Part shown: positions 1-64,000 of the stretch, one piece after another
Numbering within the stretch: the first letter of the stretch is position 1
Layout: the number at the start of each line of letters is the position of its first letter
Assembly: GCA_949318235.1 (NCBI GenBank)
Contig: OX439131.1
Span: 9,535,231-9,599,230, forward strand
Reading direction: 5' to 3'
From: Ecdyonurus torrentis
Lineage: Eukaryota > Arthropoda > Insecta > Ephemeroptera > Heptageniidae
Length of the DNA: 64,000 bases
Translations under genes and position numbers: made by a program
Notes under the pieces: generated by a model
What the model was told of the DNA's origin: nothing
The model's input: only the letters and a program-made list of their open reading frames with translations
The model's database searches: none

Positions 1-925
1 GGGCGATACCGTAAAAGGTCGAACGGCAGGTAACTCAGGTTTTTTGAGTTGAATTATATAAAACGTCAAGCTCTTCGTCATGCGCAAAATTTTGCTAGAA
101 CAACTTCTGAACAAAAATACTTAAGCGTCAGATCAACTTTTATTGACTTTGAGTTTAAAAACGATTTTTAAGAGATTATTATTATTTTACGGAGAGCAAA
201 ATTATTGCAAATCGCATATTTAAATTTACATAGGTCAATTGAAAAAAAAAAAAAAAAAAAAACTCGAAAATTTGTTGTGGATAAATCCGCAAAATCAATT
301 TTTAGAACCAAACTTTTCAACCTGGAAAGTATTTTTAAAACACCTTAAAAAAAAAAAAAAAAAAAGCAAGGGTCAAAATCGGGGTTTAAATGTTCAAATA
401 TAGATTCATTAGCATTGGGGGAGGTGCATTTTGCGACACTTTCACACTCTGTATTGTGACAACATGCAGTTTTTTTTTGTTTTTTTTTTAATTTAAATTT
501 TGGGTACAGCATGCATACTCTATACTTAAGGCGGTGGGGGACCGACTTGGACCGGAAATCGCTAAGAGAAGAACTATATTTTCCAATAATTTTTTGTACA
601 TGATTTAATTCCAATAAAACAAACACAATAATTTTCAAATAAAATCAAGTAAATTTAAAATATATTTTTTATACCAAAAAAAAAAATTTTAATGATATTT
701 TTAATTGTAAAAAAGTTTCTAATTTGACTAAAATTTACCGCTCAAATTTAAATTTCTACATTTACATGTTATATATCTTTAAAGTGAATTAACTTAAAAA
801 TTTGATCGTGTTTTCACATGTTTGACATTACTAAATTTTTAAGTAACATTTCTTCTTAACTTTGTGTTATTTATTATTATTCGCAACCGTCCTAGTTTGC
901 GAGATATCATTCGGTCACCTACCCC
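1..925. repeat. Left part of an older repeat, interrupted by a hAT insertion
   Basis: No gene is visible; the short reading frames come from A/T runs. About 60-470 is clearly similar in direct orientation to about 1510-1930, for example the shared phrase ggtcaaaatcggggtt (370s and 1840s), then cattcattagcat, then cattttgcga. The second copy lies inside the hAT-like element at 926-2567. Together with the hAT-like right end at 2810-2957, this suggests an outer related element, starting left of the window, into which the 926-2567 element inserted. The direct repeat is seen; the nesting is inferred. Confidence 0.5.
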
Positions 926-1019
926 CAGGGTCGGATTGGCCATAAGAGCTACTCCGCGATCGCGGAGTGCGCCCCCCCCCCCCGAGCTGGCGCCCCTCTG
1001 CGCCCCGAAGGGGCGTTTT

Positions 1020-1063
<44 letters not shown>

Positions 1064-2567
1064 GTAGAAAGCTGAAAGGTTCCAAATATAATCAAACAAA
1101 ATCTCAAACTGTTGTTTAATTTGCAAATCTCGAGCTTTTTTTCTTCGCGTGAGATACTACGACAAAGAGGGCGCCTAACACTCCATAATGTTGTAGTCGA
1201 TCGATATTTTTTCGATAAAATCACGATCATTTGATCGGATCGGTGATCAGATTGACGCTTTTTTAAAAAAGTGTTGAACGACTCTAGGCATAGGGCGCTT
1301 GAGCTAAGCAATCTCAAATAATTTTTAGTAGAGTCAATTACTTAGTTAAGGTGCTACTTTAGAGGGTAGCTATGTTGTGGTAAAATTCAATTTTATATCT
1401 ATTATTTGGTTTATAATGAACCAAGGAACAATTCTCTATACTCCAAAAAGTTTCGACTCAAATCAAATCATCCGCAAATTATATAGCGTAACAAGTCGTT
1501 GGGCTACGCCGCCTTAAACACGTAAAACACACAAACTTCAAGCTCACCGAGGGCTAAAATTTTCTTGATCAAATTAATCATAAACAAAAATATATACTAG
1601 TGTGTTCTATAGATCAAGTTTTAATGAAATTGACTTTTTAAACGATTTTTACGAGACATTTACGGAGGAAAAAAAATGAAAATCGCATATTCAATTTAAC
1701 ATGGGCAATTTGCGATAATTTTTTTCTCGAAAAATTCGTTCTAGAAATATCTGAAAAATCATTTTTAATTAAAATTCAACACGAAAAAACAAGCTAGTAA
1801 TATTTTTAACTGCTTAAAAAAATCCGGTTCCAAAAAAAAAGAGGTCAAAATCGGGGTTCAAATATACATTCATTAGCATAGGGGGTGGGGCATTTTGCGA
1901 ACTTTGACGCTCTGTTGTGACAAAAGTTTTTGAGATAGAATGTTTTGGATTTCTATTTTGGGTACATCAGCCTGAACTTAATTAAAAAAAATACACTCCT
2001 ACCCTAAGTAGTACCTTAAAAAAAACTAAGAACTTGAGCTGTTGCAATTTGCAAAGCTGTGCCATTTCGCGCAGATGTACAAAACAGATTTAAATATCTC
2101 AAAGAAAACAAAATTAATCGCAAAAAAAAAAAAAAGAAAAAGAAAAATGGAAGTTTAAGAACAAAGATAGAAATTAAATCTACACTCTCAAGTAGAGAAA
2201 TGCAGGGGCGTCCAAACTGCTTAGCAAATTTTTAATCAAATAAGTACTACAACATTTATGTATGATGTACCATTCTCCTTAATGTCTGTTAAACCCTTTT
2301 TTTTCAGACCTGCTCAATAAAAATAAAAAGACATGTTATTACATATTTTACTACCAAATTTTAATTAAAAAATAGAGTAAAAAAACAAGATTGCCAAAAA
2401 ATTTCGCCTCCGGCGGTAAGGGGGCTCTGCCCCCCTTAACCCCCCGCAAGGGGCTTCGCCCCCTTGACCCCCTTCAGGGGGGCTACGCCCCCCTGACCCC
2501 CCATCTGGGTGTTGGCGCCCCTATGGGTGTATCGCGGAGTGCGCCTTTTCGTCCCAATCCGACCCTG
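926..2567. mobile_element. Non-autonomous hAT-like transposon with 8-bp target duplication
   Basis: The element starts CAGGGTCGGATTGG and ends with the inverse, CCAATCCGACCCTG. It is flanked by the exact 8-bp duplication cctacccc (918-925 and 2568-2575). CAG-type ends with 8-bp duplications are hallmarks of the hAT superfamily. The left end has a GC palindrome around cgcgatcgcg. The right end (2400-2550) is a run of short hairpins of the form GGGGCTTCGCCCC separated by C-runs. No transposase reading frame is present, so it must have moved in trans. A short relative with matching ends lies at 54407-54583. Confidence 0.85.
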
Positions 2568-2957
2568 CCTACCCCCTTAATACAGAAAATAAAAATACAA
2601 TCCTACCTTAAAGTACATGCTACCTTAATATATGCATATGTCGTAAATAAATTTTTTAAAAGCAATTTAGAATGTTCTTTTATTGAAGAAAAAATATATC
2701 AATATTTTTCTTTGATTTTATACTCAAACGGTGTAAAAAAATATTAAATTTGAGGTACTTGAATTGTAATAGCAAATTCTTTTAGGTATACTAATTTTGC
2801 ATTTTATGTCAAAAAGGGGCGTGGCCCCCAAAAAATCGCGCCTGCGGCGCAATAGGGGGCTTCGCCCCATTTCCCTGATTATGCTATTTCAACGGGTAAG
2901 GGCGCACCGCGAGTTTATCCCCCGGGTGCCTAATTTGACGGGCCGCCACTGATTAGA
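2568..2957. mobile_element. Right end of an older hAT-like element
   Basis: About 2810-2957 is a GC-rich block with the same hairpin style as the neighbouring element (ggggcgtggccccc, gcgcctgcggcgc, gggggcttcgcccc). It ends in gacgggccgccactg, whose inverse begins CAGTGGCGGCCCGTC, a hAT-like terminus. No matching left end is in the window, so it may lie before position 1. The 8-bp duplication cannot be tested. 2576-2809 is AT-rich and shows nothing else. Confidence 0.45.
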
Positions 2958-4200
2958 TATCTAGATTTAATAATATCTTAAATCTTCCTATATGCTATGC
3001 GTGGTTGTATACTTTTTTGTACTGTACCTATATCAAATGAAATTCATTATACTTCTAATACATGATACAAAAGTGAATAAGTAATATTTTTTTCTGAAGG
3101 AAAAACTTTTGAGTTACCCCGCAGTGCATTTTTTTTTTCGTTGAACTTTAAATGACACGCATATTTGCTCCTTTCTTTATCTCTTTGCGTTTTTTTTTTC
3201 TTTAAAAGCTGCATTATTCTTATGGACGTCTAAAAGAAAAAAAACTCATTATCCATTGTGTATACCTTGAAAAGGACACATTTTTGTTAAAAATTGAAAA
3301 CAGCTGTGACGAAACATTATTATACGTATATATATATAATTATTTTGTTCCGTCCTAAGAGAGAGGATATAGAGATATAATAATATAACATTACTGCACA
3401 TATGTATCCTTTTTATTTTTTATTTTTTTGGCTTTTAAATTTGCTGTCCCCGCCTTATATATTCACTACCGGTCTCTACCTAATTGCTTGCTCTTTTGTT
3501 TTTATTTCTGCTTATGTTTTGAAATTGCTCGTATATATATTATATAAACTCGGAGGGAGGTCTTTTCTCCAATGTAAAGTGGAAGTACTGTAGTATACAC
3601 GCAGGTTGCTCGCCCGGTGTTGAGTGGATTTTGTTGCTATATATTATACTTGTCTGTCTTGTGTGGTGTGGTGTGTCACTTGGTGTGTCACTTTAGAGCT
3701 CGCTGCATGGTCGCGACGTTGTAATTGTGATTACGTGGCACAAAGTAGAAATATTATCCTCGCAATGCAACTTCTTTCAAATAAGAAAATATTTCTTGTT
3801 ACAAGCTTTCCCATATATATTATGAATATATAAACATAAAATTGTTCATTTTTAACTAGAGATTTATTATGTAAATGTGTTCATTGATAACGCGACATTG
3901 TATAAAATATATAATTCATCCTTACATCAAAAATGAGTATATATTATACAGACACTAGACAAAAATCCATAAAAATTTTCAAAGTATTTGACATGTTTAC
4001 AGTTACACTGTGATAAATATTGCTGACAACACTTGAAAGTTTAACGTGCGTTTCATGTACAACTTATAGTTTCACGTCTTGCTACCTAAAAACTTCCTTT
4101 TTTCAAACTTAAATTTTTCACGTTTTGACTCGAGAAAGTTTCAAGCTGTTATGGAGTCAAAACTTTGGTGAGAGCGCTATTTATTTGACAGTAATTTTAG

Positions 4201-4254
<54 letters not shown>

Positions 4255-4262
4255 TGCGGTGC

Positions 4263-4340
<78 letters not shown>

Positions 4341-5293
4341 TGACTCGCAGACTTGAACGTACATCTGTGTTTAACACTGAATAATATGTTAAATTAAACA
4401 GAGTGCGTGGAAGTTTTGTTGTATACTTCTACGTATACTGTATACAAGAAAAAAAAAAAAAAAAAAAAAAGATCAACGAGCTGCAATTGCTTATTTTCCC
4501 ACACTCATATGTAATAATATTTTTCTATGTAACTCCTCCCGCTACCGCATAGCAGTTGTTTTATATTTCATTTGCATGGAGTATATACATAGCATATAAT
4601 ATTATAAAAATAATATATATTATATTTAAGACAACACATAATCCCTTTCAGCGTCATATTAAATATAAAGATTTTCATGTGCGCGCATTCATGCAGAATT
4701 AATACTTAACTTACGTGGAATAATAATATAATAAAGCGATGAACTAAAAGTGTATATTTGTTAAAGTTGAGTTTTCTTTTCATTTTTAATTGCATATATA
4801 CCATAAAAAGTTTTATTTGTTCATAAAAACTTTATGTCGCGTTTTGGTTTTTATATTCATTTATAATGCAATATGGAGTCAATATATAAATATATAGTTA
4901 TTTAAAATTAACAGCATGCCATTAAATAATTATTCTTTTCCGTCATGCTTTTTTTTTTATCTTTTAAAAATTTAATTTTTATATATATTATATTAATTTG
5001 TTATAGAGATGCTACAGTATACCATCTAACCGTCTATGATATAAATGTGAGAAAAAATTATAAAATATATAAAATATTATATATAAAAATATATATGGAA
5101 AAATTGTATATGTATTATAAAAATAATAAAAAAATTGAATAAAAAAAGTTTTGTCGTCGTATATAGTTTTAACTTTCGACAAGATATCTACTTTTTATAC
5201 AATCGTATAAAAAAAAAAAAAAAAAAATTCTAATAACATGAGCACATCAATACTGCACAGAAAAAAATAAGAAATTACTTTGTTATAAAGACA
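2958..5293. other. AT-rich intergenic DNA with microsatellites
   Basis: No gene is supported. A (CT)n tract at about 4199-4254 abuts a (TA)n tract at about 4265-4336. Poly(A) runs occur near 4449-4470 and 5209-5227. A modestly GC-richer patch at about 3545-3760 has GT-rich repeats (tgtggtgtggtgtg) but no convincing exon. Confidence 0.6.
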
Positions 5294-5983
5294 ACTTCCC
5301 GTAATCAGGACACAGCACTGCATGCGGCAAGGGTCATCAGGTTGATCACTGCAAGGGTCATCATAAGTTTTATAATTATGTTAATTTTGGCCCGGTATAT
5401 ACATTGAGAGTTTTAAATTTTGAATTTCTCTCTTTAGAATTTTTAAATCGCACATTTTCATAAAGTAAAAAGCACAATTCAAAAAGTATTTATATATATA
5501 TAGGACGTTAAGGAGCCCAATTTAAAGGAAACAGGTGAAAAATGTGTATTCAAAATTGACTCCAATAAGGTCTGAGTTCCACCAGAAATGGCAGTTTCTT
5601 GAAGCTGACTTTTTACAGCTTGGATTAAAATGACATTTTACTGCATATTTAAAATGTTGCGACAGTCAGAAACTGCAATTTCTGGTGGAATCCAAACCCT
5701 CATTTGGAGTCAACTTTGCGCACATTTTTCACCACTTTTCTTTAAATATGGCTCCTTAACGTCCTAAATACTTTTTGAGTTGTGCTTTTTACTATGATGA
5801 TGTGCGATTTAACGTATTTTAACAATTCTGAAGTGAGAAGTTCAAAATTTAAAAACCTTAATTTAACATGGTAAGCCCTATGCCGCAGGCCAAACTTAAC
5901 ATAAAACTTAATTATGATGACCCTTGCCAATGATCAACCTGGTGACTTTTGCCAGTGCTGTGTACGTCCTGATTATGTGAAAG
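5294..5983. mobile_element. Foldback element, about 690 bp
   Basis: Long imperfect inverted repeat. The left side begins about taatcaggac (5302) with gggtcatcaggttgatcac. The right side has the inverse, gatcaacctggtgac, then gtcctgatta (ends 5975). Inner matches include aaagtaaaaagcacaa against ttgtgctttttact, and ggacgttaaggagcc against ggctccttaacgtcc. The centre holds a second inverted pair built on ccaccagaaatggcag and its inverse. The short minus-strand frame here is a by-product of the arms. Exact ends and target duplication are uncertain. Confidence 0.75.
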
Positions 5984-8900
5984 TATTCTATTGAAGCAGT
6001 ATATAAATAATTATGCTTCATGTAAACAATAAAATATTCATGCATCGGCGTCAATAAAATGTAACTTATATTATATAGCATTATATTTGCAATTATGAGC
6101 GAATGAATTACTACAAAAATGAGCTGTATAGCATAAATTTTAATATTATGTTATATTCTTGTTATATTATAATATTTCGTAATTATCACAAAATTACAAA
6201 CATTATATTATATTATATATATTGTATATTTTGTCATTTTATATATAGACGAATGAATCAAGTTATGAATCTTTTAAAATAATAAAAATAATGAAAAAAA
6301 AATTAAAACTTAAGATTAAAATTGAGTGAACAAAATTAAAAGGCGCACAGGTTGATTTATTAACATTATTATTATTTATTATTAATATATATATATTTAC
6401 AATTAACTCCCTCTAAGTCTCTAATTTTTCCCCTATATATAGTATAACATTTATTATATATTGTTATATATTGAAAATGAAAGAAAAAACACTTAAAAAA
6501 AATGAAATGAATGTTCTGATTTGTGTGCCATGATGCCTATATACAAATACATAATAAATATACTCGTATATAGTATAAATTCTATATTAGTATGAATCAT
6601 AGCAAAAATATAACTTATATAAGACAATTATTATCCCTTTTGGAAAATAATAAATCTCAAATGACAATCGCATCAGCAAAAGTAATCAAAAAAATTATTT
6701 ATATCTTAACATATTGTCAATTTTTAGAGGAAATTTTTAAAAAAATAATGTCTTAATGACCAGCATTATTTGAAAATTACAACATTTGTTGGGCTTTAAA
6801 ATTCTCAATTTAAAAAACGTATAAAATTATATACAAGAATTAATGGAAACTAATCAATATTCAATTATATTTCTCATTTTACTAATTAATTCAGGTATAG
6901 AAATCTGTAAAAGGGTAATTGATATGAGATATATTATTTATATTTTTGTATAAACACAATTAGCATCAGTGCTGGGTGTTGACGTGAAAGGTATAATGAG
7001 TGTTGCCATAGCAACAGTCACCTGTTGCGCCCCAATATGGCGCCGTCATTATATATATACTTCGTTATACGCAACGCTGGTGGAACTTTTCCATTATATA
7101 CGGTGGAGCTGAATACTGCTTGTTAGCTATATACTAATTTATACAATTTAATCAATTTAATTGTCTGCATTGATAAAGTTTTTTAAATGTATAAAAATGT
7201 CAATATATTATAATATGACATAATATTATATGTTTATAGAGATTGAGGGGAAAGCATTCCATTTTTTTTTATCACATGCCGCGGAAAATAAAATGGTTTT
7301 TGACACCTCTCTCTCTCTCTCTCTATGTCTATATATCTGCGCTCTCTGATGTATTTTATTGTCCAGGTACTTTCTTAATGTGCAATTTCTTACGAAACAA
7401 AAAATATACGATATAAAATAAAAAGTTAAGATACACGTGCCAAAAAAATATTTTATTAATATTGCATATGGATGTGTAGGTTTTAATAAGAAATATATAT
7501 ACATGGGTCATATTCATATATTATATGGATATAAAATAATAACAATATTTTCAATTATTTTAAGTTGTATTCTTTATTTATTTCTATACTATACTCATGC
7601 CATAACTTCAGTCATATATATATATATTATTTTTTTAATAATAAGAAATCATGAATAATTCTTTCAAAAAAAAAGTAGACAAAAATTGAAAGATAAATAA
7701 TAACATCGCTAGACAGACGTGCAAAGGTAACAAAAAAGTAGTAAGGCAACTGACTAATGATGTGGACATGAGAGGGCGGGTATGTTCACCAGAGCACGTC
7801 ACCCGGTGCTCAACGCAAAGTGTGGCCAAGAGAGAAAGATAAAGCTCTATTTTCTCTCTTTCTTCTCGCAAGGTCGACGCCGCGGAACGAGCACCGCAAC
7901 ACTACTATATATTGTATAAAAATGAATAAAAAATAAAAAATATATATTATAGAAAAAAAACATGATAAAAGTTTAGAAGCATGGTATAGTTTTCGTTCGT
8001 TAAACATCGGTTACTTTCGTGTATGCTCGTATTGCCGACTTTTGAGAAAAGATATGTTTGGCTTCTGTAGAATATTGATTTCTAAACTATGAGATGCTCT
8101 TGGTTGCTTGTAATATATCGTTTAGTTTAGTTTCTCGTATCACAAAATCATGAGAAAATAAAAATAAAATATAAAGAGTGAGTGAAAGAAAGATCGTTGC
8201 TCTGTAGGTGATGATATGCGCGATCATATTATATAGTCTCCCTCCGCAAAGTACTGTATTTTATATTAGGATAAAATTGCGCCGTCGCGCCACTGCAATG
8301 TATTATATAATGTGCTATAGGAGGTTTGGCGGGAGTTATATATTGGATGACTAGATCGATATTTTGTATGCACCGGCTGCCAAATGCAACCTCACTTTCA
8401 TTCATTCCACCTGTTTGTTCCCAGCGGCAAAATCCACAGTAGATTAATTACTTATACGTCATTATTATAACGAGTGGTCGACAAGATATACCATGAAATA
8501 CTAAAACTTTAATTTCAATATAAGGGGAAAAGAAATTGCTTTATTATCTGATTTTATGTAGAGTTTTATATATAATAATATAAAAACAGGAAATTGAAGA
8601 TAATAAATCTGATAATCACTTGTGGTTTTATAACGTGTGAATCTTATTTTATCACACAATTACTCTAGACGAAAATAAAATAAAATTACAATCTTAATTT
8701 AATATTATTTATGTGAAAGGTTAATATACCCTTTATATAAAAATATATTATATTCTATAAACGTTTAATTTTTTACGCCAATAAATAAAATATGAATGAA
8801 ATTGACTTATATTTTTTATAATTAAGATTATTCGCATTATTTGTGTTTGCTTATAAAAATAAAAATTATAAATTAAACTTTAAATTAAAATAAAGTGGTA

Positions 8901-9080
8901 TTATACAATATATTATACCAATTAATTTGATATTTTAAATTAAATTTAAAAATTACTATCAATCTGTAAAATTTACCTAAAAAGTTTTGGCATAATTTAT
9001 TGTTCCCGCAGAGGTGATTGTTCCCAAATAAAATGCATGTTTGAAATTGCCATTCTTAAAATAAAACTATATGTTATATA

Positions 9081-9141
<61 letters not shown>

Positions 9142-9368
9142 AAAGAATTTGGTAATGGCTCATTCAACGATATTTTGTGTTGTTAATATCCAAATAAACA
9201 TACTTTAAAATTCTGCATTTTGCAATAAGTTATGAAATATAAGTATATAGTAAAATCTTGTAATGTGTTCCGCGTTTATTTGATTTCATTTCTCTATTTT
9301 CAAATTTTATATAGCATACTTAATAAATATATTTGTATATACAATAGCCAATTATTGTCATGTTGCAG
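5984..9368. promoter_or_regulatory. Upstream region of Psc with promoter-like patches
   Basis: No coding exon is visible. Most is AT-rich, with a (TA)n tract at about 9083-9137. Three patches stand out. About 6980-7110 has a perfect X-box GTTGCCATAGCAAC (7002-7015) followed by a GC-rich stretch and a TATA-like run. About 7750-7905 is GC-richer. About 8270-8430 includes the E2F-like TTTGGCGGGA (about 8324-8333). The first recognised Psc exon is preceded by a good acceptor (tgttgcag, ending 9368), so a non-coding first exon and the promoter should lie in this region. Which patch is the promoter cannot be decided from sequence alone. Confidence 0.4.
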
Positions 9369-9388
9369 ATCCCAACCCCTGCTACGAG

Positions 9389-11089
9389 ATGAACAATTGT
9401 ACGGAAGTGACGTCACAAGTAGTGCCGGTTAGGACACGAATCAGTGAGTTACATGCACACCTCGTGTGCGTGTTGTGTGGAGGATATTATGTCAACGCAA
9501 CAACCATCGTGGAATGTCTGCATACCTGTAAGTATCATCATATTATTTAAGTTTATTAAATATAGAAGAATATTCCTTTTTATTGTATATGCTGTTAAAT
9601 CTTATAATATTTCAAAGCGTGCTTAAAGTTTTATTAATTATATAAGTTACAAATTTGAAAAGTTCTATCCAACTTCATTATATGCATGAAGGTAATAAAA
9701 CTTAATTTAATTTTTAAATAATTCTTATATTATGAGACTTAAAGTATAGTCTTGATTTTAAAAATTCATTCAAATTTTATGAAAACTTATAAATATATAT
9801 AAATATATATTTATTCCGTAATGTAACATCGATATACATATTTGAGAATTGTTTTATGTATATTATAAAACAAACGAAAAAGTTCAAACTAATTAAAAAT
9901 TTATAATATTATTTATATTGATTGTTTAAAATATTCTATAGAAAATTGTAAATAAAGCCTCTCTCAATTTCGTAATTTAAATAAAGTATTATATACTTTT
10001 ACGTTTTATCACATTGTGTAAAATTATATCTTGCTCAAATATATAGAAAGACAAACAACTTAATAATTTGAAAACAATTAATTAATTAAAAACTTTTGTG
10101 TTATAAATTATATTTTACTATCGCATAAAATCTTGCTGTGATAAAAAGAAGCAAGTTAACAACGGGGGGAGAGTAAAAGCAGCACGGGCTCATCGCCGCC
10201 TGCGTGAGGGGTAGGTAGGCAACCAGTAGAGCAGATGTGTCCGAAAAATTGCCTACCTCACAGGATAACTTTGAAAACTTCAGCTCTTGCTATCTTTCGT
10301 TATCAAATCAGTTATTTTATTTTGATTTTTTTCACAATAATTGTTTTTTTTTATAAAAAAAGGGGAAAAAATGAAATAAAATGATAATTTAGAGAGACAA
10401 TGAATAATATGCCTATTTCAAATAAGAATGTACAGTATTTTCTTGTAAAAACTGAAGTCAAAGGAAAATTCAAGACCATATAAAAGAAAATTACGAGATA
10501 CATAAAAAAGGCTCCAAAAAAATATAATAGTATTTTTTATGGGATAGTTAATGCGGTGTGGGAAGGACAGAACAAAAAGTGTGTTGAATCATTCAAGAAA
10601 AAAAGAGGTGTGACCACGACGCAGCCTCTGTTGACCTTGTTGAGCATTGTTAAATAAAGAAGAACATCACACTTTTATATACTTTTATATCACCGCCACA
10701 TATCAAGGTGGTCGTAAATATACGATTTATAACTCACTGTTATATATATTATCTGCATTAATATGCCGACAAAAGTGCAGATAAATAGTTTTAGTTAACA
10801 TATGCGATTGAAAATACCATATTTCAGTTCATTGTTATATACTTTTCAATACAAAATTTGAATGGATGTATGCTAAGGGATTGCCTAATTAATATATCAA
10901 ATACCCTCTCCTAATCTATTTATAACTGAAATTCATATATTATTTTTTATTTATATATATATTTTTTTGCATATAGATTTGATGCAAAATGTCAAAATGC
11001 AAATGTCAAAATGTAATGATGCTTGGCATCCTGACATTGACACGTCTTTTATACCCTCTCCCGAGTTTGCGGGGGCGAGAGATAGAAAT

Positions 11090-11143
<54 letters not shown>

Positions 11144-14100
11144 GGGGTCAGCCTCTTATGCGCGTGCGACACTCGACCAGCCGTAAAATACATAACATAT
11201 TTATGTCCCCTATATAAACGCTCGGTGTATATAATATAATGTTCACACCCTTCCACTAAAGTATTGTATTTCATGTGTTAATGTAGTTAACTTTTAGAAA
11301 GTTAAAACTTTTATGACGTTTTATTATTGACAATCAATTTAATTATTGATTTATAAATATTTTAATTGTAAATATAATAAATCCCTTAAGTTTGTATATT
11401 TTACTATATTATCATGTATTTGTAAAATTTAATAAATATTTAAATAAGTTGACGTTTTTATTATATCTGCTGACCATGGCACTCTAATATATCATAATTT
11501 AATAAAAAAATATTATACTGTTCTCTCTCTCTCTCTCTCTCTCTCGATATGATTCATCACGGTAAGATAGAGTGTAGCAAAATTTTGAATAGCCTCTGAA
11601 TTGAATTTTATAAGAGATTTCTTTTTCTACTTCCTTTCTTGCATTAAAATTTAAAATATATTTTTAATTGAAACCATTATCATTTGATAATATATACCGA
11701 TTGCATTCAATTATAAAATCAATAAAAATTTGACCTTTTTGGCTGCGTCCTGCAGCTTATTTATATGAAGTGATTGTGTGGCGACTTGGTGGTCTGTGAA
11801 TGATGATGATGATCGCTGGAGCAGAGTGATGCTGGGAGGGTTTGAGGGGGGGGGGGAGGCAGCAGCACGCAGAGAACACGCGGCGCATATCGATCCGAGC
11901 GCCTCCGCGTGTAAGCCAGCGAGTGAGAACACGCCGGCTATATAAAAGTGACACTGGTCGTCGCGCGCGCGACCACTCATATAACACAAACCACCCCATC
12001 AATCAACGTGGGGTACAAGACAATGATAATCATAGTAATAATAATAATAAAAAAGTTTAATGTTGTATATTATGTTGTTTTTATTACAATGTTTCACACG
12101 AGAGAAAAATACACAAGCATAAATAACAAATGTAAGAGTATATAACTGCAATATGACAATGCGTCGAATATATTTTTACCGTGCTCTTCTTAGCAAGGGG
12201 TAAAAAAGCTTAGATGCAGACTCTATCATCGAATCATTTGCCAAGAATATTTTTAAACATATCTCTAATTTAATGCATTACTTATAGCATAATAATATAG
12301 CAAATGCTTTTTATTCTTGTACTCATTCTGCTGGGGTCATAATAAAATATTTATATGAAGTATTTAACATTTATATTTAATTATTATGATTTGTTTTATA
12401 CTGCAGAGCTGTTTGAAGATTTTTTAAGATAAATTTTACAATTCTATAAACGTATAACAAATGATATATCGATTGATGATACATAATTAGATGAAAAAAA
12501 ATTCTTGTTCGTACGTATAACTTTAAGAGTAATTTATTGATATATTTATAATTTTGTATAAAGCTAAATTATATCAAGAAAGTTAATTTATATTTTATAA
12601 ATTTGAGTGTTTATAAGAAATTGTTGTATGATTTCAGTCTGCAAATCTTGTATTGTACGCTTCCTGGAGACGAGCAAGTTCTGCCCGATGTGTGATGTAC
12701 AAGTCCACAAGACTAAGCCGCTTATCAATCTCAGGTGAGCACCAGTGACGTCATATTATACTCACCTATTTTGGAAGTCAAATATTTTTCATAAATATTA
12801 TAAAACTCTTTAATTCTTTCTATCTATAAGTTTTTAAATATAATGCGGTTAGCAAAATTTATAATTCTAGTTCTTTTATTTTTCTGACAGACCTGACAAA
12901 ATCCTTCAAGACCTTATATATAAGGTTGTCCCTGGGAGCTATGCAGCAGAAATGCAAAGGAGAAAAGAATATTATGAAAAAGTAAAAGAAAAAGGTAAAA
13001 CAAAAAATGAAATAATGCTAAAAGTTTGTATGCAAAACTATCACTGAAGGAAAGGTTTTATTGATTTAACAATCGAGAGAGAACAGACATACCGCACTCT
13101 ACAGCTTGTTTGTTGCTTTTGTTTACGTATGTATATTAAGCTAATTATTTTGGTCTTATGTTTGTTTTCTTAGGAGTTGATACTTCAACAATTCCTCCTA
13201 AAGACAAAGGTGAACCCGATACTCCAGAGTTTTTTTCACCTGACGATAGCATCAGCTTGTCTCTTGAATACTACACAGGGTGAGTATTCTTTTTTCATCA
13301 TCCCCCTCTCTCTCTTATAGCTTCATGTTTAGTCACCTAATTTGATAAAAACTTTGGAACGTATTTTTCTCCCTCTCTATTCCCCCCTTTATACTGCAGC
13401 ATGATCTGGTTTAGTGTGTATAGTACAGTTTACTGTTCAGTATATACGTACTGTATACAAGATTGGATGCGAATAGCTTCAGGCACTGAATTTTGCTTTT
13501 CATATTTTTATATTAATATTTTTTTTTAATTTTTTTTTAACTAATCATGAGTTATTTATTGCAATATTTCAGTCACGAGAAGTTCACGTGACCAATTAAT
13601 AAACAATAGACTGAATGTTCGAATAACCATACCCATGTTATGATATAGATAAATAAATAGCATAAATATTTTGTATATTATATGATGACTTCACTTCTTG
13701 TTGGTGATTTCTGTATATTGCTCTCGTGTGTGCGTGTATATGAGAGAGAGAGAGAGAGAAGAAAGAGGGTTTTGTGATTTTGCTGGCGTGTGCCGATGCA
13801 ATAAAATAAGAGCAAGGTGCAAGTCGACGCCATCGCTCACTTTTTTATTATAATATAATAATATTAACAAAGCCCTCACGCAAGTAAATGAATAAATACA
13901 GTAACTTTACCCGTATATTCTTTATATTATATATATTGTCGTGTATAGCATTCTTATCAGTTATTATTATAGCTTTTTTTATAGATATTCTTAAAAGTGA
14001 ATTATATGTAAAGCATGACTTTTTTTAAATTAAAGAAGGGATAATGTAAAATGATCAATTCTTTTTTTTATAAGTTTTCGCATATATTAAATTCATATTC

Positions 14101-17100
14101 ATGTCTTCTAATTCTTATCATTTTTTTTTATTTTTTATTCATTATTAATTATTACCCAGTTTTTCTTTTTCACTATGGCATTTTTTTAACGTAAACGCAG
14201 ATTATGTAATATACTTTCGCATATAAAAAACCAGTTTGGTGTGCAATGTCAGTGTTATAATGTTTTGATGTACGTGTGTTGCAGAGAGGAGAGCGAGAAG
14301 GAGGAAAGCAAGAGCACATCCAAAGAGGACGAAGTAGTAGTAAAACAGGAACCGGAAGCAAAGAAAGAGCATGAGGTGAGACTGATGAATATATTGTCAA
14401 ATATTTCGGGCTGGGAAAATAAAATGAGAAAAACAGGGGACGTGGTATGTGTATAGTATATCTCTTTTGGTATAAAATTAGTATATTATATTTCTGCTTT
14501 ATTTCAAATCAATCTAAATTTAAATCAATCTCTGTTTAAGAACAATCACAAGCGCTTTTTGCATTGCCCCGCGGCTGTTGGGATGAAACACTTAAAGAAG
14601 TTTATTCGACTAAAATTTGGTCTCAGTCCTGAATACAAGGTGGATATTATTTATGAAGGTGAATGTTTGAGAGATGAGTACACATTGATGGACGTTGCTT
14701 ATACGTTTTCTTGGAAAAGGGTAAGTTTACCACGTTTAATTTAAAAATTATAGTTCTATATGATCTTTTTTAAATTGCTTCTAATAAAATTACTTTTGTG
14801 TTAACAGAAATCCGCGATGCGATTTCATTATCGTATTTATGAACGTCCCAAATACGTGCCAAAGTTTTCTGAGAGTACAGCTGACCGTACTGTTACTGAT
14901 AACAACGATGAGCCTCCCATGAAACGACTTCGACTTCTTTCTTCTGATGGTGCTAATAGTAGTTCACCATCTACTTCCACTTCCAGCAATGCCCCGGCCA
15001 ATTCAACTGACCAGAAACCCTCTCAGCCCCCCGCGGAACCAGTTGAAACTGCGCAACCCCCCTCCAACCTTGCTTCCGAAAAATCTGAACCTATGGAAGT
15101 AGAAGTTCCCAAACCAAAAATAAAGGAAGAGAAAAGATCGCGATCTCGCTCCACGGAACTTCAAAGACTAGAGGCGACTGCAACTCCTATATCTCGCCCT
15201 AAGACTCCAGTAGCGCGTCCTAAAACACCTGTGTCCCGCCCCAAGACTCCAGTTTCACGACCCAAGACCCCAAAACCTCCCAAGGAGAAAAAAGACACCC
15301 CACGTGCAGAGTCCAAGCGAGATTCCTCCACGAGTACACCAAAAACTTTATCCCAGCCCCCTAAGCCTATTATGCCAGGGCAAAAACCACCCTCTCAAAC
15401 TGCCTTACTTTTGCAACAAAGAATCATGCAACAACGTCAACAACAACAACAAAAGATGCAATTACAAAAACAACAGCAACAAAAAATGCTCTTACAAAAA
15501 CAGCAATTCCATCAAAAACAAATTCCTCAATTAAATAAATTACAAACATCTCAAAAACAGCTACAGCAAATGAAATTAAATCGCACTAATTCTTCTCCCT
15601 CAACAACGGTGACCAAGGGTCCATCAGTGACTACCTCAACACAGTCTACCTCAAAACCAGCTCCTTCAGTTCAAACGATGTTAAGTTCCGCTAAACCTCA
15701 AACTCCCCCAGCTAGTAAACCCGCAGCCCCGGTACCCAACACTACAAAACCAGTGACCACAAGCGCTCCAACTAAAACTGTTTCCACTTCCCCTGTGTCA
15801 AAGCCGAGCACCTCGCAACCCGCTATGAGCAAGCCAGTGCAGACTCCGACCCCTAAGCCAACTCCTAGTGCAGGTAAACCAGTGCCAAGCCCCATGAAAC
15901 CCTCACCTAGTACGGTAAAACCTTCACTTAGTACCGTAAAACCATCACCTAGTACCGTAAAACCATCACCCAGTACCGTGAAACAAACACCCACTACGGT
16001 AAAACCCTCACCCAATACGGTAAAGCCCACATCCACTATTGTAAAGCCCTCACCCACTGCTGTAAAACCCTCACCCACTGCTGTAAAACCCGCACCCACT
16101 ACCGTAAAACCCGCACTCACTACGGTAAAACCCACACCCAGCACCGTAAAACCTTCGCCCAGTACCGTAAAACCATCACCTGGCATAGCCAAACCCCCAC
16201 CAAGCAATGCGCACGCAAATGGAAAACTGGCAACATCGCCTACTTCTCCAAAACCCACAGTACAGCTGAGTAATGAACCACGACGTAGTGACAGCCTTAT
16301 AGAGAAAGAAAAGATGAGTCCAGTGGTAATTATTGAGAGGCACCAAAAGAAATCTCAAAGTGAAAAGTCCAGCTCAAGTGTACAAAAAGACAAGAATACT
16401 CCACCAGCAAAACCTAAGCAATCTAAGATTGGTCCAGAAACTACGCTCACCGTAGCTCCGAGTGGATCTGACACTAAACTGAGACTAATCAAACGTCCCG
16501 CCACGAGCCCTGCTTCCGGCGTACCAGTAGCAAAGAAAATTGCCTCTGAGACTCCAAAGCCAGCGACGAGTACACCAGCATTATCGGAGCCACTAGAAAT
16601 CCGCACAACTGGTGATAAGCCTCGACACGATGATTTTGGAGCTCTTGATTTATCGGGAAAATCTTCGCGGAAGAGCGACTCTCCTTGCAGCAGTCACAGC
16701 AGTGGAGCAGCTTCTCCTCCCGCTCCCTCACCTCCTGAACCCCGTACCTCTCCTGCACCCAAACCAACACCACCTACACCCACCCCGCCCCCACCTCGCG
16801 CCCAAAGCTCGAGCACCAAACCAAGCAAAAGTCAGAGTCCACAGACCATTATGTCAATAGCGCAAACTTTGGTGAACCGTCAGCTGTCAAATCTTGGGTT
16901 TAACGGAGAAGGAAGTCGGTCCCCTAACTCACCACATTCTCAGGGCTCATCGAGTCCCTCTCAAAATTCCACTGGCGTGCCCGGTATGAGTTTCCGCAAT
17001 TTGATGACACTAAGCGATACGGCAGTTCAGCTACGTAATAACATGCAAAGTCCGCTACAGCCGCAACCTCAGCATCGTACACCCACTCCCCAGCCTCGCA

Positions 17101-17573
17101 TGCGACTACCATCACCGCAGCAACATTCCTCCGTAAGGCCAACTTTCAACAAAACCTCTACGTCAAGTGGAAACATGAAAAGTCCTCCTCCTCCTCCAAT
17201 CCGCATCCCCACAATTTCAAATATGATTAAATCTATGCCTCAAGTGCGAGAAAGTAACACAATGATGTCAGTATCTCGTGTCTCTAGAATCAATGACATT
17301 TTCCCCGCTCCTAACCAGGTAAAACCTGGACCTAATCAATCAGTGAGGCATATTCCCAACCCTGCATTACTTTTCCGACAGCAAGCAAATAGAATGCAGC
17401 AACCTCAACCACCCTCTTGTAAAGATGAAATTACAATCACTCCTGCAAGAAACCCCTCTAATCCTCCGCTTTCCTCAATTCGCAAGATCGAAAACTTGAC
17501 TCGGAACATCGGCGAGGGAAAAGCAGTAACCACGGGGCTTGGAGCTCGAGCTACAGCAGAGGCAACGCAATGA
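9389..17573 (+). CDS. Psc: Psc-like Polycomb group RING finger protein (PRC1 subunit), seven coding exons
   Basis: Coding exons: 9389-9527 (exon begins 9369), 12638-12734, 12891-12994, 13174-13279, 14285-14375, 14541-14720, 14808-17573. All introns are GT-AG and every join stays in frame, giving 1160 residues. The ATG at 9389 is the first in-frame ATG after the 9368 acceptor and lies 26 residues before the RING, as in the family. The C3HC4 RING has C27, C30, C43, H45, C48, C51, C62 and C65. Residues about 70-148 follow the PCGF pattern (VHKTKPL, then [13 protein letters not shown]). The RAWUL domain spans about 180-252. The last exon encodes a disordered tail: SRPKTPV repeats (about 368-396), a Q-rich stretch (about 441-490), 14 heptads (604-701), an ALDLS motif (851-855) and P-rich segments. 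In flies Psc pairs with Sce/RING for H2A ubiquitylation and compacts chromatin through its tail. Tail length favours Psc/Su(z)2 over short PCGF4-like proteins; which of the two it matches is uncertain. Confidence 0.93.
9528..12637 (+). other. Psc intron 1 with a TATA-containing GC-rich patch
   Basis: This 3.1-kb intron runs from donor gtaagt to acceptor atttcag. It is mostly AT-rich. It contains (GA)n at about 11093-11140 and (CT)n at about 11522-11546. A GC-rich patch at about 11745-12005 includes tatataaaag (about 11939-11948) followed by cgcgcgcg, resembling a TATA core promoter. Short frames there on both strands look like chance. No exon is recognised. Confidence 0.55.
15900..16193 (+). 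repeat. Coding 21-bp minisatellite (14 heptads) in Psc
   Basis: Fourteen in-frame 21-bp units encode heptads of the form PSPSTVK with variants ([42 protein letters not shown]), residues 604-701. The lysine is invariant and every change keeps the frame, so the array is under coding constraint. It is basic and proline-rich, recalling histone H1-like tails. A long open frame on the opposite strand (15698-16258) is its shadow. Confidence 0.9.
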
Positions 17574-18290
17574 TTTGCGTATACAGTGTTTTAATTGTAC
17601 AAACCAAAGATTTTCCATGCAAATTAACATAAAAAACACGTATTTATATAATATATTTTTATATAAATATAAAGTGTTACGTGGCATGCTGGGAAAGTAA
17701 TGACGTTATATATTTCCATGTATATTTGTAAATAATTTAATTAAAATAGATCTCTATATAATGTACTGTATCCCTAATCATCATGTTTATATAGTTTTTA
17801 CATATTAAGTACAAAAAAAAAATAATAAGACTTAACAACTCAAAACATTGAAATGATGAAAAAAAAATATAATAATTAATTCCTTTTATATATAAAATAT
17901 AAATATAATAATAGTCAAATGTCGTAGATTTTGCAAATAAACATACTTTAACTGTATTGTCATTGTTTTGTGCTATTTATATATTTTTTTATTGTGTAAA
18001 AAATTATAAACTTTAGATTTTTTTTTCCTATTTTAATCAATTATAGTATTTCTATATTTGTAAACAAAAATGGTGAAGTTGATGGTATAAGTATGTTTTG
18101 ATTTATATGGAATCGGATTTTCTAATATTTTGGCATACTTAGGCAAATATTTTGGATTATCAATTGTTTTAATTTATAATGTTACACTTACATTATGTTA
18201 TAAATATCATTTATAAGTACTGTACTTTATACTTATTTAATATTTTTTATTGCATCTCAAGAATTTGTAAATAAAATTTATTTCATTTGT
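17574..18290 (+). terminator. Psc 3' UTR and candidate poly(A) signals
   Basis: After the TGA stop the sequence is AT-rich. Canonical AATAAA signals occur at 17936-17941, followed by a T/G-rich stretch, and again at about 18270. A Pumilio-type element TGTAAATA lies at 17727-17734. Which site is used cannot be decided. Confidence 0.45.
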
Positions 18291-20940
18291 CTATCTATAA
18301 AATAAAAAATATATATATCATGAATTAAAAGAAATATATTATGTAGAATAGAGCCTTCTTTATATATTGTATTTAAGCAGCACGTATTCCTATATATTGT
18401 ACCAAATTATCATAAAGGTATATAATAAATTTTAATATACAACATATTTATTGAGTATTTTATTCCTAAACCATTATTTTATATATAATAAAATAATACA
18501 TCTATAGCAAATTTTATTAATATAGTAACCATTAAATTTACTCTATATGTAATAAATAATAATAATATTATATTTAAATAAAAAAAACTTGAGTGTTAAA
18601 ATTCCTAAATATTTAAAAGTAAAATATTGTCAATACAAAGAAGAGGAGAAACGTGAAAAATAATAGAGCACAAAATTGTGAGCCATTCAAATTTATAATC
18701 TTTTACATCATATGGAATTAAACACAGGTTGATATATATATACATATATTAAGCTTTCTAAACGTATATCCTATATTCTATATGATAAATTACCAAAATG
18801 GTGGACATTTATAATATGCAGCACTATTAGCACTAAATATAATTGACAGATTTAATTAGAAATATCACGAGACAATTGGAGAAATATATTTACGCAATTT
18901 TGGTAAACCTTTATTATTTAATAAGTATTATACTAAATTAATTTTAAAAAATGGAAAAAGAAAGCACGGAGTGAAAATAAGTAATACATATTTTTTTATA
19001 ATATTATTATATATTATACATATTGTTTTTTATGATAAAAAATTTAATGCATGCAGCAGCCATTTTTTTCAATTAAAAAAATACGATCGCCGCAGGAATG
19101 AATTTTTGTTTTATTCATTATGAATAAACGTGGCTTATAGACAAATTAAATAAGTATCACAAAAGAATAGATATTGAAAGGGTTTAGCTTTCGTGCGTTA
19201 CATCGTGTTATGTATATAAGCAGTAAACTGCGACATTGAAAAGGAATTATCTTATATATATTTGCTGAGTAATTTGCATGTGTGTGCCATATAATGGAAA
19301 GAACTTCCTCCAAATATGCGCATTGGGAGTGAAAAAAGAAAATTGGTGAAAAGAAAGTAACCATATTGTTACTTTAAAAAAAAAAAAAAAAAAAAAAACT
19401 TTCTTCTATATTGATGCAACCTTCGCAATAATATTTTGTATGAAATTTGCATGAGCGCATATGAGGTAATTTGTACTCCGCGCAGAGGACCTTGAAACGG
19501 GGAGAGTCTACCCTTATTGCCATGATTCATTATTTTCGTATTATATACATAATCGTCACGTATAAAGGTAAGTGTTATTAAAATACATTTTTATATGCAT
19601 GGATGCGAAAAAATAAAAATCAACATGCACGTTGTATAATTTTTAAGAATTTCTCCGCTCCACATGAACAACTACATATACGACATACGAGTTGGAGTAT
19701 TATAACGTGTTGGATAATATGAAAAGGAGTGACTGGCACAACATGTCTTTTCCATGGTCAAATATTGGTGTTACACTGAAAGAGAGGAAAAATACCAAAT
19801 GCGACAAATACAACAAACTTTACACTTGATGCAAAATTTAACTGACCATTATTTTTTGTTCTTCAATATTTTTATATAAAGTTTCAATTTATTCTCACTA
19901 ATTTTTATGTTTTTTATTCTTTTTTTATATGCTCAACATTTTTAAATTATTTATTTTATTTATGCATTTAAATTATAAATGTATAGTTAGAAGTATTATT
20001 TTATATATTTACAAAATTAAAAAAAAAGGTGCTAATAAAAAGGGGCTATAAAAATAAAAATATTGATTAATAATATAATTATAATCTGATAAAACAATTA
20101 AAATGAAAAATTATCATTATATTAAGTGTGAAAATGTTTTACCAAATATTATAAGCTATATGTATATATATATATAATTTAGATTATATTAAATATTTTA
20201 AGAATATATTCCTTTATAATAATATTTATGATGACTATGGAAACTATTATGAAATATTGTATTCCTGTATATAAATATTTTTGTAATCAATATATATGAA
20301 CCAATTGGTATTATGATTATAATAAAGAAACTGAAACATAAAAAACTTAGTAAGAAAGTAGATCAAGAGAAAATTTTAGATCGATCATTTTCCGATTTGT
20401 CTACGCCTTAATTACAAATTTATTTATTTAACACAACATTTAGCTCCTTCATGTTTACTAATACCCCCGCCGCGGCTACAAGAGGGCAATTTTTTAAACT
20501 TATAAAAATAAAAATAAAAAGGCTTTGTATAAACGCATATTTACATTTATTATCATTTAATAATATATATTATATTTTCTTTCATCTTTATTTTTTTTTT
20601 ATTATTTTTTTTTTTACACAAGGATCTAAATTATTTTCAAATATATTATCAAATGCTGAAGTCTGTACCAAAATGAGATGAATAACTTACAATTTTAGTG
20701 TTGCAATTCAGTCTATATATAATATGTGTAAGTTTTTTATTATTCCAGCCGGTATACGTATATAATATATATGAATTGATATGAAGAAGTATGCAGTGCA
20801 AATTTTTATTGAGATTAATCTTTTGCAAGGAACTTTTATTTTACAGCATACCCATGGCAGACTCTTTATAAGTTAGTCATATATTTTAATGACTTTGACT
20901 GCATGCATATGGTATTTTTTGGCACATACGTGTTTATGGC
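18291..20940. other. AT-rich intergenic DNA, nothing recognised
   Basis: Homopolymer and TA-rich sequence with a poly(A) run at about 19376-19398. A somewhat less AT-rich part at about 19420-19740 shows no exon, RNA or transposon end that I can recognise. Confidence 0.5.
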
Positions 20941-20942
20941 AG

Positions 20943-21148
20943 ATAAACTCTCGATTCTCGATTTTATGAAATCACAAGTTACCCGCAGAAAAGGTTATTA
21001 CTCATTTCAAAAAATTGATTTTTACAAAATCGAGAGCTTCAACATTGCTTTATATTGAATAAGTATGCAGCTGTGGACCCCTGACATCTGAGCATTTCAC
21101 AAAATTAAGAAATTCACAGAATTGAACTTCCCAAAGTCGAGAGTTTAT
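20943..21148. mobile_element. Small inverted-repeat element (MITE), family shared with 62084-62235
   Basis: The left end reads ATAAACTCTCGATT and the right end gtcgagagtttatt, its near-perfect inverse, about 206 bp apart. Inner similarity continues as attttatgaaat against cacaaaatt. A second member with the same ends lies in a TEX10 intron. A TA target duplication is plausible because TA sits at both edges, but the AT-rich context makes it weak. Confidence 0.65.
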
Positions 21149-21366
21149 TGCGTGGTATATGTTTATATACATATATATAATAAATAATTTAACTTTTTCA
21201 TATATGAAAAATATTTATATAATTGCGATCATACAAAAGACATTATATTAGTTTTATTGATCGCTTTTTAATTTAATTTTCCTGTATGAGCGTTTGCCTC
21301 ATATTATATACTGCGTGATATTCTATATATATAATATGATTGCGATATATGATTTAAATTATAAAG

Positions 21367-21442
<76 letters not shown>

Positions 21443-22071
21443 ACGACAAAAAGGAGGATTACGCGGTCGCATGCAAAATTAATTCCATTTTCATTTATGT
21501 ATAATAAAATAATATAATCCTGTATATTATATAAAAATATATTTTTATGGAATTTTAAATTAAATTTTATTTATATAAATTCAAATTTAAAATCTCAAAT
21601 AAATATAACTCTTTGTAGTTTTTTTTATTACTTTTTTTTATAATATATTTATTTTTATTTAAAATTCTATATACGTTATATACATTTGCGTACATTTTTC
21701 GTCCAGCTTAAGATCCTTATTTGGATCTTGTCGGCTGGTTCGAATATCAAAATAATTTTACAGTTATTTTATATAGTGTTTTAATCAATTAAAAGTGAAC
21801 TTTTAAAGCAGCAACATTAGTTTTATGACATCAAAGGTATAAAGGAAATTATTTTCTTAAATTACTATTATGTAAATTATGTAGATAATTTTATAATACA
21901 TCCAATATAATTATTTTTCCATTGTTTTCTTTGAAAATATGATTTATGACTTTTTCGTTATGTTTTTGTTTATTATTATTATTAATATATTTATTTTTAT
22001 TTTAAAGAACGTTTTATGTTCTTAATAAATAAAATAAACAATATATTTTAGTTTAATTATCGAATTTTCTT
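21149..22071. other. AT-rich intergenic DNA with (TA)n
   Basis: A (TA)n tract lies at about 21372-21438. No gene is seen. ggttcgaat near 21735 resembles a tRNA B box, but there is no A box or cloverleaf. Confidence 0.5.
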
Positions 22072-22332
22072 TTAAAAACGCATAAAAAAAATTATCGTGA
22101 TTTGAACATCCAATTTTTTATTTCTTTTAATATTACTTTTTTTTTTGTCATCATTTAAATCTATAGCAAATGATTTGGAAGTTAATTCATTCCAAAGTTT
22201 TGGCAGCAATAAAATTTTGTGAGTTCTTTCACCGAGTCTATTAACATATTTAAGTGTTGTATTGGAAAATAAAGGGACCTGATCTTCAGTTTTATCAGTT
22301 TTTAATATGAGTTCAGATGTCCAACGAGTCAT
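22072..22332 (-). pseudogene. C-terminal remnant of a non-LTR retrotransposon reverse transcriptase (CR1/L2-like)
   Basis: The minus-strand frame of 86 codons contains a GERTHKILLLPKLWNEL stretch followed by a lysine-rich end. This resembles the tail common at the C-terminus of CR1/L2/Jockey-type ORF2 proteins (GxRxF...APKLWNxLP...F...L). Only the last part is present, with no catalytic motif, so it is a dead fragment. The assignment rests on that one motif. Confidence 0.45.
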
Positions 22333-22472
22333 AAAGTATTAAATGAAAAAAAAAATCTGGACTGGAAAAAAAAGAAGAAGAAAATGGATTTGGAAATTGG
22401 CAAACTGCTGCTTGGTTCAATTATTTTAAGTTTTTTCCATATGAGTTTTTATTATTATTTATTATATATATA

Positions 22473-22503
<31 letters not shown>

Positions 22504-23130
22504 TTATATATATATACTTATCTTTATATACTTATCTTTATATATATATATATGGAAACTATAGAAATAAACTTTGTAAAAAACTTGGAATGGCGTGTTT
22601 TAACATAAAAATTAAATGTTTTGAAATAATTATCTCAAATCTTATGCATAATACTATACTTATAAAATCTAACTGGTGCATGGAGCATCGTTTATACATG
22701 CATATATACACTCTGGCCAAAAAACAAGGTCGTTCCCGCCAAAAGCTGTTCTGCGGTGAAAAACCAATCAAAGAGCGTGTTAACCTACTAGCCAATCCCA
22801 GTTGACTTTACATTGTTAATTACACTGTATCCGCTTGAACTAGTATTGGGAGAAGTGTACATTTGAAGTTCTTTTTATATATTTTATAGAATTTTTGCAT
22901 AGAATATATATATTTTTTTAAAGTCAATCTTTGTATCTATAAAAAAATAAATAATATATATAATAAATTTAAAAAATCTCTCATCATGTGGAGAGCTGTA
23001 TATATACGCTCTCGATTTACTTCTCGGTGCCGAATTCATTGTTAAGTCTTATATGGATCTCGATACCGAGAATGAAACGAGAGCTTATGGAACAGCCCCC
23101 CTGATCGCCACCAAAATAAACTATATCTAC
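22333..23130. promoter_or_regulatory. Promoter-like patch (E2F site and two CCAAT boxes) in AT-rich DNA
   Basis: A TA-rich microsatellite lies at about 22470-22553. At about 22733-22744 is TTCCCGCCAAAA, a full E2F consensus. Within the next 70 bp come two CCAAT motifs in the same orientation (aaccaatc about 22760; gccaatcc about 22791). This arrangement is typical of promoters of proliferation genes, but no exon is recognised nearby on either strand. It could be chance or transposon-derived. Confidence 0.3.
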
Positions 23131-23765
23131 GTCAGGTCTGAGAAGGGCCAAAAATTTGACATTTAAAAATTAAAAAATTCTGAAGTTAATTTTTTGTTGG
23201 AACTGATATCTCATATTAATATGCTCTTAAAGTTAAAAATAGATGAAATTTCATCAGTTATTCCAAAAAAAAATTCTCTGTAGCTAAAATGAGAGTTATA
23301 CCAACTAAGACCCCTCTCTTTTATTTTGCATACCCCGCATACCCGTTGTTCCTATTTGTCATATCTTGTGTTATATTGTACTATATTATTATGTAAGGTC
23401 CAATATTTTATTTTAAAAAATTGTTTAGTTTCTTTATTTAAACACAGAAATCTTTTCCCACTTGTTTCATGCTTTTATTAAAGCAAAAAGTTTCGATAAC
23501 TAAAATATAAAACTGATCGAACTGATATGTCATACTATTACTCTTATACTTAAATTTCAAATTAAATTACTACACTTATCTTTTCAATCTATATAATATA
23601 CTGTTTTGCATTTTTATCCACTGAAAAAAATTGTATTGCAATTTACATTTTTGTTTATAAACAAAATATTTCAGCAAAAAAGTTATTAGAAGTAGAGTTT
23701 CGTGTTTCAAATAAATTGTGTAAATTTAAGACGTATAAAATAAATAAGAAATAGTTGACAACAAG

Positions 23766-23796
<31 letters not shown>

Positions 23797-24952
23797 GGAG
23801 AGCATAAAATACCAACAAAGTGCTAGCAGACGATTTTGTGTTGCTGTCTTGTTTTAACAATGCTTTCTTATGAGGGAATGAAGAACCTGCAATTCTATAG
23901 TTAAAAAATTTCCTGACACTGAAAATTTTACTGTATTTTACTGAGAGCTTTTGTTTTCCTGAATTTCAACAAAAGAGTTTTTCATCGTCATCCAAATGCC
24001 TTCATATCAGGTAAACAAAAAAATAAAAGCTTATAAAGAAGTGTAAGCTTGTATAAGGCCGCAATAAAATTCCAGTATGAAGAATCTTTTCTAATTCCAG
24101 TATGATTGATTTCCCCTCAATAATTTAAGTTTTAAATTAAGACATAACACAAAGTCATCTGTTATCACTTCGATGGTATTGTTGGGTTCTCAGTCTGTTT
24201 GTTTCTCAAAACTCCCTTTTGCAATTCTGCTATTGTGTAACAATTAGTAGCCTAATCCTTGTACGTTCAAAAAATATGAATTATGCTTTTTAGAAGAAAA
24301 AAATCAATCTTTAAATTGTGTACTGCCAAAATTTTTATTTATATAGAACAAAATAAAAATTTTAATGTCTGCTACTGAATTTGGCTTCCGTTGGCTTCAT
24401 TAAAAAAGAGTGATAAAAAAAATAACAATAATAATAAGAGCAGAAAATAAAAATCATTATATAATTTTTAAAATCCGTCATCTTAATTTATTCCTAAAAC
24501 TAAAAATCTTTCGATTATTAATGAAGAATTTCCAAGATTTGTCAGCGTTACAAAAAGCCATAAGCAAATATTAATGATTAAATTATATTTAATATTTGCT
24601 TGGCTTTGAACGTTCACAAATCTTGGAAATTCTTCATTATTAATCAAAAGATTTTTATTTTTTAAGAATAAATTTCGATGACTGATTTTAAAAATTAGGG
24701 TGATTCTTATTTTCTGCTCTTATAGTGTTATGTTAAAGGAAAAAATGCAACCCTTAAAATACAAGATAAAAACAAAAAAATTACTATAGAAATATCGCAC
24801 CAAATCGTGTATTTTCTAACTCAAATTTCAAAAAAAATTTACGTGGGGTATCCCCCGCACCCCCGGCAGGGGGGTGTCCCTCCCTGAACCCCCCTTAATG
24901 GAGTGTTAGCCTTGGACCCCCCCCCCGTCACAAAATCCTGCATACGCCACTG
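23131..24952. mobile_element. hAT-like element copy A (paralogue of 51660-53682)
   Basis: From cgtcaggtctgagaagggcc onward this is clearly similar along its whole length to 51723-53682, with small indels. It shares a poly(A) run, the tgctagcagacgatt segment, and an internal hairpin (aagaatttccaagatttg near 24526, inverse near 24620). The right end is GC-rich with C-runs and ends catacgccactg at 24952; the inverse of this is a CAGTGGCGTATG hAT-like terminus. The matching left end is missing or replaced, so this copy is probably 5'-truncated. No transposase frame is seen. Confidence 0.7.
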
Positions 24953-25595
24953 TCTATGAACCCATAAAATAAAAAATATTTGGCTAAAAATGGGTTCAAA
25001 AAAACAAAAGTGCATGCAGCTCTCAAGCAGCATAATATACATATAAGACTCGCTCTCATATGGTATAGTTTATTTGCAAATATATCATGATCATGATAAT
25101 GATTATTCAATAGATTTTTATATATATATATATATAACTTTTGTTCATAAATTAATTTTATAATTCTTTATTAATAATTTTTTGCTTTAAAGTTATATAA
25201 AAAATATCAAAACTGCATGATACACTGAAAGTGAACAAGTGAACTGCAATTTTGCTGTTTAAAAACTGTTTATGAAGGAGAAGAAAAAAAAAAGAAAAAA
25301 AAAAAAACGATTTCATGTGCTGAAAATGTTTTTTTTTTAACTGAAAATTTGAAGTTTGGTACCTATATATATATATAAACTAAAGTATTCATTAATATTC
25401 GTGTACGCACGAACTTTTGCTATATGATATAAAAGAAGTGCAATATATACGTTTTATATATAACAACCACGCGCTGCAGGTTATATAACCGCATTATGGC
25501 TATAAAGTCATATTATGCTTTTTGATGAATTTAAATTTATAAAAACTGATATATATATATTAAAAGAATTCTTTATCGCCCTGCATACTATATAG
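24953..25595. other. AT-rich intergenic DNA, nothing recognised
   Basis: Contains A-rich runs (about 25280-25310). No gene or RNA is recognised. Confidence 0.5.
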
Positions 25596-25802
25596 CAGTC
25601 ATGGAGTATCGGTATCGACTGCGATACGATATTCGATACTATACCGATACTTTTATCGTATCGGTATCGTATCGGGGCCTTTTTTAAACTCAGTATCGAA
25701 TATCGGTATCGGTCACCGATATCAGCAAAATATCGTCGAATTTCGATACTTTTTTTCGATACTTTGAGATATTTGCTCTCTCATAAAATAAAAGTAAAAA
25801 TA

Positions 25803-25843
<41 letters not shown>

Positions 25844-27057
25844 TATGAAGCAACGAGAACATTCCATTAGTGATTATCTATCTTTCGTACTTGGACAATA
25901 AAATTCACTCCTTTATTTTTCATTGTGCTATAACAACAGGGCAGGGCGCCGTGCACAGTATTTTTATTTTATACCTTTTATAAAGCCACCAGGTAAAAAG
26001 TAATTTTTTTTTTGGTATTTTACATACAATAAAAATAAAGAAAACAGTGTTAAAACTTTTTTCTTCTTTTTATGAAAAAAAAAAAAAAAAAAAAAAAAAA
26101 AATGAGCGATCGACTGTCGCCAAGTTTCTGAGAAATCCGTCGTGTGGTCGTACAGTACTATCTATGATGTCTCCTAATGACTAAAGCGCCGGTAGAAATC
26201 AAATAAAATATAGGCAATGATTGACATTTTAAATCCCTGTAATTGTATATAAATTCAATGCAATACAAATTACAAAAGATGTAGCATACTTCCGTTAATG
26301 TCTTTGTACAAATTTTTTACAAGGTTCAATTTTTAAAAAGTTTACAAAATCAAAGGATTTTTACAACCAGAGGGGAAATTTGGACTTTAACCCCTTTGGT
26401 TTAGCGGGGATGATTTGAGCCAATAAAATAAATACGAAAGCTAATGATACTTCGTTTACTTTAGCAAATAAAAAAATACAATGAGAAAAAAAATTAAATT
26501 TATTAAATATTTGAAAATTACTTCTATACGAAATAAAGAAATTGCTAATTTGTAAATAATTAACAAAAGTGCTTGGAAATAGTAGAGGATATTCTAATCG
26601 TATAATTTCATTAAACGAATGAAATGTAATTTTTTTTAAATCTACTATAATTTTTTAGTCATATTTTAGTTTAACAAACGAACAATAGAATAAAATAAAT
26701 AAATAAGTGAGCAAATAAGTAAATAAATGAATAAATAAAAAAATAAAAATAAATAAATAAATATACATAAATAAATAAATAAAAAAATAAATAAATAAAT
26801 GTGGCAATAATATGCATGGATTTTATGATACCAATTTATGTCTCAAAGGTGAAAAAAAAATGAAATTTATAGTGCAATATTTATTGTATGAGATATAGCA
26901 AAAATATCGAAAAAGTATCGGAAAATATCGGTATCGTATCGGTATCGTATCGGAGCAAATTTTTTTGAGCAGTATCGTATCGGTATCGGTATCGGGAAAA
27001 TTTAAAAATATCGGTATCGTATCGGTATCGAAAATTTCGGTATCGACTCCATGACTG
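25596..27057. mobile_element. Non-autonomous hAT transposon with GGTATCG subterminal arrays
   Basis: Starts CAGTCATGGAGT and ends ACTCCATGACTG, a 12-bp perfect terminal inverted repeat. It is flanked on both sides by the identical 8-bp duplication ctatatag (25588-25595 and 27058-27065). Both subterminal regions are dense in GTATCG/CGATAC hexamers: about 25610-25765 on the left and about 26905-27045 on the right. Such arrays in hAT elements are likely transposase-binding sites. The interior is A/T-rich with poly(A) at about 25804-25841 and 26075-26101 and an (AAAT)n-like stretch at about 26695-26800. No transposase is encoded. Confidence 0.9.
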
Positions 27058-28379
<1,322 letters not shown>

Positions 28380-29030
28380 ATCACTGCATTTGTATATATC
28401 GCAGGCGATCCTGCATCTCTCGCCAAATATTACGCAGTGCTCGGGAAATGATGCATGTTCTCCTCTGCGTTGACGTATATAATAAAAGCCGCTTCAGTTC
28501 ATTCAGGTTTGGAACAGAGGGGTTGCATAAACTTTGACCTTCGCATATTCCTCCTGACTCGCTGGTTCACACCTCCTGAATTTGTCCTATGAGGAAACCT
28601 GAAACGTGGAGGTCAAACTTTATGCGATATCTGTTCCAAACCTCTGAATAAACTGAAGCGGCGTGTAGAAAGTCGATGGAGAACATCCTATAAATAGCTT
28701 TCACGAGACACTTCGTATATAACATTTGGCGAGAGATGCAGAAATAAGACACATGCGCTCAATTGTATGTCGGTACTATATATATGATTTATAAAGTGTT
28801 TTATGCGTGTCATCATTGTGTTCATGGGAAATTGAGGTGAAAATGAACCGTTCTGTTACTTTTTTAATACCATCCATTACACACAAAAATATTTCAATAA
28901 TTGTTTTGATTTAAAAATATATATATAAAAAAACACGAACAGCTTTCTTTATAGATATTTCTCTATCATTGCGTAATTTGTGTTTAAAATCGGGCATAGT
29001 TATACTTTTCAGACATACATATCACGCACA
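28380..29030. repeat. Dispersed repeat copy 1, with a foldback core
   Basis: 28411-28742 is a foldback. gcatctctcgccaaat on the left is matched by atttggcgagagatgc on the right. gccgcttcagtt, then aggtttggaacagaggggtt, is matched by ccaaacctctgaat, then aactgaagcggc. The core and about 260 bp beyond it (for example gaaattgaggtgaaaatg near 28828) reappear in diverged form at about 47380-48115. It is a non-coding mobile or segmentally duplicated repeat of unknown class. Confidence 0.65.
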
Positions 29031-32074
<3,044 letters not shown>

Positions 32075-32390
32075 TGTAAACTATTTTGCACTTCAAGACT
32101 TTTGCGAAAGTGACATCCATATTGCAGCATGACATCCGCGCATAATAAATAATAACATGAAATAATAAAATATTTAATCTTATTTAATCTTTTCTTCATG
32201 CAAGACAACTTTGCAGTATGCGAAAGAATAAAAAATGTTCTCGGAAATGCAATTTGTATATATGCACGAACAGGTGCATGCAACGACGTCATAAATGTCG
32301 CATATATTTTATAATGTGCATATTATACGATTTTAATGCGCACGAATAGCCACAATTAAACCTGGTGAGATTCATATTCGATTTGCAGCA
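32075..32390. repeat. Dispersed repeat copy (pair of 27115-27500)
   Basis: Similar to about 27115-27500 in the same orientation (gaaagtgacatccat, atgcaagacaactttgcag, cacaattaaacctggtgag). It carries extra insertions relative to the other copy. Non-coding. Confidence 0.55.
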
Positions 32391-33682
32391 AGGTTAATGC
32401 GTTAAATTAAATTAACAGCCTTTATTTAAATTATTTATTTATTTTCTTTTCATCCAAAAACACATATATATAGGCTTGCGCCCATAATTATATTACACAT
32501 ACATTTTGTACGCACACATTGGCAGTAATCATAACAATATAATATAGTCTTTAAGGGTTGTAGATGGAATGGCTTGTATCTCAAATTCTAAAAAGGAAAC
32601 TTCGAATTTTATAATGCCTTTTGAAAATTATTATAACATACATAATTATATATATACCTAATAGATTAAATTTTCAGAACCCGCGCGTGATCAGATAAAA
32701 TAATTATTGACATTAACATGTGCTCTCATGGGACTAAAACTTCAAAAAATTATAATTCAAAATAGCAGGTAACCCCTCAAGTTTTTTAAATTTTTGAAGA
32801 AACCTTATTCTATATTGTATAATAATCACTGCGTGCAAAGTTTCAGATTTTTCTTTCTTTATACAATTTTTTAGTCAAATCCCGCAGTATGCGATTTCCC
32901 ACCTTAATAAAAATGCTTATAATAAAATATTTAAAGTTTTAAAAACGTAAGTAAAAATAAAAGTCAAGACATTTTGCAAATTATCAAAATTTAATTAATT
33001 ATATATTATATGTTCAAAATCAGAGTGCTGAAAAAGGAAGCCAACCGAGAAAGGTCACAGAAAAAGGATCCAATGCACTGCGAGATTTTCTTATATTTTT
33101 GCATGGCAAAAACAAAAATATTGCATGCGAGTCAATTATAATAAAAAGTGTTATTATTTGTATATTATTATTATTTTTTTTTTTGTATTATCATCATATT
33201 TTGTCAACATTTTTGTGGCGGTGATTATAAAATATATACAAAAAGTTCAAGCCATTTTTATGTCATTGCCATATAAATTTATATATAAAGATGAAATGTA
33301 TATATAAATGTGATCCTTTTTTATATTAAAGATTGCCCTTGCAAAATTATTGTTTTGCATGTAAAATATATAAAATGAAGTAATATTATAAAATTTATTC
33401 TATATTTATATGCATCACAGTCCTTTTAATATAAATTTTATTATATTTTTAAAAGCTTAAAATTATATATTTTACAAATTTTTGTAACATTTCATATATA
33501 TATTATAGGCTTTCCATATACAATATAAACCTGCGCAACCGATGAGTGCATTTTATTCATTGAAATTTGAAAAAACATCGTCATGCCGCATGACAATTTG
33601 TTTTTCAATATTTATATATAATGACAAAATAATAACTTTCTCTATTGCAAAACCCACTTAATATAACGCATTGCATGATATA

Positions 33683-33743
<61 letters not shown>

Positions 33744-34859
33744 GATTATATTTATTATTAGTTTTATTTTCTGCCATATATTATCGAAATAAATAATTAA
33801 AATTCGGAAATTTCAATCTTACGAGCTTTATTATTATTTTTTTTTATTTATTTATTTTTTCATTAAAAAATACAAAATAAATTTTAATCATGGCCTTAAA
33901 AATATAAATTCAAAAAATAAATTTTATGTTAAACAAAAGAAAGAATTATATGGAAGAATTAATGGGGGCAATGATTTACGTTGTCTCTCTGAAAATTTAT
34001 ATATGGGCATATAGAAACTGGAAACAAAATAGATTAATGACTTTTGAATTTTCTATAGACTAAGAGTTTTTTTAATATGCAGATATATGGCTGCTTGTAT
34101 AAATATTGATACTTTGAGTGATAACAAAATTATAAATGATTAATGATGCGACTATAATGACTCTGCGCCATATTGTTTTAATAAGTGTTTGGGAAGCTAT
34201 TTTATAGTGACTCGCCTACGTTATAGTTTTGCTATATTTGCAAGCTATATAAATATAATTTATATATTTAGATTTATAAGGAGAAATTTTTGTTGAATGA
34301 TTCTATATTGCACCTTTACCAATCTTAAGCGGATGAATTTGATGGATTTGTGTTACAACGGGCTGACTTGTGAGATTATATACATCAATCTCATAAAGAC
34401 AATTCATAGGGTGATCGATAATTTATAACACCAATAAGTATATAATAAAGGAATCAACTATTGGAAAAGTTAAATGCACGTTTTGAGCTATTTTCTGATT
34501 CCTAATCTTTTTCTATAACTTATTGAGTTTTGGTTCAAAATTTGTGACAGAATATTCAAATTACGAAGAGATTTTAAGCTATAACGCATTTATTCTCAGC
34601 ATTTTGGTACAGCAATTTTTGAGGCATATATTTGATGAGCTGAATAATGAATCCTAAATAATGGGTATATGACATTTAAAATCTGTTAATAGTTTTTGCC
34701 CTTTTTCTATTTTTCAAAGAACTCATGAAACTTAAATATTTTTTGACATACTCATCTGTATAGTCTTATTTTACTTTCAAATCTTTATATTTTATTTCAA
34801 CGTTTTACAGAATCTAATGTGTAATACGTGCATGTATAGCTATTCTTTGTTGTTCAACT
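32391..34859. other. AT-rich intergenic DNA, nothing recognised
   Basis: (TA)n at about 33676-33738. No exon, RNA or transposon end is recognised. Confidence 0.5.
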
Positions 34860-35330
34860 ATATCTATACAAGCAAGAGCGTAGCGTAAGGGACGAGGGCG
34901 CTCGTGTATAATGATGGGGCGTCTCTCCTCGCCATTTATTTTAGTCATATATATTTTTTGGCGTTGGTATATAAAATGTAAGCGTTGTGTACTACGTGCA
35001 GCGAGCGAGCGATTCTTTAGAGCGCGGAGCACTCACGCTATCAGTCCAAATAACAGCGTTGCCAACTTCCATGATGAGGCCCTTTGCTTGCTCATGGTTC
35101 CCCCATTGCAAACGAAGCCAACATCACGCACGTCATCGAGGCTACAAAACAAGCAGGCAGGCTAGCAAGCAGGCAGGCAGGCAAGGGCTCCAAAATAACC
35201 CACTCTTCCTGTTGGTGGTGGCGGCAGCAGCGACCGACCAAAAGGATCAATGTCGAAAGACTCTAGCGCCGCGATACGGTGGACACCAAACTTACAAATC
35301 GATACCATCAGCGACATCGGAGGATTTTAG
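34860..35330. promoter_or_regulatory. GC-richer island, possible promoter or untranslated exon
   Basis: Abrupt rise in G+C and CpG within very AT-rich DNA, including gggacgagggcgctcg, gcagcgagcgagcg and a (GCAG)n-like tract at about 35153-35185. Overlapping frames exist (34987-35454 on +; 34814-35032 on -) but resemble no protein I know and have no clear splice context. I do not call a gene. Confidence 0.3.
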
Positions 35331-35878
35331 GCTGCTATCACTAAAATTATTGAGAGGGAGAGCAAAATATATTAAAAAACACACAAGGAGAGGGGAAAAA
35401 ATAATGATATCGAAGGGGACTGTATTATTATACAGAAGTATAAAGTATATATGAGGGGATTTTCTCGTCTCGCCCATATTTTACAATTACATCATCAGAA
35501 GAGAGAGAGAGAGAGGATGGCATCATAAGGCTGTAACTCTCATACTGTCAAAATTCTGATGTCACACTCTCCCTCTCTTAATTTACAAATTTGAAAATAT
35601 ATATTAATATACCAATACCATAACTATTATCTGAAATACTGTTTATAGTATACTGTACATGATCGCCTGAAAATATAAGATGAACTTACACCTTTTTCAA
35701 TTATAAAAATCCCTATTATGCATGATTTATTATGATACGCATAGCATGGGTTTTCCAATGCATGCAAGTGAATTAAGGACATCACTGATTCAAAAGTGTC
35801 ACCAAATTTACATTTCACGGTTGGTCTTTTTGTTTCATTTTTGTATGAAAAAATTATTTAAAAAAAATATGCAACATC

Positions 35879-35924
<46 letters not shown>

Positions 35925-38451
35925 ATCAGCACAAAAATTCTGTTTGAGATGTATCAAAGTTGTAGATGCTGTTGTTGTTGATTCAATAAAACAGAACTTT
36001 GATTGGTGTTCGCATAAGGGAAGCCATATGTGATTGATTGTGTTTTGACTAAAGAGCGCAGAGTTCTGTCATTGTCAAAAACACAAGTATATATATAATA
36101 TATATAAATAAAATATAATAATCATGATCCTTTTTATATATTGAAAGAAAAAAATGGAAAACGGATGGGCAAGATTTAGGCCTGCAATCTGCGTCTCATC
36201 TCATGTATTTCTTTATATGAACTTCAAATGAATTGTATCACGATTTGAAATAAATTGAATCCTCGAATCCATAAAGTTAAATTCCAAATCATTTTCTCTA
36301 TATTGGTTTGCATGCATCGTCGTTTTTTCCGCTAACACTTTTCTTAGAAGAATATCTGCGTGAGATCGCTATATAACATGTTTTTCTTATAATGCGACGC
36401 GTGCATCTTATAAAATATAATTATTAAAATTAATAATATTATTATATATTTTATATGCAAACGTTATACTTTATATAAACACAAAATGCTATATAATATA
36501 TCAGCTATTTCTCATATCACAATAATTTGAATGATTTGATTTATTTTTTATTTTGCGTGATTGGACGGTAATCTGAATTTCAAAACTTAATTTTCAAATA
36601 AAAAGCGTGTTATAAAAGAAATGACGAAAAATGCATATTTTATATATGCTTTGAAATAAATTTTTATTATATGCGATAATAAATTGTTACATTATTTTTT
36701 ACCCCATCTTGCATAAATCTTCATAAAAATATATACAGTATATATGAATAATAATACAAAATTAATTATTATCAATTAATAAATTATAATGAATTGATTA
36801 ATTAATTATGAATAATTTGTAAATGGTGCGACTTAATGGATGATTAAACAACTTTTTATTTATAGAAAAAAATATATTTTGCCTTAATTTCATGTGTTTC
36901 AATATCTTATATATTTATTACATTTTGTTTTGTTTCCACTGATGAGTGAGTATAAGGTATAGCGCTGCGTATGCATCGCATCATCTTTCATTTATATATA
37001 TTTATTATATTAATTGTTATATAGAAATCTCGAAGCAAAGAAAATTTTCAAAACTTTATTTTGAAATATATAATTATATAATATAGTTCGTATTAGTTAT
37101 TGATGTTTTTCAATTCCAGTTATAATTGATTTTTTTTATTATATAAATATAATATTATATAGCGTAATATAATTCAGTTCGTCCCTATATATATGCATGT
37201 TGCATGCCTATTTTTAGGCACCACATCCTGCATATTTTAAATGCGATTATAATGGTTTTGATTTATATAATTTTTATAAAATCAATAAAAAACACTTATA
37301 TATAATATATTGATATACAGATTTATAACTATAGTGAAATTATATATTCATATATAATAATAATAATAATAAATTTATTGAGCGACAAAATTTATCAGTC
37401 ACATGCCCAAACATTAATTTGAATAAGCAATTTTGCTCAAAAGAATATAATTACATATTTATGAAGATGTCAGGTTCAAAAGCACATTCGTCATTTTTTT
37501 ATGAAATTGAGTTAATGTCGTTTATTTTATATAATATTTTAATACCTATAACTAAAAGTTGACCTCCCTGAAATTGACCTGGTGATATAGAACTATATAA
37601 TAGATATATAGCCTTAAATCATTATCAAAATTAGATTTAACGCACATCCGCAAAAACATAAATTGACTACGTTCAGATTGCACAATTTGTTCCAGAGATA
37701 TGACCAACCCTTCTAGGTCAGTTTTTTTTTTCTGAGCAACATATTTATTTCAGACTTACCTTGTAGAGATGATCAAAGTATCGTTCTATATGTATGTTTT
37801 TTGACATGACAAAATTAAAATTAAATTACAGGGTAAATTATTTTCTTTAAATAATATAAAGCGTAATACTTTTAACACATATACACCTCTTTTCACAAAA
37901 GTTGATATACGTATATATGTGCATGCGATATATATATAGGAAAAACGTATGAGTTATGGGCGAGGAGCTGTATAGTATAACTTAATTTTCAGGTTTCATG
38001 AATAGCTTTCACTTTTTCTTGGTTTTTCGAATGGATGATGCAAAACAATTAATACATAACTTTTTTGCAAAATATTAATCATACATAAAATTAATACTGA
38101 TTTAACTATAATTATAGTAACTGAGATTATAGTTTCTCTCAAAAACTTATATATACTTATGCCCTTAGTATATGTCTTAATATATAGCACACATATACAA
38201 AAAGTATATTATATAAGAATTACGAATTTTTGCATTCCTGTAAAATTTGAAAACATACGAAATGATATTTTATGCTTTTGCACCTGACGCCTTTCATTGT
38301 ATATTTTAAATATACTTTTATGTCTATATGATTTGAGTTATAGCTTTTGTAATAAAAAGCAACACATATAATATAAAAAATTATAATATGCTTAATCCAT
38401 AATCCATATATTTTTATATAGATCTGAAAATTTCCAAAACTTTTTTATATA

Positions 38452-38537
<86 letters not shown>

Positions 38538-38627
38538 AACAAAAATTACATGATCTGGTGCTGAAAAAATGAAGATGTTGCGCAGGGTTAATTATATATA
38601 ATATATAGAGAAATGCCATCTTGATTG

Positions 38628-38696
<69 letters not shown>

Positions 38697-38717
38697 ATAT
38701 AATATACACAACCACCG

Positions 38718-38784
<67 letters not shown>

Positions 38785-39036
38785 CAATTATATAGTATAA
38801 TTGAATTACTATAATAAATATAATATCATTATGATTATTGCGACCGCGAGATTTAGTGCACGACATATTTTATCAGTTATCGATGCGTCATAATAATTAA
38901 AGCATATATATTTATATATATTATTTCATCAAGCAGGCATTAATATAGGCAGCATATATATTTTAAGACCTTCTTCTATAATTGCATGGATATAAATTAT
39001 AATATATGCGCGTCATGAATAATGCTGATATATATA
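35331..39036. other. AT-rich intergenic DNA with microsatellites
   Basis: Poly(T) at about 35880-35921, (TA)n at about 38447-38534 and 38629-38690, and a pure (AC)n tract at about 38721-38783. No gene is recognised. Confidence 0.6.
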
Positions 39037-40079
39037 GGGTGTTTATAAAAAACGGCTCGATTTTAAAGCCTATAAAAAATTAGGAAAGATTTTATTTTTC
39101 TCAAACGTTCAATACTTAAAGCCTATAAATCTTGACATTTTTAAAAATGTTTAAGAAATTTAGGTGCGCATCAAGTGATTTGCGAGCTATATAGAGACAA
39201 AAATGCAAAAAATGAGAGACTTCCAAAAAAATTCCCTTTTTTTCTGCTATAGTATATTAGTTGCACAATTGACTTCATTTTTATGGTGCTTTTTTGTTTA
39301 GCAATTCAAAGGTCACATGAGGTCAAACAGGTGCCTCAACTCTCTGCTGGTGTCCTTAAATTATTAAAAGTTAGGTACAGTTGACCTGGGGCAAAAAGAC
39401 GATAATCAAATGTAAAGAACAAAATCATGATTTTAAAGCAAATTCGCTTCTTTTTCCACTTTTCTTTTTTCCATAAAGTTATTGAATTTTATTGGAATAA
39501 TTTTAATGCGAGTATACATAAAAAAATTTGAAGCTCAAACAACACAAATTATAGGATTATGAAGCTTTAAAAATAACTGCTGTGGTGCATTCATATTACG
39601 CGATTATATCAATAATTATATAGGAGAGAGAAGAGAGTACAAAAATTATGTATGATTTAATTGCACGTTCACAACAACATAGTAAAATGATTTTCTCCTC
39701 AGCATGCCCCTTTAAATTTGTGAAATGAATAAAGGGCTTCAAAATTCATCAGAATTTAACCATTAATTTAAAAAAAGAAAGAAAAAAACAACACATCCGC
39801 AGAAGAAATCTGTCATGAGAAAAAACGAGAGATGGGAGGAAAAAAGAAGTGAATTCTATATATATATATATATGCGCTTTTAAAATCATATAGTTTTTGT
39901 TCATCTCATTTGATTATTGATATGCCTTTTTGCCCCAGGCCAACTGTATAGCTAACTTTTAATAATTTTAGGACACTAGCAAAGAGTCAGGGCACCTATT
40001 TGACCATGCAGGTATGACCTTTATATATAGCTAAAGAAAATTTACCAAAAAATGAAGTCAATTTAAACAGTTATTTATA

Positions 40080-40152
<73 letters not shown>

Positions 40153-40365
40153 AAAAAAGCACTTTTTTGGAAAGTCTCTCATTTTTTATATATATTATTT
40201 TACTTCTGTACATAATAGCTCGCAAACTTTTTGATGCAATTAATTTTCAAAACATTTTCAAAAATGTCAATATTTAGGCTTCAATTTCATATCTCAACCG
40301 TTTAAGAAAAATTAAATCTTAATTTTTGGCGTTTAAAATTTATTTTATTCTTTATAAACTTTTTT
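39037..40365. mobile_element. Long foldback element, about 1.3 kb
   Basis: Extended imperfect inverted repeat. gtttataaaaaac on the left matches tttataaac on the right. caaaaaatgagagacttcc matches ggaaagtctctcatttttt. aattattaaaagttaggtac, then agttgacctggggcaaaaag, matches ctttttgccccaggccaactg, then agctaacttttaataatt. The spacer (about 39425-39895) is AT-rich with no frame. A (TA)n tract (about 40084-40149) has expanded in the right arm only. The superfamily cannot be assigned. Confidence 0.8.
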
Positions 40366-40729
<364 letters not shown>

Positions 40730-41220
40730 TGCTAATGAAGCTATTGAGTGGCAGAGATCGAGACATCTGTCAGCTGCAGTTATCGGATATTGCATGTCAT
40801 ATTAATGTATCATGCGAGCGCAAAGTGCATAGCAGCTATAGTATAAGGATGTCAGAAAAACGTGCCGGATCAACATTATATTTTATGTTGTCGTCCAGAG
40901 TGCAAACTGAGTGGCGGCAGAGAGCCGTATTTTGCAACAACATACTATATTATAGCAGTATAGCTCACAGGCCAGGGGTCTTGTTTGTTATCTTATCTCT
41001 TCGCGCAGTGGCGACGGCAGCATAGCTCGTGGTGCCGCGGCAGCCGCGGCTCAGTGTAAGGCAGCAGCAAAAAACACATTTGGCGTCTCATTCGACATAT
41101 TATATCCAGCAACCAGACAGACAGACACAAAAGTCGACATATAGCTTGACTCAATCACTTGTCAAGGTCATGCTACTCAAGTGTAACAATTGTTATTGTT
41201 CTATTGTTCTCCATTAGCAC
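40730..41220. promoter_or_regulatory. GC-richer island with Sox and orphan-receptor motifs
   Basis: Abrupt GC-rich block (ggtgccgcggcagccgcgg about 41031). Near its right edge are tcaaggtca (41162-41170), the extended half-site of SF-1/ERR-type nuclear receptors, and three successive Sox-type ATTGTT motifs (about 41187-41210). Two small + frames here resemble nothing known. It may be an enhancer or a distal promoter; no exon is supported. Confidence 0.3.
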
Positions 41221-41533
41221 GTGAGATATGTAAATTTTCTAGCCTTCTTTGATACGCACCTAATTTAAATAATAAGCAAAGTTTTATATCATGACGTAAT
41301 ATATAATATATGTCAGTTTTTTATTGCATTAAGACTTAACTTGTATCAAAAATTATAACACTGCTGCTATTTATCAAGTACTGTATATAATTATATAGAT
41401 ATATATATATTTATATAATTATATATATCCCATTAATACAAAAGTTATGCCAAATGCAAGATTTTGTACAAATTTGCTTCAACATATTGCGCATTTGTAT
41501 TATATACATAAAGCCGGGGAAACGGATATGGGC

Positions 41534-41571
<38 letters not shown>

Positions 41572-42775
41572 TATACTAAAAATAAGCGTATGTTTTTTTT
41601 TTTTTTTTTTTTTTTTTTTGTTCTTGTTGTTGCTGCTATTTTTATGTTTTTTATCTTTTTTTTTTTCCTTTTGTAAAATTAAATTTCATTTTTTTATCCG
41701 TGACCCGTGATATAAACTTTTTTTTCTTTTTCTCAATCGGCGTCATTATATACTGGCAGTTATTGAATTGAACATCCTCTATATATGATATATATTCATA
41801 TTAATAATGGGAACTCTAATAACACTATATTTTGATTGCTTAATTTAACTCCAATAAAATATAATAATATATGATGAGATGAATTTAACATTATATAATA
41901 TTTTGCTGCAAGATGTCATTCCTTTCATGAAATGTCAAAAAATTCCCATACATATACATAAAATATATTAGTCTGTAATTATTATATAATTTTGATGTTA
42001 ACATGCGTGTTAAAAAATATATTTAAATTGCAAAAAGCATATTTCATTTTATGAAAATTCTGCTATATGAAAAGAATATTGTTCATCATGAAAAACCCTC
42101 TTTAAAATATTATTTTAACCTTGAACATATAATTTTTTTTAAGCTTTTATAATAAATTAAAACATGTTTACAATATTCAATATTATGTTATTTGTTAATA
42201 ATTTTACATAAAATTGAAATTAAAAAAAGCTTTAAAATATATGAAATATATGACAAATCTGGCATGCATATGATATAGTATAAAATATTTTCTCGCGCGG
42301 TGCAATTTTGACATTTTTATATTTAAATCATTAACATCATAAATGTTCTGATTTAATTATGGATATTTGCATTTTCTTGATGCAATATACCATATTTGGT
42401 CTATAATACGATCTTTATAATCATATATTTAAATTTCAACTATATGTATATATTAAAAAAAATGTATCATTATGTAATAAAGTAATGAATTATATATTTT
42501 GAAAATATAAATTAACCATTTTACTGTATATATAGTTCAAGTAAAAGTTGTTAAAAAGTTCCAAGTTTCCGCTCTTGTATTAAAATGTATTACAAGAAAT
42601 GCGCATATATGATAATATGTTTTATAGCAGTTTTAAATGCATAAAGCATTATTAAGCATTATCTTGCATTATCTATTATACGGATTCACGTCAAATGGGA
42701 GTATATTATTGTGTATGAAATGAATGGTCAATAAAAACAATTGAAAGCCAGCTATAAGATAAAAAAAAAGGTATT
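41221..42775. repeat. AT-rich DNA with dispersed repeat copy (pair of 51112-51315)
   Basis: About 41573-41820 is similar to 51112-51315: actaaaaataagcgt, then a T-rich/tgttgttgct tract, ttttatccgtg, ataaac, cggcgtcatta, ttgaa..aacatcctct, and ttcatattaataatgggaac. Poly(A) at 41540-41569 and poly(T) at about 41593-41619. The rest is plain AT-rich DNA. Confidence 0.6.
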
Positions 42776-43320
42776 ACCCCTAGAGTTTTGATAGGTATGC
42801 AGCCTAGTGATACACAAGGGACATACTTGTTGCATAATCACCAGGATCCAAGTCAAATGGGGCTAATAGTCTGCAAAAAGCTATTATATAGTCTTAGTTT
42901 AATAAATTGTATTGCCCCTACAATTTTGATAGGTATGCAGCCTTGTGATACACAAGGGACATACTTGTTGCATAATCTCCAGGATTCAAGTCAAATGGGG
43001 CTAATAGTCTGCAAAAAGCTATTATAGTCTTAGTTTAATAAATTGTATTGCCCCTACAATTTTGATAGGTATGCAGCCTTGTGATACACAAGGGACATAC
43101 TTGTTGCATAATCTCCAGGATCCAAGTCAAATGGGGCTAATATAGTCCGCAAGCCAGATAAACATGCTGCAACAAACAGTGATTTGTGCCATGATATATA
43201 TTTTTTTTAGTTTTAAATTGTATTATATCCCTACAGTTTTGATAGGTATGCAGCCTAGCGAGACACAAGGGAGATATTTGTAGCATAATCTCTAGGATCC
43301 AAGTCAAATGGGGCTATAAT
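42776..43320. repeat. Tandem repeat, 136-138-bp unit
   Basis: gataggtatgcagcc starts at 42790, 42928, 43064 and 43241, so periods are 138, 136 and 177. The first three units are nearly identical. The fourth is diverged and separated by unrelated sequence. Each unit includes a short palindrome around gatacacaagg and the phrase aagtcaaatggggct. A fifth, more diverged unit is at about 44020-44105. The first two units are in frame by chance (138 = 46 codons); the 136-bp step breaks it, so it is not coding. Confidence 0.9.
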
Positions 43321-44524
43321 CCTTCTTACCGGAGAAAATTTTTAATATGAAATTTTATCCATAAAAAAACCCTTGAAACTGAAACTGGGATTTATTATAT
43401 TATATAGATTGAAACATGAACAAGTGTATCTATACGTTAATTAAATTAATCAGATTTTAGATTCAGAAAGGGATTTATTTCAAAAAACACAATACAATCA
43501 GTCTTTACTCAATTCAATTCAATTCAATTTCAAAGGGTTTTATTGTTTAAATTCATACATAATACATATTGTAAGGCACAAGTAATTAAACCATCGGCCG
43601 TCTCAACCCTATATTATAAAAATAGAAGAAAATAATGACAAAAATGTAAGAAATACAATTAAAACACAGAATATACATAATTATGTTTTGTCTTTTTTTT
43701 TTTTTTTTTTCTTTCTTTCTTTCTTTTTTTTACATTAAAAGCGATAACCTTGATAAAATACACAAGAACAATTAACAATTTGAGTGCAGATAGATATGCA
43801 CTAAATGAAAACTGACACTCTACATCATACAGCATTTTACTTATAATAGTTTTCTCTAAAATCGCTTAAACAATAAAATCCTTTGCAATTGAATTAAAAA
43901 ATAGTAAATTAGGGGTCCCCCCTGCCAGTAATTGTGATGGTGGTTACACGACATGTCATCAGAGCGGTAACGAGCAATTGCCTGCATGAAAATAATTGAA
44001 ATTATAAAGAAAAAAAAAGTTTTACCCCTGCAGTTTCTAGCAGGTATGCAGCCAAGTGAGACACAAGGGACAAACTGGTTGCATAATCTCAAGGATACAA
44101 ATTGAGACCATATATGCTTACAAAGATGGTCTATGGATAATATGGTTTCGTTGTATTATATAATAATGAAGAAGTTTTAATCTACAACTTGGTGAGAGTA
44201 AGAGGGGCAAACTAAGTTGTGATTAATGATTAATGCAAGTCTAATGGGGTTCATTTCTTGCGCAAGACGATGTTTCGTGGAAATATGATGAGTGATGACA
44301 ATTAAGTAAATAAAAAATCAACATCCATAAATATCGTCATCTTAAAATTCTATATGAAACGCTATTTTATACATATAGTGTTTTATTCATTTTGCACCAG
44401 CAGAATTTTTTATGTAGCCGCATTATTATATTATTATTTGAAGCATTTTTATTTTTTTTAATTGACGAAAGAAAATTGTGTATGATGTGTATGGATGATG
44501 TGTATGGATGATGTGTATGGATGA

Positions 44525-44567
<43 letters not shown>

Positions 44568-44929
44568 AATAGGAAGCACCAGTATAAGGAAACTTATTAT
44601 TTATAAATATTTTATAGCCTATAGGTTTGCCTAAAATCATATTATATATATAATTCCTATAGGCTCGAAAGTTTGTCTTATTTAGAGATGTAATGCTATA
44701 AATAACATTATACACTTTATGTATAGTAAATTCCAAAATTATATAAAAAAAAATCGTATATAAACTTCAAAAACATTTTTATAATATAATAAGACAAAAG
44801 TTTTTTATAATATAAAAAATTCTACAAAATTTTACTTCTTAATAGTTTTTTTTGATAATAGAAAAAAAATTCCAAGCATATTATGTTGAGGTTATAAAAT
44901 CTCGGCATATACATCTAATTATAGCTTTG
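43321..44929. repeat. LINE 3'-tail-like segment, diverged tandem-unit copy, (GA)n
   Basis: About 43508-43610 begins with (ATTCA)n and then caaagggttttattg, resembling the 3' end of a CR1/L2-type LINE in reverse orientation; weak. Poly(T)/(CTTT)n lies at about 43690-43730. A fifth unit of the neighbouring tandem repeat is at about 44020-44105. (TGTATGGATGA)n-like repeats and (GA)n occur at about 44476-44565. No gene is recognised. Confidence 0.45.
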
Positions 44930-45310
44930 GTTGAGTTGAGAGGTGGGTTCTCTGATGCATTGCATGCCGCGAGCAAAGCTAAGCAAGCACGTCGCGAGCG
45001 CCAGGCATTCCAGCGGCGGCTACCCGCATAACGGAGTGGCGGGAACCACATCCACATACATCGCCGAACATCGAGCGCTGTCGAGTACGGCCAGCCTAGC
45101 CTAGGCGCGAGGCGAGGGTCTTCGTTACGTGCAGCTGCCGTCCCTGCAACAACAACCTTGAGGGGGAAATAGAAAGCGACTGACGCTGGCTCAGAGGGAG
45201 CCATGATAATAAAAATAAAGGTTCACTCAACAAGATGGCGGTCCCATAGTCACAAAGATGGAGAGGGTGAGACTCGTGGCCGCACCCTGCTGCTCATACA
45301 GGATTACATG
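44930..45310. promoter_or_regulatory. GC-richer island with a YY1/Pho-type motif
   Basis: A GC-rich, CpG-containing block in AT-rich DNA. On + it contains caagatggcggtc (about 45228-45240), which matches the core of the YY1/Pleiohomeotic promoter motif (AAGATGGCGGC), with a second aagatgg at about 45255. A 107-codon minus-strand frame (44881-45204) resembles no protein I know. Possible promoter or 5' exon of an unrecognised transcript. Confidence 0.3.
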
Positions 45311-47379
45311 ACTCTCCCATGAAGTATAGCATTCACACGTGACGATGCAGCCATAAGAACGCGTTTGCCACGTCAGGCGATAGAACTCAATTTTCTCTCA
45401 TACGTGCTTGACAAATATGAAGTTGCAACATTAAGCGCCTGCAAAACTGCATGGATGGCAAAAATCTATGACCATAAAGTGTGCAAATAAGCTATAGAGA
45501 GGGAAGGAGAGTGAGAGAGCGAGAGAGAGAGAGAGAGAGAGAGAGACCATCATATTATACGACTACAACTATAATGCATACATGCATGAATTGTTTGAAT
45601 AAATAATGTTATGCCATCACCCAAACCCGCATATTGAGTCTAAGGACCAAAAAAATTATACCAATTCTCGAAGTACAAAAGCCAAATACGAAAACTGTTT
45701 TAGCTGTATATGGTCATATCTGATTTTGTATAAATGACGCATGAAAACGATATATTTATATATAGTTTTAACAAAATTGACAATATAATAATATATACCA
45801 AACCCGATATTATAATGTAAAAGATTTTACTTTTTGGTTGCACATTTTTGCATGCAAACTATATAAATATTTGTTTTAAAAAGAAAATACTATACAATAT
45901 ATTATTAGAAGAAATAAAATCCATTGCACGATATTTTACTATATTCATTAAACACCGCGCGGCTTTTTTTAAATTTATAAATTTCATTGACAAATATATT
46001 TATAAAATGTATATTTTTATTTGTAATTTTATTGCATGCAAATTTTCAACTTTGTTTTGTCCTTTTGAATTAAAAAAATAAAACTTGACATGTGCAATGC
46101 ATTTGACCAAAAAATCTGTGACCGCATAAGCTCTATCATTATATAATAGAAAGAAAAAAAGATGAAGAGAAGAAGAAGAAAAGTTTGCATACAGATTTGA
46201 GCAAAACTGTTTGATCACCGGATGCAACTTCATTCAAAACTCAAAACCTACATAAATATATAGTCTCGGTCCCAAAATATCAAATCTAATATATATAAGA
46301 TTAATAAGCTAAAGGGAAGGAGCCCGATAATATTAATTATATAGTTTATATACCATATCGATATACAGAAATTTAAACAATCAATACTATTTAAAAACTT
46401 TATTAAATTTTTTACACATAAAAAAAATATTATAATATATCTTTCCTCTTTCTGAATACTTTGATCCTTTATAATTTAAAAAAAATGATGAAATTGATGG
46501 CGCACACACTCAAACTAACATTTTAGTGAATGTAAGACATTTTGCAGAATAAAACATTGTTAATTTTTAAAAGACAAGACGACTATATATATTAATATAA
46601 TACCTATAGTAATGATCTCAAATTTTAATGTAAGATATAAATGTATTTAAATTATTATTATTTTTGTTAATTTTTTATATATATTAATAATGACTCCATG
46701 CATTGCAATCAACGCTTGTTAAGCAAACTGCAATGTTATTAATATAACTCTATATATGGGTCATTAAATTTTTATTCTTATATATAGTTTTTACAAAGGG
46801 CAAATCATCCTTTATCATGTCATTAAATTAAAAAATATATGCTATAATGCTATATATAAAAAAAAAAATTGCCATGCAGTATATGCATTATATGCATGAA
46901 ACTATTAATAATGCTGCACAAATAAGATAATTATGCATTGCATGTTATATATATTGTTATATTGTTATAGCTCAAAATGCTTTATATATATTATTATGTT
47001 CTACTTCACTTTTCACGCAATTAAAAATACACGTTATATAATGGAATATAAGCATTTAAGAAATTGATCTCAACAAATTCGCACGTTTTCCTCAAATCAA
47101 TATATTATATTAACGTGCGTTATGGAGATTATAATAGATATTTATTTTCTGCGGGCCGATATATAATTATAAAAAATGATCAATATATTATATTCATATT
47201 TTATAAAAAATCTTAAAACTTCTCAATTGTATATGAGATCAAATATAAGTTTATTATATCCGCGCGGCGCGATACATTTTTTTTTGATTATGCATGTCCT
47301 TCCATATATATATATATATATATACGTGATGTGCATGAGCACCGTTTGTATACTGCACGTGTGCGGTGGGCGGTGGTCT
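45311..47379. other. AT-rich intergenic DNA, nothing recognised
   Basis: (GA)n at about 45523-45546. No exon, RNA or transposon end is recognised. Confidence 0.5.
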
Positions 47380-48115
47380 TGCATAGCGCATCTCTCGCCA
47401 AAGATTATGCAATCTCGGGAGGTATATGCGTTCTCAAAGACCTCTATATATGACATGCTGCTTTAGATATGTTTATTGAAACTGCATGGGGTCTCATGTC
47501 TCATAAACTTGAAATTCACGTCCCCGCATATATACCTCCATGACTTTTGTCGTATATATATAATGTATAATATATGCGCGGAAATACGTGAAAGACAAAG
47601 TTTATGTGACCCCTATAATGTTCCAAACCTTAATGATCTGCTAAAGTAACGTGCCATGCGCATAGGTCGCGCGTGCTGGAGAACATCCCTCCCGAGGAAC
47701 TGCCATGCGTATATATATAACATTTGACGAGACATATGAATATATAAGGACCGCGCTCTTTCTTTTTTAGTCATGCATCATATAGAGATAGAGCGACAAA
47801 CGATGCTTGCACATGCGAAGGACCATTGATATAAGGTTACTTATAAAATCATAAAAATTGTGCTTCTCGCGGTGGGACTTCGGACCAATGTTTCAGGTGT
47901 ATTATGTCATTGGTGTTCGGGTGAATGGAAATCGAGGTAAAAATGGACTCTTCTGTTATTTTATAAGTTATTCACAAAAATAATTTCATTTTGTTAATTT
48001 GATTTAATTTTTTTTTTAAATACAGCTTTATTTTAATGTAAAATAATATTTCTCACTGCCATCATTATTTATAATTCGTCTTTAAAATTGGATGTTTATA
48101 AAATATATTTTTCAG
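47380..48115. repeat. Dispersed repeat copy 2 (pair of 28380-29030)
   Basis: Shares with the first copy gcatctctcgccaaa, ggagaacatc, tatataacattt(g/t)g, and downstream ggaaatcgaggtaaaaatgga. The foldback core (about 47386-47735) is more eroded here. Non-coding. Confidence 0.55.
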
Positions 48116-49739
48116 TCATCATGATTGTATATATATATCGTCGCAAGAGATTTAAAAACATTTTCATATATAATATAAATTTCAACTTCAAATTTATGAA
48201 TTTGAATTTAATTTAATGTTTTTTTTCTTATGTACTATATTCACAATCTTAAACCCAATAAAGAACTATTAACTATTATTATTATATGCTTATGCGCAAA
48301 CGAGGTATATATATACGAGGTATCAGATCAGGTATATGTATATAGATATAATATCGATAACTCGATGCTCGAAGCAAATATATAACTTTTCTTTCATTAA
48401 GCGATTTTTATTTGATGATGACCATCATGCAGTTTTTATATAAAATATGCAATTGTATATAATACAAAATCCACATGCATCCATTTTGCAATCAATTATT
48501 ACAAATCATAGGAATCATTACTATTTTTTATTCTTATAAATTTTTGATAATCATATGCATGCAATGCGCATGACATAAAGAAAAAAAATAAAAAAAATAA
48601 AATGAAATTATTTGTATGCCGCGCATATGAGCATGTGCCAAATGCATATATGCATTTAATAATTTATATATGCGATATATAATGAATCGATATAATAGCT
48701 TTATTTATAAAATTGTGCATATTTTGCTATAATATACTCTTGAATAAATAATTATAATATTCCCATCTTATATAAGTTATTTATATATACGAGTATATAA
48801 CATTTTTTTTAATTAATATATTAATAATTTAAACATGGAATTCACAAAATCGCCATGCATATAGACATCATTCGGTCGGTTCATATGCATATCATATATT
48901 ATACTATTTTTATATGTCTTATATATTTTATTTATTAAACCAAGGTGTACTTACATAACATACTTATACTTACATTGCACTCTATGAGTCTACATTTTTT
49001 GCATATTGACTTAATGATAGGGTCCGAGATGGACAATGAAGTAAGTGGTACCTAGTAGGCCACCACATAACAAACATATACAATCATTACACTCGTGATA
49101 TTCTTTAATCTGACAGATTACATGGTGGAAACCATGCACCGCATAACGGGTAATAATGCCTGTCTGCAGTATACAGTTTGGGCCTTTCCACCCATTAATA
49201 TTAAATGCGCAGGGGTATATTATAGAAGGCCAGGCTGATATTTTTTAATTTACATTTTTAAATCATACAATATATATTTATAATTGAAAATAAATACAAC
49301 TCTCATCAAGTCAATTTTCAAATAATGAGATTAAATCATAAAACATAAATTGAAAAATCTTTGCAGATTATTAAAAAAACTTTTTTTTAATGTTATATAA
49401 TAACTTATAATGTTATAATTTTCATATCATTTTTATTTTTAAAAGTTTTTAACTCTTATATTATAGTGGAATTTGATTCCATATATAATTTAGAGAAAAT
49501 GAGAATTTTTGAGTCCTTTCAGTGAATCTATAACAACTTTTGGTACAAAAAAAGGGTTTGTGTCTGCAATTCTATAATAACTATATGAGTTCTTGCATTC
49601 CTATATGAAATTTAAATTTTCAAAATAATTATCACAAAAAAAAAAAAAAGTTTCTTCTATATAAAGTATTTCAAATATTCAATTACTAATATGACATGTT
49701 TAACTTATTTACTTTTTTTTTTAAATAAGTTTACTAATT

Positions 49740-49833
<94 letters not shown>

Positions 49834-51027
49834 TTTATACATATATACAATGCCTCTCAAACTTAATCCTATATATATATATATATAATTGTTTTGCATT
49901 ATATATATCGCATGCCAAAACAATATATATATATATATATATATAGGGAGGTTAATTTAACCAAAAGCATATTATAACTTTTTTCGGATTATATATTACT
50001 TCATAATAATAAAAATGAATAAAATTTGATATCAATAATTCATATATCAATGTGTTAACTTCAATATTACATTAATCGTGCATATTTTGTAAAAAATTTA
50101 TGTTTATATACCTCAGAGGAAACTTGTTGAGAAAAGGGTTGATATATTATCCATAGCAGCACATGATCTTGTTTCATGCGCATATAGGCCATAATGCATG
50201 CATGCGAGAGGGTTATTGCAACGCGCACGCATGCATAAAGAAATCCAGCGTGTATATATTTCATATGTTCACATGCACTGCTAAAAATTTTGGCTCGAAT
50301 TTTCAGGAAATTTGCTGCAATTCTACGTCAGCAAGTTTACTGACGCGGTAATTGCTGAAATTTCAGCAAGGCTGAAAATCAGAGTCATCAGCATATACGC
50401 TTGCTTTTTACGAGTCAGCATGCTGACTTGCAAAAGCTTGTTGATATATGGAAGTTTATCAAATTATATATACTCTCTGATTGTCATTTCTGGTTGCTAT
50501 TTATTTAATTAAATGGAACTTATTGTTTCAAATGTATACTCAATGTATAGCAGTGCAGAAAATATAAGAAAAACTGAGACAGCGCGTCATGCACTCTATA
50601 AATATATATAATTTCTTATGCAAAGTAAATTTGCTGTTCTATATATTTCAAATACACGCTAAAAACTGGTGAATTACTTTAGTTATACGAAATAACTTAT
50701 TTAAGGTAACCACTTCTATAAGTTATTATGAGAGTATATATAGCCAAAATAATGCATTTTATCAGCAAATTATTAAAAATATCTATATAATTTAAGGTTT
50801 GAATAAGTTTTTTTAAGTTATTATTTGAGCTATTTTAAAGTTAAAATATAGCTATATTGTTAATAACTTGCTAAAATGCATTGCTCATAAACTCAAAGTG
50901 ACTATCTTAAATAAGTTAGTATTCGTATAACTATATAAAAAAATAATGCATGACCATTTTTTAGAGTAATATCAAATATGATGTGCGCAAATATAAAAAT
51001 ATTATAAAATATATTAAAGTTATAAAC

Positions 51028-51111
<84 letters not shown>
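48116..51111. other. AT-rich intergenic DNA with microsatellites and one unassigned block
   Basis: About 49010-49235 is less AT-rich (ggtccgagatggacaatg to ggcctttccaccc) and looks like an old interspersed repeat that I cannot name. About 50280-50450 has short palindromes such as gctgaaatttcagc and repeated tcagca words. (TA)n at about 49743-49829 and 51031-51111. No gene is recognised. Confidence 0.45.
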
Positions 51112-51120
<9 letters not shown>

Positions 51121-51315
51121 TAAGCGTTTTTTGTTGTTGTTGTTGTTTTGCTATTTTTATGCGTTTTTTATCATTTTTTTTCTTTTTGTAAAATATATAA
51201 GTTTAAAAATTTCATTTTTTTTTTATCCGTGCGACATAAACTTTTTTTCTTCACGGCGTCATTACAGTATTGAATTTAACATCCTCTACATTCATATTAA
51301 TAATGGGAACTCTAA
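51112..51315. repeat. Dispersed repeat copy (pair of 41573-41820)
   Basis: Matches 41573-41820 in the same orientation, with indels in the T-rich and tgttgttg tracts. Here it sits directly downstream of a (TA)n tract. Class unknown. Confidence 0.6.
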
Positions 51316-51659
51316 TAACTATACAATAATTACAAAAGGAAAAAAAATGATAAAAAATAGCAAAAAAAAAAAAAAAAAAAAGTTACTTTTAGTAAGTTTT
51401 TTTTTTTTTTTTTTTAAGTTTATATATAATATATAATATTGATATTTTAAAAGTTCAAAAATATATTTTTCAGAATTTCAAAATATATTGTCCTCTTCGA
51501 TTTTTATCTTCGCTCTTTTGCGCATGCAAGTTTGGAATTTCTGCGAAGTATAGTGCTGCATACCGATGATTATTTATATATGATATATTAATAATTTCTT
51601 TTTAATTTAATTAATGATGATACAAAAGAAATATATTATATAATATATATATATATATA

Positions 51660-52445
51660 CAGTAGCGTATTTACGGGGGGGGGGGGGGTTAGGGGTCCGG
51701 ACACTCCGGACCCCCCTCCCCCGTCAGGTCTGAGAAGGGCCAAAAATTTGACATTTTAAAATTAAAAAATTCTGAGGTTAAATTTTTTTTTTGGAACTGA
51801 TATCTCAATAATAAGCTCTTAAAGTGTTAAAAATAGATGAAATTTCATCAGTTATTCAAAAAAAAATCTCTGTATATAGCTAAAATGAGAGTTACCAACT
51901 ATAAGACCCCTCTCTTATATTTTATATATAGGCATACCCGTTTTTTCTATTTGTCATATCTTGTGTTATATTAATTAAGTACCATATAATAAAGAATATA
52001 CTTGTACTTGATTGTACTATGTATATAAGGTCCAATATTTTATTTTAACAAATCGTTTAGTTTCTTTATATATTTAAACACAGAAATCTTTTCCCACTTG
52101 TTTCATGCTTTTATTAGATAACAAAAAGTTTCGATAATTAAAATATAAAACTGATCGAACTGTCATAATATTACCACTATTATGCTATTACTCTTATACT
52201 TAAATTTCAAATTAAATGACTATACATTTATCTTCAGAATTTATACTACTCGCATTTTTATCCACTGAAAAAAAAAAGACTATATATATATATTTTTTTG
52301 TATTGCAATCTACATTTTTGTTTATAAACAAAATATAACAGCAAAAAAGTTATTAGAAGTAGAAGTTTCATCTTTCAAATAAATTGTGTAAATTTAAGGC
52401 GTATAAAATGAATAAGAAATATAGTAAACAACTTGTAAGGGGTTT

Positions 52446-52505
<60 letters not shown>

Positions 52506-53682
52506 TGCAGAGCACAAAATACTATATAACAAAAGTGCTAGCAGACGATTGATTTTGTGTTCCTGTCTTATTTTAACAATGCTTTCTTATGAGGGAATGA
52601 AGCACCTATAACTCTAGTTAAAAAATTTCCTGACACTGAAAATTTTACTGTATATTTTACTGAGAGCTTTTGTTTTCCTGCGAATTTCAACTAATTATTT
52701 TTTCATCGTCATCCAAATGCCTTCATATCAGGTAAACAAAAGCTTATAAAGATGTGTAAGCTTGTATAAAGGCCGCAGTGAAAATTCAGTATGAAGAAAC
52801 TTTTCTAATTCCGGTATGATTGATTCCCCCACAATAAATTACGTTTTAAATCAAGACATAACACAAAGTCATCTGCTATATCACTTCTATGGTATTGTTG
52901 TGTTCTGAGTCTGTTTATTTCTCAAAACTCCCTTTTGCAATTCTGCTATTGTGCAACAATTAGCCTAGCCTAATCCTTGTACGTACGTTCAAAAAAATAT
53001 GAATTATGCTGTTTAGAAAAAACAAATCAATCCCTTTAAATTTGTTGCTGCCAAAAATTTTATTTATAGAACAAAATAAAAATTGTAATGTCTGCTACTG
53101 AATTTCATGGCTTCCGTTGGGCCTCATTTGTTAAAAAAAGTGATAAAAATTTAAAAAATATATCTAAAAATAATAAGAGCAGAAAATAAAAATCTTCAAA
53201 TTTTTTAAATCCGTCATCTTAATTTATTCTTAAAACAAAAATCTTTCGATTAATAATGAAGAATTTCCCAGATTTGTGGGCGTTACAAAAAGCCAAAAGC
53301 AAATATTATAATGATTAAGTTATATTTAATATTTGCTTGGCTTGAACGTTCACAAATCTTGGAAATTCTTTATTATTAATCAAAAGATTTTTATTTTTTA
53401 AGAATAAATTTAGATGACTGATTTTAAAATTAGGATGATTGTTATTTTCTGTTCTTATAGTATATTGTTATAGGGAAAAAATGCAAACCCAAAAAATACA
53501 AGATAAAAAAAGAAAAAAAAGACTAGAAATATCGCACCAAATCGTGTATTTTCTAACTCAAATTTCAAACTTTTTTGCGGGGGATACCCCCGCACCACCG
53601 GCAGGGGGGTGTCCCCCCCTGCACCCCCCCTCAATGGAATGTTAGCCTTGGACCCCGTCACAAAATCCTGCATACGCCACTA
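51660..53682. mobile_element. hAT-like element copy B (about 2 kb)
   Basis: Starts CAGTAGCGTATTTAC with a G-run and a palindrome (ggtccggacactccggacc). It ends cctgcatacgccact, the inverse of a CAGTGGCGTATGCAGG terminus. The interior parallels 23131-24952, including a 54-nt poly(A) at about 52449-52502, an internal hairpin (about 53240-53395), and C-rich hairpins at 53578-53640. TA-rich flanks prevent a clear 8-bp duplication call. No transposase frame. Confidence 0.7.
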
Positions 53683-54406
53683 TATAAAATAAAGAACTCA
53701 ATGTAAAACAATTGAATTTAAAGCAAAAATTAATATATGATATAACAATTATGCATATAATAAATCATATAATATAATTTATTCTGTTTCATATAAAACG
53801 TTATTAAACTTTTGATCAAGTACCTGCTTTCAAAAATAATATGCATCAAAACATATGAGAATTTTTACTTTTGTTATTTAGCGATACAGCAGCATATGAT
53901 AAATATATGATACTGCATATAACAAAAATATATGAATAAAATTAAGAAGATGACAATGCCAATCTATATGAATATTCCAGCATATAGAACGCATATGATG
54001 CATTATAGTTAAAATTTCATATTTACATAATATGATTGCTGCTTTGAAACGTTTCAAATTTTGCTTTGATATTTGATTTTCTTTTATTAATCTTTTCGAA
54101 TATGAAATAAGCTGGTCGAGAAGCTTTTATGCATATGTTTATATATATCATTGATATATACATTTTATTTTATAAAGTTTATATTGAAGAAATTTTCATT
54201 TTCAAAGATTTTCGCCCAAATAAAAGTCATTATAATTTTTATTATAAATTATAACATAAATAATTAAATTTTATATATATGTTAAATGTTATTGTTTCTT
54301 AAAAGCTTTTTTCATTATATATACAAAAAGATTATTTGTTGAGAATTTCTTTTTATATACGCGCATCAAGAAAAACTTAATATACACATAAAATATATAG
54401 TATATA
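53683..54406. other. AT-rich intergenic DNA, nothing recognised
   Basis: Plain AT-rich sequence. The last 8 bases (54399-54406) are the target duplication of the next element. Confidence 0.5.
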
Positions 54407-54583
54407 CAGGCTCGGACTGGCCATAAGAGCAAGTCCGCAATTGCGGACGTGGCCCCCCCTGTTTGGAGGCCCCTAAGGCCCAAAAAGGGGCGTAACTAGG
54501 GTGTTACGCCCCCTTTGTGGCCCCTAAAGAGGGTGTTACACCTCTTTTGCGGACGAGGCCCCTTAATTGCCAGTCCGACCCTG
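54407..54583. mobile_element. hAT MITE, 177 bp, with 8-bp target duplication
   Basis: Starts CAGGCTCGGACTGGC and ends GCCAGTCCGACCCTG, flanked by identical agtatata (54399-54406 and 54584-54591). The termini match those of the 1.6-kb element at 926-2567, so both probably used the same transposase. Internally it contains gtccgcaattgcggac and short GC hairpins. Confidence 0.92.
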
Positions 54584-56220
54584 AGTATATAGTTTTATTG
54601 TTAAATTTCGAATAATATAACATTAAAATGCGAGGCATATCATCTCTCTCTCTCTCTCTCTCTCTGCTCTCTCTCTCTCTTATATATATATTTGTGATAA
54701 ATACAGCATCAGATGGAGGTGTTTTGTTAATTTTTATTTTGTTTTGTTCATATAAGTTTTTATACACGTCATGACGAGTATAGGAGAGAGCTATAGAGAG
54801 CGAGAGAGATAAAAAGTTGCATGCATGCAAAACTTAAAAAAAAATCAACTCTTCATTATAAGATTCCGATGAATCAAAAGATAAAAGTATATGAAATAAA
54901 ATAAATCGCGATGCACGATAAAAAAAAATGTATCGTTTTATAAAACTGGCTTTGTCAGTTGGCAGATTGCCTTGTAAGTATTTTACACGTACGATCGCGT
55001 ATACTTGAGTGTGTAATGTAATCAGTTTTCGGCCACCGCCTCATTGACTATATATAACAACTCAGGGTCAAACTTTACGGCATAAAGAGTTTGATTGTTT
55101 TAATGCAACTTATACGTAATACGTATAAAAAGTATATTTTTAATCGACATTGTAAGACATTAGTGATGTATGGAAGTAGCTATAATTTCATAATATATAA
55201 AACTTTTTTGTTTTTAATTATAAATAAATATAATATATTATATTATTATTATGTATACAATAAATGCCTCGAATAAAAACGAGAAGTTTAAATCTCTTGC
55301 TGTGTAGAGGTTGAATTACGAGTGCTTACAGCTATACTGCTGATGGTAACGATTTCTGTTACGTCAGCAAAAAGAGAATCAGCGTTTGCGCTGTTGCCTG
55401 ATTATACTTTTTGTTTAATATGAGAAATAAATAAAAAAAAATGTTGCCTAGCAGAGCTTGCTTTGTTGAATAAATGGAGATTTTTTTAACTCCCCTACAA
55501 AATGTGGCGTTTTTGGCCTTGGAAAACAGGGAGAGAGAAAATATATTTTAGTGAGTGCTGTGTGATGAATTATGCAGCTCTTCATCTAAAACACCGTCAA
55601 ATTTCCCCTCGATCCTTTTTTTTTTTTTTTTTATGAAAACACGCCCTCATTTCTAAGTTGGTTTTTAGTTCTCCTCTGCCATCTATAGTTGTAAAATAGA
55701 GGTTAGTGCTGAGTGACAAGTCCTTCATTAATGATAAGCTTACTGATAGCAAACAAGCACACATATTATTATAACGCTTTCTGCACACATAAAGTTAAAA
55801 TTAAAATATCATGATATATAATATATTGGGTTTTAATTTTATTGTTTAATCTTAATTATGTTTTAATTTAAGATTATATATTTGTTATAATATATAAAGT
55901 CTTATATTTATAATGATCAATTACTCTTGATATTTATAATTAAACAACTTTATTTCATGCATTAAAGATTATAGATAAAAATCAACCCATGAATTAATTT
56001 TGCCAAAAAAAAATACTAACTTTCATTATATATTTTTATGAAAAATAATTTAAATACGTAGGTTATCTATTAAAATTGCATTAAATATTATCGTTTCATA
56101 AAAATATATATTGCGGTCAGTTTTCATAACATAATACAGCCACAAAATTTCAGCAGAATTGTTTTTAGTTGCTACTTACATATGTCGCACGAGCTGTACC
56201 GCTGTGCACGAGCTGCGCAA
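54584..56220. other. AT-rich intergenic DNA upstream of TEX10
   Basis: (CT)n at about 54642-54680 and poly(T) at about 55617-55632. No gene is recognised. Confidence 0.5.
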
Positions 56221-56372
56221 AACTTTCAAACTTTTTAGCGCGTTTTCTATTTATTTTTCCGCGCATGCGGCGCATGCGCACAAACTGCGCACAAAAACTT
56301 TACCGGCGCTGCGCAGCTGATTTTGTTTAAAAACAACACGTGTCTTGGGAAATATTTTTATTTTCTTTAAAA
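56221..56372 (+). promoter_or_regulatory. TEX10 promoter with NRF1-like sites
   Basis: A GC-rich block sits immediately upstream of the start codon. gcgcatgcgg (56261-56270) is followed directly by gcgcatgcgca (56270-56280), the NRF1 palindrome, with further gcgca at about 56287 and ccggcgctgcgcag at about 56303-56316. NRF1 sites close to the start are typical of TATA-less housekeeping promoters, which suits a ribosome-biogenesis gene. The transcription start is not determined. Confidence 0.65.
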
Positions 56373-59300
56373 ATGGGCAAAAATAATCGTCATAAGAAGT
56401 TTTTGAAATCTGAGAAAGCAAAAGTTAAACTGAAAGGAAGTAACAAACTAACCAAAGGTCAAAATATAACTGATACAAGCTTTAAAACTAAGAAAATCGT
56501 GCTTCTAACTCAGCTCTCGCAAACTCCAGAAGATCAGCCACAGACCAAAAGAAAGTTAAATTTAAAGGTATTAAGACATTAAGAATAAATATTGAACGTT
56601 TATACTAATGATAACCTTAATTTAGGAGCTGTTGATGCGTACCAAACATTACAACGCTAACATGAAACAAGATGCCGTGAGTGGCCTTCGTGAGCTTGCT
56701 GTGCGTCACCCAGATGTGTTGTCCACAAATCTTTGCAGCTTTATAGAGAGTAGTGCAGCTTTATGTATCGATCTTGAGACACCAGTGCGACAGGAGTCGC
56801 TCAGGCTATTGAACTACGTTTTAGAACAGGTTTGTATACCCTCTATTAACACACATTAAGGGCCTCAATTTTACAAGAGTTACATACATAATGTACATAC
56901 TTATTATTGGTATGTGCATTATACCTATGCATGCATCTATATACATTATTTTCTATTTACATTGCAGGTTACAACAGTTCAGCTTGAGCCATTTATGCCC
57001 CTACTAGTATCATATTTATCTGTCGGTATGTCACACTTACATCAAGATGTTCAGAGTGATGCTTTACGTATGTTAGATCTAGTGCTAGCTGTAGCACCAT
57101 CATTGGTTGCTAGAGCAGCCTCCAAGTTGTTGCCTGCATTCCTGGACCAAATCTCAGTCAGACGTAACACAGCTAGTGGTGAGAGAAACTTATCATTGAA
57201 CCTCCAGAGTAGCAACACTAGTACTCGCTGGCGTATCAAGGTTTTGGGTCGTCTGCATGCCATGCTGTGTGCAGTGGTTACCGCCCAGCCAGCCGCACTC
57301 TCTGAGAAAAACACACAGAATAAGCAAGTATTCTGGTCATCTGAGACCTCCACGTATGTTCCAGTTAAGCTGTGGCCATGGGATCTTGATAGTGCGTGTG
57401 AAATACAGGGACTGTTCAGCGCAGGAAATGATATACTGACTAATCAAAATTTGTTTCAAAACCAAGATGAAATGAAAAAATATATATCAGTATTGATGCC
57501 TCTGTTATTTGATACATGGATAGAAGTGGGACCATCACAGAAGCAGCAAAGGGATATAGGTAATACATAATTAAAATCTGAAAAATTCACAATTTTGTGT
57601 AGGAAGGTGCCAAGAGGTTCAACAGTATGTATAATTAAATATTTGATAGTCAACATTACATTAGAAAGTAGAAACATATAGATAAATGGACAATTTGAGG
57701 GAAAGAGAGTTGAATTTTTGCTTGCAAGGACTCTGGAGTTTGGGGGAATAATTTTTAATCCAGACCAAAACTGAACATATTTAGCATTATCTAGCCTGGC
57801 TACGTGAGCAGCCACACATACTCGTATGTATGTAATTGTTTATGTTGATTTACTGTGGCGAGTAAGCGTATTGCATCAAAATATTCTACTATTTAATTGA
57901 ATATATTTTCAATAATATTAAATATCTATTAAAAAGATCCATAATAATGTACTCCATAATATGTATTTCTTTTTCAATCCACTACTATGTACTGCATTGT
58001 TAAGTATTATTCACAAGATGTGTAAATTTGATGCACATCAACTTGCGTTGATGCATGTTACAAAGTTGGAACAATGTAAACAAATTGAGCCATTCACATG
58101 TAATTTGCAAAAATCATGTGAACGGCTCCATTTGTTTACATTATTCCAGCTTTGCAACTCGCATCGACGCACGTTGACGTGGGTCAAATTTATGAGTCAT
58201 GTGAATAATAATTTACTCCTTACAGTAAGCACTAGTAGCAGTAGTGAGTTTTGATTTAGTTGAATTTTTTTTCAATATTAAATTTATACCTATTTTTTGT
58301 AATCTACAGGTACAGTACTTAAGTTATTATGTAAGCTGTTAAATTACAATAATAATCATTATACTCAAATCAATTTTGTACATCTTTTGAAATATTAATT
58401 ATTTTTTGGATTTGATAGTTTTACTTATTTTGCAGGAAGTTTGATATCCTCTGAAGCAGCTGAGTTGCTGGAATGTGTGTTGGAAATAATTCAAAACATC
58501 TGGATATACTTTGAGAGAACTGATCAGCACAATGAAAACAACTTATTGGTAAGTAGTGCAGCCTCTTATACAGTTTTTACAAAATAATAGCTGATCATAA
58601 TTTTAAATATATTTAATCTACTTGTCTGTATTATATGTAACATAAAGTTCCAACCAGTGATGTGAAAATAATGTGATCTATGTAATAGTTATATGATGCA
58701 TTATAGAATATTATAACAAACAGAGGTATTCAAGGTGGTACCTAGAAATAAAAATAAAGTAAAAAGTAAAGAGCTAGGCAACCACAATCAATTGGTTATA
58801 ACAAAATGTTGGTTATGTAACATTTGATATTACGACATTATAACATGACACTCATGATTACATACTATAACGTACATCACTGGTACAGACATTAACACGC
58901 GATTAAATAGAGTGCTTAAAGCTCTTGTCAACTTACTTTTTTATTATATAGAATACTAGATTGATAATTACCATACTTTATTATCCATGAATTAGACACG
59001 TATCTGACGTCACAATGTACAGATGGGGCCGTGATAGGAACTTGAGGAAGGGGCTTAAATTTATCACGTGACCAGAGCGGTGACTGTGATTGGCGGCGGT
59101 ACATTGTGACGTCAGATACGTGATATAACAGTTAAAATGAAAATAAATGAAATAAATACAAAATCATGTCTATATCATGGATAATAAGGTATGGTAATTA
59201 TCAATCTAGTATTCTAACTGATAAAAAAGTGAGTTGACAAGGGCTTTAAATCTGTGAAATGCTGGGTTACGTCCACATGCTTGATCCAGTGACATAGGTA

Positions 59301-60691
59301 TTTAACCTGTTCACAACGGCGCCCTCTACATACACTATGGTTTGCCTGGCCGGAGTAAAATGCTAGCGCATAAGCGCCAGAACGTAATACTACATATGTC
59401 GGAGCGAGAGCCCAGCCGCTCTAACATGTAATATGATGTGCTCCGTCATCGACAGGTTAAATGATAAGCTTGTTGATTTATGTTACTTTAGAAATAATCT
59501 ATGACCTTTAAATTTATTTATTTCATTTAGTGAAACTACCATTTCTTGCATCATTTGCAACTTCACTAAATTGATAATTAATTGTATATATGTGCTGTGC
59601 TTATTTATTTTATTGTATTTCCTCAAGATGTAGTACTTCAGCATAATTGACAATAAGTGATGATAGTAATTTTTACTCTGAAAACTTGCAAGCTGTACAA
59701 ATTTCATCAGTTGACCAGTTTGGCTTTCAATTTCAATGCATACAAAAAATTATAACAAAAAGGAATAATTTCAAAGGGGATTTCCTAGAAAATCTACTTG
59801 ATTGTTTACCGAGCCTGGTGGCGTAGTGGTATGCATGCTGGTCTAATGTGCGAGAGATCGTGCTTTCATTGCTTGGTGGGTACCATGTTGGCTTTTTCAG
59901 AGGCCGTGCATTTGGTATGCACCAAGTGCGCACTCATGTTCTCTGCACGTTCATACCTGTATGTTTGCCATTGAATCACAGGTAATTCGGTAGGAGAGAT
60001 GTTTAGGCTTGACAGGTTTATTCTTGTCTCCGGCCAGTCCTGGCATTGATGGTAGTGGCCCACGTCAAGTCAGAGGAATCTCGGGACTGTTCACCAATCC
60101 ACCTCATCTCAGTCATTTCTATTTATACATACACACGTTGTTAGGTATAGCCTGTTGTGTGGTATAGAATTCATTTTCATTTTATCTATAAAATAATTTC
60201 AATTTATACATATGCATCAATATTTCAGAGGAGCTGGTTTCAAAGTAACTATCGTAGCAACTTTGTGAGCCACATCGTCACTCACTTCCCATACTGCACT
60301 GCTGCAGAGGAAAGCAGCAAGGCAAGCAAGCAGCGCAGGAGCAAGGGACAATCTCCCTTTGAGGAGGAGCGTCTGCGAGCATGCAATAGTCAGAACTTGG
60401 CAGTGTGTCACGTCTTCTGCTGTATGTGTGCCAAGCCCAAGAGAGAGCAAGCACAAGCCATGCTGGCTTACACTAAAAGTAAGATCATCTTGGAAAATGG
60501 AATGAATATTTTAAAGTATTGTTTTAACTTTTTCATTGAGAATTTAGCAATTGTCAACCACAAAACAATTATAATTGAAGATTTTTATTATTATTATTAG
60601 TCTATTATTTTTAGAATAAGCCTGGAAAATATTTCAAGTTCTGACTGATTAAAAGATTTTTAAAAAATGTTGCTCTAGACTAGTCTGGTTT

Positions 60692-60723
<32 letters not shown>

Positions 60724-62933
60724 CCCTCTTACATGCAAGGCATAACGAAAGTAACAACTCATTCTCTCACTCTAATTTTTCAAAATTTAATGTGTTTATC
60801 AAATCTACATTCATTCAATCATTCTCTTGAGTCTGTAAAGACTGAGAAAGGCATCTTATCTCTGTGCTAGCAAGATTTTTGACAAATTATGGTAAGGCAC
60901 TTGCTGAATTTCTCCTATCCTTTTTTTTCAAATTTATCAACTCTTTTTATCATTCAACAATAAAAAATTTCAATTTTTTTTACTTATATACATCAATTAA
61001 AGAAAAAACCATCGTGGTTAGGATCAATAATAAAAAAAACAACAGGATATAATTACCAGCAAGGGCCTTACCATAGTAAAAGTTCTATGGAGAGGTCGTG
61101 GTCTCGTGTGGCACAGTAACAAATTACTGTGCCATGCGAGACCTCGACCTCTCTATAGAACTTACTGTGGTAAGGCCCTTGCTGTAATTATATCCTGTTC
61201 TTTATTACTTACATAACATACATATCATTTTGCTTTTATATATTTCAAGGCAAGTCAACAACATTTCACTTTAACCTATTGACTGACCACCCTATTGTGA
61301 CAAACCCCCCTCTGTTTCATTTCATTTATATTCATAATTCATTTCATAATTTTTCTTTTGCATCTTGTACTATGAACATTATTTTTCCTCCAACACTTTT
61401 AAATTTTTTATTTAATTATCATAAGAGACTGGATTTTTAGGTGAATATAATAGACATAATATTTATGTAAACTCACAGTAGGTTGTGATGAAGGTAAATA
61501 ACTTAACATTTTTACAGGTGCATCTGCTATTTTTACCAAAAAATTGTGTCTCTAATTATATGATACAATAGTATTGTTTTTTAAATTAATTTTCTTCTCA
61601 GCAAGTAACACATCACATTGAGTTGTTAATTAAACAATTTTGACACTGTTAGCTAAGATTTCCTTCCTTTTCTCTGTCAGTCTTACTGAAATTAGAAATA
61701 AATTGTGATCAAAGAGTATGTAATAATAAAATTTAATATTAATTTGAGATAAAATTACTGGAATACTGCAATATAAGATACCATGAATAGGCCTATATAT
61801 ATAATGAAAATTCTTAATCAAGTTGCACTTTGTGTGTGTTAGAGTGTATGGATGCAGGCCAGCATGTATCTCAGCAGCTGCTACATGTACTGCAATGCAT
61901 GTTGGGTTCATGTGAATGGGGTCACCTTGGAGTAGACACGGCACCCCTGGCTGATTCTGCTATCAACTGCTGTCTCAACAAGCATACCTGTACTTCAACT
62001 CTCTTCTCTCTGCTGTGTGACGTCACATTAGCCTCCATTGCTAGCAACACAAACAGGTTAGCATTTCATTTTATTATGTTACAATAAACACTCGATTTTG
62101 TGGAATTCAATGTTGTGAAGTCAGCTGTTGGTCCGGACCGAAAAGGATATAGGCCTTTCAATGTTAAAGCCTTTCGATTTTGTGAAATGACCGTTTCCTG
62201 TGTCCCTTGTGATTTTACAAACTCAAGAGTTTACTGTATTATTATTATTTTTTAATACAGTGGCAGTTTTCCCATACTTCTAATCAAATCATTTATTGGC
62301 CTTCTTAAAAAAAGTAAAATACATATATTTCACAAAGAAAATTTAGACAAATATTGCTGCACTGTATTAATAAATCACTTTAATGATTGACTTCAGTTAC
62401 TGTGATCGGTTAATCAAAAGTTTTGAGAGGCTGTTTTACTGCATACATGTCATCTGCTCACTGCTCATATAACTCAACGTAATCTTACTTTCACAATTTC
62501 TCCACAATCACTGATCATAGAGGATATCTGAGGTTACTTAATATAGTCCTTAACATTCAAATAAGCTTATATATATTAAAAATTAAAAATAGTAAAATTA
62601 CTATTTAAAATACTAAAATTAAAATAGTGGAAGGATTCAATAATGTTTTGCTTTAATCAACAGTTGAGTTTACAAGTACAAGTAATTTTTTATATGTTGC
62701 GTAAACTTTTAATTTAGTAGAGTCCCATGTAACTGTGTGCTTTTATTGTAACCAAGTTGTGTTTTGCAGAGTGGTAGCTGATACAACATACTACAAATTT
62801 CTAGAAGAGTTACCAAGAGCCCTCACAGAAAATGCTTGCTCTGCAAAGGCTCTCAAAACCATCACTCAACTGGCTGCCATGCAAAATACTGTTTTGCTGT
62901 TAGGAGTCAAGTTATACCTGCCTCAAATAATAG
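56373..62933 (+). CDS. TEX10: TEX10/IPI1, Rix1-complex ribosome biogenesis protein, 5' part (partial)
   Basis: Coding exons: 56373-56567, 56626-56829, 56968-57559, 58436-58548, 60229-60478, 61843-62056, 62770-62933. All are GT-AG and all join in frame, giving 577 residues; the last exon ends in phase 1 and the gene leaves the window. The start has a good context (aaaatgg). The N-terminus is lysine-rich. It then follows TEX10: TSFKTKKIVLLTQL, KLNLKELLMRTKHYNANMKQ, FMPLLVSYLSVGMSHL, RWRIKVLGRL and SWFQSNYRSNFVSHIVTHFPY; the first half is helical and HEAT-like. Human TEX10 is about 930 residues, so roughly a third is missing. TEX10 (yeast Ipi1) acts with PELP1 and WDR18 in the nucleolus and nucleoplasm, in ITS2 processing and maturation of pre-60S particles. 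The gene is probably intact. Residues about 400-520 match the family least well and rest mainly on splice phase. Confidence 0.92.
57980..58244. mobile_element. Foldback MITE in TEX10 intron 3
   Basis: attattcacaagatg, aaatttgatgcacatcaac and tgtaaacaaattgagcc..tcacatg on the left match, in inverse order, catgtgaac, ggctccatttgtttaca, gttgacgtgggtcaaattt and catgtgaataat on the right. The arms are about 110-130 bp with a short loop. The 97-codon frame across it is a by-product. Ends are approximate. Confidence 0.75.
58920..59245. mobile_element. MITE with TTAA target sites (piggyBac-like) in TEX10 intron 4
   Basis: AGCTCTTGTCAAC at the left and GTTGACAAGGGCT at the right, each bordered by TTAA (58916-58919; 59246-59249). 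The arms continue through agaatactagattgataa and taccata..ttattatccatga. Two TGACGTCA palindromes sit symmetrically inside at 59005-59012 and 59107-59114. TTAA duplication points to the piggyBac group; no transposase is encoded. Confidence 0.8.
59306..59456. mobile_element. Small MITE with TTAA target sites
   Basis: TTAA-CCTGTTCACAACGG at the left and ccgtcatcgacagg-TTAA at the right (TTAA at 59302-59305 and 59457-59460), 151 bp between. Terminal inverted match CCTGT..A. It lies 57 bp from the preceding TTAA element but has different ends, so it is a separate family. Confidence 0.7.
59811..60125 (+). mobile_element. tRNA-derived SINE in TEX10 intron 4
   Basis: The head gagcctggtggcgtagtggt contains a good RNA polymerase III A box (TGGCGTAGTGG, about 59819-59829). 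The B-box position about 35-40 nt further on is degraded (gtgctttcattgc). A moderately GC-rich body of about 240 bp follows, ending before an AT-rich tail. The minus-strand frames here are by-products. Head structure is seen; family name unknown. Confidence 0.6.
60479..61842 (+). other. TEX10 intron 5 with MITE-like inverted repeat (61041-61199)
   Basis: aacaggatataattac and agcaagggccttacca at 61041 onward are matched by gtggtaaggcccttgctgtaattatatcctgtt ending 61199. ggtcgtggtctcg pairs with cgagacctcgacc near the loop. Just upstream, aaaaaaccatcgtggtta (about 61003) resembles the end of the 63289-63852 element, and ggtaaggcacttgctgaat (about 60892) is another copy of the inner arm. So this intron holds pieces of a related element. 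Poly(T) at about 60699-60723. Confidence 0.65.
62084..62235. mobile_element. Small MITE, family of 20943-21148
   Basis: taaacactcgattttgtgga at the left and gattttacaaactcaagagttta at the right form an imperfect inverted repeat with the same terminal words as the element at 20.9 kb. It begins 28 bp after the donor of TEX10 exon 6. Confidence 0.6.
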
Positions 62934-63288
62934 GTAATATTTATTTGTTTATTCGTTTTAGCAGTTATATTGATTTTTAGATCAAAATTTCAATCAGAAC
63001 AAAATCTTTTGAACTGATCAGTAATCTGTTTGATCAAGCCATTTTTATTATTATTATTATTACAGTATTATTGTTTTTTTAATTATCTTTATTTAAATTA
63101 GATCACTTTTGGAGCCATGATCGATCTAAATTTACAAGTCCATAAGTTCAAAAAATTTAAACACTATATATTAGCTATGTTATTCACCTAAAATTAGAAA
63201 GCAACTGTAGTTAGGAACATATTATAAAGTGTTTCATATTTCAAGTCCAGAGTGTTAATAGTTTCTATAAATAATAATATAATATATA

Positions 63289-63852
63289 GGAAAAAACCAT
63301 CGCGGTTGGCATTAATTACGTTTAAAAAAATAATTAGAAAATAGTTGGTAGAGATTAGAGCACGTTGAATTGAAAATTAATAAAACGCGAAAATTCTCTA
63401 ATTTAAATAGTAAATTGGGACTAGGGATGCAAATCATTATAGCTTGCGCTAAATAAAAATAGACGTTAAAAGGGATGAGGGGTATAGTGTCTCTAGCTGT
63501 ACAGAGCTCTCTGCAGAGCCTTACTGATGAGTGCTAGGTAAAGGACGAAACCGGTCTAAGGCCAAGAGTAAGTCTGATACTGTTTTATAATGTTGTGCCT
63601 TTGATGTAGTATGAGAACGTGAGATGTTAGGTATATCGTATTTTACATTGACACTATACCCCTCATCCCTTTTAACGTCTATTTTTATTTAGCGCAAGCT
63701 ATAATGATTTGCATCCCTAGTCCCAATTTACTATTTAAATTAGAGAATTTTCGCGTTTTATTAATTTTCAATTCAACGTGCTCTAATCTCTACCAACTAT
63801 TTTCTAATTATTTTTTTAAAAGTAATTAATGCCAACCGCGATGGTTTTTTCC
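63289..63852. mobile_element. Inverted-repeat element with a ribozyme in its loop (TEX10 intron)
   Basis: The arms at 63289-63491 and 63650-63852 are both 203 nt and inverse complements; I see only one mismatch (acgttta against its partner, about 63319). Terminus GGAAAAAACCATCGCGG. The flanks are TATA-like on both sides, compatible with a TA duplication. The loop of 158 nt is unique sequence containing the hammerhead motif. No protein is encoded. The near identity of the arms means a young insertion or recent conversion; an assembly artefact cannot be excluded from sequence alone. Confidence 0.85.
63509..63568 (+). ncRNA. Candidate type I hammerhead self-cleaving ribozyme
   Basis: Core boxes are in the right order: CTGATGAG (63524-63531) and CGAAAC (63546-63551), then GTC (63554-63556) with predicted cleavage after C63556. 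Inner stem I pairs GCCTTA (63518-63523) perfectly with TAAGGC (63557-63562). Beyond an asymmetric internal loop, CTC (63509-63511) can pair with GAG (63566-63568). Stem II is 63531-63535 with 63542-63546 and a 6-nt loop; one G-G mismatch (63533/63544) interrupts five pairs. Stem III is minimal, A63550-U63555 and C63551-G63554 with a 2-nt loop, as in the hammerheads of Penelope-like elements and animal retrozymes. Such short-stem-III forms often cleave better as dimers. Confidence 0.8.
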
Positions 63853-64000
63853 TATATATTATATTTATCGCAATGTCAATCTTTTTGTTTTAATATTTAT
63901 TCTTTCATTTATATTGTATTCTCGGCCCTTTTTACTTGCCAACGCCAATAAGAGCACGTACTAAATTAATTAAATTAAAAATATGCCAAAGCGCATATAT

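Follow-up and report, generated by a model that had tools for sequence, protein, structure and literature searches.

A hammerhead ribozyme in an Ecdyonurus torrentis intron, by all signs of TEX10, appears to belong to a noncoding repeat with Penelope-type ends

Minimal type I hammerhead ribozymes (HHRs) reportedly reside in the pLTRs of Penelope-like elements (PLEs), as Cervera and de la Pena in 2014 and Lunse et al. in 2017 are said to have described. According to the available sections of PMC11167929, a PLE from Anolis begins reverse transcription at two adjacent internal sites, both strands are cut and extended, and the stretch between the start sites appears as a 30-40-bp tail in a fraction of genomic copies; HHR mutants had no effect on insertion in vitro. 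Rotifer PLEs, as portrayed in the accessible part of PMC3846280, have inverted pLTRs, a 31-bp tail that is optional at one end and target duplications of 8-10 bp, and solo pLTRs are described there as well. That hammerheads occur in PLEs and in animal retrozymes is already published, to judge from excerpts of PMC7229834, PMC7761336 and PMC11167929. The metazoan retrozyme repeats have, according to the consulted portion of PMC7761336, no conserved motif from which an autonomous mover could be deduced, and PLEs have been proposed as their movers from common HHRs, tandem copies and co-occurrence (PMC7229834, in extract). Terminons are a further group of PLE-related elements with HHRs but, as outlined in the available text of PMC6431247, they are giant, coding and tied to telomeric repeats, none of which was seen in the loci read here.

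We analysed a 64,000-nt stretch of the E. torrentis genome (assembly GCA_949318235.1, contig OX439131.1, positions 9,535,231 to 9,599,230 of the forward strand), hereafter called the window. The original prediction had placed a hammerhead in a TEX10 intron, in the sense orientation and in the loop of a long inverted repeat. Its reading of two conserved boxes, a GUC triplet and a complementary inner stem I was confirmed: the core letters lie at 63524-63530 (CUGAUGA), 63547-63550 (GAAA) and 63554-63556 (GUC), the inner stem I has 6 bp (GCCUUA/UAAGGC), and a 601-base Rfam search in E-value mode matched Hammerhead_1 (26.5 bits, E 3.2e-4). The CUGANGA...GAAA...UH core and the three stems, open at stem I, are those of a type I hammerhead, except that one pair of stem II is disrupted in the window copy. 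The features of the locus are the following.

62934-64000, on to about 65233 past the window end, + strand: intron of the putative TEX10 gene that holds the insertion (GTAATA after exon end 62933; acceptor and frame-compatible next exon in locus L029)
63263-63278, no strand: left target-site duplication TCTATAAATAATAATA, the longest exact repeat between the two flanks
63276-63491, - strand: inverted arm, unit 901 back to 686, beginning with a 35-nt tail at 63276-63310 (blastn of the unit on L029)
63490-63865, + strand: first part of the direct arm, unit 526-901, with unit 867-901 (35 nt) at 63831-63865 (blastn of the unit)
63518-63562, + strand: type I hammerhead, with G-G instead of C-G in stem II (Rfam RF00163, 26.5 bits, and alignment of copies)
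63550-63555, + strand: palindromic stem III ACCGGU, without a loop of its own (sequence; position in the unit)
63556, + strand: predicted cleavage site, 3' of this C at the end of GUC (sequence; expected from the hammerhead fold)
63866-64000 within the window, + strand: second, near-full unit (unit 1-866), joined gaplessly and reaching about 64715 (L029 1097-1946)

Elsewhere in the window, a dispersed direct repeat of ~1.8 kb occupies 23130-24920 and 51722-53656, ~28.7 kb apart, with pieces that are 71-98% identical. A 922-aa open frame at 14805-17573 is rich in P, S, T and K, contains 21-nt tandem repeats and has no Pfam match.

A chance occurrence of the motif had been called very unlikely. 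Using a loose descriptor (core, GAAA, UH and six paired stem I bases, with stem II unconstrained), we found this site and no other in the window, where 300 first-order Markov simulations predict 0.07 sites per 64 kb. The bare motif by itself is thus not overwhelming; the reality of the HHR is settled by its recurrence as a conserved family. The covariance search likewise supports the hammerhead by its E-value, although 26.5 bits stay below the gathering score of 34. Scans at the gathering score gave no hit in the whole window and none in 20 loci, because this HHR family scores 25-30 bits and E-value mode is needed.

The hammerhead lies in an insertion of ~1,440 bp (63276 to ~64715) that extends beyond the window end. 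The right copy of TCTATAAATAATAATA is found at about 64715-64730, outside the window, and may overlap the element end by at most 3 nt. The HHR is indeed in the loop of a long inverted repeat: 216-bp arms (63276-63491 and 63650-63865) flank it with 1 mismatch, i.e., 215 of 216 positions are identical. Both arms derive from a 901-nt unit (family A), the length of which was taken from the tandem locus L010. This unit contains TATAAAA at 463, the hammerhead core at 560 and GGTC ending at 592, and it is noncoding, with a longest frame of 86 aa in the doubled unit. A GTAAGT that might serve as a 5' splice site follows a few bases past the HHR (window 63569-63574, unit position 604). The second unit in the intron carries the TATA box and an intact HHR at 64403-64447, beyond the window (L029 1634-1678), 885 nt downstream of the window HHR. 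In L010, a family A arm together with 148 nt of flanking sequence is tandemly repeated with a 373-nt period (2807-3552), adjoining the element; at 5228-5301, a long hairpin scores 38.1 bits to mir-3156, far under the gathering score of 76.

The weakening of stem II by a G-G pair, which had been expected to reduce activity, is real. The neighbouring HHR in the same intron has C at this site and scores 30.0 bits, also under 34, as compared to 26.5 for the window copy. Among 62 aligned copies, the C>G change is unique to the window copy, and the one other change at the site is a C>T in L019. In minimum-energy folds of 72 nt, the hammerhead stems are absent in the window copy and present in the intact copy; at 60 nt, the window copy retains stem I with stem II broken and is 4.3 kcal/mol less stable (-13.5 vs -17.8 kcal/mol for the intact copy). 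Judged from sequence and fold, the window HHR appears to be a worn copy with a stem II weakened by G-G.

By all signs, the host gene is TEX10. For the upstream exons, matches were obtained to a PDB chain that bears the name Testis-expressed protein 10 (E 6.3e-32) and to the Ipi1_N domain (E 3.8e-19). The two exons flanking the HHR gave no convincing match as queries, the best being a weak TRAPPC13_N match (0.013) below cut-off. The reading frame runs on across the intron (62934-65233), from exon end 62933 to exon start 65234, and the HHR therefore sits in a sense intron. These exon matches and the continuous frame uphold the predicted setting and orientation. Sense orientation and an intact second HHR in tandem are what a ribozyme kept by the host to regulate TEX10 might also display, and either the intact HHR or the two together could cleave the intron transcript. 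However, the window copy is decayed in stem II, and the insertion looks recent, given its nearly identical arms, and is one of many copies. Nothing found points to host use, and we consider regulation of TEX10 very improbable. The best reading is that the HHR works for the element and not for TEX10.

To place the insertion among its relatives, the genome (503 Mb, 117 contigs) was searched with the HHR-bearing window segment, and the best 40 of 1,782 first-look candidates were scored. The outer ends were compared in 41 clusters from L009-L029 and L040-L056, 30 of them head-to-head and 11 one-armed. In 27 of the 30 head-to-head clusters, one outer end lies at unit 890-901 and the other at 846-870 (at 855-870 in 23 of these), and no cluster (0/30) has the tail at both ends. 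The three exceptions are the second cluster of L040, which is short at both ends, and L025 and L055, which are broken or split. Ten of the 11 one-armed clusters end at the tail. Informative exact target duplications of 11-16 nt flank 22 of the 30 head-to-head clusters (in L015, the duplication consists of a TAT repeat); among the remainder, three duplications lie in AT repeats and are uninformative and five have 3-8 nt. The units carry the insertion structure known from PLEs, namely head-to-head copies, a 30-40-nt tail at one end and short duplications. The end difference of ~35 nt, with one site per arm, equals the published PLE tail signature. Against mobilization by a PLE stand the three head-to-head clusters without a tail plus a short end, and the 11 clusters with one arm.

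The original prediction had regarded the setting as different from that of PLEs and retrozymes. This does not hold: the inverted repeat reflects the head-to-head arrangement of a repeated element that has a PLE-type tail. With its 216-bp arms, single mismatch and flanking direct repeats, the window copy taken alone resembles a DNA transposon of the foldback or MITE-like kind, in which long terminal inverted repeats would enclose a loop with the hammerhead. Such an origin is extremely improbable, since arm lengths and inner joints vary between copies, the outer ends are unequal by ~35 nt, the duplications range over 11-16 nt and direct tandems of units occur as well. Neither fixed, matching terminal inverted repeats nor a fixed duplication length was found.

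The inner ends of the arms bear on the template of a PLE-type insertion. In the 60 arms they are scattered, and none falls within unit 588-600, the expected end of an HHR-cleaved template; the closest to the cut site is at 602, in L040. Cut linear RNA is consequently not the evident template. Of the 60 arms, 46 extend across the cut site and 12 are longer than one unit, and the 901|1 junctions between units are seamless. Long arms and seamless junctions together show that the template was multimeric or circular, and arms longer than a unit fit a circle or a multimer alike. As the copies were selected for their similarity to the segment of the window that bears the HHR, the count of crossing arms and the HHR conservation given below are biased upward.

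Over the 45-nt HHR, 62 copies (L009-L029, L040-L056 and L058) were compared with a reference that is itself a real copy, gaps being counted. The sequence of the reference unit is kept by 47 of the 62 across the whole HHR, and differences from the unit amount to 15/2,880 within the HHR vs 827/44,642 elsewhere. In the divergent loci L027 and L056, there is no difference in the HHR (0/180) vs 241/2,578 elsewhere, and the best-conserved stretches are unit 451-600 and 751-850.

A genome-wide Rfam hammerhead search, in which 74 of 32,802 candidates were scored, gave 40 places among these 74, 27 of them over cut-off. The same search in 14 control genomes gave matches in 11 at E <= 10 and none over cut-off. 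The first ten loci read from the E. torrentis search form a second family and its relatives (family B), with a 649-nt period and the order TATA-hammerhead-end as in family A. The ends of its head-to-head copies differ by 32-48 nt in 4 of the 15 loci read (L033, L036, L038 and L062). Stem III is a short palindrome in both families, ACCGGU in A and ACAGCUGU in B. In minimum-energy dimers, a double hammerhead forms in family B but not in family A, which counts against the cycle proposed below. The tails of both families have a 4-bp hairpin ahead of an invariant TTTTTTCCTA. The stability of this hairpin is not unusual (z 0.70), a further point against mobilization by a PLE, and its covariation between the families gives too little signal to be of use.

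Relatives with compensatory stem changes, by which the original prediction wished its hammerhead to be judged, were found to a limited extent. Two of the six stem I pairs are changed on both sides between families A and B, with a covariation score seen in 1 of 500 shuffles, but the count of such pairs was reached in 320 of 500. The comparison of the two families is modest evidence. In two loci, a family A head-to-head element adjoins a family B element (L032 1-1904 and L056 354-2389). L043 was considered as a single insertion joining both families and rejected, being an A copy beside or inside B sequence. All three cases are likely to be nested or adjacent insertions.

An autonomous PLE with head-to-head copies is present in the same genome. 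At E <= 10, a GIY-YIG search gave 37 places of one repeated family with 19-21 bits; these were kept from 42 rows after dropping L063, L064, C20:8956724, C1:19171261 and C4:35106392, which are without the family's match. All 12 close pairs (within 5 kb) are head-to-head. The one place of the 37 that was read has an 873-aa open frame with a reverse transcriptase (RT) piece (L068; RVT_1, E 3.2e-12) and a GIY-YIG piece (L067), the latter matching under its cut-off. The RT piece contains GLPKVHK and RYVDDTF, which we take to be PLE-like motifs. Among proteins, it has only weak RT matches (best E 0.0042), and for the endonuclease piece neither a PDB chain nor any relative was found, the protein collection searched being one that omits much longer proteins. 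The frame is followed 3' by TATATAAGG and then by a minimal HHR, for which the minimum-energy fold shows stems I and II and Rfam has no listing. At E <= 1e-3, the GIY-YIG search had given two places, neither of them the PLE family: L063, presumably an SLX1 exon as judged by eye, and L064 (C10:48233988-48234194), a 1,496-aa open frame with GIY-YIG over cut-off, outside the PLE family.

LINE-like RTs are abundant in this genome (of 2,131 RVT_1 candidates, the best 150 were scored; both frames that were read look LINE-like), and twin priming yields inverted LINE copies. These points favour a SINE-like element moved by a LINE, with inverted arms from twin priming. We regard such an origin as improbable, given that the ends have no poly-A or simple 3' repeat and that the two outer ends map to separate sites within one and the same 3' part of the unit, as expected of a PLE and not of a LINE. 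Near-identical RVT_1 frames, many of ~907 aa, are packed at C11:47.1-48.9 Mb (contig end) and C26:2.8-3.0 Mb (contig start); one guess is that they are site-specific retroelements in a repeated array.

The order of a TATA box and then an HHR recurs behind the open frame of the PLE that was read, and solo pLTRs are described for PLEs in the available part of PMC3846280. The unit may accordingly be a solo pLTR of a coding PLE family, with the insertion a deletion or truncation product and not an independent protein-less element; the scope of the survey, with the best 40 of 1,782 unit candidates scored and 1 of 37 PLE places read, also leaves room for this. We hold it to be possible but unlikely. 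A motif scan of open frames found no RT or GIY-YIG in the unit arrays of the loci read, the one RT seen, in L003/L027, being LINE-like by eye and located in the flank. The same scan found no PLE frame in 7-kb regions around five further HHR matches. In several loci, units follow one another in direct tandem with no coding sequence in between. The 3' end of the PLE that was read differs, and its piece L067 has no significant similarity to units A and B (best E 0.11). This lack of significant shared sequence also means that a role of the PLE in moving units A and B is one that we infer.

Taken together, we consider it likely that the TEX10 intron holds one insertion of a non-autonomous, noncoding, retrozyme-like element with a TATA-type promoter and a type I HHR, mobilized by the reverse transcriptase and endonuclease of a PLE. 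The unit resembles PLEs, as far as PMC11167929 and PMC3846280 are accessible, in its head-to-head inverted copies, 30-40-nt tail at one end, target duplications, TATA box, HHR and palindromic stem III. It differs in having no open frame, hence no PLE-type RT and GIY-YIG of its own, and in a stem I longer than that in the HHR of the PLE read here. With the metazoan non-LTR retrozymes, as presented in portions of PMC7229834 and PMC7761336, it shares protein-less tandem repeats, a type I HHR and larger target duplications (> 4 bp). However, the repeats there have about 150-450 nt, as opposed to 901 or 649 nt here, and head-to-head ends with a tail are not described for retrozymes in those portions. 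Circular RNA has been proposed for retrozymes; for the present unit, a circle is one of the two templates that the long arms would fit.

A plausible cycle would start with transcription of the units, as multimers where they are in tandem, as the TATA box and tandem copies suggest. The hammerheads, probably dimeric through the palindromic stem III, would then cleave the RNA to unit length, and some of the products may be circularized. On a multimeric or circular template, the putative PLE enzyme would begin cDNA synthesis on each strand of an AT-rich target, at unit ~901 for one cDNA and at ~866 for the second; these are the end sites observed. The structure of the copies indicates that the cDNAs would stop at scattered points and be joined head-to-head, leaving target duplications of 11-16 nt. 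In the TEX10 intron, the outcome would be two passenger hammerheads, one worn and one intact. The Anolis HHR mutants without an insertion effect in vitro (PMC11167929, in part) count against this reading. We give an even chance to the more specific proposal that protein-less HHR repeats are copied by Penelope machinery from multimeric or circular RNA, with two cDNAs starting ~35 nt apart at one site each.

Given that HHRs in PLEs are known, the newer part is the PLE signature on protein-less HHR repeats. No report of this was found in the literature searched, mostly abstracts, and novelty is not proven by that. The original finding, an intronic hammerhead, is best read as a transposon passenger. 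In two families of one genome, PLE-type integration has left its structural trace on protein-less HHR units in the form of the tail and the head-to-head ends. The rule of one tail and one short end (27/30, with no tail/tail cluster) is a testable statement on how two cDNAs pair in PLE integration. If the proposal is true, it would identify what moves the retrozyme-like repeats of this animal and supply a pairing rule for PLE integration, and it may offer a lead on the spread of ribozyme-carrying repeats in animal genomes.
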